From Stieleria bergensis (GTDB taxonomy: Bacteria > Planctomycetota > Planctomycetia > Pirellulales > Pirellulaceae), in NCBI GenBank assembly GCA_007745635.1, contig CP036272.1, positions 1,841,900 to 1,905,899 on the forward strand: 64,000 nt of DNA. Reading direction: 5' to 3'. The notes beneath the pieces are model-generated. The model saw nothing but the letters and a program-made list of their open reading frames with translations. It was not told where the DNA came from and did not search any database. The position numbers and the translations under genes are program-made. Shown here one piece after another: positions 1 through 64,000 of the stretch. Position 1 is the stretch's first letter. The number at the start of each line of letters is the position of its first letter.

Positions 1-82
1 CGATTGATTAAGTCAACCTAACGCCGTGGCGTCAAGCAGTTGAAGGGGAATCTGCGCCAGAATCATCCGTTTTGTCGACTTT

Positions 83-682
83 TTATCCAGAAATAAGTTT
101 CTCAATGGCCTCCGGCAAAGCAATGCACTCTTGTTCAAAAACGCGAGCGGCTAGCGTTTCTGGGCGATCTTCCGGTGAAATCTGACATGAACGCTGCAGG
201 ATAATGGGGCCATTGTCGTAGTGATTATCTACAAAGTGAACGGTGCAGCCACTGATCGTGCAGCCACGTTCAATCGCCGCTGCATGGACTCGCAAACCGT
301 ACATGCCTTTGCCTCCAAATGCAGGAAGCAATGACGGGTGGATATTGATGACACGTTTTGTGTAGTCGTCCGGAATCAGGACATGCTTTAAAAAACCCGC
401 CATCACCACGTACTTGGCCCCACACTCACGCACTGGATTGAACATTGCGTCTGTATAGGTCGCATCATTGAAGTCGGACTTGCGAACGATTTTTGTAGGG
501 ATGTCGGCATCATTAGCGATCTGCAGGCCGCGCACGTCGGAGCGACTGCTGATCACAAGCCGTACATCGATTGCCAGCCCCTGTTGATCACGATATCGCA
601 ACAGGTTTTCAAGTGTTCGCCCGCTGCCGCTTAGGAACACTGCAATTGGCAGCGGCTCGGATTCATGCTTTGCGTTGCTCAT
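83..682 (-). CDS. purN: Phosphoribosylglycinamide formyltransferase (GART)
   Basis: This 199-aa protein should transfer a formyl group from 10-formyl-tetrahydrofolate to GAR in de novo purine synthesis in the cytoplasm. The N-terminal [13 protein letters not shown] is the phosphate-binding loop of the family. [12 protein letters not shown] supplies the catalytic Asn and His, and [18 protein letters not shown] contains the catalytic Asp region. Length is normal for PurN (about 190-210 aa). The segment after HPSLLP reads AFGGKGMYG where many PurN proteins have SFKG, a small variation. Its ATG overlaps the ileS stop codon by four bases (ATGA), so the two genes are probably translationally coupled on one minus-strand transcript with ileS first. 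The 82 bases beyond the stop hold nothing recognisable. Confidence 0.93.
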
Positions 683-3600
683 GAGCTGACCTTACTGACC
701 CACACCATACCGTGTTCGCTGTTCGCTCCGTCCCCTTCGTCCGTCTTGAATTCCAACGTATCGGCAAGCGTCTCTTCGCAGATCGTTTGACGATGTTCCT
801 CAATCGCTTGCTCGACTTCCTCGCCGGTGGGGCTAACGCAGATCGCAATTCGATCGGTGTAGCCGCAGTCGATCGCCTTACGCTGGTTCTGTACGATGCG
901 AATAACGTCTTTACTGATCCCTTCGCGTTGAAGTTCGTCGGTAACCTCGGTGTTCAGCACTACTACACAGCCTTGCCCTTGAGCTGCAGCCCAGCCGTCT
1001 TTGGCTTTCAGGCGAACTTCAATGTCATCGCTGTCTAGCTGAACAGAGCCTTCTCCTAGCTCTAAAACGACATGCCCGTTGTCTTGCAACTGAACCAGTA
1101 ACTGGTTGCCATCTGCACTTGCCAACGCCTGCTTGACCTGCGGAACCTGCTTTCCAACCTTGGGCCCAAGCCGCTTGAAATTCGGAACAACCGTGTACTG
1201 AACGTACTGATTTCCATCAGTTGTGTAATGCACCGCTTTGACGTTGAGCTCTTCACGAATCAATGCATCATGACTTTGAAGCCAAGCGAGATTCGTATCG
1301 TCGGTCAAGATCACCGTGACTTCTAAGAGTGGCAAACGCACCTTCAGTTTCTCCGCCGCGCGTGCGGCACGTCCTAGCGAGGCAATCTCACGCAGGAGAC
1401 GCATTGAATCGGAAAGTCCGTTGTCGATTCGACTAGGATCGCTGGCAGGAAAGTCACAGAGATGAACACTGGACAAGGTCTTCTTGCCAAATGGTTCCGT
1501 CAAGCCTTGCCAGATCGTGTCGGCTAAAAACGGTGTGAACGGAGCGGCTAGTTTGGTGAGCTCCAACAAGGTCTCGTAAAGCGTCCAGTACGCATCAAGC
1601 TTGTCTTGCGATTGCTTGTCGTTGGCCCAGAAGCGATCGCGGCTCCGACGGACAAACCAATTGCTTAACCCGTCCAGAAGCGTTGTGATCGCCTGGCAAG
1701 CATTGTAGTTATCCAACGCGTCCATCCGCTCTGTCACCGTAGCGATGGTGTGATGCAATTCCGAAAGAATCCAGCGATCAATCTCATTTCGCTGTTCGGC
1801 GGCGCGATAGCTTGGCGAGGAAGCCAACGACTTCGGAGAGAGCTGCTCGTCAGCATCGCCAGCTGTACGCGGATCGAAACCGTCGATTTCAGCATAGATT
1901 GTAAAGAAACTGTACGTGTTCCAAAGTCGCAGCAGGAACTCGGGGATGGAGTCCTTGATGGTCTGTTCGGCATAGATGGTTGAGTTCCAGGGCGCTTGAT
2001 TTGCCAGAAGGTACCAGCGCAGTGCGTCTGCACCGTAACGCTGGAAAATCTCTTCGGGGCTCCGGTAGTTCCGAAGGGACTTGGACATCTTGCCCACTTG
2101 TTTGCTGAACTTGCCTCCCGATTTGGCTGCTTCTTTGGCCTCTGCTTCATCAAGCACAATCGTTTTCTGATGATCCGATTCAGTACGTTCCCACCACTGG
2201 GAAAGCATCAAGCCCAGCACGATACAGTTGCGGAACGGGACCGGATATTCGGTCCCGTCGGCAGCATTGGTTTCGCTGCCCTCCTCGCTGATCGAGGCGC
2301 CTTCCCCAAATAACATCGTTGCGATTGCTAGCTGACTGTAGAACCAGCCTCGCGTTTGGTCGATCGCTTCACTGATGAAGTCGGCCGGGAACTGATCTTC
2401 AAACTGAGCTTTACCCTGGTGAGGGTAGCCCCACTGCGCAAAGGGCATCGCACCGCTGTCGTACCAGCAGTCGATCACTTCGCTGACTCGCTGCATGCGT
2501 TTCCCTTCGGCAAACGGCGAGTCGTAGGTGATCGCATCGATGTATGGTTTGTGGACGCGCAGGTCATCAACCAATTCAGGGTTGGCGGCTTTGGCAGTTT
2601 GCCAGACCTCGGTTCCCTGCACTCCAGGCTTGGCTAAGAGTTCGTCATAGCTGCCGATCGCATCCATCCGCCCGGTTTCTTCACAAACCCAGATCGGCAG
2701 CGGCGTGCCCCAAAAACGCTCTCGCGACAACGCCCAGTCGACGTTGGATTCCAAGAAGTTTCCAAAGCGACCATCACGAATGTGTTCTGGTTGCCAGCCG
2801 ATTTGCGAGTTGTTCTTCAACATCAAGTCACGGAAACGCGTGGTCCGAATGAACCAACTGCGGCGTGGATATTGGATCAGTGGATCCTGGTCTGCACGCC
2901 AGCAGAATGGATAATCGTGCAGGTATTGTTCCTGCAAGAACATCAAGCCGCGTTCTTTCAGCTCTCGTGACAAAGCCTTGTCAGCATCCTTGACCCAAGT
3001 CCCAAGCAGGTCGTCGGAAACGGCTTCAACAAACTTACCATCGGGACCAATGGCACACAGTAACTCCGGCCGTTCGCCTTCAACGAAGCGCCGTTGTTCT
3101 CGATCGTAAACGTCATAGTCAACCTCGCCAAAGGCGGCGGCTTGGTGGACAATGCCCGTTCCGCTATCGGTGGTGACGAAGTCTGCTTCGACGACACGCC
3201 AATAGAAATACTCTTCGCGACGGTCGCCGATGGGGGTGATCAGCGCACCTGTTGCATCGCCGAGCGTTTTGTAATAACCATCGAATGGCGGCATGTATCG
3301 AAGACCCAGCAGATCACTGCCTTTGCAGGTTTCAACCGTTTCCAATTCCGTCTTGCTCCTCGCGGCGATGGTCTCCACCAGGCTGCTCGCGATATACAGC
3401 AGTTGATCGCTGTCAGCTTGTTTGACCAGTGAATACTCCAGCTCGGGGTGGACAGCGGCATACATATTGCTCGGCAGCGTCCAGGGCGTCGTGGTCCAAA
3501 CGAGCAGGCTGCGATCCGGTTGGTCAAGCAAAGGAAAGCGAACATAGACGCTGGGGTCAGCGACTTCTCGATACCCCTGTCCCACTTCTCCGGAAGACAG

Positions 3601-4182
3601 CGCCGTACCACCCTGCGCCCACCACCAGACAATCTTGTGACCTTGATACAACAAGCCACGATCAAAGAGGTTCTTCAGGCTCCACCAAACACTTTCGACA
3701 TAGCTCTGGTGATAGGTCACGTATGCTTCGTCGAGGTCGACCCAGAAACCAAGCCGCTCGGTCAGACGTTGCCACTCCTGCATGTAACGCCAGACAGACT
3801 GTTGGCATTTCTGGATGAACGGTTCGATCCCGTACGCTTCGATCTCTTCCTTGCTGTGAATGCCCAGTTCTTTGCCGACTTCGACCTCGACGGGTAAACC
3901 GTGAGTGTCCCAACCCGCTTTCCGTTCACAACGAAATCCGCGCATGGTTTTGTAACGCGGGAAAACATCCTTGATCGTCCGAGTCAGACAGTGGCCGGGG
4001 TGCGGCATGCCATTGGCCGTCGGCGGGCCTTCGTAGAAGACGAATGAGGGAGCGTTTTGGCGGCGCTCAAGGGATTGCTGGTAAATCTTGTTCTGCTGCC
4101 AAAACTGTAGGATCTGCTCTTCCAGATCCGAAAACTTGGGACTGTTGGGGGCAGCTTTGAAGGGGGCAGCTTGATCGGGCAT
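679..4182 (-). CDS. ileS: Isoleucyl-tRNA synthetase, long eukaryote-like type
   Basis: Charges tRNA-Ile with isoleucine. The class I signatures are present: the HIGH-type motif reads PHPGH near residue 62 within [15 protein letters not shown], and KMSKS lies in [16 protein letters not shown]. The CP1 editing domain lies between them, including [13 protein letters not shown] just before it and [10 protein letters not shown] inside it. At 1167 aa it is much longer than the roughly 930-aa bacterial IleS1, and the sequence pattern resembles the IleS2/eukaryotic cytosolic class. IleS2 enzymes are commonly less sensitive to mupirocin; resistance here is inference only. A hydrophilic insertion of about 30 residues precedes KMSKS. 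The first gene of a pair with purN, it ends inside the purN start codon. Confidence 0.95.
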
Positions 4183-4447
4183 GATGGCTCAATCGGGGAA
4201 ACAGGCAAAAAAACGCGTCAACGGGCCCGAATTGTAGTGGGCCGAGGCCAATCTTCGTAGGCCTTGAAGTGGGGGATGCGATAAGTGATCTGGGGGTTCG
4301 CCCAGCGAAGGTCGCCATGAGGCTGTTTTTGACCTCCTAGGGACCTTTCCGACGCTGACCCGACGCTTTTCCTAATCCTCAAAATTCCTGCGTCCGATAC
4401 CATCCGATAGGTCGCTTTGCGCTATTTGACCACTCCGTCTCGGATCT
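4183..4447. other. Intergenic region between divergent ileS and mlaE
   Basis: This 265-bp gap separates two divergent transcription units and must hold both promoters. I see no convincing -35/-10 pair, repeat or RNA gene. The short open frames crossing it on the minus strand have no recognisable features and are treated as noise. Confidence 0.4.
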
Positions 4448-5338
4448 ATGATGTCCTCCACTGTTAACCCATCGCAAGATTTGCCGCCCGATGCTGATTC
4501 GCATCCGCACGCGGCGGCCGGGATCCATGCGTCGCTGCATGACTGGGTCATGCAGTGGGGAGAGGCAGTTGTCGAGGGCATTCGCACGGTCGGTGACATT
4601 GGGCTGTTTGCCTGGAACATGTTGACTTGGTTGTTCACGCGTGTGCCCCAACGTGGCACGCTGCTTGTCAATCTGTACAGCGTAGGAGTGCTGAGTCTGC
4701 CGGTCGTCGCCTTGACAGGAACGTTCATCGGCATGGTGTTGGCGGTTCAAAGCCACCATCAGTTCCAAGCGATTGGGATGGAAAATCAATTGGGCAAAGT
4801 GATCAACGCCTCGTTGGTTTGTGAACTCGGTCCCGTCCTGGCCGCCACGATGTTATCCGGACGCGTTGGTGGCGCAATGGCAGCTGTCCTGGGAACCATG
4901 CGAGTCACAGAGCAGATTGATGCGCTGACGACCATGGGTGCCGATCCCATGCACTATCTTGTGGTCCCGCGATTCCTGGCCTGCGTGTTGCTGATTCCAG
5001 CCCTCACCACGATGGCCGATTTCATGGGTATCGTTGGAGGGTACTTTTATTCCGTTTACATTTTGGAAATCGATCACGCCGCGTATTTGGAGCATTCACG
5101 TCAAGCCGTTGTCGGGTTTGATTTGTTTAGCGGAGTCTTAAAAAGTGTTTTCTTTGGCGCGATCATTTCCGTTGTCAGTTGTTACCAAGGATTTCATTGT
5201 CGCCCCGGTGCCGAAGGCGTCGGACGAGCTGCAACTAGTGCGTTTGTGTATTCCTTTGTTTTGATTTTGGCGGTCGACTTGGTTTTGAACATCGTTCTTA
5301 ACCGCGGTTACTACTATTACTATTCCTTTAGTCCCTAG
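4448..5338 (+). CDS. mlaE: MlaE-family ABC transporter permease
   Basis: Integral membrane permease of an MCE-type lipid ABC transporter. The family core is visible from about residue 85, with LTGTFIGMVLAVQ, then GPVLAATMLSGRVGGAMAAVLGTMRVTEQIDAL, which is the conserved EQIDAL cytoplasmic helix that couples to the ATPase. Several hydrophobic segments follow, ending in YSFVLILAVDLVLNIVLN. At 296 aa it carries about 35 extra polar residues at the N-terminus compared with a typical 260-aa MlaE. It opens a three-gene operon: the ATPase starts 21 bp after its stop and the MCE protein follows. The expected role is phospholipid movement between inner and outer membranes; direction of transport cannot be read from sequence. 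Two adjacent ATGs (4448, 4451) are possible starts. Confidence 0.9.
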   Translation: MMSSTVNPSQDLPPDADSHPHAAAGIHASLHDWVMQWGEAVVEGIRTVGDIGLFAWNMLTWLFTRVPQRGTLLVNLYSVGVLSLPVVALTGTFIGMVLAVQSHHQFQAIGMENQLGKVINASLVCELGPVLAATMLSGRVGGAMAAVLGTMRVTEQIDALTTMGADPMHYLVVPRFLACVLLIPALTTMADFMGIVGGYFYSVYILEIDHAAYLEHSRQAVVGFDLFSGVLKSVFFGAIISVVSCYQGFHCRPGAEGVGRAATSAFVYSFVLILAVDLVLNIVLNRGYYYYYSFSP

Positions 5339-5359
5339 GTGTAGTGAGGTAACTCAAAA

Positions 5360-6223
5360 GTGACAGAAGCACCAGATCATGAGCCCGTCAGTCAGAGCAA
5401 CGACTCGTCGACGGCACAGCCAACTGCAGGCAAGCAGCGCGGATTGATTGAGTTTGATCGCCTGACCATCGCGTTTAACGAACAGCCCGTCTTGAAGGAT
5501 ATTTCGCTGACGATTGATCGCGGCGAAACCATCGCTGTCATCGGAGAGAGCGGTTGCGGCAAAACGGTCTTAATGAAGACGTTGCTGGGGTTGATTCATC
5601 CCACCTCCGGACGAGTCACCTTCGATGGCAAGGACCTATCTGCGTTGCCTCCAAAGCAGTGTGCGGATCTGCGGTTACGGTTCGGGTTTGTCTTTCAAAA
5701 TGCCGCGCTGTTTGACAGCATGACCATTTTCGATAACGTCGCGTTTCCCATGCGACAAAGTCATCGCTACGCAGAGGACGAAGTCAGTTCGCGAGTCATG
5801 GAGCATCTCCATCAAGTTGGCTTGCCGGCCAGTGTTGCCAGCAAACGGCCCGGCGAATTAAGTGGCGGAATGCGCAAACGCGTCGGCATTGCACGCGCCA
5901 TCATTTTGGAACCTGAGGTGGTGGTTTACGACGAGCCAACCACGGGACTCGATCCCATCATGAGTGATGTGATCAACGAACTGATGATCGGCGTGCGGAA
6001 TCGCTATCCCGTCACCAGCGTGATTGTCACGCACGACATGCGGACGACGCGTCGAGTCGCGAATCGAGTGTTGATGTTGTATCCGCGGACCCGTTTAAAG
6101 AAGGGTGAGCCACAGTTGTTGTTTGATGGCCCACCGGCAGACATGGAGACCGACCCCGATTCTCGCGTGAGCCAATTTGTGCGTGGAGAAGCTGGGACTC
6201 GACTACAGGAACTGGCGGGCTAA
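5360..6223 (+). CDS. mlaF: MlaF-family ABC transporter ATPase
   Basis: ATP-binding subunit of the lipid transporter encoded with its neighbours. Walker A is GESGCGKTVLMK (about residue 60), the Q-loop is FGFVFQNAALFDSMT, the ABC signature is LSGGMRKRVGIARAI, Walker B is VVVYDEPTTGLDP, and the switch His is in VIVTHDM. These match the MlaF/TtgA2 group. The N-terminus has about 28 low-complexity residues ahead of the domain. It starts with GTG at 5360, with a GAGG Shine-Dalgarno-like sequence at 5346-5349. Its TAA stop shares a base with the next gene's ATG (TAATG at 6221-6225), a strong sign of translational coupling. Length is 287 aa, near the family norm of about 270. Confidence 0.93.
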   Translation: MTEAPDHEPVSQSNDSSTAQPTAGKQRGLIEFDRLTIAFNEQPVLKDISLTIDRGETIAVIGESGCGKTVLMKTLLGLIHPTSGRVTFDGKDLSALPPKQCADLRLRFGFVFQNAALFDSMTIFDNVAFPMRQSHRYAEDEVSSRVMEHLHQVGLPASVASKRPGELSGGMRKRVGIARAIILEPEVVVYDEPTTGLDPIMSDVINELMIGVRNRYPVTSVIVTHDMRTTRRVANRVLMLYPRTRLKKGEPQLLFDGPPADMETDPDSRVSQFVRGEAGTRLQELAG

Positions 6224-7479
6224 TGATGCCAGAGAAAGTCATGGATGAAAATCGTTTGAAGTTCGCCGTGGGCGTGTTGGTTATCGCTTCCATCGCCACC
6301 GGTGTGATTCTCACTTTCCTGTTTGGCGCCATCCCAAACATTCTCAACCGCGAGTACATGTTGATGGTGTCCTTTCCCAGCGCTGATGGGATCAAGGTGA
6401 ATTCGCCGGTCGTCATGCGAGGTGTCCAGATCGGACGCGTCTCGGGGCGTGAGCTGCGTCAAGATGACGTCTTGCTAACCATCGGCATCGAGGCGGCGTA
6501 TCAAGAAACGCTAACCCGGCAGTATCTTCCTCGCATCGGTTCAAGCAGCTTGATCACCGGTGATGCCAATCTGGAATTTGTCAAAGCCAAGCCAGAGGAA
6601 TTGGTGGGGCTTGATGCGACAACCCTGACACAGAGCTATCAGGATCAGGACTACTTAAGTTCCGTGCGGTCCAGTGGCGGACCCTTCGATCTGTTGATGG
6701 GAATGGAGGACGAGCTCGCGGAGACCTTGCAGTCTGTTCGTGGAGCCAGTGAGTCCTTGCAGTCGGTCTCGCAGAATGTCAACGCGTTGGTCGATGATGC
6801 CAAGAAAGTCGTTGGCAACACGGATCAAAACTTGGACGCGTTCTCCACCGAAGCTCGAGAGGCGATCGTGGAGTTCCAAGGGTTAATGACCGATCTGCGC
6901 GGCTTGTTCGGAGATCCAGAGTTCCGCGCAGCGCTGGGGGACTCGGTTTCTGAATTGCCAACGGTCATGAAGGAGTTGCAATCCACGCTGCGCAGTTCCC
7001 GTGACACCTTTGACGCCTTCGAAAAGATTGGGCGCACCGCGGAAGGGACGGTGGAGAATGCTGACGCCGCGCTGAAGGATCTTCGCGAGGCAATTGTCTC
7101 TGCGAAGGGAACGGCCATGTCAGCGCAGAAGACATTTAGCAACCTAGAAAAAATCACCGACCCGCTGGCTGCAAACAGCGACGAACTGGCCGCCGATCTG
7201 TTTTCCACGATCAAGAGTCTTAACGGCAGCTTGCAACAAGTTGAAGTGTTCTTGACTGCTGCCAACAACAACGAAGGGACTCTGCGTCGGCTCTTGGAGG
7301 ATGATGAAGTTTACTGGCATCTGAAGCGGACGATTGAAAACGCTGAAATCGTTTCCGCCAAGTTGATTCCCATCATCGATGATGCCCGAGTCTTTTCAGA
7401 TAAGATCGCGCGCGATCCCAGACAACTGGGGGTTAAGGGTGCTCTGGATCGAAGAGGGACAGGTCTGGGTTTGAAGTAG
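6223..7479 (+). CDS. mlaD: MlaD/MCE-domain substrate-binding protein
   Basis: Periplasmic, membrane-anchored lipid-binding component of the Mla/MCE transporter. An N-terminal transmembrane helix (about residues 10-33, FAVGVLVIASIATGVILTFLF) is followed by one MCE domain (about 40-130) with the usual FPSADGIKVNSPVVMRGVQIG pattern. A long, mostly helical region with repeated TLQSV/ALKDLREAI-type heptads fills residues 150-390. This organisation is like the Mce proteins that form tunnels or needles by a long C-terminal helix, unlike the short E. coli MlaD (183 aa). The C-terminal IARDPRQLGVKG is a recurring end motif in planctomycete homologues as far as I recall. The last 47 bp overlap the end of the convergent kinase gene. 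Confidence 0.88.
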   Translation: MMPEKVMDENRLKFAVGVLVIASIATGVILTFLFGAIPNILNREYMLMVSFPSADGIKVNSPVVMRGVQIGRVSGRELRQDDVLLTIGIEAAYQETLTRQYLPRIGSSSLITGDANLEFVKAKPEELVGLDATTLTQSYQDQDYLSSVRSSGGPFDLLMGMEDELAETLQSVRGASESLQSVSQNVNALVDDAKKVVGNTDQNLDAFSTEAREAIVEFQGLMTDLRGLFGDPEFRAALGDSVSELPTVMKELQSTLRSSRDTFDAFEKIGRTAEGTVENADAALKDLREAIVSAKGTAMSAQKTFSNLEKITDPLAANSDELAADLFSTIKSLNGSLQQVEVFLTAANNNEGTLRRLLEDDEVYWHLKRTIENAEIVSAKLIPIIDDARVFSDKIARDPRQLGVKGALDRRGTGLGLK

Positions 7480-8116
7480 CGGTGGGGGCTGCAATCTGAT
7501 TGAAATTCACCAAGCGTGTCGTTGGCAGTCGATCGCTCAGCAGTGGCAGCGCTGGATCGACAATCCCTTGCCGGGAAAGTTCAGCCACGTTGGTGATCTC
7601 GCTGTTGCAAGATTTTAGCAACACCAGTTCGTCAGCATGGGTTTCGATGGCCAACCAGCCTGCGATCGCATCGGTTGTCGTCTCCCACGATTCCGGCAAG
7701 GGGCAGGCCAGTCCTGGGAAGTAAAAACTGTCCACCGCAATCAGCATGGATGCGGTCGTCACCGGGCGACGTGTTTTGAGTTGCTCTGCGAACTGCTGGC
7801 GATTGGAAATGATTTCCCACGTTGTGAGTTGAGAGGCCAACCATTGAAAGGTCACTCGCAACAGGTCAACACATTGCCAATGCACATGCTTTGCGGTGAG
7901 CGAGTGTTGGGCATCCAGTTCACGCACGGCGTCGATCAGTTTGCCTCCACCAACGATCGCCAGTGTCTGAGCGGGCGGTTGTTTGGCGAGCCAAGCCAAG
8001 AGCTTTTCTGCCAGATGGTCAGTCTGCAACAAGCTGCCACCAATCTTCAAGATCCGTCGTTTGATAGGGTGTTTTGACATCTTGTTGGGCTCGGTCGGCA
8101 CGCACAATTCATGCAA
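7433..8116 (-). CDS. Amino-acid-kinase family protein, MfnE-like
   Basis: A 227-aa member of the aspartate/glutamate/uridylate kinase fold. The N-terminal KIGGSL and the later AIVGGGKLIDAVRELD are the phosphate-binding and nucleotide motifs. PESWETTTDAIAGWLA followed by ADELVLLKSC resembles the methanofuran-biosynthesis kinase MfnE, where W-E-V-T-S-D-S-I-A occurs. MfnE phosphorylates an aminomethyl-furan-methanol phosphate. Planctomycetes carry the archaeal-type tetrahydromethanopterin C1 pathway, so a role in methanofuran-analogue synthesis is reasonable but inferred. No other C1 gene lies in this window. A generic uridylate-kinase-like function is the alternative. The gene is convergent with mlaD and overlaps it by 47 bp at their 3' ends. 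Confidence 0.72.
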   Translation of the reverse strand: MHELCVPTEPNKMSKHPIKRRILKIGGSLLQTDHLAEKLLAWLAKQPPAQTLAIVGGGKLIDAVRELDAQHSLTAKHVHWQCVDLLRVTFQWLASQLTTWEIISNRQQFAEQLKTRRPVTTASMLIAVDSFYFPGLACPLPESWETTTDAIAGWLAIETHADELVLLKSCNSEITNVAELSRQGIVDPALPLLSDRLPTTRLVNFNQIAAPTATSNPDLSLFDPEHP

Positions 8117-8259
8117 TCGTCAAGGTTGACGCATCTTGTGATTTCGGCATCACGGTTTTACTGATTTCAGTCGCAATGATGTCGCTTTACTACTGGTCGT
8201 GATCAACGCTTCTGCGATCATTGCTCCAGTTAATCTTCTGCCAGATCGGTTGTCTTTCC

Positions 8260-8285
8260 TGTTAACGAGTGCTCGTATGTTAACG
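8260..8285. promoter_or_regulatory. Palindromic element upstream of the secreted protein gene
   Basis: Two GTTAAC hexamers (8261-8266 and 8279-8284) flank a 12-base palindrome ACGAGTGCTCGT at 8265-8276. It sits about 50 bp before the ATG at 8335, where an operator could lie. This is a weak, purely sequence-based call; no regulator is known. Confidence 0.25.
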
Positions 8286-8334
8286 GAAAGCAGCGATTGG
8301 GTGTTCACAGGTGCGTTATTAGGAATCGCAGGTC

Positions 8335-8865
8335 ATGAGAGTTAAGGCAAAGCAAACGATGGTCCACGTTGCGTCACTTGTTCGGGACTCACTTGCCGTC
8401 GCACCAGGGTTGCGAAACGTTGTCATGGTTGCAATCGCCTGTGTTGGCTATCAAGCCAGCGCGCAAGTCGTCACACCCGCACCCTATGCTCCAATGGTCG
8501 CCAATCCAGTGGTCGCCCCGGTCATGGTCCCCGTCTTTCCTGAGAGGCGTGCAAGCAATCTGCGTGATTTGCGGCGAATGCGACGCGCACAGCTGCCTTT
8601 GGTTTATCCCACCAATCAAATGGTGCTAACACCGGCCGTTCCCCCAACTGCGGCATTCAGGTCAGTCCAGCAAACGAGTTACTCGCTGCCGGTAGGTTCG
8701 TCGATCTCCTCAGTGTATCCATCGGACATCACGTCCGTGCCAGCACCCGGCATCACGCCAGCACCGGTCGCCGCGCCAGTTTGGGCGCCGATGGCGCCCG
8801 TGATGCCGAGACCTGTTCCCGTCATTCCGGCGAGGGCACATGACGTTTTTGTGCCGTTCTTCTAA
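8335..8865 (+). CDS. Secreted Pro/Ala/Val-rich hypothetical protein
   Basis: A 176-aa protein I do not recognise. A hydrophobic N-terminal segment (about residues 25-42, NVVMVAIACVGYQASAQ) ends in ASAQ, a good signal-peptidase site, so it is probably exported. The rest is rich in proline, alanine and valine, with PAPYAPMVANPVVAPVMVP near the mature start and APVWAPMAPVMPRPVPVIPA near the end. A basic patch, RRASNLRDLRRMRRAQ, lies around residue 71. Proline-rich low complexity suggests a wall-spanning or surface linker, not an enzyme. The gene is monocistronic and convergent with the aminotransferase gene, 35 bp away. Confidence 0.7.
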   Translation: MRVKAKQTMVHVASLVRDSLAVAPGLRNVVMVAIACVGYQASAQVVTPAPYAPMVANPVVAPVMVPVFPERRASNLRDLRRMRRAQLPLVYPTNQMVLTPAVPPTAAFRSVQQTSYSLPVGSSISSVYPSDITSVPAPGITPAPVAAPVWAPMAPVMPRPVPVIPARAHDVFVPFF

Positions 8866-8900
8866 GCGTCTCTCTTTGATAACAAAGGTTTCTCGATCAA

Positions 8901-10013
8901 TCAGCCTTCGTCAGCTAGACGATTGAGCACTTCTGCTCCTTGGCGAAGTGTCTCATCGGCAGCAGCAAAGCTGATGCGAAAGTGAGTGTCTTTGTCGCTG
9001 AAGATTTTGCCAGGAATGATCAGCACGCCCTGCTCGATGGCTCGCTTGACAAAGGCTTCTCCTCCGTCGTTTCCGGGCGCTTTGGCAAACAGGTAAAAAG
9101 CCCCGCCAGGCCGAGTGAATTCGAATCGGTCGGCAAGTAGATCACAAATGAGATCTCGTTTCTGACGATAGTCATCGATGTGACTGCTCAAATCGACTTC
9201 CAATGCTTTCAAGGCGCCCCACTGAGCCGGTTGTGGAGAGCAAACAAACGAGTACTGCTGGATCTTCAGCATCGTTGCGATCACTTCTTGCGGTCCGTGC
9301 ACATAGCCGACGCGCCAGCCAGTCATCGCGTGGCTTTTGCTGAATCCATCAATCACGATCGCATCCGGATTGAACTGTGCAGCTGAAACGAACGGTGTGT
9401 CGTAATGGAAGTGGCTGTAGATCTCATCAGAGACTAAGGCGATGTTGTGTTTGGCGGCCAGTTTGGCCACCGCTTCAATTTGCTCCACGGTCGCTGTCAC
9501 GCCGGTTGGATTCGCCGGTGTGTTCAGCAAAATCATTTTGGTCTTGGGAGTGATGGCGGCAGCGATCTTATCGGGGTCAACTTGAAAGTCCGGATAAGAA
9601 TCAATTGGCACTGCGACTCCGCCGGCCATCTTTAGCAGCGCCGGGTACATGACAAAGAAGGGATCCAGGTAAATCACTTCGTCACCAGGATTGATCATCG
9701 ACATCATCGAAAGCATCAAGCCGCCGCTGGTCCCGCTGCTGATGAACACCTCTCGGTCAGGATGGGCATAGCGCTGATCAAGATCTGCTTTGATTGCTTC
9801 CCGCAGCGGAGCGATCCCTTGAGTGGGCGAGTATGCATTTTTGCCACTTTCAATCGCTTCGACGGCCGCCTGTTGCACGGATTCTGGGACATCGAAATCA
9901 GGTTGTCCGATCGACAAATTGATCGGGTCCTTGAGGTTGGCCGCCAAATCGAAGACTTTGCGAATCCCGCTGGCATCAAATGTTGTCGTCCGCTGGGCTA
10001 TCCAAGGGTGCAT
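8901..10013 (-). CDS. Class I PLP-dependent aminotransferase (aspartate aminotransferase family)
   Basis: A 370-aa fold-type I aminotransferase. Visible features are INLSIGQPDFDVPESVQ (substrate-binding loop), TSGTSGGLMLSM (PLP phosphate region), NTPANPTG (conserved Asn), LVSDEIYSHF (Asp and Tyr contacting PLP) and GFSKSHAMTGWRVGY with the Schiff-base lysine. The closest families are aspartate aminotransferase and N-succinyldiaminopimelate aminotransferase DapC; sequence alone does not decide the substrate. The C-terminal HFRISFA has the carboxylate-binding Arg. Length is slightly under the usual 385-400 aa. It is transcribed divergently from the DUF4416 gene with a 105-bp gap. Confidence 0.88.
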   Translation of the reverse strand: MHPWIAQRTTTFDASGIRKVFDLAANLKDPINLSIGQPDFDVPESVQQAAVEAIESGKNAYSPTQGIAPLREAIKADLDQRYAHPDREVFISSGTSGGLMLSMMSMINPGDEVIYLDPFFVMYPALLKMAGGVAVPIDSYPDFQVDPDKIAAAITPKTKMILLNTPANPTGVTATVEQIEAVAKLAAKHNIALVSDEIYSHFHYDTPFVSAAQFNPDAIVIDGFSKSHAMTGWRVGYVHGPQEVIATMLKIQQYSFVCSPQPAQWGALKALEVDLSSHIDDYRQKRDLICDLLADRFEFTRPGGAFYLFAKAPGNDGGEAFVKRAIEQGVLIIPGKIFSDKDTHFRISFAAADETLRQGAEVLNRLADEG

Positions 10014-10118
10014 GGGTTGGTCATCAGTAAGAGAAAGGTCAATAATGTTGCTTAGATCAGGGGTGGGCGCCCATCCCGATCGGATGTTGGTCGCCGTATT
10101 CTAGACGAGAGATGAATT

Positions 10119-10673
10119 GTGGGAGAGGTGTATTACGTCGAACCGGTGATCCGCTTTTGTGCGGTGATTTCACGCCATTCAGAATTACGCCAGAGGGCGA
10201 TCGAACGTTTGCAAACGGCCTGGGGCAAAATTGTGCTGCGCAGTGAGCCCCAGCCATTTGTCGCTGGAGGCTATTACACGCAGACAATGGGCGAGACACT
10301 GCTGAAGGAACTGATTGCCTTTGAACAGCCCATTGATAGTGCGGGAATGGCCGACTGGAAACTGTTTACCAACGATCTGGAAAATGAATTTCTGAATTCT
10401 CAGTATGGCGAAGCACGTCCATTGAACTTAGACCCTGGTTACATCACTCAAGCCAAGTTGGTCTTGGCGACGACCAAGGATCGCGATCATCGGATTTATC
10501 TGCGTGATGCGATTTTCGCCGAAGTCACGTTGACGTACCGCGCCAAAAAATGGATTGATCATCGCTGGACCTATCCAGATTATCGATCCGAGAAGGTCTC
10601 TGATTTTGCCACCCAGTGTCGCAACCATTTGCGAGACTGTTTGAAAAAAACAACCGGATTTCGACACAAGTAA
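10119..10673 (+). CDS. DUF4416 family protein
   Basis: A 184-aa protein of a conserved but uncharacterised bacterial family. The family pattern is clear: GGYYTQTMGETLLKELIAF, then a short LFTNDLENEF, NLDPGYITQAKLVLATTKD, HRIYLRDAIFAEVTL and WTYPDYRSEKV. No catalytic motif is assigned to the family that I know of. It starts with GTG at 10119, supported by a GAGAG sequence at 10107-10111. It is convergent with the RNase HII-like gene only 17 bp downstream, so the two transcripts probably terminate across one another. I assign no function. Confidence 0.82.
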   Translation: MGEVYYVEPVIRFCAVISRHSELRQRAIERLQTAWGKIVLRSEPQPFVAGGYYTQTMGETLLKELIAFEQPIDSAGMADWKLFTNDLENEFLNSQYGEARPLNLDPGYITQAKLVLATTKDRDHRIYLRDAIFAEVTLTYRAKKWIDHRWTYPDYRSEKVSDFATQCRNHLRDCLKKTTGFRHK

Positions 10674-10690
10674 AGCAGGTTGCGTCACCG

Positions 10691-11776
10691 TTATCGCTGT
10701 CGAATCAGTTCGAATGCACTGAGATTGTCGCGTTCGATCACTGGCTGGATCGCTTTCAAGAACCGATCGGCGTCCACAGGGTAACCTGCGGTGGGTTTGA
10801 GTGGCTTGCCGGGATGAAGCTTGCTGTACTCGGTTGCGAAGTACTCGTTCATTGATTCCATCGCCAGTTCACGCATGCATTTGGCAATCATGGATGAAAA
10901 TGCAACGGGCGTGAAACGGTCGCCCTTGACGGTGAAACGAATCTCGAAGGGAGTCTTCTGAAAGGGGACGCGATAATGACTTTCCCCGCTGGTTTCGTCG
11001 ATCACTTGAACCAATTGACCATCAAACGCCATCTGCAATGGGCCGGCGTAATAGCGTCGCCCTCCAAAGCGATCGCAGTAGACCGAGATACAGTCACTGA
11101 CAGCGAGCGTTGACTGGGAATGACTGTCCTCTAGCATTTGCCGAACGAGGGCCAGGGTTGAGGAGGCTAGCAGGTCAGCTTTGTTCATACCGCTGTCGCA
11201 CAGTTCATTGAATGACTGAGCAGTGATGACGCGCGACTTGACAGCCAGCAACTTGACGTCTCCGGTGCCCCAGGCTTGCAGCAAGGTTTCTCGAGCCAAT
11301 GGGCTGACACAAGGGATCGTTGCTTCGTTGTTTAACGTGCTCAGCCACGGTGTGCTGGCCAACGCGTCAAGGTCGGCAGGCGAGCAGTTCATGCTGAACG
11401 GATTCAGCGAATCATCAACCGGAGGATTCGACTGTTGATTGATCCAGTCGCCTGCTGTTTGTGTGACCGCTAGCAGTTTAAAGAGCCCCTGTGGAATGGC
11501 GGCGTCTTGCGTCGGGTTATCAGAGTTTGCTTGCGCGATTGACTGGGACGCCGGCCGAGCACTGGTGGGCTTGAAGACAGCCTTGGAGTCATCAATCTTG
11601 ATCTTGGTGGGCTTGCCGTTTGGTCCCTGACAACTGACGGGGCTGCTGAGAGCCGAAAATTGTCGGCCCAAGTCATCGTGGCCAGTTTCACGGTCGATGT
11701 TCCACATCGTCGCGGTAACGACCAGTGGCCCTAGTTTGGGGCCGTAACCAGCTTCATCAGTCGCGATCAATATCAT
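10691..11776 (-). CDS. Divergent RNase HII-like (RNase H fold) protein
   Basis: A 361-aa protein with an RNase HII-like layout but nearly twice the length. The N-terminus, ATDEAGYGPKLGPLVV, corresponds to the RNase HII signature D-E-A-G-R-G-P..G-P-V-V; Asp7 and Glu8 would be the first two metal ligands. DDSKAVFKP (about residue 62) parallels the D-S-K segment. In the C-terminal half YCDRFGGRRYYAGPL, VKGDRFTPVAFSSMIAKCMREL and AGYPVDADRFL match the later catalytic Asp, the SIAKV-R-D helix and the C-terminal G-Y block of RNase HII. The middle (about residues 70-200) is an insertion with no recognised domain. Whether it cleaves RNA in RNA-DNA hybrids is inference. The 3' end nearly abuts the DUF4416 gene. 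Confidence 0.7.
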   Translation of the reverse strand: MILIATDEAGYGPKLGPLVVTATMWNIDRETGHDDLGRQFSALSSPVSCQGPNGKPTKIKIDDSKAVFKPTSARPASQSIAQANSDNPTQDAAIPQGLFKLLAVTQTAGDWINQQSNPPVDDSLNPFSMNCSPADLDALASTPWLSTLNNEATIPCVSPLARETLLQAWGTGDVKLLAVKSRVITAQSFNELCDSGMNKADLLASSTLALVRQMLEDSHSQSTLAVSDCISVYCDRFGGRRYYAGPLQMAFDGQLVQVIDETSGESHYRVPFQKTPFEIRFTVKGDRFTPVAFSSMIAKCMRELAMESMNEYFATEYSKLHPGKPLKPTAGYPVDADRFLKAIQPVIERDNLSAFELIRQR

Positions 11777-12215
11777 CAGGCTGTCATGGTTAAGTGGTCC
11801 GCCATGAAATCAAAGCGGTGGAGTGAGTGGCGAAGACAGCGGGCGTCTTGCGAATTCTGTTGGCGAAAGCACTTTCGGGGTGTTGTTCTGAATCGGTTCA
11901 ACGCGTCCGGCGTTGGAATTCGCCGCTGAGTTTGAGCTTCAGCTTGATCTCGAGTCGGAGCGGATTCACGTTTCACACCGCGCGGCTGGCACTGAGTGAC
12001 CGTGCGGTAGATGGTACCGGTTTGAGTTCGCGTCGACACCCGCCCGTCCGACAAGCCACGATCAGCTCAGTGGCGGGCCGTTTTTGGGCTTAAACGCAAC
12101 TCCGCAGAAAAACAGCCTTGAATTGCTCTGGTCAGCCGCTCAGGAATTTCGCTATCTGTTTCTGCAGTTGATTCAATCTCGAAAAAGTGGCACGAATGCG
12201 TCACGGAGGACAGTC
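11777..12215. other. Gene-poor gap between divergent RNase HII-like and L,D-transpeptidase genes
   Basis: About 440 bp without a supported gene. Short frames on both strands (minus near 11776-12054, plus near 11827-12093) are arginine/serine-rich in composition and have no start signals or motifs. I see no RNA gene or strong hairpin. Both divergent promoters should lie here. Confidence 0.4.
12205..12210 (+). promoter_or_regulatory. Shine-Dalgarno deciding the start of the L,D-transpeptidase gene
   Basis: GGAGGA at 12205-12210 lies five bases before a GTG at 12216, in frame with the gene. The frame extends upstream to a TTG at 12084, but that codon has no ribosome-binding site and would put 44 unneeded residues before the membrane anchor. 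Confidence 0.75.
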
Positions 12216-13700
12216 GTGCAAACCATAAAAACCGCTGCTGTAGTCGTTCTGATGCTGACCGTTTTGTACGGTGGGTACGTATCGTTGACGACTCCACCAG
12301 AACCCATCTCGCCGGAAGTTCAGCAGTTTTTGGACATTGATGAATCACTTAGCAGTGATTTTTCACCTTCATCGGACTTGGCTGAAGAATTCGGTTTGGA
12401 CCAAGGCTTCGGCGGTCCGGACGTTCAGACTGCTCGCGATGCCGTGGCTCCTGAGCCGCCGGCATCTGCCGTGGCAACCGGGTATGGTACCGGCGTTCCC
12501 TCCATGAACGCCGTCGCGACGGAGACGACTCCACAGGCAGAACCGTTGCAGGGCGTACCTCGTGCGACGTTACCAGCGACGACGGCAGCCGCCTCAGCAC
12601 CTGCGGTCCCAGGCGGATTTCGCTCGACCAACACACCCTCGATGGACCTGGGACAGTTACAGCCCCAGCTGAATGCAACTCAGCCCTCTGCAGGCAGAGC
12701 CGCCCCTGTTTTACCACCCGCCGGTGGCGCGAGCGGTCAATTGGGCACAGACGCAGATCCCAGCACAGTCACAGGCTACACCAGCACAGGCAAGACCTTT
12801 GTAGTGCCAGATCCCAAGGCAGACGCCAACCAACTGGGCCCACGCGGTACTGCCAATGCAGCAACCTTACAAGGCAATCCAAGCACCGCTCAAAGCAACG
12901 GCCGTCCGTCCGGGGCATTGGCTTCGGCAGAACTGGGGGCTGGATCTCCGGTCGATCGCCAGCCAGGCAATCAGGCTGCACCGAATGCTGACGAAATCAA
13001 GCAACGCAGCCTCATTCGCGCCATGGAAACCTGTGACAGGTATTATCAGAAAGGTCAGCTGAAAGAGGCCTTGGCCCTGTTAAGCATGTTCTACAGCAAA
13101 CCCAATTTGGATCCTGAGTTGCGTGCTCAAATGTTGAGTCGCCTGGACCCTTTGGCGCGTGACGTGATTTATTCCAAGCGACACTTGTTGGCTCAACCTC
13201 ATCGGGTTCGCGGTGGTGAAACCATGATGGACATTGCTCGCGAATATCAAGTGCCTTGGCAATTGTTGGCAAATATCAACGGCGTTGAAGATCCTGTCAC
13301 TGTTCTTCCAGGAACAGAGCTGAAAGTCATTCAAGGCCCGTTTCGGGCGGAGGTCAATCTGACCACCAAGCAGCTGACACTCTTTCTGGATGACCTTTAC
13401 GCCGGTCGATTTCCCATCGAGGTTGGCAACGATCCGCAGCCTGCTCCTGGCACGTTCACCGTGCTGGATAAACGCAGTGATCGCGTTTACTACACCGCAC
13501 AGGGAACGGCAGTGCCAGCGAACGACCCCAGTAATCCCTATGGCAAGATGTGGCTGGATTTGGGCGGTCGAATCTGTATTCATGGCAGCCCCAATGCGGT
13601 TCAACCGACCGACAAAGGCTGCATTAGTGTTGCCGGCGACTATGCCGATGACGTGCATGGAATTCTTGGCCAAGGTTCATCGGTCGTGATCATTCGCTGA
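12216..13700 (+). CDS. LysM and L,D-transpeptidase (YkuD) domain protein
   Basis: Probable peptidoglycan cross-linking or anchoring enzyme in the periplasm, 494 aa from the GTG at 12216. A single N-terminal membrane anchor (AAVVVLMLTVLYGGYVSL) is followed by about 230 residues of Ala/Pro/Thr/Gln-rich linker. A LysM-like module (HRVRGGETMMDIAREYQVP, then ANINGVEDPVTVLPGTEL) precedes a C-terminal YkuD domain starting near QLTLFLDDLYAGRFPIEVG. The catalytic block IHGSPNAVQPTDKGCISV contains His and the nucleophile Cys. The usual S-x-G-C-x-R ends here in Ser instead of Arg, so activity should be tested. Its presence fits the now-accepted view that planctomycetes have peptidoglycan. pyrE follows after a 270-bp gap, so it is likely transcribed alone. 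Confidence 0.85.
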   Translation: MQTIKTAAVVVLMLTVLYGGYVSLTTPPEPISPEVQQFLDIDESLSSDFSPSSDLAEEFGLDQGFGGPDVQTARDAVAPEPPASAVATGYGTGVPSMNAVATETTPQAEPLQGVPRATLPATTAAASAPAVPGGFRSTNTPSMDLGQLQPQLNATQPSAGRAAPVLPPAGGASGQLGTDADPSTVTGYTSTGKTFVVPDPKADANQLGPRGTANAATLQGNPSTAQSNGRPSGALASAELGAGSPVDRQPGNQAAPNADEIKQRSLIRAMETCDRYYQKGQLKEALALLSMFYSKPNLDPELRAQMLSRLDPLARDVIYSKRHLLAQPHRVRGGETMMDIAREYQVPWQLLANINGVEDPVTVLPGTELKVIQGPFRAEVNLTTKQLTLFLDDLYAGRFPIEVGNDPQPAPGTFTVLDKRSDRVYYTAQGTAVPANDPSNPYGKMWLDLGGRICIHGSPNAVQPTDKGCISVAGDYADDVHGILGQGSSVVIIR

Positions 13701-13970
13701 TCGGTTGCCAGCGGCGTGGTCAGGTCGCCAGTGCGATGGCGACAAACCCCATCGATCCCCAGACCGCGAATCAGCGGTTTCGGATTGATTCGCCAGCTGA
13801 GCTTCGGCGGACGAAGCCTTGTCAATCGCTGGCTGGACGCTTAGGGTTAGCGCATTGATGAATTCCTTCTGCTCCGTCCGTTTCGCCCGCGAACTGCTAT
13901 CCAAAAATGGCTGTCACTGGCCAACGACGTCGGCGGTTGCAAGTACACCATGACTCGGAAGAACGTCCCT

Positions 13971-14528
13971 ATGACTGATTACAAACCAGCGTTGTTGGAA
14001 CTGCTTGGCCAAGAAGCGTTGCAGCGAGGTGAATTTACTCTCGCCAGCGGCAAAAAGGCGTCCTATTACTTGGATTGCCGAAAAATCACGTTGCACCCCA
14101 AAGGTGCTAACTTGGTCGCCCAAGGAATGCTTTCAGTCATTCAGGAAGCGGGTGAATTGCCTGCCGCAGTGGGTGGCATGGCGATCGGAGCCGATCCGAT
14201 CACCGCATCGATCGTGATGCTCGCCGGCCAACAAGATCTGCCATTGAAAGGTTTCATGGTTCGTAAAGAACCCAAAGGCCACGGCATGGGACAGCAGGTT
14301 GAAGGCCCCGTCGAGCCCGGCCAGGAAGTTGTCGTTGTTGAAGACGTGATCACCAGTGGTGGCAGTGCATTGAATGCCGTCGATGCCTGTGAAGCCTTTG
14401 GGCTCAAAGTGCGTGAAGTGATCGGCATTATCGATCGCCTGGCCGGTGGCAAGGAAGCCTTTGCAGCACGCGGACTGACCTTGAAGACGCTCTGTGACAT
14501 CACCGACTTTGGGATCGCTCCTGAGTAA
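13971..14528 (+). CDS. pyrE: Orotate phosphoribosyltransferase
   Basis: Converts orotate and PRPP to OMP in pyrimidine synthesis. The PRPP-binding motif VVVVEDVITSGGSAL is intact around residue 115. LASGKKASYYLDCRKITLHP is the family N-terminal signature, and FMVRKEPKGHGMGQQVEG carries the catalytic-loop lysines and His. I chose the ATG at 13971 (185 aa) over the in-frame ATG at 13950 because GGAAG at 13957-13961 gives it a ribosome site and because the product then starts at the family's usual position. The following gene begins 29 bp after the stop, so the two may be co-transcribed. Confidence 0.93.
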   Translation: MTDYKPALLELLGQEALQRGEFTLASGKKASYYLDCRKITLHPKGANLVAQGMLSVIQEAGELPAAVGGMAIGADPITASIVMLAGQQDLPLKGFMVRKEPKGHGMGQQVEGPVEPGQEVVVVEDVITSGGSALNAVDACEAFGLKVREVIGIIDRLAGGKEAFAARGLTLKTLCDITDFGIAPE

Positions 14529-14557
14529 GCGCTCCAACAAACGTTGCCGGAAGGACC

Positions 14558-15217
14558 TTGGAAACGTCATTACATCAACAGCTTAAACTGCACTACGCCG
14601 GTGAAGCAGCCAACACGGAAGTCGTGATGGGTGACTACCGAATCGATGCAGTGCGTGATGATGAACTGATCGAAGTCCAGTGTGCTTCTTTAAGTGCAAT
14701 TAATCGCAAGATCGCCAAGCTCGTCAAGGACAATACCGTGCGAGTGGTCAAGCCGGTGACCATTCGTACGCGGATCGCAAAAAAGAAGTCCGCCAAAGCG
14801 CAGGTTCATCAGCGCCGCTACAGTCCAAAACGCGGTGATGTGTTGGATGTGTTTGACGATCTCATCTATTTCACGCGGGTCTTTCCACATCGTAATCTGA
14901 TTCTGGAATTGGTTCTGGTCGATGTGCAGCAAGTGCGTGTGCCGTCTCGCAGACGCCGCAGCTGGCAGAACGACTATTGCGTTGTCGATGTGCAGTTAGA
15001 AAAGATCCATCGCTCCATCACGCTTCGTAAGGCCAGCCAATTGTTTGATCTGATTGGATTGAACAAGGATCAAGACTCGTTCACGACCATTGACATTGCC
15101 CAGGCAACCGGCCAGCCACGTTGGATGGCACAGAAGATCGCCTACGTTTTGAAACACACCAATGCGATCACGCAGGTGGGGCGGAAAAAACAAGGCATTA
15201 TCTATCGAGCGGCATAG
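14558..15217 (+). CDS. PD-(D/E)XK-like nuclease-fold protein with C-terminal helical domain
   Basis: A 219-aa protein. The N-terminal half resembles a widespread uncharacterised family in which LH..LK..Y is followed by a putative PD-(D/E)XK core: YRIDAVRDDELIEVQCASL supplies Asp and Glu-x-Gln, with Gln where Lys is normal, then INRKIAKLVKDNTVRVVKPV. A basic stretch, KKKSAKAQVHQRRYSPKR, follows. The C-terminal half (FDLIGLNKDQDSFTTIDIAQATGQPRWMAQ) reads as a winged-helix-like domain. Function is unknown; DNA or RNA binding is an inference from fold and charge. It starts at a TTG (14558) with GGAAGGA just before it at 14549-14555, an unusually short spacing. It sits 29 bp after pyrE. Confidence 0.7.
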   Translation: METSLHQQLKLHYAGEAANTEVVMGDYRIDAVRDDELIEVQCASLSAINRKIAKLVKDNTVRVVKPVTIRTRIAKKKSAKAQVHQRRYSPKRGDVLDVFDDLIYFTRVFPHRNLILELVLVDVQQVRVPSRRRRSWQNDYCVVDVQLEKIHRSITLRKASQLFDLIGLNKDQDSFTTIDIAQATGQPRWMAQKIAYVLKHTNAITQVGRKKQGIIYRAA

Positions 15218-15263
15218 GTGAGCGATTCTTTGATGCGGCCGTAACAGCGTCCAGCGATGAGAC

Positions 15264-15269
15264 TATACT
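15264..15269 (+). promoter_or_regulatory. Possible -10 element (TATACT) for sulfatase gene
   Basis: ACTATACTG lies about 34 bp before the ATG at 15303. The same ACTATACTG nonamer occurs before the peroxidase gene at 25571. No matching -35 hexamer is clear, so this is weak. Confidence 0.25.
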
Positions 15270-15302
15270 GTTGTCGTTTCGTCTTGTTTGCTGCCACCTA
15301 AA

Positions 15303-16883
15303 ATGAATTGGTTTGACATGCGTTTGAATGCTTGGGGTCGTCCCCTTGTCTTGTTGGTGATGATGTTGGTTCCCGCGTTGGTTTCTGCGACGCCGCCCAA
15401 TGTGGTGCTGATTCTGATGGATGACATGGGCATCAAGGATCTGTCCGTTGAAGGCAGTACGTTTTATCGGTCGCCGCACATTGACAGCATTGCCAAAGAC
15501 GGCATGCGGTTCACTCAAGGTTACGCAACATGCTGTGTTTGTAGTCCCTCGCGGGCTAGCATCCAATTAGGAACGTTTCCCGCAAGACATGGTATCACCG
15601 ATTGGATCGGTGCCGCGGAAGGCATGAATTGGAAACGACCGAATCGAGTTCTGCCGGCCGAGTACGTTCACGCATTGCCTGCAGATCAAGTGACGATCGC
15701 AGAGGCATTCAAGGCCGGCGGCTACGGCACCTTCTTTGCCGGCAAGTGGCACTTGGGGGCTGAAGGTTCGTGGCCCAATGATCATGGTTACGACGTTAAT
15801 AAAGGGGGACACCACCGCGGGAGTCCTCCCGGTGGCTACTTCGCGCCGTTCAAGAATCCAGCCCTCGAGGATGGTCCGGCCGGAGAGTCGTTGCCGATGC
15901 GTCTGGCGGAAGAAACAGCAGGCTACATCAAGCAGCATCAAGATAAACCGTTCTTTGCCATGCTGTCCTTCTACAGCGTGCATGGCCCCGTTCAGACGAC
16001 CAAAGAGTTGTGGCAAAAATACAGAAAGCTTGCTCCGCCAGTTGATGAAGATGCACAACGGTTTCGTGTTGATCGCACCATGCCCGTTCGCCAGATTCAA
16101 GACCATCCCATTTATGCTGGCATGGTGGAAACCGTTGACGACGCTGTCGGCGTGGTCTTGCAGGCCTTGAAAGACAACGGTTTGGAAGAGAACACCATTG
16201 TCGTCTTCACCAGTGACAACGGTGGTGTTTCTTCTGGCGACGCGTACTGCACCAGTAACCTGCCGTTTCGAGGCGGCAAGGGGCGTCAGTGGGAAGGCGG
16301 GATTCGAGAGCCGTTCTACATCAAGTTTCCGGCTCTCGTCGAAGCTGGCTCCCAAAGCGATGTGCCTGTCACTGGCGCAGATCTCTATCCCACATTACTG
16401 AATCTATGCGGTTTGCCTTTGCGGCCTCAGCAGCACCTTGACGGCGTTAGTCTGCAAAGTGTCCTCCAGGGAGGCAGCATGGATGAGCGACCTTTGTATT
16501 GGCACTATCCGCACTATGGGAACCAAGGCGGGGAGCCCCATGCCATGATTCGTTTGGGCCAGTGGAAACTGATTCATTACTACGAAGACGGTCGTAATGA
16601 ACTGTATGATCTCAATGCTGATATTGGTGAGCAAAGTGACTTGTCGTTAACTCATCCCGCCACAGCGGACGCTTTATGGGGACAACTAGACCAATGGCTG
16701 ACTGAGACCAATGCCAGGCGTCCTAAGCCGGATCCTCGTTATAATGCCGAAACCACGCAGCGTTACTACCAAAGTCTACAAACCGCAACCAAGCAACGAT
16801 TAGAAAAGTTTCACAAGCAGATTTTAGAGCCGAATTGGCAGCCGAGTAAAAATTGGTGGGGTAGTGCTCCGTCTATCGACTAA
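15303..16883 (+). CDS. Secreted sulfatase (formylglycine type), first of three
   Basis: A 526-aa type I sulfatase, expected to hydrolyse sulfate esters, probably of algal polysaccharides, in the periplasm or outside. A signal peptide (GRPLVLLVMMLVPALVSA) precedes NVVLILMDDMG, which gives the metal-binding Asp pair. The active-site motif is CVCSPSRAS, C-x-P-S-R, with the Cys to be converted to formylglycine. GKWHLG (Lys and His), VFTSDNGG (Asp-Asn metal ligands) and RGGKGRQWEGGIREP are all present. Length is normal. The frame opens at a TTG (15288), but ATG codons at 15303 and 15318 are better starts. No sulfatase-maturing enzyme is encoded in this window. The exact substrate cannot be told. 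Confidence 0.9.
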   Translation: MNWFDMRLNAWGRPLVLLVMMLVPALVSATPPNVVLILMDDMGIKDLSVEGSTFYRSPHIDSIAKDGMRFTQGYATCCVCSPSRASIQLGTFPARHGITDWIGAAEGMNWKRPNRVLPAEYVHALPADQVTIAEAFKAGGYGTFFAGKWHLGAEGSWPNDHGYDVNKGGHHRGSPPGGYFAPFKNPALEDGPAGESLPMRLAEETAGYIKQHQDKPFFAMLSFYSVHGPVQTTKELWQKYRKLAPPVDEDAQRFRVDRTMPVRQIQDHPIYAGMVETVDDAVGVVLQALKDNGLEENTIVVFTSDNGGVSSGDAYCTSNLPFRGGKGRQWEGGIREPFYIKFPALVEAGSQSDVPVTGADLYPTLLNLCGLPLRPQQHLDGVSLQSVLQGGSMDERPLYWHYPHYGNQGGEPHAMIRLGQWKLIHYYEDGRNELYDLNADIGEQSDLSLTHPATADALWGQLDQWLTETNARRPKPDPRYNAETTQRYYQSLQTATKQRLEKFHKQILEPNWQPSKNWWGSAPSID

Positions 16884-17079
16884 AATAGTTAGAGACGAAA
16901 TTGTTCTGGTTTGATGGTGCGTCTGACGAATCTTACGCCTTTAGGTCTAGGGATCAGCAGATCGCGATGCCAGCAGCCAGTGAATCAAGCGATAGCCGAT
17001 CAGTAACATGTCGGTGACATTCAACCGCTGTGACTGATCAAGAATCGCCAGTTCTTGTTGCAGCGGAGGTTCTAAACCG

Positions 17080-17721
17080 ATGTCACCCACGCCAACTCCC
17101 AACCCTGAAGACTCTGATCCAGAGCGGAATCAAACGCCCCAGGATGGTTTTCAGGAATCTGCCAGCAGTGATTCGGCCAGCAGTGATTCGGCCTCGATGA
17201 GTGCTGATGAATCGGCGATTGACCGTTTCTTTCGTGGCATCAACGAGTTTATCTTTCACACTAAACTCGGCGTCGTCGATGTCCAGTTAGTGGATTACGT
17301 CAGCGATCTGATGATGCGATTCGTGCGAGTGGATTCCTTGTATTCGCTTCGACGCAACGATGGAATGCGAACGAAGCACCTGCTGGAAATGATCGGTGAA
17401 GCGGAGCGCCGAATCGGACTTGCCAAGCGGGAAGTCTATCAACACGTCGGCGACTTTGCCTTGTTTTGGTCTGGAATGTATCCTGAGAGTTTAGGGCGTG
17501 ATGAAGTGGCCCCTAAACTTGATGGCCGATTCATCGATTACTGTCAGCAAGGCAAACGCGCTTATGCAATCGCCTCGGGAATCGAAGGCGGAGAGGGACG
17601 CCCATCGTGTGATCTAATCCATCGGATGAGCGAACAGTTTGAGATGTGCGCTTATGGGCTGCGCGAAGTGCGACGATACTGGGAAGAAGGCGATCAAGGC
17701 ACCAACACCTTGGTTTTCTAA
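17080..17721 (+). CDS. Conserved hypothetical protein with disordered N-terminus
   Basis: A 213-aa protein I do not recognise. A disordered acidic N-terminus (residues 1-42) contains a perfect 15-bp in-frame duplication coding for ASSDS repeats at 17161-17190. From residue 44 a compact, helix-rich core follows: DRFFRGINEFIFHTKLGVVD, LVDYVSDLMMRFVRVDSLY, HLLEMIGEAERRIGLAKREV, FALFWSGMYPE, IHRMSEQFEMCAYGLREVRRYWEEG. There is no signal peptide or membrane segment, so it is probably cytoplasmic. A good Shine-Dalgarno, GGAGG at 17065-17069, supports the ATG at 17080. It is convergent with imuB. I infer no function. Confidence 0.75.
   Translation: MSPTPTPNPEDSDPERNQTPQDGFQESASSDSASSDSASMSADESAIDRFFRGINEFIFHTKLGVVDVQLVDYVSDLMMRFVRVDSLYSLRRNDGMRTKHLLEMIGEAERRIGLAKREVYQHVGDFALFWSGMYPESLGRDEVAPKLDGRFIDYCQQGKRAYAIASGIEGGEGRPSCDLIHRMSEQFEMCAYGLREVRRYWEEGDQGTNTLVF
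17161..17190 (+). repeat. 15-bp perfect tandem duplication inside a coding region
   Basis: The 15-mer GCCAGCAGTGATTCG occurs twice in succession (17161-17175, 17176-17190) and keeps the frame, adding Ala-Ser-Ser-Asp-Ser to a disordered tail. Confidence 0.9.
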
Positions 17722-17729
17722 ACCCGTCG

Positions 17730-17753
17730 AAGCGGCTGCGACTGTGGCCGCTT
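17730..17753. terminator. Hairpin between convergent genes
   Basis: A 7-bp perfect stem, AAGCGGC/GCCGCTT, with a 10-base loop lies 9 bp after the stop of the hypothetical gene and before the convergent imuB end. There is no T-run on either strand, so intrinsic termination is doubtful. Confidence 0.35.
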
Positions 17754-17808
17754 GCCGGTGTTGGGGTTTGAGGTTTGTTTGGTGAAGCCAGGTTCGCAGA
17801 CGAGGCCA

Positions 17809-19548
17809 CTATCCAAAGCGACCGTGCAGGTACCACTGGCCCGTTTTCAGGTCCGTGAAGATCCACCAGAGGTTGCCCGAATCGGTTTGCACGCGATAGT
17901 AATCGCGACGCACCGAGGGGCCGTCCCACCAAGCGGTCTCGATGCGTTCGGGGCCCCAAAAGACTTTCACAAGGTGATCCTGCCCTTGGTAACGGATGGT
18001 GGGAGACGACTGTTGGTCTTGCTCGCGGCGCAGGCATTCGATCGGCACCGGGCGACGCAGAAGTTGCACCGGGCGACGGCGAGCATCATGTCGTGTTGGA
18101 AACGATGATCGCTCCGTTGCCCCGCCCTGCTCTTTTCGGACACTGATTTTCTTGGCATGACCGGGCAGCTTGTTCACTAATTTGCGTGATCGATAGTCTG
18201 TTAGCGGATAAGTCCGATAAGCCTTTTCCGGTAACGGGTTGGAATTCACTCGGACAACTTGCACGGCTTGATAACCCAGGCGACCGCTAAGCGTGTTGAC
18301 CAATTGAGCTAATGACTGGTCCCCCGCGCTTGCAGCGTCCATGGAGAAACCGTCGTCGTCAAACAGCATTGGCTGCGAAGCACGCAGTGGCTCGCTCTGC
18401 AAGATGCTCAATGCGATCTTGCAAACGCATGCACGCAGGTTGATTGATTCCAAGTTTGCCTGAATCAGCTCCATCAGGTGTTCGCGTTGCCGAGTCGGTG
18501 AGTACAGGCCAATGACCGCGGTCAGCGGCGCTGCATCGATCAGTTGCAGTCGGTACACCAAACGCAACACGCCTTGGCCGGCTGTTTTCATCGCCGCCAA
18601 AACTTGGTCCAGTAACTGCTGCATGCGATTGCAGATCAATTCCAAATCGTCGGTGGCGTACTCCAATTCGGTTTTAGCTGAGAACTGAATCGGTTGTTGG
18701 AAAGCGGTGAGCGGTGATTCGACTTCGCCTTGAATCTCGGCCATGCGATCAACCAAGGCTTCCCCGAGTCGTTGTGCGAGTCCACCGCGCGGCAAATTCC
18801 ACAACTGTCCCAGTGTCTCGATTCCCAGCCGTGACAAGGTCGTGTGTGTTTCTGTGGCAATGCGTAAGCTGGCAACGGGGAGCCGACTGAGTTCCGCAGT
18901 TTGATCCGTTGAAATCAAACAATCGCTGCTGTGGTAATGAGTCAACGCCCAGGCGGCTGCTGAGTTCGAGGCGATGGCGAGACGAGCCTGATAGCCTTCG
19001 CGATGCAGCATGCGTTTGACGTGTTCAAGCAAACCCGGTTCATCATCAAACAGATGAGTCACTCCATCGAGCTGGCAAAATAGTGATTCCGGTTCACACA
19101 GGGATTCGCCTGCCCATGGTCTGCGATCGCGCGCTTCAATGCCAACCAACGGGCTCACCTGAGTGACCAGTAACGTGGCCAGACGTTCGAGCTCTGCCAA
19201 ATCAGCAATGGGGTCATGCTCAGCAAGAATCGGTGCTGCGTTTGGTCTCTCCGAACTGCGTTGACGTGCCCGATGGTTCAGCAGGTCAACTGCTTCCGCG
19301 ATCGGCATCCCCGGACGAACGGCTGATTGAACCGCTCGCTGGCAGCAAGCGATCACCAAACGACCCCTGCGAGCGTCTTGATGCCAAATCACCCATGGCG
19401 ATGGCGGCAGTGACTGCGCTGCGTCTGCTTGTTCGCCGGTGGAGAGATTGCTTTCAGCTGGCCGAGCGTTGACCAGGTTTTGGCGAGACTCGTTTTGAAA
19501 CCTTTGGATTGGCCAATTGGGCAGCCAGATGCACAGTAGACGTTTCAT
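17809..19548 (-). CDS. imuB: ImuB-like inactive Y-family DNA polymerase
   Basis: A 579-aa Y-family-polymerase-related protein of the ImuA-ImuB-DnaE2 mutasome. It starts at MKRLLCIWLPNWPIQRF, where active Y-polymerases have the D-x-D metal motif; ImuB proteins lack those acids, as here. The finger/little-finger regions are recognisable (EAVDLLNHRARQR; LSRLGIETLGQLWNLPRGGL, the helix-hairpin-helix; RLGEALVDRM). QPMLFDDDG near residue 390 occupies the place of the canonical ImuB beta-clamp-binding motif, and LSGRLGYQAVQVV follows. I chose the ATG at 19546-19548; an upstream in-frame start would add 31 residues with no similarity. Even so the gene overlaps imuA by 95 bp. No DnaE2 gene is in the window. 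Confidence 0.85.
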   Translation of the reverse strand: MKRLLCIWLPNWPIQRFQNESRQNLVNARPAESNLSTGEQADAAQSLPPSPWVIWHQDARRGRLVIACCQRAVQSAVRPGMPIAEAVDLLNHRARQRSSERPNAAPILAEHDPIADLAELERLATLLVTQVSPLVGIEARDRRPWAGESLCEPESLFCQLDGVTHLFDDEPGLLEHVKRMLHREGYQARLAIASNSAAAWALTHYHSSDCLISTDQTAELSRLPVASLRIATETHTTLSRLGIETLGQLWNLPRGGLAQRLGEALVDRMAEIQGEVESPLTAFQQPIQFSAKTELEYATDDLELICNRMQQLLDQVLAAMKTAGQGVLRLVYRLQLIDAAPLTAVIGLYSPTRQREHLMELIQANLESINLRACVCKIALSILQSEPLRASQPMLFDDDGFSMDAASAGDQSLAQLVNTLSGRLGYQAVQVVRVNSNPLPEKAYRTYPLTDYRSRKLVNKLPGHAKKISVRKEQGGATERSSFPTRHDARRRPVQLLRRPVPIECLRREQDQQSSPTIRYQGQDHLVKVFWGPERIETAWWDGPSVRRDYYRVQTDSGNLWWIFTDLKTGQWYLHGRFG

Positions 19549-20569
19549 GGCGCCGAGTGTTGAGAGTGCGAACGAAACGCAAGTTGGCAGTGGCGTCGAT
19601 TTGAAAGAGCCCCGTTTGTCCGGCTGCACCACCACGAGCACGATCCATGGTCAGACGAATGGTTTCAAAATCAAACACACGTGTTGGAGCGGGGGGCTGA
19701 ACAGGTGGGCGTGAATTCGTGCGATCAGCAGAGTGTGATTGTGTTTGCGGAGATCGTGGTTCCGAAGCAACGTAAAACTGAGCGTCTGCAAAGCTAGGCT
19801 GACGGCGAGCCTTAAAGTCACGCACAAACAGTCCAGGAGTATGGCCGGTTTCAGCGGCCAGTTGTAAGCGGCGAGCTTCTTGGCTGTCCAGTCGCATCGG
19901 CAGGTTGGCCCAAACCGCTGCCAAGGCGCCGCTTCGCAACCCCTGAGCGATGCTCCATAACGCATCACGGCTATTGCGAGGACGCACCAAAATCATGCGC
20001 TCAGCAGGAATCCCCAACGCAAGTGCTGCAGGCGGGTAAAAGACGCCTTGGCAATCAACAATCATGATCGGGCGCCGCGAGACTTTGTTCAGACGCTTGG
20101 AGGCGGCGATCAATGAAAGTGTGTCAGTGGCCACGCTTTGTTGAGCGGCAATCCATTCAGTGATTGCCGCTGGATGCAGGCCACCATTGGGAAGCCACTG
20201 ATCGATCGTTTCTGAGCCGCTGGAAAACACTTCGCTATGGCTTGAACCCGATTCCAACATTCTCGGTTGACTGATGCAGCCCACTTGGCGACGTAAGGAA
20301 TCGAGGACCGATTCTGGTGCGGGCTGTGTGGCAGGCTTGGTTGGGGCTGCCTGCAAGGTTAACGGCGCCGGTGTGGCAAACGCTTCCTGGTGAGTCCGTG
20401 CTGAGCGAAAGGTTTGGGTGATCGTCTGAGTCGACTTGGAACGACTTGGTTTGCCTGTGCGTTTTGCTGACCCACCAGCATTCTGTGCCAACGCAGCATT
20501 CTGTGTTTGCCCAGCAGCATTCATGGAGGGTGAGTCCATGAAATCAAAAAGGGGTTGCTGTTGCGTCAT
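19454..20569 (-). CDS. imuA: ImuA-like RecA-fold mutasome accessory protein
   Basis: A 371-aa ImuA/SulA-related RecA-like protein. The core is visible as FSSGSETIDQWLPNGGLHPAAITEW, IMIVDCQGVFYPPAALALGI (Walker-B-like), RPRNSRDALWSIAQGLRSGALAAVWA and QEARRLQLAAETGHTPGLFVRD. The Walker A is degenerate (AAQQSVATDT), so ATP binding is questionable. In characterised systems ImuA bridges RecA, ImuB and DnaE2 in error-prone repair. I chose the start at 20569, giving MTQQQPLFDFMD; the frame extends further upstream to 20632. The initial Q-x-LFDF is similar to a beta-clamp motif. It is co-transcribed with imuB with a 95-bp overlap. Confidence 0.78.
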   Translation of the reverse strand: MTQQQPLFDFMDSPSMNAAGQTQNAALAQNAGGSAKRTGKPSRSKSTQTITQTFRSARTHQEAFATPAPLTLQAAPTKPATQPAPESVLDSLRRQVGCISQPRMLESGSSHSEVFSSGSETIDQWLPNGGLHPAAITEWIAAQQSVATDTLSLIAASKRLNKVSRRPIMIVDCQGVFYPPAALALGIPAERMILVRPRNSRDALWSIAQGLRSGALAAVWANLPMRLDSQEARRLQLAAETGHTPGLFVRDFKARRQPSFADAQFYVASEPRSPQTQSHSADRTNSRPPVQPPAPTRVFDFETIRLTMDRARGGAAGQTGLFQIDATANLRFVRTLNTRRHETSTVHLAAQLANPKVSKRVSPKPGQRSAS

Positions 20570-20587
20570 GGTTGAAATGGAAAACAA

Positions 20588-20614
20588 GTAGGCAGGTGCG
20601 TTTGCACGGACCCT
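20588..20614. repeat. Imperfect palindrome, copy 1 of a GTGCG..TTGCACG element
   Basis: GTAGGCAGGTGCG followed by TTTGCACGGACCCT lies just upstream of imuA. It shares GTAGG, GTGCG, TTGCACG and ACCCT with the element at 32292-32317, so both may belong to one family of small intergenic palindromes. Confidence 0.45.
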
Positions 20615-20769
20615 AAAAGAAAGCCAAGCCAAGTGATGATCAGGCAGTCGGTCTCATGGACGCGCCCGGTTGTTATTTTGGGTGTAGGGGGGCCAGCACG
20701 GGTGTTTCCGGCGTGGTCGTTCAGGGTGCTATCCTGGTTCTGCCGACGAAGTCGCTGCCGGTGAGCGTG

Positions 20770-20814
20770 TTCAACCGCGCGCGAAATTCACGTCTTCAAC
20801 CGCGCGTGAAATTC
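20770..20814. repeat. Direct repeat pair upstream of imuA
   Basis: Two 20-base copies at 20770-20789 and 20795-20814 differ at a single position; each reads TTCAACCGCGCG(C/T)GAAATTC. Their starts are 25 bp apart. The location, about 200 bp before imuA, allows either a regulator-binding array or a neutral duplication. Confidence 0.8.
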
Positions 20815-21027
20815 TCGGGGCGATTGCCTGGGAGCACCTTCCATACATCTTAATGCTAGCAAAAAAAGAAGTGGGTTTCTTCCATCCAATGGGTAAAGGT
20901 TCAGTCGGCTACCCTTGGTTGGCCCATGACAGGTGGACGTTTTTTTCCGAAAGTACTGGTTGTAAGGCCTTCTGGGGATCGTGAGACGGCTGCTTGCGGT
21001 GCCCCAATCAGCAGCTGAAGATGCCGC

Positions 21028-21405
21028 TTAGCAGCTGGAGGCCAATTGAGCACTGCTTTGGGCGGCATCGCGTTCTGCGGCTCGTCGCTGACGCTCTTTG
21101 GTGAACACGCCTTCAGCCAGAGCGGCGGCGCGTTCGGCAGCAGCGATGGCTTTGCGAGCGGCTTGTTCCTCGCGCCGTTTGGCCGCCACTTGGTAACGCA
21201 AGATGACTAGGCGAGCCAAATCGCCCATGCGATAGACGCCGTCTTCGTCGCGCTGGGGCTGCAATGCATCGGCTTCGGTAGGTTCCGCTGGAAGCTCGTT
21301 GATGCCGGGACGGTATTGGGTGCTGGGCGCGGTTTCCGGTGCCATCACAACTGTGGCGGAGCTGTTTGAAGTCGTGAACGCGTCGAAGAGAGAAAGCTGA
21401 GTCAT
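21028..21405 (-). CDS. Small protein with N-terminal beta-clamp-binding motif
   Basis: A 125-aa protein of no family I recognise. It begins MTQLSLFDAF; QLSLFD is a near-perfect match to the consensus bacterial beta-sliding-clamp motif QL(S/D)LF. A disordered Thr/Pro/Ala segment (residues 11-50) leads to DGVYRMGDLARLVILRYQVAAKRREEQAARK, then an Ala/Arg-rich helix or coiled coil (AIAAAERAAALAEG, ERQRRAAERDAAQ). It lies upstream of imuA on the same strand, 458 bp away. The N-terminus of ImuA (MTQQQPLFDF) has the same layout. I infer a clamp-associated accessory to the mutasome. Why this start: the motif follows the ATG at once and there is no further in-frame similarity upstream. Confidence 0.65.
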   Translation of the reverse strand: MTQLSLFDAFTTSNSSATVVMAPETAPSTQYRPGINELPAEPTEADALQPQRDEDGVYRMGDLARLVILRYQVAAKRREEQAARKAIAAAERAAALAEGVFTKERQRRAAERDAAQSSAQLASSC

Positions 21406-21911
21406 GGTTAATCGCCCGTCGAATGGAGGGTTCCAGTCCAGTCTGGTTGGCCCGTGTGTTGTGCGGCCGGTTAGAAAGTGCTGGTGGGGGATGATTTCAA
21501 AGCAATCTGTGGCTCAAAGCGGCGTGTTGCCTTGTGTTGGCAGAATCATCGCGACGCGGTTGACACCACTGGTCACGTGGTGAAAGAAACCAAGAAAACC
21601 TGGGAATTCAGGCTTGGAACAGCATGATTCAGCGTTGGCGACCCTTAACTGACCGATCCCGGACACTTTGCTAGCCGATTCAGAGCGCTTTGCTGGCCGA
21701 TCCAGAGTGCTTTGCTGGCCGATCCAGAGTGCTAGCGAATCCTGGCCTTCAAGCAGCCCATCAGGCCAGGTGTGCCGCAGCGAAGAAAGTCCCCGGGAAA
21801 GATTGTTTGCCAGGGCCATGCTGGGGACGTCATGGCTGTGCGAACGAGCCAAGATGGAGTAAAATTGAATCTTGACCGCACACCATATTCTCTCTTAGAG
21901 GGCATTTCAGA
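21406..21911. other. Gap of 506 bp holding a tandem repeat
   Basis: Between divergent genes. Other than the three 22-bp repeats at 21666-21731 I find no gene, RNA or terminator. Open frames here are repeat-derived (for example the one spanning the repeat on the plus strand) and are not credible. Confidence 0.5.
21666..21731. repeat. Three 22-bp tandem repeats
   Basis: Units of CTTTGCTGGCCGATCCAGAGTG at 21688-21709 and 21710-21731 are identical; the first unit, 21666-21687, differs by three bases. A partial fourth copy follows. Length is not a multiple of 3, and no gene spans them. Confidence 0.9.
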
Positions 21912-22328
21912 ATGGCAACTGCCACCGCAGAACCAATTGATTTCAAGATTTCGCCGGATGATCAGGACGAGCACAGCTTTGTCAGTGTTTGGAACATTGC
22001 ATCGGCCACCTGCGAGGGCGATCAAGAGAAAACGCGAGCGCTGGCTTCCAAGCTGCTCAATTTCCTTTGCAAACGCGACTGCGATTTTGTCGTCTGCAGC
22101 TCTTCTGGTGTGGAATACTTGGACGAGAAGTTCGAACTGGACAAAAAGATCCTGTACGATTGGAAGCCGGAAAGCGAGTACGTCGACATCATCACTCAGC
22201 ACGCTGAAGTGCCGGGCCGAGCGTTCATGTCCTTTCTGACCACTCATAAATTCAATCCATCAACCAAATACAACCCGCGTCGAGCGGACCGCGAACTGTG
22301 GTTCCGTGAACGCTGGTGTGTGGGTTGA
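21912..22328 (+). CDS. Conserved-looking hypothetical protein
   Basis: A 138-aa soluble protein I do not recognise. It is acidic at the N-terminus (SPDDQDEHSFVSVWNIA) and has mixed charged and aromatic content: LLNFLCKRDCDFVVCSSSG, FELDKKILYDWKPESEYVD, ARMS-free, then RADRELWFRERWCVG at the end. Three of its four cysteines lie in residues 53-62, but there is no C-x2-C pair typical of zinc sites. There is no signal peptide or membrane segment. A GAGGG Shine-Dalgarno at 21898-21902 supports the ATG. It is followed after 34 bp by a hairpin that may end its transcript, so it appears monocistronic. Confidence 0.7.
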   Translation: MATATAEPIDFKISPDDQDEHSFVSVWNIASATCEGDQEKTRALASKLLNFLCKRDCDFVVCSSSGVEYLDEKFELDKKILYDWKPESEYVDIITQHAEVPGRAFMSFLTTHKFNPSTKYNPRRADRELWFRERWCVG

Positions 22329-22361
22329 TAGGCTGGTTCAGTTCTGACACCACAGGGCAGT

Positions 22362-22381
22362 TTCCCGCTTGACGGCGGGAA
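22362..22381 (+). terminator. Candidate terminator after hypothetical gene
   Basis: A perfect 7-bp stem TTCCCGC/GCGGGAA with a 6-base loop is followed by CGTTTCTTGTG, a weak T-rich tract. It lies 34 bp after the stop at 22328. Confidence 0.45.
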
Positions 22382-22460
22382 CGTTTCTTGTGATTGCTCT
22401 GTCACGCCAGATTAGCACTCACCGTTCGTTCCTCACCCCAAACACGTTCAGGGTGCAGAC

Positions 22461-23708
22461 ATGAAGTCACACTTGATGTGTCTTGCTTTGATCGCTGTTG
22501 CTTGGGGGTTGGCTCCTGTTGCTTCGGTGGGAGCTTTATGGGCTGAGCCTCCGGTGTCTAAGGAACCCTCTGCAAGCGCGAGCGATGGCAGCTCATCGGC
22601 TGACACGGCCGCTGAATCCGATTCCATTCTGGATCGTCTGTACCCCAACGGCATGGGCTGGAAACGAACGCCCCAGCCACTGAGTCATTGGGTCACTCAG
22701 TTAGGCAGTGACCGTTACGCCGCCCGCAAACTGGCGCGCACCAAGTTGCTGGCTGCCGGTGCCGACGCGGTGCCGCTGTTGATGAAGCACTTTGCTGGCA
22801 GCAACTTAGAAGCTCGCAAGAGCACGATCGAGTTGCTGGGGATGCTGGTCCAGCTTGATACGCCCTGGTCGGAAAGTTCTGCGATGGGGGCATTAAGCGA
22901 TTTGGCGGACAATCAACATGGCATTGTCGCACAACTCGCCGTCTCGACCAGACGAGCGGCCGTCGATGCCCGATCCGGCGCCGCGTTGAAGTCACTGGTG
23001 CTTGATGGGGCTGTCGTGGGTTACCGGGAATCAGCGATTGGATCCCGCACAAAGACTCGCCTAGTGCTTCAAGTCGGAGCTCCATTCCACGGCGGAGAGG
23101 AAGGGCTGCGCTGGTTGGCATGGGTCCGAGGCATCGAAGTCCTGGATGTTCAGGACCTGAACTTAAATGTTGCCATGATGAAGCACATTGTGGGAATGCC
23201 TGATTGCCAAACTTTGAAGTTGATTGACTGTGAAATCAGTGATGATGCCTTCAAACAGTTGGACTTCATGCGTCCGATGAGCAGTCTGGATCTGCGCTAC
23301 AAGAAGCTGAATGAAGAGCAATTTGCGTTGCTGGGGCGGTTGCCGCTCCGCGAGTCGCTCGTGCTAATGGGGACGGGTGGTGGCGATGCCGAGCGTGAAA
23401 CGCTGGAACGTGCGTTGCCCGGCGTGAAGGTCGCGGTTCGCAATGGCGGATTTCTCGGGGTCAGCTGTAGTTCAAGTTCGTTGGACGCGTGCACGGTCAA
23501 CGAAGTGGTGCTCGATAGCGGTGCTGACCTAGCCGGTGTGCAAAAGTATGACGTGATCGTTCGCATCAACGACCAAAAGATCTCTCGCTTTGACGATCTG
23601 CTGGAAGAAATTGGAAAACATCATGTTGGCGATGAAGTCAAAATCAAGCTTCTGCGATCAGGTGTTCCAGTCAACTGTACCGCGACGCTGCAAAAATTGA
23701 AGAACTAA
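22461..23708 (+). CDS. Exported HEAT-like/LRR-like/PDZ composite protein
   Basis: A 415-aa protein with a signal peptide (CLALIAVAWGLAPVASVGALWA), so periplasmic or surface-located. Residues about 85-190 have HEAT/Armadillo-like helices (DRYAARKLARTKLLAAGADAVPLLM; ARKSTIELLGMLVQL). Residues about 220-300 have leucine-rich-repeat-like steps (WVRGIEVLDVQDLNL, CQTLKLIDCEISDDAFKQL, MSSLDLRYKKLNEEQF). The C-terminal 80 residues form a PDZ domain: GFLGVSCSSSS, SGADLAGVQKYDVIVRINDQKISRFDDLL, KLLRSGVPVNCTATL. There is no protease domain, so a scaffold or sensor role in protein interaction is the best inference. I know no named family for this order of modules. Confidence 0.75.
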   Translation: MKSHLMCLALIAVAWGLAPVASVGALWAEPPVSKEPSASASDGSSSADTAAESDSILDRLYPNGMGWKRTPQPLSHWVTQLGSDRYAARKLARTKLLAAGADAVPLLMKHFAGSNLEARKSTIELLGMLVQLDTPWSESSAMGALSDLADNQHGIVAQLAVSTRRAAVDARSGAALKSLVLDGAVVGYRESAIGSRTKTRLVLQVGAPFHGGEEGLRWLAWVRGIEVLDVQDLNLNVAMMKHIVGMPDCQTLKLIDCEISDDAFKQLDFMRPMSSLDLRYKKLNEEQFALLGRLPLRESLVLMGTGGGDAERETLERALPGVKVAVRNGGFLGVSCSSSSLDACTVNEVVLDSGADLAGVQKYDVIVRINDQKISRFDDLLEEIGKHHVGDEVKIKLLRSGVPVNCTATLQKLKN

Positions 23709-23790
23709 GACCGCACGGCCGCGAGTTCCGATGGCTTTGAGGCATGAATTGGGGACTGACCCCGTCTTCTCAGTCGTCGCGTCGCTGGAT

Positions 23791-23850
23791 GCAATCAGCT
23801 TGAAGCAATCAGCTTGAAGCAATCAGCTTGAAGCAATCAGCTTGAAGCAA
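23791..23850. repeat. 14-bp tandem repeats, four full copies
   Basis: GCAATCAGCTTGAA is repeated perfectly four times (23791-23846) and a partial fifth copy starts at 23847. It lies between a PDZ gene and mutY, ending about 20 bp before the mutY Shine-Dalgarno, so copy number could change the mutY 5' region. Confidence 0.95.
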
Positions 23851-23870
23851 TCTGATCGGAGCGGAATGTG

Positions 23871-23876
23871 AGGAGG
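23871..23876 (+). promoter_or_regulatory. Strong Shine-Dalgarno of mutY
   Basis: AGGAGG at 23871-23876 lies seven bases before the ATG at 23884 and fixes that start; it is the strongest ribosome site noted in the window. Confidence 0.85.
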
Positions 23877-23883
23877 CAAAGGG

Positions 23884-25197
23884 ATGCCCAAGAAGAAACC
23901 TGCAGCAAGTCACGCGACACCAGAAACATTCGATGCGGAGTCGCTGGATTTCGATGACAATTGGCAACGGTCATCCTGGCGCAGCCGTTTGCGCCAGCGC
24001 CTGCTCGCTTGGTTTGACGTGCACGCTCGCAGCATGCCATGGCGAAGTGATCCACAGCCCTACAAGGTTTGGGTCAGTGAGATCATGCTGCAACAAACTC
24101 AAGTTGCCACCGTCATGCCGTACTTCCATCGTTGGATGGAAGCTTTTCCCGATATTCAGTCGTTGGCGGCAGCTGACATTGATGAATTGATGCGTCACTG
24201 GGAAGGCTTGGGGTACTACCGGCGCGTCAAATCGATGCATGCGGCAGCCCAGCAAATCGTTGATCAGCACGGTGGTCAGTTTCCAGCGGATTATGACTCG
24301 GTCTTGGCGTTACCGGGTGTGGGGCGTTACACAGCGGGGGCTGTGCTGTCGATCTCTGGAGACGCTCGGTTGCCCGTTCTAGAGGGCAACACTCAGCGCG
24401 TTTACAGTCGTTGGATTGGCTTGCGTCAGACACCCACTGACAAGCAAGCCAACAAGTTGCTTTGGCATTTCGCCGAAACCATGCTGCCTCAAGCGGAGAG
24501 CGGCCGTTTCAACCAAGCTGCGATGGAACTGGGTGCTTTGGTTTGCACTCCACGTCAGCCGAAATGCGAGACCTGTCCCGTGCGGTCGGCATGCAGCGCT
24601 GCCAAGCACGCGTTGCAGGATGTGATTCCCGGAAAGATTAAACGCTTGGAGTATCAGGATCGCACGGAGTTCGCGCTGATCGTTTCCCGTCCGCCCAAGT
24701 CCGTGACGACCGCTGCGAACGGTCAGCAAAAAATCAAGAAACGAGCTGTGTCCCAGACAGGTGCGAACACGCAAACGGGCGAGCAAGAGTTCTTGGTCCG
24801 CCCTTTACCTGACGGCGGTCGGTGGGCAGGGCTATGGGATTTCCCTCGACCGACCGATGCTGAAATGGAATCGGTTGATCATGCCGCGCATTGGCTGTCC
24901 AAGCAGCTTGAGACTCCTCTGATGGCCGGTGTTCGCCTAGCCACCATTCGGCACGCTGTGACAAAGTATCGCATTTCATTGCATGTGCATCAGGTTCTGT
25001 GTCGTGCTGAAGAACAGTCGTCGCGGCAAAGGCTTGCGGACATCAAGCCGCCAGGAATTCTGGCCCTGGATCCTCCTGAGCCGTGGAACTGGAAATCGCT
25101 CAAGGAATTGGAAGAGCTTCCGATGAGCGTGTCAGGACGAAAAATTGTCCGTCACTTGCAAACGCAACAGCAGTCGTTTTTGCCGCTTGCGGAATGA
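23884..25197 (+). CDS. mutY: A/G-specific adenine DNA glycosylase with altered catalytic residue
   Basis: Removes adenine mispaired with 8-oxoguanine. The 437-aa protein has the full MutY layout: PYKVWVSEIMLQQTQVATV contains the catalytic Glu (E. coli Glu37), HWEGLGYYRRVKSMH the adenine-pocket loop, LPGVGRYTAGAVLSI the helix-hairpin-helix, and CETCPVRSAC with the upstream Cys forms the [4Fe-4S] cluster. The C-terminal NUDIX-like 8-oxoG-recognition domain starts near residue 300 (RPLPDGGRWAGLWDFPRP). The striking feature is the position equal to E. coli Asp138: the sequence is PVLEGNTQRV where E. coli has PILDGNVKRV, so the catalytic Asp is Glu (codon GAG). Length is a little above normal owing to a Lys-rich N-terminal tail and a loop near residue 280. 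Confidence 0.92.
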   Translation: MPKKKPAASHATPETFDAESLDFDDNWQRSSWRSRLRQRLLAWFDVHARSMPWRSDPQPYKVWVSEIMLQQTQVATVMPYFHRWMEAFPDIQSLAAADIDELMRHWEGLGYYRRVKSMHAAAQQIVDQHGGQFPADYDSVLALPGVGRYTAGAVLSISGDARLPVLEGNTQRVYSRWIGLRQTPTDKQANKLLWHFAETMLPQAESGRFNQAAMELGALVCTPRQPKCETCPVRSACSAAKHALQDVIPGKIKRLEYQDRTEFALIVSRPPKSVTTAANGQQKIKKRAVSQTGANTQTGEQEFLVRPLPDGGRWAGLWDFPRPTDAEMESVDHAAHWLSKQLETPLMAGVRLATIRHAVTKYRISLHVHQVLCRAEEQSSRQRLADIKPPGILALDPPEPWNWKSLKELEELPMSVSGRKIVRHLQTQQQSFLPLAE

Positions 25198-25570
25198 CGA
25201 ATCGCCGCGATTCCCGGTGGAATGTTCGCTGCGTTCAGCGAAGCGGCCTCCAGGCGAGCCGTTTGATCGCTGAGTGGACGGTAAGCTTCGGTCAGCGATC
25301 GATGCTGGTCATCAGTTTCCAACGGCAGCAGGTTTTTAGGCTGTTAGAACAACGGTGATGATCGCGGTTCAACTCGTACAGACGCAGAACAAGGCAGTCG
25401 CCCGTTTTCTCGGCGGCGGTTTGCACCAAAAGCCACGCCAACGTGGATTGAAGCTTGGAGATTGCTTGTCGCAGTCCCCTCAGATCCGATGCACGAGACT
25501 TACCGGCAAACTATACTGCTGCGCAGACTGTCTAACCCATCAACTTGATTCCTTTCAGATTTTGAACGCT
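25198..25570. other. Gap of 373 bp before the peroxidase gene
   Basis: No gene is supported. An inverted repeat with 9-bp perfect arms, GATCGCTGA at 25265-25273 and TCAGCGATC at 25292-25300, could fold with an 18-base loop. The open frame running through from 25355 into the peroxidase lacks a sensible start. Confidence 0.5.
25512..25517 (+). promoter_or_regulatory. Possible -10 element (TATACT) for peroxidase gene
   Basis: ACTATACTG lies 54 bp before the ATG at 25571 and repeats the sequence found before the 15303 sulfatase. No good -35 partner is visible. Confidence 0.25.
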
Positions 25571-26827
25571 ATGAAGTCAACGTTACGCACCGCACTCTGT
25601 GCCGCTCTTTGTTGCACTGCCTCCACGATGGTCTTCGGTGTTGAGCCAGTGATCGAAGTGGAAGCCAAAGACGGCTTGATCGTCTTGGGCCAAGAAGACT
25701 CTCTGCTGACCGGTGTTCCCGGCGAGGGGGAGTTGACGTTGGAAGAGGCTGCAAAGTGGTTCAGCGACAGCGGAAACCACGAAACCTTGAAGGTGAAATT
25801 GCCCAAGGGGCTTGAAGCGGGGGCCAGTGCCATGCACATTCCCGCCGACAATCCACTGACGCGAGCGAAGGTCGAACTGGGACGCCAGCTTTACTTTGAT
25901 CCCCGCTTGTCTTCTGACGGCACGATTTCATGTGCTTCGTGCCATGATCCCGCGCAAGGGTACGCTGCCAAGACTCAATTTGGCGTAGGAGTGGATGGTC
26001 AGGAAGGCGGCAGAAACTCACCGGTTTCCTATAACCGGATCCTCAGCAAGGCTCAGTTTTGGGACGGCCGCGCCGCCTCGTTGGAAGAGCAAGCAGTGGG
26101 ACCGATCGCCAACCCAATTGAAATGGGAAACACCCATGAAAAGTGCGTTGCCGATCTCAAAAAGAATCCCGTCTACAGCATGGAGTTCAGCAAAGTCTTC
26201 CCCGACGGAGTCACGATTGACAACGTTGGCAAAGCCATCGCCGCCTTTGAACGCATGTTGGTGACAGGTCCCATGCCTTATGACCATCTAGAGGCCCTGG
26301 AACGTTTCGAGAAGATCTTCGCTGATGACTTAGACTTCTTGGACGAGGATCCAGAATTAAAACAACAGTACGATGCCTTGATCGCGGCGACAAAAGCCAA
26401 TCCCATGAGCGAATCAGCGAAACGCGGCAAGGTGTTGTTCTTTGGAAAAGCGAACTGCTCTGCCTGCCACTCGGGAGCCAATTTCGCTGACGAGCAGTAT
26501 CACAATCTCGGTGTGGGGATGGAAGTTGACGAACCCGATTTTGGACGTCATGAAGTATCCAGTGACACCAAAGACAAAGGAGCGTTTAAGACGCCAACGC
26601 TTCGGAACGTTGTCCTGTCTCCCCCGTACATGCACGACGGATCTCAAGGGACTTTAGAAGAGGTGGTCAAGTGGTACAACAAGGGCGGTCACAAGAACCC
26701 GCATTTAAGTGACAAAATGAAGGTACTTAACCTGACCGAGCAAGAAGAAGCCGACGTGGTGGCGTTCATGAAAGAAGGGCTATTGGGGACATTCCCAAAA
26801 GTCGAAACGGATCGTCTACCCGAGTAA
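25571..26827 (+). CDS. Di-haem cytochrome c peroxidase, MauG/CcpA family
   Basis: A periplasmic di-haem protein of 418 aa, expected to reduce hydrogen peroxide using electrons from c-type cytochromes. A signal peptide (MKSTLRTALCAALCCTASTMVFG) ends near residue 23. Two haem c motifs are present: CASCHDP (about residue 120) and CSACHSG (about 300). Family segments include LGRQLYFDPRLSSDGTISC, FWDGRAASLEEQAVGPI, FGRHEVSSDTKDKGAFKTPTLRNV and YMHDGSQGTLEEVVKWYN. The coding frame opens at 25355, but only the ATG at 25571 gives the signal peptide at the N-terminus. Function could instead be MauG-like oxidation of a protein partner. A strong terminator follows. Confidence 0.9.
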   Translation: MKSTLRTALCAALCCTASTMVFGVEPVIEVEAKDGLIVLGQEDSLLTGVPGEGELTLEEAAKWFSDSGNHETLKVKLPKGLEAGASAMHIPADNPLTRAKVELGRQLYFDPRLSSDGTISCASCHDPAQGYAAKTQFGVGVDGQEGGRNSPVSYNRILSKAQFWDGRAASLEEQAVGPIANPIEMGNTHEKCVADLKKNPVYSMEFSKVFPDGVTIDNVGKAIAAFERMLVTGPMPYDHLEALERFEKIFADDLDFLDEDPELKQQYDALIAATKANPMSESAKRGKVLFFGKANCSACHSGANFADEQYHNLGVGMEVDEPDFGRHEVSSDTKDKGAFKTPTLRNVVLSPPYMHDGSQGTLEEVVKWYNKGGHKNPHLSDKMKVLNLTEQEEADVVAFMKEGLLGTFPKVETDRLPE

Positions 26828-26865
26828 GCGTTGGACTGTGGCGTCCCGCTGCGATTAAGAAAAAT

Positions 26866-26897
26866 GCTTAAGCGGCTCGAGTCGCTTAAGCTTTTTT
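26866..26897. terminator. Bidirectional intrinsic terminator between peroxidase and clpB
   Basis: A perfect 9-bp stem GCTTAAGCG/CGCTTAAGC with an 8-base loop (26866-26891) is followed by TTTTTT on the plus strand; A-rich sequence on the other side gives a T-run for the minus-strand clpB transcript too. It serves both convergent genes. Confidence 0.88.
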
Positions 26898-26933
26898 CGT
26901 TTTTATGAGGGACAGTTTCCGCTTCAGCGGGTC

Positions 26934-29582
26934 TCACACGCTAAATGTGTACTGTTCTCCGTCGTAGTCGACCTTAATGGTGCTTCCCTCGGGAAACTCG
27001 CTCTTCAGCAGGGCCGTTGCCAACTGGTTTTGCAACTCACGCTGGATCACCCGTTTCAGCGGCCTGGCACCGTAGGTTGGGTCGTATCCTGCGCTGGCGA
27101 TTTGGTCGATCGCAGCATCAGAGATCTGAAGCTGGAATCCATTCTCATGGAGTCGGGTTCCCAGTTCCTTGAGTTGCAAGGCAACAATCTTGTGGATCTG
27201 CTTTTGATCCAACGGTTGGAAGATGACCGTGTCATCGATCCGGTTCAGGAATTCGGGTAGGAACCTTTCTCGCAAAGCCAGTTGCACGGCGTCGTGCATC
27301 TGTTCGGCATCGCCGCCCTCGCTGGCAATCCGTTGGATTTCCTGGCTGCCCGCGTTGCTGGTCATCACGATCACGGTGTTGGTGAAATTAACGGTTCGTC
27401 CTTGGCCATCGGTTAATCGTCCGTCATCCAGGACTTGCAGCAAAATGTTGAACACATCCGGGTGAGCCTTTTCGATTTCATCCAACAGGATCACGCTATA
27501 CGGTCGTCGTCGCACGGCTTCAGTCAGCTTGCCACCTTCCTCATAGCCGACGTATCCGGGGGGCGCCCCAATCATTCTGGCAACGCTATGGCGTTCCATG
27601 AACTCTGACATGTCGATTCGCACCATGGCGGATTCGTCGTCGAACATGATCTCTGCCAAAGCCTTGCAGAGCTCTGTTTTACCGACCCCGGTTGGCCCCA
27701 GAAACAGGAAGGATCCAATCGGACGATTGGGGTCAGACAGTCCGCTACGGCTACGACGCACGGCGTCAGAGACCGCTTGAACCGCTTGGTTTTGTCCAAC
27801 GACACGTTGATGCAGCCGCTCTTCCATGACCAGCAGTTTCGCTCGTTCGGTTTCCATCATGCGGCTGACGGGAATGCCGGTCCAGGACGAAACGACTTCA
27901 GCGATTTCTTCTTCAGTAACCTCTCGCCTGAGCAGCCGGCGTTGCCCGGTCGGCCCGTGGTCTGCTGCAGAGGCGTTTGCATCTCGTTTTTCTTGTTCTT
28001 CCAATTTGCGTTGCAATTCAGACTGCCGTGTCTGGACCTCCAGCATCTCCCGATACAGTTCTTCGGGGTTCTCGCCACGCAGTTGAGTTTTCTTGGCTTC
28101 GGCATCAAGGGATGTGAACCGATGGGCAAGCGCGTCGACTTCCTGGCGGATTGATTGTCCGTCGTCCAAGCCAACTTTTTCGCTTTCCCATTGCTCACGC
28201 AAATCGGCTAGCTCCTTGCCCAGTTGTTCCATCTCGGCTTGGATCTCTTCTCGCCGCAAGACAATGGTGGCATCGTCACCGCTTTCGTCATCCAGTTGGC
28301 GGAGAGCCAGTTCCAGTTGACGCAGGCGTCGCTGAATACGATCGATCGGTTCGGGGACGCTCTGCTTTTCCATTGCCAGGCGGCTGGTTGCTTCGTCGAC
28401 CAAGTCAATGGCCTTGTCTGGCAAGAAACGATCGGTGATGTAGCGGTCTGCCAATGTTGCTGCGGCGACAAGAGCACTGTCGGTGATGCGGACGCCGTGG
28501 TGAGACTCATAGCGAGTCTTCAAGCCACGTAGAATTGCGATTGAATCGTCGACGTTTGGCTCTTCCACATAGACCGGTTGAAAGCGTCGTTCTAGCGCGG
28601 CGTCTTTTTCGATGTGCTGCCGGTATTCGTCCAGTGTCGTTGCACCCACGCAGCGAAGTGCACCACGAGCCAATTCGGGTTTCAGCAAGTTGGCTGCATC
28701 GGGCGAGCCCTCTGCCTTTCCGGCGCCCACAACGAGGTGCAGTTCATCGATGAACAGAATCACCTGTCCATCGGAGTCTTTGACCTCGCGCAGCACAGCC
28801 TTTAGACGCTCTTCAAAGTCGCCACGGAATTTCGCACCGGCAACCAAGGCGCCCATGTCCAACGAGATCACACGTTTGTTTTTCAGGCTCGTTGGCACGT
28901 CGGCTTCGAAAATCCGCAGCGCTAAACCTTCGGCGATTGCAGTTTTCCCGACACCGGGCTGGCCGATCAGAACGGGGTTATTCTTGGTACGTCGCGAAAG
29001 GACTTGGATCACACGACGGATTTCGTTGTCGCGACCAATCACTGGATCCAGTTTGCCACTGGCAGCCAGTTGGGTCAGGTCGACACCGTACTTTTCAAGA
29101 GCTTGATAGGTGTCTTCTGCGTTTTGGTCCGTCACCCGCGCACTGCCACGAATTTCACTGGCCGCTTTCAAGACGTCATCTGAATTGATGCCGCAGAGTC
29201 CCAGCAAGCTTTGGGCTTTTGTCTTGGCTTTGGCTAAGCCCAGCAGTAGATGTTCCGTACTGACGTATTCGTCCTTGAGGGATTCGGCTGCTGTGGCGGC
29301 TTCATTGAATGCTTCTTGTAACTCACCAGCGATGCCTGCTTGTCTGCCGCCGGACACGCTGGGAACCTTTTCGAGTTCACTTGCGACGAGTGAACGCAAT
29401 TGGTTCTGATCGGAGTTCATCTTGCTTAGCAATGCAGGAGTGATTCCATCGGATTCATCCAGCATGGCTGACAGCAAGTGCAGCGATGTGATTTCGGGAT
29501 TCCCAGCTGATGCAGCGCGTCCTTGAGCTTCCGCAACTAACGCTTGGGCTTTGTTGGTCAACTTATCGAATCGAAATGTCAT
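26934..29582 (-). CDS. clpB: ATP-dependent disaggregase ClpB
   Basis: Hsp100 chaperone that pulls proteins out of aggregates with DnaK. The 882-aa protein has the complete order: N-terminal Clp repeat domain ([17 protein letters not shown]), AAA-1 with Walker [14 protein letters not shown], the middle coiled coil (about residues 400-540, e.g. [17 protein letters not shown]) that marks ClpB apart from ClpA/C, AAA-2 with Walker [15 protein letters not shown], and the C-terminal [14 protein letters not shown]. Length fits ClpB (about 860 aa). dnaK lies upstream on the same strand, 276 bp away, with its own terminator between, so they are probably separate transcripts with shared stress control. 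Confidence 0.96.
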
Positions 29583-29798
29583 CTGATTGGTTCTCTGCGA
29601 GTCACACGAGGTGTTTGGTTTTCAAGAGAGTCCATTTTGGCATCATTGCCATGGTACGTGATGGTTTTGCAAACGTTGTGCCGAACAGAGTGGAACGACC
29701 TAAAATTGCCACCGGTTCAACAGGGAATCAAGAGGGAATCAGCAGGTTGATCGTTGGCGGACGTTTGGGGCTTGAGGTTGCGGCAAGGCATGAAAAAA

Positions 29799-29820
29799 GA
29801 CGGGTAGAAAACTACCCGTC
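29799..29820 (-). terminator. Intrinsic terminator of dnaK
   Basis: On the minus strand a 9-bp perfect stem GACGGGTAG/CTACCCGTC with a 4-base loop is followed by TTTTTT (29793-29798). It lies 39 bp past the dnaK stop. Confidence 0.9.
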
Positions 29821-29858
29821 TTTGGCAAAATTGATTGATCAGTTGAGAGATGACAGAA

Positions 29859-31799
29859 TCAATTTTTGACTTCGAAGTCAGCGTCGATGGCATCGTCGTC
29901 ATCGTTGCTTTCCGGTGCAGCAGCGGCTGGGCCATCTGCTGCCGCAGCGTCGGGACCGCCTTCAGCGGCGGTCTTTTCGTACAGCACTTTGCTGAACGCC
30001 TGAGCCGCAGCTTCTAGCTCGCTGGTCGCTTGCTTGATTGCTTCGGTATCGTCGGTGCCGGTGGCTGCCTTGACTTTCTCGATGGCTTTTTCCATTGGAG
30101 CTTTATCGTCATCGGTCAGCTTGTCGGCATGCTCGGTCATTTCCTTTTCCAATTGGTGGACTTGCTGACTGGCTTTGTTGCGAGCCTCAGCGAGTTCAAA
30201 TTGGCGGCGATCCTCTTCGGCGTTGGTTTCCGCATCGCGGCGCATCTTTTCGATGTCATCATCGCTTAGTGCACCGGCTTCCTTGATTTGGACCGAAGCC
30301 TCTTTTCCAGTGGTCAGTTCCTTTGCCGAAACGCTCAGGATACCGTTTTGGTCGATGTCAAATTTGACTTCGATCTGAGGCACCCCACGAGGTTGCGGTG
30401 GCAGTCCTTCCAGGTTGAATTCGCCCAGCAAACGGTTGCTGGATGCCATTTTCCGTTCCCCTTGGAAGACGCGAACGGTGACCGCTGATTGGTTGTCAGC
30501 TGCTGTACTGAAGACGTTCTTCTTTTCGGCTGGAACGGTGGTGTTCCGTTCAACCAGTGCGGTCATGACGCCACCTTCGGTTTCAATCCCCAAGGTCAAT
30601 GGCGTCACGTCTAGCAATAACACGTCGGTACGATCACCGGCCAGGACGCTGCCTTGAATGGCGGCACCAATGGCAACCACTTCGTCAGGGTTCACACCTT
30701 GGTGAGGGTCCTTGCCAAAGATCCCTTTGACCAGCTCGCGAACTTTAGGAACGCGAGTACTGCCGCCGACCAAGACGATTTCGTCAATGTCGCTGGGGCT
30801 AAAGCCGGCATCCTTCAACGCCTGCATCACAGGAGTCTTACAGCGTTCGACCAAGGAGTCGATCAGTTCTTCGAACTTGCTGCGAGTGATCTTCATGGTC
30901 AAGTGCTTCGGGCCACTTTGGTCCATGGTGATAAACGGCAAGTTGATGTCGGTCTCTGGCAAGGTCGACAGTTCTTTCTTGGCCTTTTCACAAGCTTCTT
31001 GCAGACGCTGAAGAGCCATTGGATCGTTTCGCAAATCGATCGCGTTCTCTTTCTTGAATTCGTCGGCCACGTAGTTGATCAAAGCTTCGTCAAAGTCATC
31101 GCCACCAAGGTGTGTGTCACCCATGGTGCTGATCACTTGGAAGACGCGGCTCTCCTGTTCTTCATCACCACTGTCGGCGACTTCTAGAACAGAGACGTCA
31201 AACGTTCCACCACCAAGGTCAAACACGATGACCTTTTCGTCTTTCTGCTTGTCCAGGCCATAGGCCAACGCAGCCGCCGTGGGTTCGTTGATGATCCGAG
31301 CCACTTCCAAACCGGCAATCTGACCAGCGTCTTTGGTGGCTTGACGCTGTGCGTCGTTGAAGTAAGCAGGGACAGTGATCACTGCCTTGTTTACTTTGTG
31401 ACCCAGGTAGGATTCAGCGGACTCTTTGAGTTTACGCAGAATCTTTGCTGAGATTTCCTGAGGTGTATGTTCTTCGTCACCAACAGCAATCTTGACGTAT
31501 TCGTTGGCCTCGCCGGTGACACCGTAGGGAACCATCTTCTCTTCTGATTCCACTTCGTGGTGACGGCGACCCATGAAACGTTTGGCCGAGTAAACGGTTC
31601 GCTTCGGGTTGGTGACCGCTTGGCGGCGTGCGGGTTCGCCGACGATGGTGTCTTCCTTGTCGGTGAATGCAACGACGCTGGGCGTCAAACGATTGCCTTC
31701 GGGGTTAGGAATCACCTTGGCTTCGCTGCCTTCCATCACAGCGACGACGCTGTTGGTCGTGCCCAAGTCAATCCCAATGATTTTTTCACCTTGTGCCAT
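29859..31799 (-). CDS. dnaK: Molecular chaperone DnaK (Hsp70)
   Basis: Canonical 646-aa Hsp70. [16 protein letters not shown] is the phosphate-1 loop, [13 protein letters not shown] and [14 protein letters not shown] are further ATPase motifs, and [12 protein letters not shown] the adenosine motif. The substrate-binding beta domain includes VFQGERKMA and [14 protein letters not shown]. The acidic tail [14 protein letters not shown] is the conserved bacterial end that contacts co-chaperones. A GGAG Shine-Dalgarno lies about 10 bp before the ATG. grpE and dnaJ are not next to it; the upstream region (31800-32374) has no CIRCE operator and no obvious sigma-32-type promoter that I can find. clpB is the next gene downstream. 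Confidence 0.97.
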
Positions 31800-32374
31800 G
31801 ATTCATATTCTCCGTGATTGGTTTCGGATGCTTCTGTGTGGGTATAGCTTTGATTTATCAAGTTGTCAGTGATTGCCCTGCGAATTGCACGGCAACGTTT
31901 TTCCCAACAACCCTTTCAAACCGGCCTGAAGTGAATGGCAACCGACTGCATGGGTCAGTGCACCACACATCAGGCGGTGGTTGTTCGGTCCTGAGATGCC
32001 TGTGAAAAGCAATCGACGGCTGGTTCAGCCTGTCGATTTCGCTTTCGTCGACATGGCTGACTAGGTATCGCAAAGTGCGTGCCAGAAAAGCAGCAATCGC
32101 TGGAAAAATATCCAGGCAGTGCAAGAAGAACGCTAGAGGACCGCATTTTTGCGGTGATTGATACGGATGGGTGTCTGAAAAAACAAATTTGGCAGGTTGC
32201 CTCAATGAGCGAAATCAGCGCATTTGCAACTGTTGCCAGAATGACAGTAATCAACACCGATGATGCCCCACGTCGCTCGGCCGAAAGGTTTGTAGGGTGC
32301 GCGCTTGCACGCACCCTGCGGCGCTGCATTGATCTGCTGACTCAGGGTGCGGTGTCGAACACCCGAGGCGATGA
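31800..32374. other. Gap of 575 bp upstream of dnaK
   Basis: No gene is supported here: the open frames on both strands, including those near 31858-32329, have no family resemblance. The dnaK promoter should be here. One palindrome (32294-32317) is the only structure noted. Confidence 0.45.
32292..32317. repeat. Palindrome, copy 2 of a GTGCG..TTGCACG element
   Basis: Arms AGGGTGCG (32294-32301) and CGCACCCT (32310-32317) are perfectly complementary with an 8-base spacer. It resembles the element at 20588-20614. A second AGGGTGCG lies some 50 bases further on, near 32344. Confidence 0.55.
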
Positions 32375-33904
32375 TCATTTTCGCGGGCGTTTGTCGATCG
32401 TGATCTTCGCGTCATTGTTTGTTGAGGGTCCCGGTGTGCTGCGACCACGGTCAACTTGTTGCTGGAGTAAACGTCGTAATTCGCGGACCTTCTTGGGGTC
32501 CTGGGAGGCTCGATTCTCTGCCTCGCCTCGATCAGTCTTTAGGTTGATCAGTTGCACCAGTGGCTTGCCCGCTTCCGTTTGCTTCTTGTAGTTCTTTTGA
32601 GTTGGCTTGGGGTGAGTCCAGCCTCCCGACCCGGGGCAAAGTGAGAGTTTCCAGTCACCTTGTCGAATGGCAAAGTAACCCGAGACGCTGTGGTGCACGA
32701 CGCTGTCACGTCCGGCATGACTGGGCTGGCGAAGCACAGGCAGGAAGCTGACGCTGTCTTCTGCAGCACCCTCTGGCAACGTCTCGTCAACGATGTCTGC
32801 GATCGTCGCGATGACGTCCGTCAAGCAGACCAAGGCGTCGGTGCGCGATCCAGCGGGCACGACCTGAGGCCAGGAGACCAGAAAGGGGACGCGATGTCCG
32901 CCGTCCCAAATGTCTGCTTTCGATCCACGCAGCTCGCCACTGGGGAAGTGCCCCTTCTGTTTCAACTGGTCCATCTTGGACGTGGGGGCGGAAGTCCCGT
33001 TGTCGCTGCTGCAAATGATCAAGGTGTTCTCAAGTTGTCCTGATTCACGCAGCGCATCGACGACTTGGCCAAAGCTGTCATCGGTTTGCATGACAAAGTC
33101 GGCGTGTTCGTTCAGTCCACTTTTGCCTTTCCATTTCTGGGTCGGAACGACGGGACTGTGTGGCGAACTCCAGGGAACATACAGAAAGAACGGGCGATCT
33201 GCTTTGGCTTGTTGATGAACGAAGTTCACGGCGGCTTCGGTCAGACGCGGCAGCATGTCGACTGAGGAAATGTTCTCGGTGACTTCATCGTGATCGATCC
33301 AGAGTTCAATCTGACGGGCATGATGGAAGCCATGAAACTCATCGAAGCCACCGCGATCGATCGGTCCATGGGTGACCTTGGCTCCGACTGGCACATCGCC
33401 GCTTTGAGTTTTGCCATCAAACAGCATGCCGAGATGCCATTTGCCAACAATGCCTGTGTAGTAACCCTGCTGCTTTAGCAACTTCGCCACGGTCATTCGG
33501 TCTTTGGCAATCAATGATTCGCCCCCGGTCAGCACGCCGCTTTGCAAACGAGTTCGCCAGGCATAGCGACCGGTCATCAGGCCATAACGCGTTGGAGTAC
33601 AAACCGATGATCCCGAATGGGCGTCGGTAAAGATCATGCCGCTCTGTGCAATGGCATCCAAACGTGGTGTGGCGATTTTGCCTCGGGTGGGATTCAAACA
33701 TTGCAGCTCGCCATATCCCATGTCATCAGCCAACATGACGACGATGTTTGGGCGTTTTACTTGTTGCCCATAAACGGGTGGAACCCCGGCAGCCAATGCA
33801 ACGGCCAGCAATGAGAACGCCAAAATTGGCAATCGCATCCCGAATGCAGGACGGCGCTGGGATCCCAGTGGAAGAGATAAGTCAAAAGCAGGAAAGCGAG
33901 GCAT
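32375..33904 (-). CDS. Secreted arylsulfatase-type sulfatase, second of three
   Basis: A 509-aa type I sulfatase. A hydrophobic export signal (LPILAFSLLAVALAAGVPPVYG) precedes NIVVMLADDMGYGELQC, the metal-binding Asp pair. The active-site motif is SSVCTPTRYGLMTGR, i.e. C-T-P-T-R, with Cys to be matured to formylglycine. GKWHLG, SSDNGT and VPFLVSWPQVVPAGSRTD follow as expected; the C-terminal part has LINLKTDRGEAEN, seen near the end of many sulfatases. An alternative start at residue 23 (33838) would give a more typical signal peptide, without the first 22 polar residues. It is neither linked to nor strongly like the other two sulfatases of the window. Confidence 0.9.
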   Translation of the reverse strand: MPRFPAFDLSLPLGSQRRPAFGMRLPILAFSLLAVALAAGVPPVYGQQVKRPNIVVMLADDMGYGELQCLNPTRGKIATPRLDAIAQSGMIFTDAHSGSSVCTPTRYGLMTGRYAWRTRLQSGVLTGGESLIAKDRMTVAKLLKQQGYYTGIVGKWHLGMLFDGKTQSGDVPVGAKVTHGPIDRGGFDEFHGFHHARQIELWIDHDEVTENISSVDMLPRLTEAAVNFVHQQAKADRPFFLYVPWSSPHSPVVPTQKWKGKSGLNEHADFVMQTDDSFGQVVDALRESGQLENTLIICSSDNGTSAPTSKMDQLKQKGHFPSGELRGSKADIWDGGHRVPFLVSWPQVVPAGSRTDALVCLTDVIATIADIVDETLPEGAAEDSVSFLPVLRQPSHAGRDSVVHHSVSGYFAIRQGDWKLSLCPGSGGWTHPKPTQKNYKKQTEAGKPLVQLINLKTDRGEAENRASQDPKKVRELRRLLQQQVDRGRSTPGPSTNNDAKITIDKRPRK

Positions 33905-34073
33905 GGGCTGAAGACGGTTGATGATGGAGTTTTTAAGAAGCAGTGGCAGGGGGCGTGATCACAAGCGTTCGCAGAGTCGCCAGGTCAAGGTGCTCCGCTT
34001 AAGCTGAGATGATTGTCATGCCCAGCGCCGGCAACGTGCATTGACTGGCGGAAGGGCATGCCAAGTTCAGTTG

Positions 34074-35396
34074 CTAGCTATGTTGATTGAGCAACGCTTC
34101 GATATCAAGCCAATAGACTTGGCGACCGTCGGCATGTGGGCTGTCGATCGTGATCTTGGTGCCATCACGGCTGCTGCGTGGATGCGTGTCGCAGCGCCAT
34201 TCGCCGCTGTATTGCGGGGGCGATGGAAAGTGCCCTAAATCAAAACGCCGCTTGCTGGGAACATGGTAGAGGTACACGGTTTGGCGGCGTGTCTTGCGAT
34301 CCGGATAGGTGTCGCACAAGATCCAATCCGAGTAGGGTGCGGGCAAAAAGGTGTTGTGACCGTTGGTCAGCATTTTGCCTTCACCGATTCGCTGGACTTC
34401 GCGGGAGTGATCTGTAAAGTCATAAAAGGCTTGGCGCTGGCCTTCTGGCTTGGTCCACATGGTGACTCGCTGGTTGCCATTCCAAATGAAGTGCGACGTA
34501 TAGCCTGACGGGTCGAGCACATAGCGGTTGCCGCCATCGACGTCGACGGTGAACATGCGAGTGACGAAACCACCGCGATACTGCAGCGTTTGGGGATCAA
34601 ACTCAGGCCGATAACGATGCAAAACGATGAACCGTGAGGAGTCCGGGCTGATCAGCAAGTGATTGAAGTAGTGCCAAGCCTCTGGATGAGTGCTGCCGTC
34701 TGGCCAGGCAATCGCAGCGACATCGGCAAGAGAGAGAATCAGTTCCGACCGGCCGGTCTGCAAATCCACCCGCCAAATGCCAGAATCCTTCGGTGCTCGG
34801 TTGGCAACGTTGGGGTCCGCCAAGCCATCGTATCCATAACCGGGACGCAGGTTGTCAATGCGTCGAAAATCAACGCTTAAACCAAATTTGCCATTGGGGG
34901 CAATGGTGTAAATGGGGCGATCGATGGTACGTGTTTGCTTGGTTTTCAAGGAATGAACACGAGCCACAAAGCGGTCGCCCTGCCGATCATTCCACAGCAC
35001 TTCGTCTTGGGATTGCCCAATCCACTGCAGCATGCATCCTTGTTGCCAACCCCAGGCATTGCTGGTGCCCAACGCGTGCCAGGAGTCTCCGTTCGCAGTG
35101 TCGACGTAGCCAACACCAATCTTGTCATCGCCGGTCGGTGAGCGTCCTTCGAACGCAACTTCGTTGCTAAGGATCCGTTTGCCGGTGGGATCGAATTGGT
35201 TTTTGTCGTAGTAACCAAACCAATGATGTTTGGGGCCCGTGGTGATCGCGCGGCAGGGAACAAAGGTCTCTAGCGGACCCGTGCTGGGTTGGTCCGCAAA
35301 CGCGCGAGAGGGATTGCTGTGAACAGCCAACGCGGTGCCGGCCAGCAGCGCTGAGAAACGCCGTCGAGTGAAAGAGGCTTGCATGGGGGATGCCAT
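34074..35396 (-). CDS. Tat-exported beta-propeller protein
   Basis: A 440-aa protein predicted to be exported folded by the Tat pathway: FTRRRFSALLAGTALAV contains the twin-arginine pattern R-R-x-F near the start. I set the start at the ATG at 35396 because the 46 residues upstream in the frame are unlike a leader. The mature part reads as a six- or seven-bladed propeller with recurring blade ends: ILSNEVAFEG, DEVLWNDRQGDRFVARV, GIWRVDLQTGRSELI, SRFIVLHRYRPE, VTMWTKPEGQRQ, WILCDTYPDRKTR, THPRSSRDGTKITIDSPH. The style is like the TolB/oligogalacturonate-lyase-type propellers, so a carbohydrate-related role is a fair guess. Position between a sulfatase and lysC gives no more help. Confidence 0.65.
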   Translation of the reverse strand: MASPMQASFTRRRFSALLAGTALAVHSNPSRAFADQPSTGPLETFVPCRAITTGPKHHWFGYYDKNQFDPTGKRILSNEVAFEGRSPTGDDKIGVGYVDTANGDSWHALGTSNAWGWQQGCMLQWIGQSQDEVLWNDRQGDRFVARVHSLKTKQTRTIDRPIYTIAPNGKFGLSVDFRRIDNLRPGYGYDGLADPNVANRAPKDSGIWRVDLQTGRSELILSLADVAAIAWPDGSTHPEAWHYFNHLLISPDSSRFIVLHRYRPEFDPQTLQYRGGFVTRMFTVDVDGGNRYVLDPSGYTSHFIWNGNQRVTMWTKPEGQRQAFYDFTDHSREVQRIGEGKMLTNGHNTFLPAPYSDWILCDTYPDRKTRRQTVYLYHVPSKRRFDLGHFPSPPQYSGEWRCDTHPRSSRDGTKITIDSPHADGRQVYWLDIEALLNQHS

Positions 35397-35598
35397 CGAA
35401 TGGAATGATCGGCTGGGGAAGGACCACTCATGATAATCGATTTGGCTGAGCGCAGTACGCTGCCCAGGGCGAACCAGCAGCGACGATTGTTCAGAATCAC
35501 ATTCACTGCTCGGTGTGAGCCGCAGCGATGTCATCTTCGCAAGTGAGTGGTTGGCTGGCAGGCCATTGCCTGAGACGGCCGAGTCGCTTAGCCGTGGT

Positions 35599-37383
35599 CT
35601 ACCTTAGCGATGCGGCAAAGACCTTTTCCAGCCCTTGTTTGGCTTGATCGGCCGATTCGCTTTTGATGACTGCATTGACTTGCAGTTCGCTGGTGCTAAT
35701 CATTTCCACGTTGATTTCGCTTGCTGCCAGCGTTTCGAACAGCAGCGTTGCCACGTGGGTGTGGCTCCGCAAACCAATGCCGCTGACGGTGACTTTGGCG
35801 ATGCCAGGTTCACCACTGGTCCCGCGCAGTCCATACGATTCGACAAGCGTTTTGGCCACGCTTAGGCTCTGGTTGAGTTGATCATTGTCAACGGTGAAGC
35901 TGATGCTGGTGGTGTGTTCATTGCCGTCCACGCCTTGGACGATCATGTCCACTGAAATGCCGGCAGCGCCGATTTTCTCAAACACTTCCGCAGCGATCCC
36001 TGGTCGATCGGGGACGCCACTTAAGGTGACGCGAGCCTGGTCGTCTAGCACGCTGATGCCGGTCAAGGTCAAGGCTTCCAACGCGTCGTCCCGCAAACGA
36101 CTGACCAGCGTTTGCATTTCAACGCCGTCACGGTCGGCTTTGATCTGGGACCAAGATTTGGAATCATCTGGTTTTTCGTGCAGCTTGAACGCTTCGTGAA
36201 CCGCTCGCAGCGCGAGGCTACTTTGGTCTCGGGCGACCAGGGCACTGATTTTGATTTCGCTGGTGGTGATCATTTGAATGTTCACGTCAGCGGCTGCCAG
36301 GGCGCGGAACATTTCACTGGCGACACCGGGCTGGGAGACCATGTTGGCGCCAACAACGCTGATCTTGCTGACTTGATCATCTTGCGTGATGCCAGCGGCG
36401 CCGATGCTTTCGACGACGGGCTGCAATGCGGTCAGGGTGGCTTGCAGATCAGCACGCTGGACGGTGAAGCTGATGTCGGCTTTGCCTCCATCACCCACGT
36501 TTTGCACGACCATGTCGACAGCGATTTTTTCTTCGGCGATTGCTGCAAAGATTTCCAAGCTCTTTCCTGGAACATCCGGGACGCCCAGCACGGTCAGGCG
36601 TGCTTCATCAGGCGTCAAGGCGGCGCCACAGACCGACGCGGTGGCCGATTCCTGTTCCGCCACGATCATCGTGCCTTCGGTGTCGGAAAAGCTACTGCGG
36701 ACGTGGATCGGCACACCGAACTTTTTGGCGAATTCAATGCTTCGGTTGTGCATGACACTGGCGCCCAGCGAGGCGAGTTCAAGCATTTCGTCATAGCTGA
36801 TCACATCGACCCGCCGAGCCTCCGGCAGCAAACGCGGGTCCGTGGTGTAGACGCCATCGACGTCGGTATAAATTTCGCAGGCGTCTGCTTTAAGCACCGC
36901 CGCCAGGGCAACGGCAGTGGTGTCACTGCCGCCACGGCCAAGCGTGGTGATGTTCAAGTCGTTGTCGATGCCTTGGAATCCAGCGGCGACAACGATGTTG
37001 CCTTCATCCAGCAGACGCTCAATGCGTTCAGTGGAGATCGATTTGATGCGTGCTTTACTGAAGCTGCTGTCGGTTTGCATACCGATCTGCCCGCCGGTCA
37101 GGCTGATGGCTTGACTGCCGAGTGCTTCGATCGCCATCGCAACCAGTGCAACGCTGACCTGTTCGCCGGTGCTTAGCAGCATATCCATTTCGCGAGCCGG
37201 TGGATTTTCGCTGACATCCGAGGCGAGTTCCAGCAAGCGATCGGTGTTCTTGCCCATCGCGCTAACAACCATCACCACGCGGTGGCCCTGACGCTGCGCG
37301 CGAATGGCTTTACGAGCAGCGGCACGAATTTTTTCCACATCGGCAACACTGGTGCCGCCGAACTTCTGCACAATCAATGACAT
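35599..37383 (-). CDS. lysC: Aspartate kinase with four ACT domains
   Basis: Phosphorylates aspartate at the entry to lysine, threonine and methionine synthesis. The kinase domain (residues 1 to about 245) has VQKFGGTSVADVEKI, GFQGIDNDLNITTLGRGGSDTTAVALA and ADACEIYTDVDGVYTTDPR. It is followed by two copies of a paired ACT module: LTVLGVPDVPGKSLEIFAAI and ISVVGANMVSQPGVASEMF, then RVTLSGVPDRPGIAAEVFEK and VTVSGIGLRSHTHVATLLFE. At 594 aa it exceeds the usual 400-410 aa single-pair enzyme; four-ACT aspartokinases are also known in cyanobacteria. Feedback by lysine and threonine is expected. The ApgM-like gene lies upstream on the same strand, 96 bp away. Confidence 0.94.
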   Translation of the reverse strand: MSLIVQKFGGTSVADVEKIRAAARKAIRAQRQGHRVVMVVSAMGKNTDRLLELASDVSENPPAREMDMLLSTGEQVSVALVAMAIEALGSQAISLTGGQIGMQTDSSFSKARIKSISTERIERLLDEGNIVVAAGFQGIDNDLNITTLGRGGSDTTAVALAAVLKADACEIYTDVDGVYTTDPRLLPEARRVDVISYDEMLELASLGASVMHNRSIEFAKKFGVPIHVRSSFSDTEGTMIVAEQESATASVCGAALTPDEARLTVLGVPDVPGKSLEIFAAIAEEKIAVDMVVQNVGDGGKADISFTVQRADLQATLTALQPVVESIGAAGITQDDQVSKISVVGANMVSQPGVASEMFRALAAADVNIQMITTSEIKISALVARDQSSLALRAVHEAFKLHEKPDDSKSWSQIKADRDGVEMQTLVSRLRDDALEALTLTGISVLDDQARVTLSGVPDRPGIAAEVFEKIGAAGISVDMIVQGVDGNEHTTSISFTVDNDQLNQSLSVAKTLVESYGLRGTSGEPGIAKVTVSGIGLRSHTHVATLLFETLAASEINVEMISTSELQVNAVIKSESADQAKQGLEKVFAASLR

Positions 37384-37479
37384 GATGCGATCTTTACTGC
37401 AATAATCTCTTGAGTCGGGTCAGGTGATGGAGGTTGCAACCTGGTGATTCAATGGGGCCAGTGTCGCAACCATGGGGCA

Positions 37480-38715
37480 TCACTTGCTAACGATAAACTG
37501 GTCCATCAAGTCCCAGCCGTGAGGGAAACGCTGGCCGGATTCGTCGGCAGCGAGTTCGTCATAAGTGGTTTGCGAATCGGCCGCGATGCCACTGCCGGAC
37601 ATCGCCAGCGGCACCATGCCATGAGCATGTTTTTTGGTGCTGCAAAGCGTGGGGTGATCCGGCATCACCAAGATCCGGTATTCGCCGATGGTCTCTAGCT
37701 TTTCCAGCAGCGGGCCAACAATCTTTTGGTCGATCGCTTGCAAGGCTTCGATCTTGGCATCGTGGCGACCTTCGTGCGAGGCCTCGTCGGGGGCTTCGAT
37801 GTGCACGCAAACCAGATCGTACTCGTCCAAAGCTGCGATTGCCGCGCGTCCCTTGGCCGCATAATCGGTGTCAAGATAGCCAGTGGCTCCCGCGACTTCG
37901 ATTCGCGGCCAACCGGCCAATGCTGCGATCCCACGCAACAGATCGACGGCCGTGATCATGGCGCCTTGAACATCAAAACGCTGTTGGAAAGATTGCATTG
38001 CCGGAGCGCCACCAAGGCCCCACAGCCAAACGTTTGTCGCGGGGCGTTTGCCGGCGGCCTTGCGTTTCTGGTTAACCGGGTGCTCGCTAAAGATCTCCGC
38101 AGAGTCACTCATCCACTGGACCAGCCAATTGCTGCCCGGTCCGCGCGGGAACTCATCGCCAATCGGCAGGTCCGTCAAATCATGTGGCGCGGTGGAGCGG
38201 GTTTCGTCCGAAAAAGGGGACGGAGTGGCGGCGTCGCCTCGGTAGATGAGTAAGTTGCGATAGCTGACGCCGGGGACGAATTCAAATCGCCCGCGCCAAT
38301 GGGCTGGCAAGGCATCGTCGTTCAGCAAGGCTTCTTGCGCCGCCTTGAGCAGTTCGGTGGACTCTTCGGTGCTGATGTGATCGGCCGTGAAGTCAATCAT
38401 GGTCTGGTCTTCGACGGTGACCAGATTGCAGCGAATCGCAAAGTCATGCGGGCCCAGCAGAATGCCGCCGGCGGCAGCTTCCAGAGGGGCGCGACCGGTG
38501 AAGCATTCGTGAGGGTTGTAACCAAACAAGCACAGGTTGGCGACTTCGCTTCCAGCAGGGAATTCGATCGGAGTGTTATCCGAAAGCGCTAGCGTGCCGG
38601 TCGAGGCAATCCGGTCCATATTGGGCAAACTGGCGGCCTGGAGAGGCGTTTTGCCATCGAGTGCTTCAATCGGTTCGTCGGCGCATCCATCCGGGATCAC
38701 GATGACGTATTTCAT
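37480..38715 (-). CDS. ApgM-like enzyme: cofactor-independent phosphoglycerate mutase or proposed homoserine kinase
   Basis: A 411-aa alkaline-phosphatase-superfamily protein of the archaeal-type phosphoglycerate mutase group. Features are MKYVIVIPDGCADEPIEALDG, GSEVANLCLFGYNP with the nucleophilic Ser, ECFTGRAPLEAA and RCNLVTVE, with metal-binding DEYDLVCVHIEAPDEASHEG and ILVMPDHPTL. The N-terminal wording D-G-x-A-D-E-P-I-E is typical of the subfamily described as a proposed homoserine kinase in genomes without thrB (TIGR02535 as I recall it). lysC follows directly, 96 bp downstream, so a role in threonine synthesis is plausible. Glycolytic mutase activity is the alternative, and sequence alone does not decide. 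Length fits the subfamily. Confidence 0.8.
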   Translation of the reverse strand: MKYVIVIPDGCADEPIEALDGKTPLQAASLPNMDRIASTGTLALSDNTPIEFPAGSEVANLCLFGYNPHECFTGRAPLEAAAGGILLGPHDFAIRCNLVTVEDQTMIDFTADHISTEESTELLKAAQEALLNDDALPAHWRGRFEFVPGVSYRNLLIYRGDAATPSPFSDETRSTAPHDLTDLPIGDEFPRGPGSNWLVQWMSDSAEIFSEHPVNQKRKAAGKRPATNVWLWGLGGAPAMQSFQQRFDVQGAMITAVDLLRGIAALAGWPRIEVAGATGYLDTDYAAKGRAAIAALDEYDLVCVHIEAPDEASHEGRHDAKIEALQAIDQKIVGPLLEKLETIGEYRILVMPDHPTLCSTKKHAHGMVPLAMSGSGIAADSQTTYDELAADESGQRFPHGWDLMDQFIVSK

Positions 38716-38985
38716 GGCGTCTTTGGGAACGGGGAAAGCGGGATTCGTTTCGATGGGACGGAGCCAAAGTTCGGCCGTGGATGCGGCATTCCTTTCGCTG
38801 GCGGTCTCCCATCGCAGACAACACTGCCGAAAATCAGAAGATCGGCCCCTAAGTGTTGTTCAGAAAACGCTTTCTCGGAAGGGGGCGCATCGCGTTCTGG
38901 CGGTGATTCGCCGCTGGGATGAAGGCTCCTGCGACGCCGGTTGGCGAGGAAATTCGCCAGCTGAGAGGCCATTTGAGGCCGGTTG

Positions 38986-40365
38986 CTAAAGATGGTAGCG
39001 CTGGCGAAAGCATTCCCGGTGCGTTGCCGCAATGGCTGCCTGAGCGTCGCGACCGGCGAGCCGTGCCGAGGTGGTGATGTGGTCCAGCAGATCGGGGAAT
39101 GCCTTCATTGTCTCTGCACCCAAGTCCCAGCCAGCCCGGACCCAGTCCAAATAAGGGTCTTGCGAATCGCCCTTTTGGAGTTCAGCTGCCTGCGCTCGCT
39201 CGCGGAAGTGTTCCGTGACATCCAGTCGGCGTCGATCTGCGCTGGGTTGTTTGAGAATCTGAAAATAGGCGTTCACATCATTCGGGGCTGGTTCTCGCTC
39301 CAGGTGCATGAGCCGCGAGGCCGAAAATTTTTCGCTGTCGCCTGTGAAGCCATGCGTGCGGACACGAACCGTTTGGTCGGTAAAGATGCTGCAGCGCAGG
39401 CCCTGTGTGTAGCAGTCAACGGCAGCGTCCAGGTCGCCACGGCGTTCGTAGGCGTATCCCATCACGTCCCAGCCCCAGGCAATCTCTGGAGCGATTCGAG
39501 ACACCGCTTGGCAATGCTTTAGCACGGCGTCCCAGTCTTGTTGTTTCAGCGTGTGGGCACCCGGTGGACCCTTTTTAGGCCACCAAGAGCGATCGATGAG
39601 TGCGTTGTCAAATAAGCTTTGTTCGATACGGGCGTGCTTGGCCGGCCACTGTGATCGCACATCGGCGCTGATGGCTGGATTGTCAAGCGCATCCATCACC
39701 AGTTGGCAGCGAACAGCGACTTGTGCCACATCGTGCTCAATCATGGCAGCGGCCATCTGATGCCCCTCGAGAAGCGTCGTGTGCTGCGTTCGATTCCAAC
39801 CGCCAGCGTCCAGCCAGTGAGTTGCCCAGTCGAGCAACGGATCGGCGTCCAGTTTTAACTCGGCGTCTGGGTGGTCTGCTGGAATCGCATGCTCGCGATC
39901 GCCGCCGGGAAGCTCTTGCCGCAGCGCATCAAACAGCACGGCTTGAGCCAATGGCAATTTGTCGCCGCCGTGGCTGCTCCAGGGAATCCAGTCCCCACCG
40001 CCGTGATACCAATGGACAAGCATATTGCCGGCGTTGGCAGAGCCGTGGTCGACAGCTAGCCGTAAGCACAGCCAGTCGCCCATTCCATTGCCCAACAAAG
40101 GCAGGCAATCGCAAGGCATTAAACCGGGCCAGATCGCAGACGGTGCCGGACTGAGTAGTTCTTCGGCAGAAATAGGTTCGCAGAAACGGCCGGCAGCACA
40201 GGCAAAGGATTGTCGCCAGCGTTCGGAATCAAACCAGTCAACGAGGTCTTTTTCCAAAACACAGTGATAGCGTGATTCGATCCGTCTAGACCAGGAGTCG
40301 GCGCGGTTCGAATCGGCCCCGCCAGAGTCGGGCTCTTTTGCTGAACTGTTTGCTGGAGCTGTCAT
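38986..40365 (-). CDS. SMI1/KNR4-like and TPR-containing protein
   Basis: A 459-aa protein with no signal peptide. The N-terminal half (residues about 30-150) resembles a SUKH/SMI1-KNR4 domain: ESRYHCVLEKDLVDWFDSERW, then IWPGLMPCDCLPLLGNGMGDWLCLRL and HWYHGGGDWIPWS. The C-terminal half has a TPR-like pair, AWGWDVMGYAYERRGDLDAAVDCYTQGL, and a helical end. SUKH domains often serve as immunity or scaffold proteins. The gene starts only 11 bp after the Omp85 barrel gene on the same strand, so the three genes could form one operon, but the soluble cytoplasmic character does not itself link it to outer-membrane assembly. I assign no function. Confidence 0.6.
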   Translation of the reverse strand: MTAPANSSAKEPDSGGADSNRADSWSRRIESRYHCVLEKDLVDWFDSERWRQSFACAAGRFCEPISAEELLSPAPSAIWPGLMPCDCLPLLGNGMGDWLCLRLAVDHGSANAGNMLVHWYHGGGDWIPWSSHGGDKLPLAQAVLFDALRQELPGGDREHAIPADHPDAELKLDADPLLDWATHWLDAGGWNRTQHTTLLEGHQMAAAMIEHDVAQVAVRCQLVMDALDNPAISADVRSQWPAKHARIEQSLFDNALIDRSWWPKKGPPGAHTLKQQDWDAVLKHCQAVSRIAPEIAWGWDVMGYAYERRGDLDAAVDCYTQGLRCSIFTDQTVRVRTHGFTGDSEKFSASRLMHLEREPAPNDVNAYFQILKQPSADRRRLDVTEHFRERAQAAELQKGDSQDPYLDWVRAGWDLGAETMKAFPDLLDHITTSARLAGRDAQAAIAATHRECFRQRYHL

Positions 40366-40376
40366 TCAGACGCAGT

Positions 40377-42098
40377 TTATCGAATCATACTCATGTAGAA
40401 CGCGAACACTCGTTCGTCATCGAAGTCGGCTTTGTTGACTGGGAAGCCAAAGTCAAACGCCAGCGGAGCTGGGCCCATCATTGGGATGTTGACTCGAAGC
40501 CCAAAACCGGGTGCCACTCGGAAGGACTCTGAATTGAATTCCACCTTGTCTTCTACCGTACCAAAGTCACAGAAGACCACGCCGCGGAACATGTCGTCTG
40601 CGGTCAGCGGGAACATGTATTCAACGGAGTTGAGGAACTGAAACTGACCACCGACTTCGATGCCGTCGTTACCGCCGATCACGGGGCTGGCACCGCGGAA
40701 ATCAAAACCACGCAGCGTCGCATAGCCACCGGCAAAGAAGTTGTCGTAGATCGGGGTTTCGTCACCACTGAAGCCCAGCTGCGTGCGGAAGGAAACGGTG
40801 TGTTTACCGCTTCCATCGATCCGTTCGCGAAGCAACCAGAACTTGCGGTAATCGGCTTCCAACCGCGAGTAGTTGAAGTCGCCAAAGGTTTCGCGAAAGT
40901 TCACTTCAAAGTAATGCCCTCGGCTGGCCTGAATCAAGCTGTCGCGGGTATCGTGCCGCAACGAGAGTCCTACGTCGTAGGAGTTGTTCTTGCCAACCAT
41001 GTTGTCCAGTTCTGGATCCAGGCCGGGCAGGCGAAGATCGCCAATCTTGACTCGGTTCGCTCCAAGGTATCCGTTGAGGGACAGGTTGGGAGTGATTCGA
41101 TAACCCAATCCAAAGCGAGCTCCCAATCGGTTCTCGTCCCAGTCGGTGAAGTTCCGATCATACAGAAACGCACTCACGGAATAACTGATGGGCAGATAGT
41201 TCAGCAGGTTTGGATCAGCAAATTCGAATCGATACGAGTCGATCTGGCTACCGGGGGCGGCTTCGAGCCGAAAGGTTTGGCCAGCACCACGAAAGGCGCG
41301 GCCGTTGGCGAAATCGCTCCAGGAAGTTGGAAAGCGTGTGATGTCAAAGTTACGCTCATCAATGGTCAATTGCCCCGTGACTCCTGCGTCACTGTTGACT
41401 GCTGCACCAACCATCACCCGACCGGTTCGAGCCGGGAAGCCAGTGACCATCAGGTCAGCCACGCGGACTCGCGGCGGTGGCATCATTGGATTGGTCACCA
41501 GTGGCGAGTAGGCCGTCGCGGTGTTGGCAAGCGGGTTAGCAAGCCCCAATTGCGAAGGAGCGATGGGGAATGTGGTTGTCGGTGCCGGAACGCCAGTTGT
41601 TGTTGGAACGCTGGTGGCTGCTCCCGCTGGCTGCTGTCCGCTGACCAATCGAGTCGTTGGGAAGGGAACCTGTGAACCGGATCGGCCATCAGCCGTGACA
41701 ACCTGGCCATTGGTTGTTCCGGCGGCATTCGATCGTTGATAGTTTGCCGTGACCACAGGCGTGCTGGTGCCTGTTTGCGGCCGTTGGCTGTACGAGGGCG
41801 TCGTTCCCGTTGGCACGAAGCCAGCTGGAGCGTTGACGCCTTGTCCACTGACCGTTCCCGGCACCAAACAGAACAGCGTCAAGCAAAACAGTGCCATGAG
41901 TGATCGGCCACAGCCTCGCAGCATCGCGTCCCGATTGGCTGGACGCGCTGGCAATGTTTGGGGATCGGCTGAATCGGTTTCTAAAACCATTTTCGCAAAA
42001 CAACGTGGGGAGGACACTGGGACTTGGCGAAGCGGGTTGCTAGTTAGTCGTTGAGGACTGGGGCCGTTTCTGGTTTGGGAGGTCAAGCTGAGCATCAA
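40377..42098 (-). CDS. Omp85/BamA-type outer-membrane barrel protein
   Basis: The barrel half of a divided BamA-like system, 573 aa. An export signal lies near residues 59-87 (GCGRSLMALFCLTLFCLVPGTVSGQG), followed by a Pro/Thr/Gln-rich linker to about residue 200. One POTRA-like or linker segment leads to a beta-barrel with the family markers LGARFGLGYRITPNLSLNGYLG, DVGLSLRHDTRDS (the conserved L-x-H-D-T-R-D), GGYATLRGFDFRGASP (the VRGF/Y lock motif read here as LRGF), EYMFPL and GVVFCDFGTVE. The C-terminal end is FAFYMSMIR. Its ATG overlaps the upstream POTRA gene's stop by four bases, so translation is coupled. It is a true second gene, not a frameshift product, because it has its own signal sequence. 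Confidence 0.85.
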   Translation of the reverse strand: MMLSLTSQTRNGPSPQRLTSNPLRQVPVSSPRCFAKMVLETDSADPQTLPARPANRDAMLRGCGRSLMALFCLTLFCLVPGTVSGQGVNAPAGFVPTGTTPSYSQRPQTGTSTPVVTANYQRSNAAGTTNGQVVTADGRSGSQVPFPTTRLVSGQQPAGAATSVPTTTGVPAPTTTFPIAPSQLGLANPLANTATAYSPLVTNPMMPPPRVRVADLMVTGFPARTGRVMVGAAVNSDAGVTGQLTIDERNFDITRFPTSWSDFANGRAFRGAGQTFRLEAAPGSQIDSYRFEFADPNLLNYLPISYSVSAFLYDRNFTDWDENRLGARFGLGYRITPNLSLNGYLGANRVKIGDLRLPGLDPELDNMVGKNNSYDVGLSLRHDTRDSLIQASRGHYFEVNFRETFGDFNYSRLEADYRKFWLLRERIDGSGKHTVSFRTQLGFSGDETPIYDNFFAGGYATLRGFDFRGASPVIGGNDGIEVGGQFQFLNSVEYMFPLTADDMFRGVVFCDFGTVEDKVEFNSESFRVAPGFGLRVNIPMMGPAPLAFDFGFPVNKADFDDERVFAFYMSMIR

Positions 42099-43609
42099 AA
42101 CCGCTCCTCTCGTGGAGTCACGACGATGTCTGGCGGTTCAGCGATCTGAGGGTTGGATTCGAACAGCGGGCTCCGACCAAAGTTCGTCCGTGCGTTTCGC
42201 AGCTTGCGACGGTCCAGTAACTCGCCTTCGTACATGTCCATCATATTCAGGACCACTGTTTCCTTGATCGCGTCAACCTCTCCATCAATGTTGACGTGGA
42301 TCTGACCAATCTTCCATTGGTCACCCTCTTCGATTTGATAAATCAGATCGACGGCGTTTTGATCATCCAGCATCACTGTCTTGGGCTGGATGTCGGCGTA
42401 CATGAACCCGAGTTCACCGTAGCCATAGATAATTTCTTGAGTGTCAACATGCAGCACGCTGCCGTTGTACATGTCACCGGGCACGAGGGTCAAGCGACTG
42501 CGGATGGAGTCTTCAGTGATGTACCGGTTGCCGATGATTTGAATGCTGTTGATTTTAAAGCGAGGCCCTTCGTTGATCACAAACACGATTTCCATCCGCG
42601 ATCCATCATCACTGTATTTGGATCGATAGCCAGCGACGGCTGTTAGGTAGCCAAGGTTGTGATACGTGGACTCCAAGATCTGCACATCACCAGCAATCTT
42701 GTTGCGATCAGCGACGTTCATGGCGTTGATCGCGCCCGCGATCGGGCCACTGCTTTTGATCAGTTTTCCTAACCTGGCATTGCTTAGAATCGTGTTGCCG
42801 ATGAATTCAACTTTGCTAATCCGTACCAGCGGGCCTTCGTTGATGCGGAACATCACGATCCCTGGATCACCTTCCCAACCGACAAAGGAGACGATCGATA
42901 CTTGGGCGAAGCCCTTTTCACGATAAAAATCCAACAGACGGCGGCGGGCTGATTCGGTGGTGTATTCGCTGATCGGGTCGCCTTCGGCCAAGCCGGTGCG
43001 TCCGGCGATTTCTTTGTCATTGAGTCGCTGATTGCCGTGGAACACAATTTTGCTGATCAGTTTGCGTTCATGAACCTTGAAGGTCACGACGATACCGCGC
43101 TCGGTCTCTTGGGTGTCGAAGGTGACTTGATCAAAAGCCTTCATGCGATTGAGCCGGTGGATGTCACTCAGCAGGTCGTCACGACTGTAGAAACGCCCTT
43201 TGCGAGTCTGCAATGATTGCAGAACCTTGTTCGTGCTGACGGTGCGGTTGCCAATGACGCGTACGTCTAGCACAACCGTGTCACCCTGTTCACGAACGAT
43301 CGGTAGACCGCCGTCGTTGTGGATGTAGTCACTAAACTTGGCACGTTCGGCAGGCCCTTGTGGAGCACCTGCGTTCTGATTCATGCCACCCATTTGCGCG
43401 TTTGCCGAGTGGTTCCCGGCAGGCGAGTTGAGTGTTGCAAGGACCAAAACCACGATCCCCAGAAACAACGAGCGCGAAAGTGCTCGAAATTGGGCACCGG
43501 TCGTATTTTGGGCGAAAAGGGAGATTAAGCTCGGGTTCATAAGACGAAAGCAAGGTGTTTCGACGTGTTGATTCTGTCGCGGCCGACAACGTAATCGCCG
43601 GACGATCAT
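42095..43609 (-). CDS. Multi-POTRA periplasmic protein of a divided BamA system
   Basis: A 504-aa secreted protein made almost wholly of POTRA domains and lacking a barrel. A signal peptide (RSLFLGIVVLVLATLNSPAG) is followed by about five POTRA repeats: VLDVRVIGNRTVSTNKVLQSL, KLISKIVFHGNQRLNDKEI, VRISKVEFIGNTILSNARL, FKINSIQIIGNRYITEDSI, and WKIGQIHVNIDGEVDAIKE. This matches the five-POTRA layout of BamA. The protein ends with a short tail after the fifth domain and the barrel gene follows at once, overlapping by four bases. The two proteins presumably assemble to insert outer-membrane proteins. A shorter start at 43540 is possible. Confidence 0.86.
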   Translation of the reverse strand: MIVRRLRCRPRQNQHVETPCFRLMNPSLISLFAQNTTGAQFRALSRSLFLGIVVLVLATLNSPAGNHSANAQMGGMNQNAGAPQGPAERAKFSDYIHNDGGLPIVREQGDTVVLDVRVIGNRTVSTNKVLQSLQTRKGRFYSRDDLLSDIHRLNRMKAFDQVTFDTQETERGIVVTFKVHERKLISKIVFHGNQRLNDKEIAGRTGLAEGDPISEYTTESARRRLLDFYREKGFAQVSIVSFVGWEGDPGIVMFRINEGPLVRISKVEFIGNTILSNARLGKLIKSSGPIAGAINAMNVADRNKIAGDVQILESTYHNLGYLTAVAGYRSKYSDDGSRMEIVFVINEGPRFKINSIQIIGNRYITEDSIRSRLTLVPGDMYNGSVLHVDTQEIIYGYGELGFMYADIQPKTVMLDDQNAVDLIYQIEEGDQWKIGQIHVNIDGEVDAIKETVVLNMMDMYEGELLDRRKLRNARTNFGRSPLFESNPQIAEPPDIVVTPREERF

Positions 43610-43885
43610 TTACCTAAATACTGAGTCGCCGGATCAGTGCTTGGCTGAATGACAAGCCTGCTGGCATAGCCTTCTCCATGCTGGGGAAGCCGATTTGCCC
43701 CACCGGACAATGACTTGGCAGCCCCAAACCGAAGACTCAGGTCTGACTGTCGTACCAACGTGCTGGATGCCATAGCAAGGCAGATTAGCCTTTCCTGGGA
43801 TGGGAAAAGCCAACTAGATTTGTCAGAATGAGACGGTGTCCTGGTGCCCACCCGTGAAACTCGCCCTAACACTGCAGCATTGTCA

Positions 43886-44794
43886 ATGGATTCTGAGGTC
43901 CTCCTATTCACCAGTCCAAAAGCCGGGAGCGGTGCGGGACGCCAGGAAATCCCGCGTTTGCGCGAACGTCTGACGCAGGCTGGGATTGCTCATCAATGCC
44001 TTTCAGATCCCCAGGAACTGCGACAGAGGATTCAATCGTGCCGTCAACGCGATGTTTCACGGCCAACCGTGATCGCCGTCGGTGGCGATGGGACGATCTG
44101 CCTGGTCGCTGAAAATTCTGACGATCAAACCCCCTTGTTACCGATGCCCATGGGCACCGAAAACCTGCTGGCGCGATACTTGGGGCAGTCCAATCGAGCG
44201 GAAGATGTCATGCAAACGCTGCAGCATGGGCAGACTAGGCGGTTTGATGCTGGTCGCGCCAATGGCAAACTGTTCCTGATCATGGCCACGGTGGGCTTTG
44301 ATGCAGAAGTGGTGCGGCGCGTTCATCTGCGCCGCAAGGGGCACATTCAGAAGCTCAGTTATCTCAAGCCCATCTTGCAAACCATCAGCCGCTATCGCTT
44401 TCCAAAACTGCAGGTCACTCGATTTGATCGCGACGACACCGAGATCGATACCCAGCAAGTGGGTTGGGCAATGGTCTTTAATTTGCCCTGCTATGGTGGC
44501 GGATTGCGCGTCGCACCGCACGCCGTTGGCAACGATGGGCAGCTTGACTTGGTGACGTTTTCCTACGCTGGACTCGCCTCTTCGTTGGGCTACGTTGCGG
44601 CAGTTGCCGCTGGTGTTCATCGACGCTGGGCAGCCGTTGGGCAACACACGGTGGAGAAAGTCACCATCACCGCTGCCGGACGAGTTGCCTATGAACTGGA
44701 TGGTGATTACGCAGGTCGATTGCCGCTGACGATCGAGACCGTTCCACAGCGAGTCCTGTTGATGTCCAAATCTGCAGACGACAGTGTCGGTTGA
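43886..44794 (+). CDS. Diacylglycerol-kinase-family lipid kinase
   Basis: A 302-aa protein of the DAGK catalytic/YegS/sphingosine-kinase family. FTSPKAGSGAGRQEI is the first nucleotide loop, AVGGDGTICLVAE the GGDGT motif, LPMPMGTENLLARYLG replaces the usual P-x-G-T-x-N-D, and AYELDGDYAGRLPL is the C-terminal E-x-D-G-D region. Probable substrates are diacylglycerol or a similar lipid; not decided here. I chose the ATG at 43886, close to the conserved domain; a GTG at 43844 would add 14 residues. There is no Shine-Dalgarno before either. The gene is divergent from the POTRA gene, with 276 bp between them, and precedes the subtilase. Confidence 0.84.
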   Translation: MDSEVLLFTSPKAGSGAGRQEIPRLRERLTQAGIAHQCLSDPQELRQRIQSCRQRDVSRPTVIAVGGDGTICLVAENSDDQTPLLPMPMGTENLLARYLGQSNRAEDVMQTLQHGQTRRFDAGRANGKLFLIMATVGFDAEVVRRVHLRRKGHIQKLSYLKPILQTISRYRFPKLQVTRFDRDDTEIDTQQVGWAMVFNLPCYGGGLRVAPHAVGNDGQLDLVTFSYAGLASSLGYVAAVAAGVHRRWAAVGQHTVEKVTITAAGRVAYELDGDYAGRLPLTIETVPQRVLLMSKSADDSVG

Positions 44795-45124
44795 GGGTGC
44801 TCCCTCATTGAGGCGTTTTCCCATGCTGGAAGACCGCCTGAGGTGATTTCCTAACCTACATTGAAATTACCTTCATCGAACTTGTCGTTGCTTAGCCGGA
44901 AACTCTTATTCTCCGATGCTTTTTGTCGAATCGATCTCGATTCACTTGCTAAGCCGACCTTGATCGCAAACCTATCGATTGGAGGTACTTGCGATTGTTC
45001 TTGGCTTGATGTTCGTTGCTTGAAACCTTGCCTAACGAGTCGTTTTCATCGAACCATTGAATGCTGATTGAATTCAATCGCAAACATGTCTTCTCTTCTC
45101 GGCGATCTTGACCGGAGTCTAATC
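44795..45124. other. Gap of 330 bp before the subtilase
   Basis: No gene is supported. A short plus-strand frame at about 44861-45067 and in-frame extension at 45068 have poor starts. I see no clear promoter. Confidence 0.4.
45114..45117 (+). promoter_or_regulatory. Shine-Dalgarno deciding the subtilase start
   Basis: GGAG at 45114-45117 lies seven bases before the ATG at 45125; the earlier TTG at 45068 and ATG at 45086 lack such a site. Confidence 0.65.
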
Positions 45125-47080
45125 ATGTTGCGTGCATTACGAATTGAGACCATGGAGCAGCGTCGACTCCTGGCCGCTGATACGCTTGAACTCACCTCGT
45201 TGACTGAGCCCAGGCTGGTCGACGATTCTTCGTTCCTGCTCAGCCAGCCAACGCTCGCTGCGGAGGCGTCGTTTCAGGCTGCCGAGCATGTCGATGTCGG
45301 AGAGGTTGAAAAGAAGATTCGCATTCGTGGCCATGTTGAACCACATGACTCAGTGGACGTGTATCAGTTCAACTTGGAACGCGATGCGAAACTGCGTCTG
45401 CGCCTGCATCGCATGCAACGCAACTTAGATCTGGTGCTGACCGATACCGATGGCAACGTCATCGCTGAGTCGCACAACAGTCGGCGCAAACGTGAATTCA
45501 TTCGCTTGAACGTCGAAGCTGGCAGCTATCTGGCTTGGGTCGTTTCAACGACGCCCCGGTCATCACGCTATAAGCTGGAAATCTTTGCCAAGCTGAGCAA
45601 GGCACCCAGCAACGATGTTCCACCGGCAGATGTTCCACTGGCAGATGTTCCTCCGGCAGATGTTCCTCCGGCTGATGTTCCTCCGGCTGATGTTCCTCCG
45701 GCTGATGTTCCTCCGGCTGATGTTCCTCCGGCTGATGTTCCTCCGGCTGATGTTCCTCCGGCTGATGATCCTCCGGCTGATGTTCCTCCGGCTGATGATC
45801 CCAGTCCAAGTCCGTTGGCCGAGGTGGGACCTTACGGCGGTGCGGATGACTGGAACTTGAATCAGATTGGGGCACCTTCGGCTTGGGCGGCAGGCTACAC
45901 CGGCGAGGGAGTTCTGGTCGCTGTTTTGGACACTGGCGTCGATCTTGATCATCCCGACTTGGTGGACAACATTTTTGTCAACACCGGCGAGATCGCTGGC
46001 AACGGAATTGACGATGACGGCAATGGCTTCACGGACGATGTGCATGGATTTGATTTCGCTGACAATGACCCCAACCCAGCTGATCTCAATGGACATGGAT
46101 CTCACGTTGCCGGCACCATCGCCGCGATGCGAAACGGGGTCGGGCCAACCGGCGTGGCCTACGATGCTACGATTCTGCCAGTCAAAATTCTGGGTCAGGA
46201 TGGGACCGGAACAGCGTTTGGCATGGCCGCTGGCATTCACTATTCGGTGTCGATGGGAGCTCAAATCATCAACATCAGCGTTGGTGGAGGCTTTAATTCC
46301 ACGATTCAGTCAGCGATCTCGTACGCTCAGTCGCAAGGCGTCCTGATTGTTGCATCGGCTGGCAATAGCTACGCTGCTGTCCCTGATTATCCTGCTCAGT
46401 ACAGCCGCATGTTTGATAACGTGATCAGTGTGGGAGCTTATGACTCCAGCGTCACGATGGCTGATTTCAGTAATCAAGTTGGCGGCAGCGGCGCGGTCCA
46501 GGTCGATGCTCCAGGCGTCAATATCTACAGCACACTGACGCTTGATCAGCTGGGCTATGCAACGGGAACCTCGATGGCGTCTCCGCACGTCACCGGCCTG
46601 GCCGCACTCGCTCTCTCTGCCAATCCCAACCTCACCGGGCAGCAGCTGCGTGAGTTGATTGTTGCTGGCGTCAATGGGGTTGCCACGGGGTCGGATTCTC
46701 TGGGCAACGCCAGTGCCCTGCAGACGGTTGCCTATGCGGCCGCGGGTTACATCCCGTCCGAACAGGTCGCGATGACTGAATCGACCGCTCTCGCAACCGA
46801 TGGCGGCGTGACCGCCAGTTCAGTTGACGAGTTCCATACCCGTCGCCGAGGACGTGGTTTCGCGGCCGTTGAGCGGGCAGCGGAGAAACACTTCAGCAAG
46901 CTGGAAAATTGGTTGGATCGCGCCGTCGGTCGCAACGCATCCGCTTCGCACCATGCTCTTCACGATGACGTGTTTGGTGAGTTGCAATCCTTGACCGAAG
47001 CAGAGCGTTTTGCTGGCACGGATGACGGATTGGGGGCCATCGTGGATCAGCTGGTGGACGCCAAACGCCGTTTGCGATGA
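45125..47080 (+). CDS. Exported subtilisin-like serine protease with DVPPA repeat linker
   Basis: A 651-aa S8 peptidase. It begins MLRALRIETMEQRRLLAAD, the LE-x-R-x-LLAAD type leader seen on many large planctomycete surface proteins. A PPC-like pre-domain follows (residues about 60-150: IRGHVEPHDSVDVYQFNLE, SYLAWVVST). Next comes a linker of twelve DVPPA-type pentapeptides, then the catalytic domain: LDTGVDLDHPDL (Asp), NGHGSHVAGTIAA (His) and GTSMASPHVTGLAALA (Ser), with the oxyanion Asn region VASAGNSYAAVP. A charged C-terminal tail with RRRGRGFAAVERAAEK ends the protein. Expected to act at the cell surface. The frame opens at 45068 but the start chosen is supported by GGAG. Confidence 0.9.
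   Translation: MLRALRIETMEQRRLLAADTLELTSLTEPRLVDDSSFLLSQPTLAAEASFQAAEHVDVGEVEKKIRIRGHVEPHDSVDVYQFNLERDAKLRLRLHRMQRNLDLVLTDTDGNVIAESHNSRRKREFIRLNVEAGSYLAWVVSTTPRSSRYKLEIFAKLSKAPSNDVPPADVPLADVPPADVPPADVPPADVPPADVPPADVPPADVPPADVPPADDPPADVPPADDPSPSPLAEVGPYGGADDWNLNQIGAPSAWAAGYTGEGVLVAVLDTGVDLDHPDLVDNIFVNTGEIAGNGIDDDGNGFTDDVHGFDFADNDPNPADLNGHGSHVAGTIAAMRNGVGPTGVAYDATILPVKILGQDGTGTAFGMAAGIHYSVSMGAQIINISVGGGFNSTIQSAISYAQSQGVLIVASAGNSYAAVPDYPAQYSRMFDNVISVGAYDSSVTMADFSNQVGGSGAVQVDAPGVNIYSTLTLDQLGYATGTSMASPHVTGLAALALSANPNLTGQQLRELIVAGVNGVATGSDSLGNASALQTVAYAAAGYIPSEQVAMTESTALATDGGVTASSVDEFHTRRRGRGFAAVERAAEKHFSKLENWLDRAVGRNASASHHALHDDVFGELQSLTEAERFAGTDDGLGAIVDQLVDAKRRLR
45614..45793 (+). repeat. Twelve 15-bp in-frame repeats (DVPPA)
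   Basis: The unit GATGTTCCTCCGGCT is repeated twelve times over 180 bp, with two units at the start and one near the end slightly changed (Leu for Pro, or Asp for Val). Low divergence shows recent expansion. It encodes a stiff, proline-rich acidic spacer ahead of the protease domain. Confidence 0.95.
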
Positions 47081-47215
47081 TCGGAAGAATTTCTCCGGCG
47101 GCAGCCGGTGCTCTGGTCACGGCCAGCCACTGGTGGCTGGCTACTGATTCGGTTTCAGCTATGATGACAGCAACTCCTCGTTTGCCCTGCCCTCACCTGC
47201 TCTGCAGAGATCCCC

Positions 47216-48832
47216 ATGCTGGCCCGATTTGCTACACTTTGTCTCTTCTTGCTTGTCTCCCGCTGTGTGCCCGCTCAGCAAACCGCTCAGGCTGAATCAT
47301 CCGCGGCTGAACGACCGAACATTGTGGTGTTGTACACCGACGATCAGGCGTTTTTGACCACGCAGGTCACCGGCAATGCACAAGTTCAAACGCCGCACAT
47401 GGATGCGTTGGCGGCCGAAGGCGTCTTGTTCACTCATCATTACAATTCGACAGCCATCTGCATGGGCAGTCGAGCCTCTTTGATGACGGGCATGTACGAA
47501 TACAAAACCGGTTGCAATTTCTCGCACGGTCCGATGCGTCCCAAGACCTTTGCCAAGTCCTATCCCGTCTTGCTGCGGAACAACGGATATCGAACTGGCT
47601 TCGCGGGCAAGTTTGGTTTTGCGGTGACCAACGGCAAAAGCGAATCCGATCGCTCTTATCAAGTCTTGCCTGTCGATCAATTTGACAGCTGGGGCGGAGG
47701 TGTCGGGCAAACCAACTATAAAACCGCAGCCAACAAATACATTGCCAAGTATGCCGACAAGTATCCACACTCCAGTCGCGCGTACGGGGCCTTCGCACAA
47801 GACTTTATTCGCGAGTCCGTGGACGATAAGCGACCGTTTTGTTTAACGCTGTTTTTTAAGGCTCCCCACCGTCCCTTTACTCCCGACCCGTTTTTTGATT
47901 CGGTCTATCAGGACGTCGCCTTCAAACAGCCAGCCAATTACGGTCCTAAACATGGCAGCCATTTAGCCAAACAGTCTCGTCTGGGAAGACAGAACCTTTC
48001 GTTCTTTTACGACATGGGATTTGATCCACAGCATTACCAAGACACGATGCGCCGTTACCATCAATTGATTCATGGTGTCGATTATGCAGTCGGGATGTTG
48101 CGAGAGGAGCTTGCCAAGCAGGGGTTGGCGGAGAATACGATCATTATCCTGACAAGTGACAACGGATTCTTTTGTGGATCCCATGGGTTCGGCGGCAAGG
48201 TCTTGCCTTATCAAGAAGGCTCGCACGTGCCGTTAATCATTCTTGATCCTCGCAAAGGAGCCAACGGCCAGCGGTATCAGCACGTTACCGGGACAGTTGA
48301 TGTCGCGCCTACGGTGTTGGACTATGCCGGTGTCAAAACGCCTTCTGTGATGGATGGCGTCAGCCTGGTTGATGCCGTCTGCGATCCGGCGGCGACAGTG
48401 GCTCGTCAGACGATACCATTGTTTCAGGTTTGGGGATCGCCACTGACCTATTCCATGTCCGTGGTTGATCAACGCTACAAGTACATTTACTGGTGTTGCG
48501 GCGAACAGCTTGAACCGGCTGAGGAACTGTTTGACTTGCAGAACGATCCTCATGAAATGACCAACTTGGTTGATGATGATCAGCATCAAGCGATCCTGGA
48601 GACCATGCGTCAGCGATACGCCAGCCAGTTGAAGCACTGGCAGCAGAACGCGGTGAGCGATCGCAACTATCCATCGTTTGGAACGTTGCTCGATCCCAAC
48701 GTGCCCTGGGCACAGAAATCGGATCTGGTCAGCCCCGCTCAGTGGAAGAGCTATCTTTCACTGGTCAAAGCCTTGGGGGTGAAGCAAGAAGATGCTTTCA
48801 ACTACAACAAAGTGCTCAAGGCCGCGCACTAG
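47216..48832 (+). CDS. Secreted sulfatase with atypical CMGSR active-site motif, third of three
   Basis: A 538-aa sulfatase-family protein. The signal peptide is FATLCLFLLVSRCVPAQ. NIVVLYTDDQAF gives the metal-binding Asp pair, and AICMGSRASLMTG the active-site helix: C-M-G-S-R in place of the common C-x-P-S-R. The later motifs are present: GFAGKFGF instead of GKWHLG, FKAPHRPFTPDP and LTSDNGFFCGSHG. The Lys remains, but the usual GKWH His is replaced by Phe. Sulfatase-like proteins of this subgroup act on sulfated sugars; activity here is uncertain because of the two motif changes. It lies alone, 135 bp after the subtilase gene, and is convergent with the Aas-like gene. Confidence 0.85.
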   Translation: MLARFATLCLFLLVSRCVPAQQTAQAESSAAERPNIVVLYTDDQAFLTTQVTGNAQVQTPHMDALAAEGVLFTHHYNSTAICMGSRASLMTGMYEYKTGCNFSHGPMRPKTFAKSYPVLLRNNGYRTGFAGKFGFAVTNGKSESDRSYQVLPVDQFDSWGGGVGQTNYKTAANKYIAKYADKYPHSSRAYGAFAQDFIRESVDDKRPFCLTLFFKAPHRPFTPDPFFDSVYQDVAFKQPANYGPKHGSHLAKQSRLGRQNLSFFYDMGFDPQHYQDTMRRYHQLIHGVDYAVGMLREELAKQGLAENTIIILTSDNGFFCGSHGFGGKVLPYQEGSHVPLIILDPRKGANGQRYQHVTGTVDVAPTVLDYAGVKTPSVMDGVSLVDAVCDPAATVARQTIPLFQVWGSPLTYSMSVVDQRYKYIYWCCGEQLEPAEELFDLQNDPHEMTNLVDDDQHQAILETMRQRYASQLKHWQQNAVSDRNYPSFGTLLDPNVPWAQKSDLVSPAQWKSYLSLVKALGVKQEDAFNYNKVLKAAH

Positions 48833-48936
48833 CGGGCGGTTTGATTGCACATCAAGGTTCGCGCAATTCACCGCTTGCACGTTGTGGCGAATGGTTGGCC
48901 GGCGGTTTGGCCGGCTTCCACCGGCAGGCCAGCGGG

Positions 48937-51243
48937 TTAGGTCTGGAGCGATGCACCGGTGTCGGTGATCTCTAACGCTAGGTCCTTGGCACCTTTCAGG
49001 TCCAGTTTGCCTGTTCCCAGCAGTGGAATTGTGTCGACTTGATAAAACGCATCTCGGCCGGGAATGAACAAATTGGGCAGCCCAGCGTCTTTCAGGTCGG
49101 TGATGATCTCGTCGACGGTTTTGTCGATTTGTTGATGCAGCACAATCAATCGTTCGCCTTTCTTGCTGTCGGGCACTGCGGTGACGGCAACTGAAATCGC
49201 CGGTTGATCCTCGTCGCTTCCACCTTCTTCGGTGCCGATGGAATTGACGATCAGCTCCTCAACAGTGACATGTGGTACCATTTCACCGCCGATTTTGGAA
49301 AACCGACTGACGCGTCCGGTGATGTAGATGAATCCATCGAGATCGAGGTGAGCGATGTCACCGGTGGTGTACCAGCCGTCATGCAAGACTTGAGCTGTCT
49401 TTTCGGGATTGTTGGCGTAGCCAGCCATCACGTTTGGGCCTTTGATCAGCAGCATGCCGTCTTCACCACAGGGCATGTTTTGCCCCGTGTCTGGATCAAC
49501 GATTTTGGCGCTGACTCCCGGCAAAGGCTGTCCGACGCTGCCTTCACGGCGATCATCATGGTGAATGGCCGTGGATCGGGAGATCGGAATGTTGACCGAA
49601 ACCAAGGGGCTGAGTTCTGTTGTCCCGTAGCCTTCTACCGGGCGAACGCCAAACCGTTTCTCGAAGGCATCGAAGAGGTCGGCGGGCATTTTTTCGGCGC
49701 CGACGATGCAGATATCCAGCTTGTCGAACTGCTTGGGTTCGATGCGGCGAATGTAACCTCGAACAAACGTTGGTGTGCCTAGGATCACGGTGACGCCGTA
49801 CTTTTCGGAGAGCTTGCCAATCTGTCGCGCGTCCAGCGGGTTGAAGTGGTAAATGCTCTTTGTCCCCAATGCCTGGGCGGTCCACAGCGTGACGGTGTAG
49901 CCAAAGGAATGAAAGAACGGCAGGATGCCCAGGATGACATCGTCGTCTCTGAGTGTGACGGCTCGATTAATCGCTTCGACATTGTGGCTGATGTTTGCAT
50001 GTGTCAGCTGCACGCCCTTGGGCATGCCGGTTGAACCGCTGGTGAAAATCACGGTCAGAAGATCGTCGGGTTGAATCTTTCCCAGCCCCAGGATGGCTGA
50101 CAAGATTCCCATTGGCAGCAGCATCGCCATCATGAAACCGATCAGCTTGTCAGTGAGCGTGATTTTGTCTTTCAGCGATTCGAGTTCAATGACTTCCGCA
50201 TCGATCTCCAGATCAATCTTCTCCATGAACCGCTTGCTGCTGATCACATGGCGAATGTTCATCTCTTTGATGCAGTGATTGATCACCGGACTACTGACGG
50301 TGTAATTCAGGTTTGCCGTGACACGTTTGTCCAGAGCCATGGCGACGTTGGTCAGGACACCCGCGGCGCTTGGTGGTAGAAAGACACCCACATTGGTTTC
50401 GTCATTGTCCAAGCATTCTCGACGCAAGGCGCGACGCAAGATCAGTGTTCGCATCAAAGCCGAGCGACCGGTGAGCTCGGTCCCCGAGGAATCTGCGACG
50501 CGAACTCTGGAGCCGCTCTTGCGCCAGGACTTGATGACGGCCAGTGGTAGGTTGTCGTACTCACCGCGCTGTTCGATGGCTGATTCCGCATGCAATTGAC
50601 TGACAGACCCCCGAATTGCATCCAAGGGAATGTCATTGGGCAAGGGTTTGCCGATATGCAAGGTCAGTGTGCGGCGGAATTTGCGTGGCCATTTCAGAAA
50701 GAAATTGCCTCCGGAAAAGCTAAAGATGCTGCCCCACAGTCCTTCCAGGTGCATGGGGATGATCGGCGCTTCGGTGCCTTTGAGGATCTTCTGCATGCCA
50801 GCGCGGAAACCTTGCAATTGGCCGTTCCGCGACAAGGAGCCTTCCGGGAAAACTCCAATCACGTCGCCTTCGTTGAGGCCTTCGCGAGCCGTCCGTAGTG
50901 CCTTGCCGATCGACTTTGGTCGAGCGTACATGAAAATGGTGTCAAAGGCTCGGCCTAAGTAGCTGCCAAGACGGCTTTCAAAGTTACTCGCATCGACCAA
51001 GAAGCGCACATTGCGCGGCAGCATCCACAGGATCACGATGCCGTCAATCCACGAAATGTGATTGCTGATCACCAGGCAGCCACCCTCTTTGGGAAGGTTT
51101 TCTAATCCAATGATCCGTTTGCGATAAAACAGCGCCAGCGCGGGGCGGAACAAGCCACGCACGAAACGACGCGGGGAAACGATCGCAATCACGACGAGTG
51201 CGAGGATGATCAGCACGACGGCTATGCCGATGTATAGGCCCAT
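48937..51243 (-). CDS. Aas-like acyltransferase / acyl-activating enzyme fusion
   Basis: A 768-aa membrane protein resembling bifunctional 2-acylglycerophosphoethanolamine acyltransferase/acyl-ACP synthetase. An N-terminal transmembrane helix (GLYIGIAVVLIILALVVIAIV) leads to a PlsC domain: NHISWIDG (H-x4-D), FPEGSLSRNGQLQGFRAG, and IPMHLEGLWGS. From about residue 215 an AMP-binding domain follows: VIFTSGSTGMPKGVQLTH, GYGTTELSP, YTTGDIAHLDLDGFIYITGR, with the C-terminal Lys in LGTGKLDLKGAK. I chose the ATG at 51243 since AAGGA lies about eight bases upstream and the helix begins directly; an upstream ATG adds 15 polar residues. Likely recycles lysophospholipid or incorporates exogenous fatty acids. 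Confidence 0.88.
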   Translation of the reverse strand: MGLYIGIAVVLIILALVVIAIVSPRRFVRGLFRPALALFYRKRIIGLENLPKEGGCLVISNHISWIDGIVILWMLPRNVRFLVDASNFESRLGSYLGRAFDTIFMYARPKSIGKALRTAREGLNEGDVIGVFPEGSLSRNGQLQGFRAGMQKILKGTEAPIIPMHLEGLWGSIFSFSGGNFFLKWPRKFRRTLTLHIGKPLPNDIPLDAIRGSVSQLHAESAIEQRGEYDNLPLAVIKSWRKSGSRVRVADSSGTELTGRSALMRTLILRRALRRECLDNDETNVGVFLPPSAAGVLTNVAMALDKRVTANLNYTVSSPVINHCIKEMNIRHVISSKRFMEKIDLEIDAEVIELESLKDKITLTDKLIGFMMAMLLPMGILSAILGLGKIQPDDLLTVIFTSGSTGMPKGVQLTHANISHNVEAINRAVTLRDDDVILGILPFFHSFGYTVTLWTAQALGTKSIYHFNPLDARQIGKLSEKYGVTVILGTPTFVRGYIRRIEPKQFDKLDICIVGAEKMPADLFDAFEKRFGVRPVEGYGTTELSPLVSVNIPISRSTAIHHDDRREGSVGQPLPGVSAKIVDPDTGQNMPCGEDGMLLIKGPNVMAGYANNPEKTAQVLHDGWYTTGDIAHLDLDGFIYITGRVSRFSKIGGEMVPHVTVEELIVNSIGTEEGGSDEDQPAISVAVTAVPDSKKGERLIVLHQQIDKTVDEIITDLKDAGLPNLFIPGRDAFYQVDTIPLLGTGKLDLKGAKDLALEITDTGASLQT

Positions 51244-51502
51244 CTGGGTGTCCTTGAAGTCAGGGATCGAAGCTGTGCAGTAGGACAATTGTAGCGAAAG
51301 TTACTGGCTTATCGGTTTGACTGCTCGGTGACCAGAGTGGATTGCCCGTCCTGCCAGCGCTTTCATTGGTTCTGTGGAGTACAAGAGCCCGCGGATTGGC
51401 TGGTAAAGCGCCAATTTGTTGGCGGGGGGGCGAACAACCTGACCGAACGCTCTTGATCGTCAGCCTGGCAGCTTGAGCAGCGTTTGGAAATGGTTCGCGC
51501 AA

Positions 51503-51538
51503 CTGGCGTTAAACCTCAAGCTGGCGGTAAACCTCAAG
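51503..51538. repeat. 18-bp tandem duplication
   Basis: CTGGCGTTAAACCTCAAG (51503-51520) and CTGGCGGTAAACCTCAAG (51521-51538) differ by one base. They lie between the acyltransferase start and the helicase stop. Confidence 0.85.
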
Positions 51539-51559
51539 CAGCAGTGGAGCCAGTCCCCT

Positions 51560-53554
51560 CTACAGCTTCGCGGCGGCTTTCTTGCGATACACGTTGGGAT
51601 TCTGCGCCTGCCCGGTCACTTCGTAGAGAAACTGGCTGGGAATGGTTGGTCTGGCTTTACCCCATTTGCGCCGCGTGAGTGCCATTGAAAGAGTCAATTG
51701 TTCCTGTGCTCGGGTGATGCCGACGTAGCACAGTCGTCGTTCTTCGGCGATGTCCTCTTCGCGGCCTGATTTCACGCTACGCGAGTGAGGTAGCAGGCCT
51801 TCTTCCATGCCGACCATGTAAACGACCGGGAATTCGAGGCCTTTGGCCGCGTGTAGTGTGAGCAACCAAACGGCATTTTGCTGAGCAGCTTTGTCTTTTT
51901 GGCTACCCATTTCCTTGCCACTCAAGGCGATGTCGGCCAGGAAGCCTGTGAGGTCAGCCGAATCGTTTTTGTCTTCAAAGTCGCTCATCGCGTTGGCGAC
52001 TTCGCCCAGGGATGCCATGCGGCTTTGGCGATCATCTGGTTCGTCGTAAAGCCGGTTGATTTCATCAGAGTAGCTGGTCCGCGTCATCAAGGTTTCAAAG
52101 GCGTCCGCCAGGGTGTCATTTTTCACACGACGATTGACGTCTTGATAAATTCCTTGCAGGTCGCTCACGCCGCGCTGAGCGGCCGGCGTTAACTGAGAGA
52201 CCACTTCTTGCTTCTGCATCACCTGCCAGATCGGGACACCATCGGCAACCGCATGTTGCAGCAAGGTTTGCACGGTCTTGGCGCTGATACCACGCGCAGG
52301 GGTGTTGATCACCCGCAGCAGTGAGACTTCATCATCGGGCTGGTCAAGCCACTTTAGGTAGGCCACCATGTCACGCACTTCGCGGCGATCGAAGAAGGAC
52401 TGGCTACCGAGCATCACATAGGGCACGTCAGCCTTGCGTAGTTCTGTTTCGAACAAACGCGGTTGTTCGTTGGTGCGAAACAGGATTGCGATATCACGTG
52501 GTTGGACGTTTTGGTTATCAATCAGATGCTTGATTTCAGCGACGACGCTGGCCGCTTCTTTGGTTTCGTCTTTGTGCTGAGCGATGCGTGGTCGCATCCC
52601 ATCGGGGCGCGAGGGGCGAAGCACTTTATCGTGTCGCGTGGAATTGAATTGAATCAGTCGATTGGCCATTTCTAAGATCGCGCCACAGCTGCGATAATTG
52701 GATTCCAGGCAAACAACTTTTGCGTCTGGCCAATCGTTCTTGAAGTTCAGAATGTGCGTGACATCGGCGCCGCGCCAAGCGTAAATGGATTGATCATCGT
52801 CACCCACCACGCACAAGTTGCGATGCTTACCAGAGAGGTGTTTGGTGATGCGGTACTGGCTGCCATTGGTGTCTTGGTACTCGTCGACCAAGATGTGGTC
52901 GAATTTGCCAGCTTCTTCATCGCGGATTTGCGGGTGTTCATCGAAGAGGACTTCTGTCTGCAGCAGCAGGTCGTCAAAGTCCATTGCTCCGCGGGACTTG
53001 AGGCCTTGTTGGTACTGGCGATAACCCGCTGCCGCCAAGTGTTCTTTGTCGGTGGTGGCAACAAAGGGAGCCCGATCGGGGTGCACCGATTCGTTTTTCC
53101 AGTTGCTGATCATCATCAGCAAATCGGCAGGCTTTAGCGCCGTGTTGGGCAGGCGTAAGTCGCGCAAAATCGATCGGGCGAGCGACTCTTGATCGCTGCG
53201 ATCGTAGATGGAGAACTTTTTGGGATACCCCAGCGCGGTGGCGTGCTGCCGCAAAATCTGAACGCAGTGCGCGTGGAACGTGCTGATGGTTGGCTGCGGG
53301 CGCCGCTGTCCTTTTTTGGCTCGTTTGCCAGCGGTCCCCAAGAGCTCGCCGACACGCTCTTTCATTTCGCCGGCGGCTTTGTTCGTAAACGTCACCGCCA
53401 GAATCCGGTCCGGTGCGGTTCCGTGGCGAATGAGATTGGCAATCCGAAACGTGACCACTCGGGTCTTACCGGTGCCCGCGCCGGCCAAGACAAGCAAGGG
53501 ACCTTTCAAGGTGTTTACCGCATCCGCTTGGGCGGGGTTCATTCCGTGAGACAA
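51560..53554 (-). CDS. UvrD/PcrA/Rep-type superfamily 1 DNA helicase
   Basis: A 664-aa 3'-to-5' SF1A helicase. Motifs in order: Q-motif and Walker A LAGAGTGKTRVV, AVTFTNKAAGEMKERV (Ia), HILVDEYQDTNGSQY (II), VVGDDDQSIYAWRGADV (III), LESNYRSCGAILEMAN (IV), LLTLHAAKGLEFPVVYMVG (V) and VGITRAQEQLTLS (VI). Near-family members are PcrA/UvrD (about 720 aa) and Rep. It lacks the longer C-terminal tail of UvrD, and the end is basic (YRKKAAAKL). It probably acts in nucleotide-excision or recombination repair or fork rescue. It is likely transcribed alone, though the neighbours upstream and downstream are on the same strand. Confidence 0.9.
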   Translation of the reverse strand: MSHGMNPAQADAVNTLKGPLLVLAGAGTGKTRVVTFRIANLIRHGTAPDRILAVTFTNKAAGEMKERVGELLGTAGKRAKKGQRRPQPTISTFHAHCVQILRQHATALGYPKKFSIYDRSDQESLARSILRDLRLPNTALKPADLLMMISNWKNESVHPDRAPFVATTDKEHLAAAGYRQYQQGLKSRGAMDFDDLLLQTEVLFDEHPQIRDEEAGKFDHILVDEYQDTNGSQYRITKHLSGKHRNLCVVGDDDQSIYAWRGADVTHILNFKNDWPDAKVVCLESNYRSCGAILEMANRLIQFNSTRHDKVLRPSRPDGMRPRIAQHKDETKEAASVVAEIKHLIDNQNVQPRDIAILFRTNEQPRLFETELRKADVPYVMLGSQSFFDRREVRDMVAYLKWLDQPDDEVSLLRVINTPARGISAKTVQTLLQHAVADGVPIWQVMQKQEVVSQLTPAAQRGVSDLQGIYQDVNRRVKNDTLADAFETLMTRTSYSDEINRLYDEPDDRQSRMASLGEVANAMSDFEDKNDSADLTGFLADIALSGKEMGSQKDKAAQQNAVWLLTLHAAKGLEFPVVYMVGMEEGLLPHSRSVKSGREEDIAEERRLCYVGITRAQEQLTLSMALTRRKWGKARPTIPSQFLYEVTGQAQNPNVYRKKAAAKL

Positions 53555-53642
53555 GACGAATCCTTAACTATCTCGCCTTGCTGTGAATGCAGGCAAAGCG
53601 ACCACGAGTGTATCGAAATCGGACAAACCAATGCAGCGATGG

Positions 53643-54314
53643 TTATCGCAGGTTATCGCGATTAACAATCGGGTCTGCTGAGCCAGTGCTGAGGAGGACC
53701 AGAGCACCCTGTTGTGGGGCGTTGGAATTCATCATCGTTCGGCTGAATGGAATGTAGTAGCAGGCGTACATGCCAGTGCTGGTGTTCATGACGTAAACCA
53801 CCGATGAGCCGACTGGATTGTTGTTGCTGCTAGGCACATCCACCATGCCGGTCATCATCATGAATTCACCGCCTTTGCTCTGCCCAAGGGTGTCGTGAAC
53901 ATTGACGGTGAACAAGCCCAAAAACTTCTGCATCCGCGGATAGATCACTGAGCACTGCAGCAATCCCGAGTTGTGGTCCAAGACAAACAGGCCTTCGGCG
54001 CGGTCGGAGAGAAATCCGGTGGCCATGGAGAACTTTTCTTTGCTGATCGCAGCGCTAGCATTGACAGACTTGATTGGTGCCTGGAACGGGTGGTTCGCGA
54101 TCGCCTGTTGGAATTGCGATTGCGATGTCGTGACTTGCTCACGCAGTGCACCGGCTTGTCCGGCAAAATAGGACGCGACGAAGAGCGACACGAGGCTGAC
54201 GGTTAGCAATCCCACCAGCAGGCGGGACTGGAACGCTTGTTTGCTGGTCGCTTTGGTAGCGATTTCGGATTGCTGAACTTCAACTCGGTCGTTTGCAGTC
54301 TGTTTTTCGGTCAT
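53643..54314 (-). CDS. Single-pass membrane protein of unknown function
   Basis: A 223-aa protein with one transmembrane helix near residues 32-52 (LLVGLLTVSLVSLFVASYFAG), a polar cytoplasmic N-tail and a periplasmic part. The mature portion contains a beta-rich stretch: FLSDRAEGLFVLDHNSGLLQCSVIYP, KFLGLFTVNVHDTLG, FMMMTGMVDVPS and SVVYVMNTSTGMYACYYIPFSR. The phrase FVLDHNSGLLQC resembles a repeated motif that I cannot name with confidence. There is no known domain, and no catalytic motif is visible. It is upstream of the helicase gene on the same strand, with an 88-bp gap. Confidence 0.7.
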   Translation of the reverse strand: MTEKQTANDRVEVQQSEIATKATSKQAFQSRLLVGLLTVSLVSLFVASYFAGQAGALREQVTTSQSQFQQAIANHPFQAPIKSVNASAAISKEKFSMATGFLSDRAEGLFVLDHNSGLLQCSVIYPRMQKFLGLFTVNVHDTLGQSKGGEFMMMTGMVDVPSSNNNPVGSSVVYVMNTSTGMYACYYIPFSRTMMNSNAPQQGALVLLSTGSADPIVNRDNLR

Positions 54315-54574
54315 CGCTGACAGGGCTCCAACAAAACAAGGAAAAGGGCGAGACGAGTTTTCGGAAAGTGCAATCGTTGCCGAAAATCGTTTCAGTGAAT
54401 TTTAAGGTCAATGGGTCAGGGCTGCGAGCGGGCTAATGGCACCTTGATCGGTCAGGCAATCAGCGTTCGCAGGGGATTCGCTTCTACCATCAATCGCGGG
54501 ATCGATGGTTGGATTGGATCGTTCACTCGGCGCCCGGTAATCTCGCCGTGTGGACGCAAGCCCAGGGTTTCGAC

Positions 54575-54626
54575 GGTCAGTCAGGGCTTTGGCGGTCAGT
54601 CAGGGCTTTGGCGGTCAGTCAGGGCT
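54575..54626. repeat. 19-bp tandem repeats, 2.7 copies
   Basis: GGTCAGTCAGGGCTTTGGC at 54575-54593 and 54594-54612 is followed by a 14-base partial copy (54613-54626). All copies agree exactly. Confidence 0.9.
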
Positions 54627-54797
54627 ACGTCTAAGAGGTTCATCTGAGACGCACGGCCGGGGCTCTCTGGGCAATTGTCGAAGGATTGGGTAATTGTAGA
54701 AGTATATGGAGGACTTTACGATTGGGGGACGTTTGGAATGGGAGTTTACCGCAGCGAAATTTACCACCGCGAAATTCGCACTGGGATTTTCGATGGA

Positions 54798-54825
54798 GAT
54801 TTTGCTCTGGGGATTTTGCTTTGGG
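54798..54825. repeat. 14-bp tandem duplication
   Basis: GATTTTGCTCTGGG (54798-54811) and GATTTTGCTTTGGG (54812-54825) differ by one base. They precede the oxidoreductase gene by about 130 bp. Confidence 0.8.
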
Positions 54826-54889
54826 GCGACGGGCTTCAATGCGGGCATCAAAAACGCCTTGCCCTGTTAAAACTTTGCCGTCGCGACTG

Positions 54890-54895
54890 TATGAT
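54890..54895 (+). promoter_or_regulatory. Possible -10 element (TATGAT) for the oxidoreductase gene
   Basis: TATGAT in CTGTATGATACG lies 58 bp before the ATG at 54953. No well-spaced -35 hexamer is seen. Confidence 0.3.
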
Positions 54896-54952
54896 ACGCT
54901 GCCTTTTCCTTTCCATTGTCTCCCTTTTTCCTACCGAGGTCAATCAATCACC

Positions 54953-56149
54953 ATGGGCATCAACGAACCTTTGAACCGGAAACTTCGCATGGCACTGGTC
55001 GGTGGTGGCCAAGGTTCTTTTATTGGCCGCGTGCATTCCATCGCCGCGTGCTTGGACAATCGGGCAGAATTGGTTGCCGGGGCGCTTTCCAGCAACCCGG
55101 AGCGTGCCAAAGCCTCGGCTCCAGACTATGGGATTGCCGAGTCACGTGCCTACACCAGTTATCAGGAGATGCTGGATTCAGAATTGGCGCTTCCAGAGGA
55201 TCAACGCATTGATTTTGTGTCGATCGCGACTCCCAACCACGTGCACTTTGAAGTTGCCGAAGCGGCAGTGAAAGCCGGTTTCAACGTGGTTTGTGACAAG
55301 CCGATGACCTACGATCTGGCTCAGGCGGAAAGCTTGTTGGAGACCGTCAAGAACAGCGATGTTGTTTTCGCTTTGTCACACAATTACACCGGTTACCCGC
55401 TGGTCCGCCAAGTGCGTGAGATGGTCACCAGTGGTGAGCTCGGTGAAATCAATGCGGTTCGTGCTCAGTACATTCAAGGCTGGTTGCGGACTTCGTTGGA
55501 AGACGAAGATCAAAAGCAAGCGGCTTGGCGAACCGATCCCAAACGCAGTGGTGCGGCAGGTGCTTTTGGTGACATTGCCACCCACGCCTACAACTTGGGC
55601 CGTTACATGACCGGTCTGTTGCCCGATCAGGTGAGTTGTCACCTCAAGGCATTCGTGCCAGGTCGCCAGTTGGATGATTACGGGACCGCTGTGATCCGTT
55701 ATGAGAACGGCGCTCTGGGGACCGTGACTGCCTCACAGATCAGTCATGGTCGTGAGAATGATTTGGAAATTGAAATTGACGGCACCAAGGGCTCGCTGCG
55801 TTGGCGTCAGGAGAACCCCAATGAGTTGATTTACCGCCAGAACGGCAAGGCTCATCAGATCATCACTCGTGACCCCAATGCTTCGTTCATGAATCCCATG
55901 GGAGCCGGTGCGTGTCGCATTCCAGCGGGTCACCCCGAGGCGTTTTTCGAAGCCTTTGCCAATCTGTACGTGGCGGCCTTTGATGACATGGCTAAGCGAG
56001 CGTCAGGCCAGCCCATTGAACGTCATGACACCGTTTACACGAACTGTTACGACGGTGTGGAAGGCATGTACTTCATTCAGCAGTGTGTGGCCAGCAGCAA
56101 TGAGAATGCCGCTTGGTTGCCGCTGAAGCACGAAGCAGCACGACCGTAG
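54953..56149 (+). CDS. Gfo/Idh/MocA family oxidoreductase
   Basis: A 398-aa NAD(P)-dependent sugar-type oxidoreductase. The Rossmann fold opens with MALVGGGQGSFIGRVHSIA, and VSIATPNHVHFEVAEAAVKAG then CDKPMTY give the E/D-K-P catalytic motif. HNYTGYPLVRQVREMV and RSGAAGAFGDIATHAYNL carry the D/H pair of the C-terminal domain. The longer form of the family (near 380 aa) includes planctomycete enzymes that act on myo-inositol-like or sugar derivatives. I start the gene at the ATG at 54953, which follows a GAGGT and begins the conserved domain within ten residues. The next gene is convergent. Substrate is not determined. Confidence 0.88.
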   Translation: MGINEPLNRKLRMALVGGGQGSFIGRVHSIAACLDNRAELVAGALSSNPERAKASAPDYGIAESRAYTSYQEMLDSELALPEDQRIDFVSIATPNHVHFEVAEAAVKAGFNVVCDKPMTYDLAQAESLLETVKNSDVVFALSHNYTGYPLVRQVREMVTSGELGEINAVRAQYIQGWLRTSLEDEDQKQAAWRTDPKRSGAAGAFGDIATHAYNLGRYMTGLLPDQVSCHLKAFVPGRQLDDYGTAVIRYENGALGTVTASQISHGRENDLEIEIDGTKGSLRWRQENPNELIYRQNGKAHQIITRDPNASFMNPMGAGACRIPAGHPEAFFEAFANLYVAAFDDMAKRASGQPIERHDTVYTNCYDGVEGMYFIQQCVASSNENAAWLPLKHEAARP

Positions 56150-56258
56150 CGTTCCCACAAGTCGAAGCCACGCATGTCAACGCGTCTCGTGCCGCTGGTT
56201 GTCGCAAGATCGCCAGCGGCGGAAGGTCTCCCAGGAGACCAAAGGCCTCTTCGGCAGG

Positions 56259-57182
56259 TTACATCCCAAAGCGTTCTCGCGGGTCGGTCAAACCGTCTGC
56301 CAGACGACGCAGGGCTTCGGTTTCGATTTGACGCACGCGTTCACGCGTCAGGCCAAGTTCGATGCCGATTTCCTTAAGCGTCTTGGGCTCATCACCATCG
56401 AGGCCGAAGCGAAGTTTCAGAACCATCGCTTCGCGTTCTTCTAATTCGCTCAGCAATTCCATGGCATGACGCAGGATGTCGTGATCCAGCATCAGTTCAT
56501 CGGGAGCCTTCAAACGCTCGTCCATCACCATTTCGCCTAGCGACCAACCGGATTCGGATTGGTCACTTTGCGGGGTGCTGTTACTGATCCGGATGGCTTT
56601 GCGAATGATGGGCAGTTTCTTTTTGGGTAATCCCAAGACACGCGCGACTTCTTCGTTGGTCGGCGTGCGTCCCAGTTCTTCGCTCAGTCGTGCCGTCGCT
56701 CGGCGCCACTTGCTAAGCAGTTCCACCATGTAGGCTGGAATGCGGATGGTTTTAGCGCTGTTGATCAAAGCGCGTTTGATGGATTGTTTGATCCAGTAGC
56801 TGGCGTAGGTGCTGAACCGGGTTCCCACGGTCGGGTCAAAGCCTTCGACGGCTCGCAAGAGCCCCAGGTTGCCCTCTTCGATCAGGTCTTGCAGACTAAG
56901 CCCTTTGCCGGTGTATCCGCGGGAGATATTGACGACCAGACGCAAGTTAGCTCGCACCATTCGGTCGCGAGCTTCGACGTCACCCTGCTCGATGCGGGCG
57001 GCCAGTTGCAGTTCTTCCTGAGCGGTCAATAACGCCGTTTCATTGATTTCACGCAGGTACGTTTCCAGGGGTGACTGGGCAACGTCAGAGGTGCGTCGGG
57101 TTGAACGACGGGCCTTGCTGACATCAGCCAAGTCTGGGTCAGGCGACGAGAGTGCGGAATCGGACATGGACTTTTTCATCAT
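56259..57182 (-). CDS. RNA polymerase sigma factor, RpoD/SigA family
   Basis: A 307-aa group 1/2 sigma-70 factor. Region 1.2 is DPLETYLREINETALLTAQEE; region 2 has ANLRLVVNISRGYTGKGLSL and QDLIEEGNLGLLRAVEGFDP (2.1-2.2), with TRFSTYASYWIKQSIKRAL (2.3-2.4). Region 3 is RTPTNEEVARVLGLP. Region 4 is VLKLRFGLDGDEPKTLKEIG and TRERVRQIETEALRRL. It lacks region 1.1 and the long insert of E. coli RpoD, and is much shorter than main sigma factors (often 450-600 aa), so a secondary RpoD-like factor is likelier than the housekeeping one. It lies convergent to the oxidoreductase gene. Regulon cannot be inferred. Confidence 0.9.
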   Translation of the reverse strand: MMKKSMSDSALSSPDPDLADVSKARRSTRRTSDVAQSPLETYLREINETALLTAQEELQLAARIEQGDVEARDRMVRANLRLVVNISRGYTGKGLSLQDLIEEGNLGLLRAVEGFDPTVGTRFSTYASYWIKQSIKRALINSAKTIRIPAYMVELLSKWRRATARLSEELGRTPTNEEVARVLGLPKKKLPIIRKAIRISNSTPQSDQSESGWSLGEMVMDERLKAPDELMLDHDILRHAMELLSELEEREAMVLKLRFGLDGDEPKTLKEIGIELGLTRERVRQIETEALRRLADGLTDPRERFGM

Positions 57183-57895
57183 TGGATCATAGAAGGCAGT
57201 TGAGTCCGGTGATCAGTCCGGCTTCACGTTGCATTCGTCGGATCAGGATTCGAAGTGGGAGGTTGGTATGCGATGAAGATCGGAGCGGTGTCGCGGTCGG
57301 CATTGCGTTCAGCGAGCGTCTCTCGGATCTTCCAGCAAGTTGTTTGTCGTTGGCAACGTTGGAAAGTGATTCATCATTGGGCGACTCGGCAAAGGCTTGT
57401 GCAAGGGATGACAAACCAGTGCGGTGATCGGTGGTACTCTATCCAGTTGGATGTCCAATGATGGCTGAATCAGCCAGCGGTTGGTGCACCATCGTTTGGC
57501 AACGATGGCATGAACGGACTTGCTGCCGCATGGTGTCTTTCGGGTCTGCACCATGGTCCACTACAGTTTCGACCTTGGAATCCCAGCTATTCCGTCGCTA
57601 GCGATTGTTCATGCTGTTCCGATTGATCACAAATCACGGCTTGGTGGTCCTGATGTGCTGATTGTGCTGCCAGCACTCCTTGCCTTGAATCGCTAAGTCG
57701 CTTCTACTTTGTATCCAACGCGATCAATCTGACGCAGCCAATCGGGGTGATCCGCTCGATTGATTCAGCCGTGTTCATTGCGAGGTGGATGGCGAGTCGT
57801 CTGGCGACGGGCTTCGCACTGCTTCGTTTTGAAACTGGCTTCGTTTTCAAGCACTCATCTGTACACATCGTTTGTCATTCAATTGGAAGTCAACC
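57183..57895. other. Largest gene-free stretch (713 bp)
   Basis: Between the divergent sigma-factor gene and the amidohydrolase gene. No ORF here has a recognisable family. Besides the hairpin at 57489-57508 it has GGTGCACC (57483-57490) and ACCATGGT (57549-57556) palindromes. It could hold a long leader, a small RNA or a decayed gene; I cannot say which. Confidence 0.5.
57489..57508. other. Perfect stem-loop in the gene-free stretch
   Basis: CCATCGTT (57489-57496), a 4-base TGGC loop and AACGATGG (57501-57508) form a perfect 8-bp stem. No T-run follows, so it is not an obvious terminator; it may be a structured RNA or operator. Confidence 0.6.
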
Positions 57896-58732
57896 ATGGT
57901 CATTGACTCACATCATCATCTTTGGCGGTACGATGCCAGCGAATATCCTTGGATTGGCGCTGGCATGGAGGTACTAAAGCGAGATTTTGGGGGCACTGAC
58001 CTGGAGAGCCTTGCCGGTTCTGACGGTGTTGACGGTTTTGTGACGGTACAGGCCCGTCAGTCGCTGGCCGAAACGGAGGCGTTGATTGAGCTCGCTCAGG
58101 CATCCCCGCGGATAAAAGGCGTTGTCGGATGGGTGGACTTTGCCAGTGATGAAGTGGTCGATCAATTGGATCAGTTCAGTGGCGTGGCAGCGCTAAAGGG
58201 CATGCGTCACGTGGTTCAAGACGAGCCCGATGATGACTTTATTTTGGGTGCGGACTTCAATCGCGGGATTCGGCGACTGGTCGGACGCGACTTGGTTTAT
58301 GACCTGCTGATCTTTGCCCGTCAGTTGCCGGCGACGATTCAGTTTGCGCAGAGTCATGTTGACATCCCGATGGTCCTGGATCACATCGCCAAGCCAACGA
58401 TCACCAGTGATCAGCCTGATCCCGCTTGGGTCGACGGCATCAAGCAACTGGCTCAATGTGATCATGTCAGTTGCAAGTTTTCCGGTGTTGCAACGGAAGT
58501 CCAACTCCAGGACTGGGACATCGATTTGATTCGTCCCTACTGGCAAGTCGTGTTGGATGCCTTCACGCCGGAGCGTTTAATGTTTGGAAGCGATTGGCCG
58601 GTGTGCTTGTTGCGAACCGAGTACACTCGTTGGAAGCAGGTCGCCGAGCAGTTGGCTGCGGGGCTTTCCCGACGAGATCAAGAAGCTTTCTTTGGCGGCA
58701 ACGCCTCTCGAGTCTATCAATTGGAGCAATAA
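57896..58732 (+). CDS. Amidohydrolase-fold lactonase (L-fuconolactonase-like)
   Basis: A 278-aa metal-dependent hydrolase of the amidohydrolase-2 family. MVIDSHHHLWRYDASEYPWIG has the H-x-H metal motif, VLDHIAKP the third His, and FGSDWPVCLL the Asp. The length and the DSHHHLW..YPWI start match L-fuconolactonase and 2-pyrone-4,6-dicarboxylate-type enzymes. The ATG at 57896 follows GGAAG at 57885-57889; an upstream TTG adds eight residues. A dehydrogenase gene begins two bases after its stop, so the pair is one operon, consistent with oxidation of a sugar to a lactone and its opening. Confidence 0.85.
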   Translation: MVIDSHHHLWRYDASEYPWIGAGMEVLKRDFGGTDLESLAGSDGVDGFVTVQARQSLAETEALIELAQASPRIKGVVGWVDFASDEVVDQLDQFSGVAALKGMRHVVQDEPDDDFILGADFNRGIRRLVGRDLVYDLLIFARQLPATIQFAQSHVDIPMVLDHIAKPTITSDQPDPAWVDGIKQLAQCDHVSCKFSGVATEVQLQDWDIDLIRPYWQVVLDAFTPERLMFGSDWPVCLLRTEYTRWKQVAEQLAAGLSRRDQEAFFGGNASRVYQLEQ

Positions 58733-58734
58733 CG

Positions 58735-59760
58735 GTGCGAGCCATTCAAATCAGCGAAGTCAAAACTCTCAAGCCAATCGAAATTGATGAGCCCGGCGCT
58801 CCGGGACCTGGGCTAGCGTTGGTGCGAACGCACCGCATGGGAGTCTGTGGCACGGACATTAGCTGTTATCTCGGCAAGTTTCCCTTCTTTGACTTTCCTC
58901 GAATTCCCGGTCACGAATTGGGTGTTGAGGTGCTGGCAGTCGGTGAAGGCGTGGAAAACGTGACAGTGGGAGACCGCTGCAGTGTCGAACCCTACATGAA
59001 CTGCGGAACCTGTTACCCGTGTCGCCGTGGTGCAACAAACTGCTGCCAGAACCTGAAAGTCATCGGCGTGATGATGGACGGCGGACTGTGTGAATCATTC
59101 TTGGTTCGCGCCGATAAACTGCACCCGTCAAGCAGGTTGACGTATGATCAGTTGGCTTTGGTCGAAACACTGGCCATTGGTTGTCACGCCAATGATCGAG
59201 CCAATCCACAACCGGCCGATCACGCGCTGATCATCGGGATGGGGCCTATTGGACTGGCGACATTGGAATTTGCCAAACTGACCGGGGCTAAAGTGAGTGT
59301 GATGGATATGAATCCAGCGCGGTTAGAGTTTGTTCGCAAGCACTACGCCGTGGATCATACCATTCAGTTCGTCGGCGATGGCAGCGAACGAGAGCAGATA
59401 CAGCAAGCCACCGGCGGCGATTTTTATCAAAGTGTTGTCGATGCCACTGGGAACCGACACTCAATGTCGGGAGCTTTGCAGTACGTTGCCAGCACGGGGT
59501 CGCTGGTCTATGTCGGCATCACGACCGATGAAGTGGTCTTTCGACATCCCACACTGCACAAGCCGGAAGCCAGCATTGTTGCATCGCGGAATGCATTGCC
59601 AGGTGATTTCACTCGCATCATCAAACTGATTGAGATGGGAGTGATTGACACGGTGCCATGGATCACGCACCGCACGGATATGGATGGAGTGTTGACTGAT
59701 TTTGAGTCTTACACCAAACCAGAGACCGGTGTGATCAAAGCCGTGATTTCAGTGACCTAA
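58735..59760 (+). CDS. Zinc-dependent medium-chain alcohol/sugar dehydrogenase
   Basis: A 341-aa medium-chain dehydrogenase. Catalytic zinc ligands are in MGVCGTDI (Cys) and PGHELGVEV (His-Glu), and the structural zinc site is CGTCYPCRRGATNCC. The Rossmann motif is IIGMGPIGLATLEFAKL. The closest relatives I recognise are the LgoD/RspB/threonine-dehydrogenase-like group that oxidises sugar acids and polyols. GTG at 58735, preceded by GGAG at 58723-58726, is the start; the frame continues far upstream inside the lactonase gene, which is an artefact. It is separated from the lactonase by only two bases. Together they suggest L-fucose or a related sugar acid as substrate, unproven. Confidence 0.86.
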   Translation: MRAIQISEVKTLKPIEIDEPGAPGPGLALVRTHRMGVCGTDISCYLGKFPFFDFPRIPGHELGVEVLAVGEGVENVTVGDRCSVEPYMNCGTCYPCRRGATNCCQNLKVIGVMMDGGLCESFLVRADKLHPSSRLTYDQLALVETLAIGCHANDRANPQPADHALIIGMGPIGLATLEFAKLTGAKVSVMDMNPARLEFVRKHYAVDHTIQFVGDGSEREQIQQATGGDFYQSVVDATGNRHSMSGALQYVASTGSLVYVGITTDEVVFRHPTLHKPEASIVASRNALPGDFTRIIKLIEMGVIDTVPWITHRTDMDGVLTDFESYTKPETGVIKAVISVT

Positions 59761-59777
59761 GCAAGCAACTGCCAAGA

Positions 59778-62603
59778 TCAGTTGGTCGAAACCGACGCGA
59801 TCCAACGCGTCCAGGCGGCCTCGTCTTCCAATGGCAGCATGGGTTTGGGAATGATGGGAAGCCGATTGCTCTCTGGCGTGTCGGGGCTTTGAGCACGAAC
59901 GGTCAACAGGCCGTCGATGTTCAGTTCAAAGCCGATCATGCGAGTTCGTTTTTCGCGTTTTGATTCGTCTTGATGCTTGGTGAATTCATAGCGACCCAGC
60001 GATTGCCATTGGTCGCTCTCAATGCCCGAGGACTCAACGATCGACAGCGTCATCGAGTTTCGATTGGCGGCAATGTTCAGTTTGCGATTGGTGCGTGCTG
60101 GCAGCGTTTCACCACGAGGCATGATGGGCAGGATGCGGCGGCGGCCTTCGTTGTCTTCGATCACGATACCAATGGATTGACCGCTAACGCTTTTAGGTGG
60201 CAGTTGCATGTCACCGCGTTGTGGCAGTTCAGCGGCCAGGCAAGCGGCCGCGCCACGCGCCACGGCGCTGCGATCGATCATGTGCACGGGCATTTCATCC
60301 GCGCAGCCCGCTAACAGGTCCTCTCGCAGTGAAGCCATCCGCATGATGGGCCCCAGCGTCACGCAGGAATCAATGTCTTCCGGCCTAATGCCCGCTTGTT
60401 GGCAAACTGATTGGACGTGTTGCTGCATCTTGGCGATCAAGTCGTGGCAGCGTTCGAGCCACTGCTGACGCGAAACGACAATTGAGTATTCAGCTTGATT
60501 CAAGTGCAAGGTGACGTTGGTTTCTGGCAGCAACAACAGCGAGTTGAGCGCTTTTTCGCAAGCCATCTGCAAACGGGATGCGGACAGTGACGATTCGGTT
60601 GGATCAAGCTGATGCGTTTCAAGAAAGGCTTGCGTGGCGAGATCAACCAATCGCGAGAGCCAGGAAAGCATGCCGGTGTGCCAGTGACCTGCGGTGGCCA
60701 ATTCGGTCAGCTGAGTGCCTTCACGGCAGATCAACGAGATCTCGGTGGCTTGTCCGGTTAGGCCGATAAACAACAGGATTTCGCTGGCCTCTTTATCCAG
60801 TCGCACGATGTCTTGCTCTTTGCCTTGGTCAGCATCCTGCAGCAAGGACTGTACCGCAGCAATGCCACGGTGGACCAGGCGAACGGACTCAAGGCCAGCT
60901 AGGCGGCAGGCTTGGCGAACGCTGCGGCGATGAAACTGGTCGTAGCTGGCCGGCACCGTGACGGCTGTCAATTGAGGCATTTCCTCTTCGGGCCACCGAT
61001 GCTTGAGCATGTGATGCAAGCTCAGTCCCATCAGGGCTTCCGGAGGGCATTGCCGTTGTGCGATGCTGCGTTGCACAATGTCCTTGCCAATGTACATCGG
61101 CAAGCAGTGGACGACCTTTTTAGGCGCTCGATAACGGAGCTGGTAAGCATCTTGATCGAAGTACAGTCCGGTGCCGTCATCGGCCAACGCGATTCGGTAC
61201 AGCGGCTGTTGTTCCTGTCCAGCGGGCAAGCTTTCGGCCGCGTAGCCAGGAGTCGCTTTGGCCAACGCCGCATAGGTCATGCCAAGGTCGATGCCGCAGA
61301 CGGTGGAGAGCGACAGCGAAGTCGAACCGCCGGAGAACGTTGATTGCTCACTGGCTAACTGAATGCCAGAGACCCCTGCCATCCACGAAGGCACCGAGGT
61401 TGACTGCGCGTACTTGCCGATGTCCTCGATCACTTCATCCATCGAGGCATAGCGTTTCTTGACATCCTTGGCCAGCATGCGTCGCAGGACATTCGCCAGC
61501 CCCAGGTCCACATCGCTGCGTTCCCGCATCAGGTCGGGAATCTCACCGTGGCGGTGTCCGTAGACTTGTTCCAGATAATCGCCACTGTATGGCGACTTGG
61601 CTGTTAGCAAAAAGTACAGCACTGCACCGAGCGAATAGATATCGCTCCGCGGATCCGCTTCGTCAGCGTGTTCAAGTTGCTCGGGCGACATGTAGGCCAG
61701 TGTGCCAACCAATCGGCCTTTGCGTTTGTAGTGTGAATCGGGATCAGCCATCCGGCCCAGGTCCCGTCCGTCATCAGACCAAACCACTTGACTGATTTGC
61801 GCCAGCCCCAGGTCAAGGACTTTTAACGTTCCATCACTGGCGTAGATCAAGTTGCCGGGCTTCACGTCGCGGTGAACAACGCCTGCGCGGTGAGCGTGCA
61901 GCAGGCCCAGTGCCGCTTGACGGATCAGGTCTGCAGCGAATCCCGTTGACAGTGGCCCCTTTTTGGAAACCAAACGCGTCAACGTCATCCCGTTGACGTA
62001 CTCCATCACTAAGTAATGCAGGCCCGTTTGTTCGCTGGCGTCGAATGCTGTGACCACGTTCGGATGCAGCACACGCGATGCCGCGCGAACTTCGTCATAA
62101 AAACGATCAATCGTCGATGGGTCAGAGACTCGGTCGTTACGGATCAGCTTGATCGCAACTTGACGCTGCATGCGTTTGTGTTCGGCCAGGAACACCTGCC
62201 CCATTCCGCCGGAGCCGATCCGCCGCAGGACTTTGTATTCACCGATCTCTTCGATACCGCTGAAGATATCGGGTTTCTTCTCGGCGGCCGCTTCGGCAGT
62301 CTGAACCTGGTGGGGGACGCCTGTCAGGTTCAAGTCCTGGCTGTCGTTGTCGGCGGCAAAGTCCTGGGTGGGTGGTTCTGGGCTACCGGACGGGGGAATT
62401 TCGATGCCCAGTGAGTTGGGGACCGGAATCGGCGCGTCGCTGAGCAGGTCTTCAAACGAGGTTTCGGCAGCGTCTGTTCCTAGGGGCAGCAAATCGTGGC
62501 TCGACACCGATTGATGCTCAAGCGGCGCAATCTCCCCACTGTCTCCGGAGCGATTCGCATCGGAGTGAGAGGACAGATCGTGGGGATCGCTTGGTGGGGA
62601 CAA
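59778..62603 (-). CDS. Ser/Thr protein kinase fused to an Hsp70-like domain
   Basis: A 941-aa protein of unusual architecture. Residues 1-117 are low-complexity. A eukaryotic-type kinase domain spans about 120-395: GSGGMGQVF glycine loop, VAIKLI (Lys), VVHRDVKPGN (HRD), VLDLGLA (DFG as DLG) and MSPEQLEHADEADPRSDIYSLG. From about residue 433 an Hsp70-like ATPase starts with VCGIDLGMTYAALA, compared with [12 protein letters not shown] in DnaK; it contains LTAVTVPASYDQFHRRSVRQAC and ESVRLVHRGIAAV. A DnaK-like beta-sandwich segment follows (SMTLSIVESSG, ELNIDGLLTVRA) without the helical lid. There is no transmembrane helix. It starts at a TTG. The two domains together suggest stress sensing by phosphorylation; inferred. 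Confidence 0.88.
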   Translation of the reverse strand: MSPPSDPHDLSSHSDANRSGDSGEIAPLEHQSVSSHDLLPLGTDAAETSFEDLLSDAPIPVPNSLGIEIPPSGSPEPPTQDFAADNDSQDLNLTGVPHQVQTAEAAAEKKPDIFSGIEEIGEYKVLRRIGSGGMGQVFLAEHKRMQRQVAIKLIRNDRVSDPSTIDRFYDEVRAASRVLHPNVVTAFDASEQTGLHYLVMEYVNGMTLTRLVSKKGPLSTGFAADLIRQAALGLLHAHRAGVVHRDVKPGNLIYASDGTLKVLDLGLAQISQVVWSDDGRDLGRMADPDSHYKRKGRLVGTLAYMSPEQLEHADEADPRSDIYSLGAVLYFLLTAKSPYSGDYLEQVYGHRHGEIPDLMRERSDVDLGLANVLRRMLAKDVKKRYASMDEVIEDIGKYAQSTSVPSWMAGVSGIQLASEQSTFSGGSTSLSLSTVCGIDLGMTYAALAKATPGYAAESLPAGQEQQPLYRIALADDGTGLYFDQDAYQLRYRAPKKVVHCLPMYIGKDIVQRSIAQRQCPPEALMGLSLHHMLKHRWPEEEMPQLTAVTVPASYDQFHRRSVRQACRLAGLESVRLVHRGIAAVQSLLQDADQGKEQDIVRLDKEASEILLFIGLTGQATEISLICREGTQLTELATAGHWHTGMLSWLSRLVDLATQAFLETHQLDPTESSLSASRLQMACEKALNSLLLLPETNVTLHLNQAEYSIVVSRQQWLERCHDLIAKMQQHVQSVCQQAGIRPEDIDSCVTLGPIMRMASLREDLLAGCADEMPVHMIDRSAVARGAAACLAAELPQRGDMQLPPKSVSGQSIGIVIEDNEGRRRILPIMPRGETLPARTNRKLNIAANRNSMTLSIVESSGIESDQWQSLGRYEFTKHQDESKREKRTRMIGFELNIDGLLTVRAQSPDTPESNRLPIIPKPMLPLEDEAAWTRWIASVSTN

Positions 62604-63070
62604 GGAAAAGCCTCTTCAGCCCCGAAGGACGACGCAATGCAAGAAAAGATTTCCGAAGATCATGGCTTCCAATAAGGTTACGCAAACGTGGGACGCTCTG
62701 TACTCTGGCGATTGCCTGAATTCGAAAAACGGCCTGGATTGTCCCCCTCTGATAGCCCGGAAGAGGGCTGAACGGTTGGGGTTGAATGTCCGCACGCGTC
62801 AGATTCGCACCAAGCGGGTGATGTGCCGCAGCCAGGATGACCCGCGCAACGGTTAAGGTTTAACCTTCATCGCCGCTCAAATTGCCGCGTTCCGGCATCG
62901 CCGCCGAACCGTGGCAGCAAATCTGTGGCACTCAGTTGATCTAGCCCCGTTGGTAAACCATTGTGCGTTTGTCATGCTTGGGGCGTTTAGATTGTGACTT
63001 GCAGATGGTCGAAGGTGCAGGCTTTCGGTTCTGCATCCTGCCAGAGATCCTTCAACCCCGTCAGACTCAC
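62604..63070. other. Gap of 467 bp between kinase-Hsp70 and hemC
   Basis: Divergent genes flank it. No gene is convincing; the small plus-strand frame 62662-62856 has no support. A short palindrome, AAGGTTTAACCTT (62855-62867), is present. I see no known riboswitch. Confidence 0.4.
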
Positions 63071-64000
63071 GTGTCTTCGTCAGATCAATCGTCAAACTCA
63101 GCTTCTGCCGCTTCCAGTCCAGCGTCCCCCAGCACCGCTTCGCTGGAATCCGATGTGTCAGCATCGTCGCTACGCATTGCCACTCGCGAAAGCCCGTTGG
63201 CGATGTGGCAGGCCGAGCATGTTGCGGCGCTGTTATCGGGCCATGGAACACAAGTCGAAATTGTGCCCATGGTCAGCAGCGGCGATATCGACATGAGCCC
63301 GATCGATGGCCGCCGCAGCGTGGGCGTTTTTACCAAACGTATCCAGCGCGCCCTGTTGCAAGATGAAGGGGATGTGGCTGTGCACTCGATGAAGGACTTG
63401 CCGACCGAGAAGCATGCTGAATTGGTTTTGGCATCCTGTCCCGATCGCGAGATTGTGACGGACTGTTTGGTCAGTCCAGCTGGCCTGAGCTTGGATCAGC
63501 TCAGGCAAGGCGCCGTCATCGGTACTGGCAGTCGCCGCCGCGCTGCACAACTTAAACGTGTGCGTCCCGATTTAGACATTCAGCCCATTCGTGGGAATGT
63601 CCAGACGCGATTGAAGAAAATGTCTGATGGGCAATACGACGCCATCATTTTGGCTGCCGCCGGCATTGAGCGTTTGGAAATGCATGACCTGCCACGGGTC
63701 GAGTTGCCGCTGGACATCATGTTGCCAGCTCCGGGTCAGGGGGCCTTGGCCATCGAAGTTCGTCGAGACGATCAAGCGGCTTTTCAACAAGTCGCATTGA
63801 CGAGTGATCCGGCATCGATGGCTTGTACACTGGCCGAGCGAACGCTGCTCGCGGCGCTGCATGGCGGATGCTTGGCGCCGATCGCAGCGCTGGGCACCAT
63901 TGAGACCGACGAAGCTTCTGGTTGGTCCTTAAATCTGATCGCACGCGTGCTGTCTACCGATGGCACCCAGCAATTAGAGGTCCAGGGGAAATGCGAGATT
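63071..64000 (+). CDS. hemC: Porphobilinogen deaminase (hydroxymethylbilane synthase), 3' truncated by window
   Basis: Polymerises four porphobilinogen molecules to hydroxymethylbilane in haem synthesis. The 310 codons present include [27 protein letters not shown]-type [11 protein letters not shown] (catalytic Asp region), [33 protein letters not shown] and [23 protein letters not shown] follows, and [13 protein letters not shown] carries the Cys that holds the dipyrromethane cofactor. A serine-rich lead of about 35 residues precedes the domain. The start is not clear: GTG at 63071 is my choice, and ATG at 63005 is also in frame; neither has a good Shine-Dalgarno. The gene continues past base 64000. 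Confidence 0.92.

Follow-up and report, generated by a model that had tools for sequence, protein, structure and literature searches.

The closest described counterpart of the locus analysed here is the ImuA-ImuB-DnaE2 mutasome of Mycobacterium, Caulobacter and Pseudomonas. The two are alike in that imuA and imuB are adjacent and DnaE2 is encoded elsewhere, and in that ImuB carries a Q-x-x-L-F clamp motif. They differ in their parts, with an extra small clamp-motif protein and a clamp-like ImuA tail here, and in their regulation, which here involves a DriD-type box on the gene for the small protein and on recA, but not clearly on lexA or dnaE2. We use X as shorthand for this protein of 125 aa, encoded at 21028-21405 on the minus strand of the window, that is, of the whole 64,000-nucleotide stretch of Stieleria bergensis DNA that was analysed. 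The accessible parts of two surveys of mutasome diversity name no X-like subunit (PMC6511836, PMC12926913). UmuD', YqjX/YolD and standalone ImuB-C are likewise small damage-regulon proteins found beside a Y-family homologue but, unlike them, X has no Pfam or NCBIfam model and is predicted to consist of a tail and a single helix. Hda and RarA have a clamp motif at the extreme N-terminus, as X does, but X lacks their AAA+ domain (no Pfam match). The first-pass annotation knew of no description of such an accessory, which agrees with the literature searched (titles and abstract beginnings, with subscription literature outside the scope), where no description of X was found.

There are also precedents for the regulation. 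DriD is an ssDNA-sensing activator whose site is given as ATACGAC-N7-GTCGTAT in the accessible part of PMC12340889. The half-site layout of the X box, GAC-N7-GTC, equals that of DriD as given there (PMC12340889), but the flanking bases depart from the DriD consensus, and the regulator that we propose is a candidate. The mycobacterial P1 promoter, given as tTGTCRgtg-8 nt-TannnT in the part of PMC5656591 available, has a spacing similar to the TGTC-N10/11-hexamer distance of the X box. The WYL-controlled, LexA-independent regulons of DriD and PafBC resemble the present case in having recA as a target, and the window's genome encodes one HTH-WYL-WCX protein. Our preferred proposal, with a probability of about 0.47, is that X is induced by damage and tethers the ImuA-ImuB-DnaE2 mutasome to the clamp. 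The features concerned are as follows, with imuA and imuB downstream of X on the same strand.

17809..19548, minus strand: imuB, inactive Y-family polymerase-like subunit (IMS match)
18361..18375, minus strand: QPMLF clamp motif of ImuB, residues 392-396
19454..20569, minus strand: imuA, RecA-like mutasome subunit (NF033429 match)
20540..20560, minus strand: clamp-like motif QQPLFDF of the ImuA N-terminal tail, as seen in the X-bearing clade
21028..21405, minus strand: gene X, 125 aa, with N-terminal clamp motif, variable linker and predicted C-terminal helix
21154..21228, minus strand: conserved core of the predicted C-terminal helix, X residues 60-84 (MGDLARLVILRYQVAAKRREEQAAR)
21385..21399, minus strand: QLSLF, X residues 3-7; Q-[L/M]-x-L-F in 46/46 distinct orthologues
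21561..21576, minus strand: promoter box GTGACCAGTGGTGTCA (TGAC-N7-GTCA), with GATGAT/ATGATT behind it at a spacing of 10-11 nt

Gene X and its N-terminal motif

Translation of the frame at 21028-21405 (minus strand) gives a protein that begins MTQLSLFDAF, with QLSLF at residues 3-7, as the first-pass annotation had claimed for the N-terminus of a 125-aa protein next to imuA. The consensus of the beta-clamp-binding pentapeptide is QL[S/D]LF. In a single genome, the motif is within chance frequency: the DNA pattern for an MTQLSLF-type start, ATGNNNCARNTNNNNYTNTTY, has 5 sites in the 7.1-Mb genome versus 4 for a reversed-pattern control. The motif can be considered real because it is kept in orthologues, not because of its frequency in one genome. 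Indeed, all 46 distinct X proteins collected have Q-[L/M]-x-L-F at the N-terminus, and this conservation rules out a chance motif. Q3, L6 and F7 are invariant, residue 4 (the second position of the motif) is Leu in 23 proteins and Met in the other 23, and residue 5 is M, L, S, T or N. The next residue, at position 8, is Asp in 39/46 and otherwise S, E, P or T. The codons of the motif vary silently (CAA or CAG, five Leu codons at position 6, TTT or TTC). Together with the variable next residue, these silent changes indicate that selection acts on the pentapeptide itself.

The 22 named loci were gathered using motif-containing patterns and are thus biased for the motif. The unbiased test is a motif-blind search, for which 119 genomes of the family were scanned with a profile restricted to the C-terminal 32 residues of X. 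Matches at E 0.01 or better were found in 28/119 genomes, and 26 of the 28 are X (E 6e-10 or better; 11 genera); weak matches in G262 and G282, and second matches in G077 and G235, were left out of the X count. All 26 X proteins have the motif, beginning M-T-Q-[L/M]-x-L-F with one exception, MFKQLSLF. At the level of sequence, the motif is strict. The first-pass annotation had named a lack of orthologues with the motif, or conservation of the rest of the protein without it, as outcomes that would count against its proposal; instead, orthologues exist, the motif is conserved with the rest of X, and the Q-L-x-L-F that it sought is kept, as Q-[L/M]-x-L-F, throughout the collected set. For two of the 46 X rows (L006, L285), the E-value of the second domain is meaningless.

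Whole X proteins span 75-158 aa, with a linker that differs in length and sequence. A second conserved block, GDLAxLVLxRYxLVAxRR, follows the linker, in a predicted helix with abundant Arg, Lys and Ala. AlphaFold predictions, run on single chains with and without relatives, have low confidence across residues 1-50 (block means 39-61) and give a confident single long helix from residue 55 or 60 to residue 123 or 124. The clamp motif is predicted to be exposed in a flexible, disordered segment. Judging by the identity of the motif, X probably binds the clamp, and docking is a well-supported prediction. X has no match in Pfam or NCBIfam and none among solved structures (PDB), and neither the database models nor the solved structures indicate a partner for the helix; 2/23 relatives have one chance-level Pfam match each. 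Rfam gives no match over 17000-26000.

Distribution of X and its position relative to imuA

X is restricted to part of one family. The motif-blind search did not find it in 93/119 family genomes, which implies that ImuA-ImuB works without X elsewhere. Within the same genus, X is present in 12/13 other genomes, and the sole miss, G009, is 85% complete. At the order level, 20/196 genomes match at E 0.1 or better, including 10 with true X by inspection, all of them Pirellulaceae; at the phylum level, 11/392 match at E 0.01 or better, where strong hits are confined to G000 and G077 and the remaining 9 stand as uninspected matches. Named relatives with X include Rhodopirellula, Stieleria, Rubripirellula (a member of the Pirellulaceae) and Roseiconus. 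Two genomes from the genus of G077, G271 and G292, have no X match, and their imuA genes are at contig ends. In a midpoint-rooted tree of 79 ImuB sequences, which leaves out L083 (an 81-aa ImuB piece) and L074 (no ImuB match), all 16 sequences from X-bearing (X+) genomes fall in one clade with G287 inside it (support 0.999). Thus, X has a single origin, within one clade of Pirellulaceae. The genomes in which X is linked to imuA form one subclade (support 1.0) and those with unlinked X branch outside it, so X seems to have relocated to the side of imuA during evolution.

The adjacency to imuA/imuB that was initially claimed applies to most X-bearing genomes. In 17/26 family genomes, from seven genera, X lies upstream of imuA on the same strand; in 7/26 it is elsewhere, at distances from 7 kb to hundreds of kb or on a separate contig. 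The linkage of the other two, G077 and G273, is left undecided, since in both the contig stops where imuA starts; inspection by eye shows a transposase-like frame after X in G273. Of the same-genus genomes with X, three of which are also among the 17, 12/12 encode ImuA directly downstream on the same strand. A mutasome component would be expected always to be encoded with imuAB, and X is not (17/26). Moreover, X and imuA are separated by a lapA-like gene on the opposite strand in 8/9 named relatives inspected (L292, L294, L298, L300, L302, L303, L304, L312; L291 has a partial frame only). Pfam, run on L294 alone among the lapA-like genes, identifies LapA_dom. No lapA-like frame was seen by eye in the X-imuA gap of the window. 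Given this separator, a common operon for X and imuA is doubtful. Hence, the link between X and imuA is one of neighbourhood and regulation rather than a proven operon, and an imuA operon was set aside as proof of X function, given the separator in 8/9 and the location elsewhere in 7/26. On the other side of X, a divergent 138-aa frame (21912-22328, plus strand) adjoins the gene, as inspection by eye also shows for further genomes in this genus; it has no Pfam or NCBIfam family above the cut-off.

Each of the 15 X+ loci read contains imuA and imuB frames, and DnaE2 is encoded in 12/12 X-bearing genomes tested, split across two contigs in G137. The ImuA of the window matches NF033429 with E 1.6e-25 and 90 bits, under the model's 150-bit cut-off, and its ImuB matches IMS with E 4.2e-5, just over the cut-off. 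The ImuA model is matched in 116/119 family genomes, with weak matches that include RecA. The ImuA start MTQQQPLFDF and the ImuB QPMLF reported by the first-pass annotation are both present on translation. A start-proximal ImuA motif, Q-x-x-[F/L]-x-[F/W] or QLxLW, occurs in 14/15 X+ loci, the fifteenth having QLAFGD, versus 1/65 X- loci, where the single hit is sited inside the RecA-like part. Examples from X+ genomes are QQTFDF, QQPLFDF, QLQLWD, QLELWD and QLAFWD. In this tally, G287, whose imuA is at a contig end, is counted provisionally as X-; the imuA frame of L101 is also at a contig end. As read from these sequences, a clamp-like ImuA tail was gained in the X-bearing clade. Because the X+ sequences form one clade, the co-occurrence of X and the tail may come from shared ancestry alone. 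The ImuB clamp motif of M. tuberculosis is QLPLWG according to the part of PMC10421592 available, and a clamp ligand of the QLxLW form has thus been tested elsewhere.

ImuB keeps Q-x-x-[L/I]-[F/L] in 14/16 X+ versus 49/64 X- sequences, and the two X+ exceptions, G253 and G019, both have X unlinked. Linked genomes keep the motif in 12/12, the window's own included. X is thus not needed for clamp attachment as such in linked genomes, since their ImuB has its own motif; compensation by X for a lost ImuB motif is ruled out for these genomes.

The promoter box and its probable regulon

The box GTGACCNNACGTGTCAY emerged from comparing the upstream regions of X genes. Exact copies number 27 in ten X-bearing genomes, versus 0 for a reversed control. 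The genes behind the box (loci L184-L210, with recA at L237-L248) include X, recA, cas3, csrA and genes for small WYL-like proteins; Cas3 and CsrA were identified by Pfam, recA by position and the WYL-like proteins by eye. The box in the window is the most divergent of 45 boxes before X, with 2 mismatches to the clade consensus. The core GAC-N7-GTC is present in 44/44 X promoters having at least 250 bp upstream and in 12/12 recA upstream regions, 11/12 under a stricter test allowing 2 mismatches at most. A hexamer with A2 and T6 stands 10 or 11 nt behind the box in all 44 X promoters; at other spacings, it occurs 0 times at 4-9 and 12, 5 times at 13 and 18 times at 14, and the rest up to 19 give 0 or 1. 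The X promoter boxes with a spaced -10-like hexamer, shared with recA, are new here.

A looser pattern, with at most 1 mismatch, has 55 sites in the window's genome versus 48 in the control, so most loose-pattern sites are chance. Among 30 loose sites with loci, those before X and before genes for an SbcD-like phosphoesterase (Metallophos by Pfam), an AddB-like protein (by eye only, with no Pfam match) and a short WYL-domain protein are likely true. The box is found before dnaE2 in 1/12 upstream regions at up to 2 mismatches. If this were a LexA regulon, the box would be expected before lexA too; with up to 3 mismatches allowed, 1/12 lexA upstream regions has it, at a distance of 341 bases, in a count that leaves out the second LexA genes of G010, G024 and G214. 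The imuA gene is behind a box of its own in 11/65 X- loci and in 4/4 unlinked-X loci read. In linked loci, the only box found is the one before X (11/11).

What might read the box? The window's genome encodes two WYL-domain proteins, one of which has the HTH-WYL-WCX layout (a 343-aa open frame at C1:3241075, with WCX and WYL above the cut-off and HTH_11 below it). No box was found before the gene for this protein itself. We infer that the HTH-WYL-WCX protein reads the box, and the TGAC-N7-GTCA box probably defines a DriD-like, LexA-independent damage regulon of Pirellulaceae. Damage induction of X would follow from the sharing of the box with recA and from the DriD/PafBC precedent.

Several short WYL-only proteins with no recognised helix-turn-helix are encoded behind the box (G000:C1:1907901-1908089, which sits just outside the window, L187, L196, L201 and L203). 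At G000:C1:3956448-3956487, GTCACCGGACGTGTCA is present in three overlapping copies, offset by 12 bases. A different palindrome, TTGCTAGCAA, occurs at up to 1 mismatch in 15/80 imuA, 2/12 lexA, 2/12 recA and 1/12 dnaE2 upstream stretches. Palindromes of this type stand before imuA at L096, L119, L147 and L149, before lexA at L232 and L234 and before recA at L237 and L238, and the window carries one, TGCTAGCA, before imuA at 20854-20861. The TTGCTAGCAA palindrome is possibly a LexA operator of the clade; its occurrence before imuA and one LexA group is only suggestive. In the part of PMC3108266 available, the LexA of planctomycetes is described as not using the E. coli site.

Possible roles of X

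If X is a tether for the mutasome, its N-terminal Q-[L/M]-x-L-F would dock in the hydrophobic pocket of DnaN, the sliding clamp, and after damage X, the ImuB motif and the ImuA tail would jointly provide multivalent attachment of the mutasome to this dimeric clamp. Three things argue for this reading: the helix is conserved, ImuA has its tail, and X apparently moved beside imuA. Restriction to one clade, the unlinked cases and dnaE2 without the box argue against a dedicated mutasome subunit. We infer both a partner for the helix and an effect of X on mutagenesis. The earlier suggestion of a clamp-linked accessory to error-prone repair therefore stands in part: the conserved motif, the position mostly beside imuA and the recA-type box favour it, while the clade restriction, with X missing from 93 family genomes, does not. 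A fuller version is possible but doubtful, namely a four-part mutasome with three clamp hooks (X, the ImuA tail and ImuB) and X as a flexible tether, in which X, recA and parts of CRISPR defence are under an ssDNA-sensing, DriD-type WYL activator instead of LexA.

Other roles would account for some of the same observations. X could be a damage-induced competitor that fills the clamp pockets, displacing the replicative polymerase and other clients, slowing replication and favouring polymerase exchange, while not being a mutasome subunit. This would suit a small protein with its motif at the very tip and one further conserved block, a box common to recA but not clearly to dnaE2, and a gene that can be encoded away from imuA. 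A pure competitor, however, needs neither a conserved C-terminal helix (GDLA..V..R......RR) nor a position beside imuA across seven genera, and we regard this role as unlikely. X might instead tether a different damage-response partner, such as RecA, a recombination nuclease or, through its basic helix, DNA, with closeness to imuA reflecting regulon clustering only. The sharing of the box with recA, the SbcD-like phosphoesterase gene (Metallophos), cas3 and csrA, the abundance of Arg, Lys and Ala in the helix, the 7/26 genomes with X unlinked and the 138-aa frame that also neighbours X in the window's genus (by eye) all favour such a partner; against it stand the presence of imuA beside X in seven genera and the ImuA tail of the X-bearing clade, and we regard it as rather unlikely. 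It is improbable that Q-[L/M]-x-L-F serves a non-clamp purpose, for example binding another partner or protein turnover, in a protein with an unrelated damage function. Such N-termini are at chance level in a single genome and half of the orthologues (23/46) have Met at the second motif position, but the boundaries of the pentapeptide fit the clamp consensus QL[S/D]LF, and ImuB and the ImuA tail of the same genomes carry similar motifs.

What would be the implications of a clamp tether for the mutasome? The error-prone mutasome would not be fixed at three parts, since a lineage would have added a dedicated clamp tether and multiplied the clamp contacts. These genomes would also offer a natural experiment on the way in which clamp occupancy governs the access of translesion polymerases. 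The TGAC-N7-GTCA site, in turn, would outline a little-known planctomycete DNA-damage response and supply a directly testable list of targets.

A separate observation concerns four loci with X unlinked (L088, L092, L100 and L143). Their ImuB motifs are QQSLL, QPDLI, QRSLL and QPTLG, and their ImuA tails are of the QLxLW or QLAF type, as if ImuA had taken over the clamp contact from ImuB in X-unlinked genomes.
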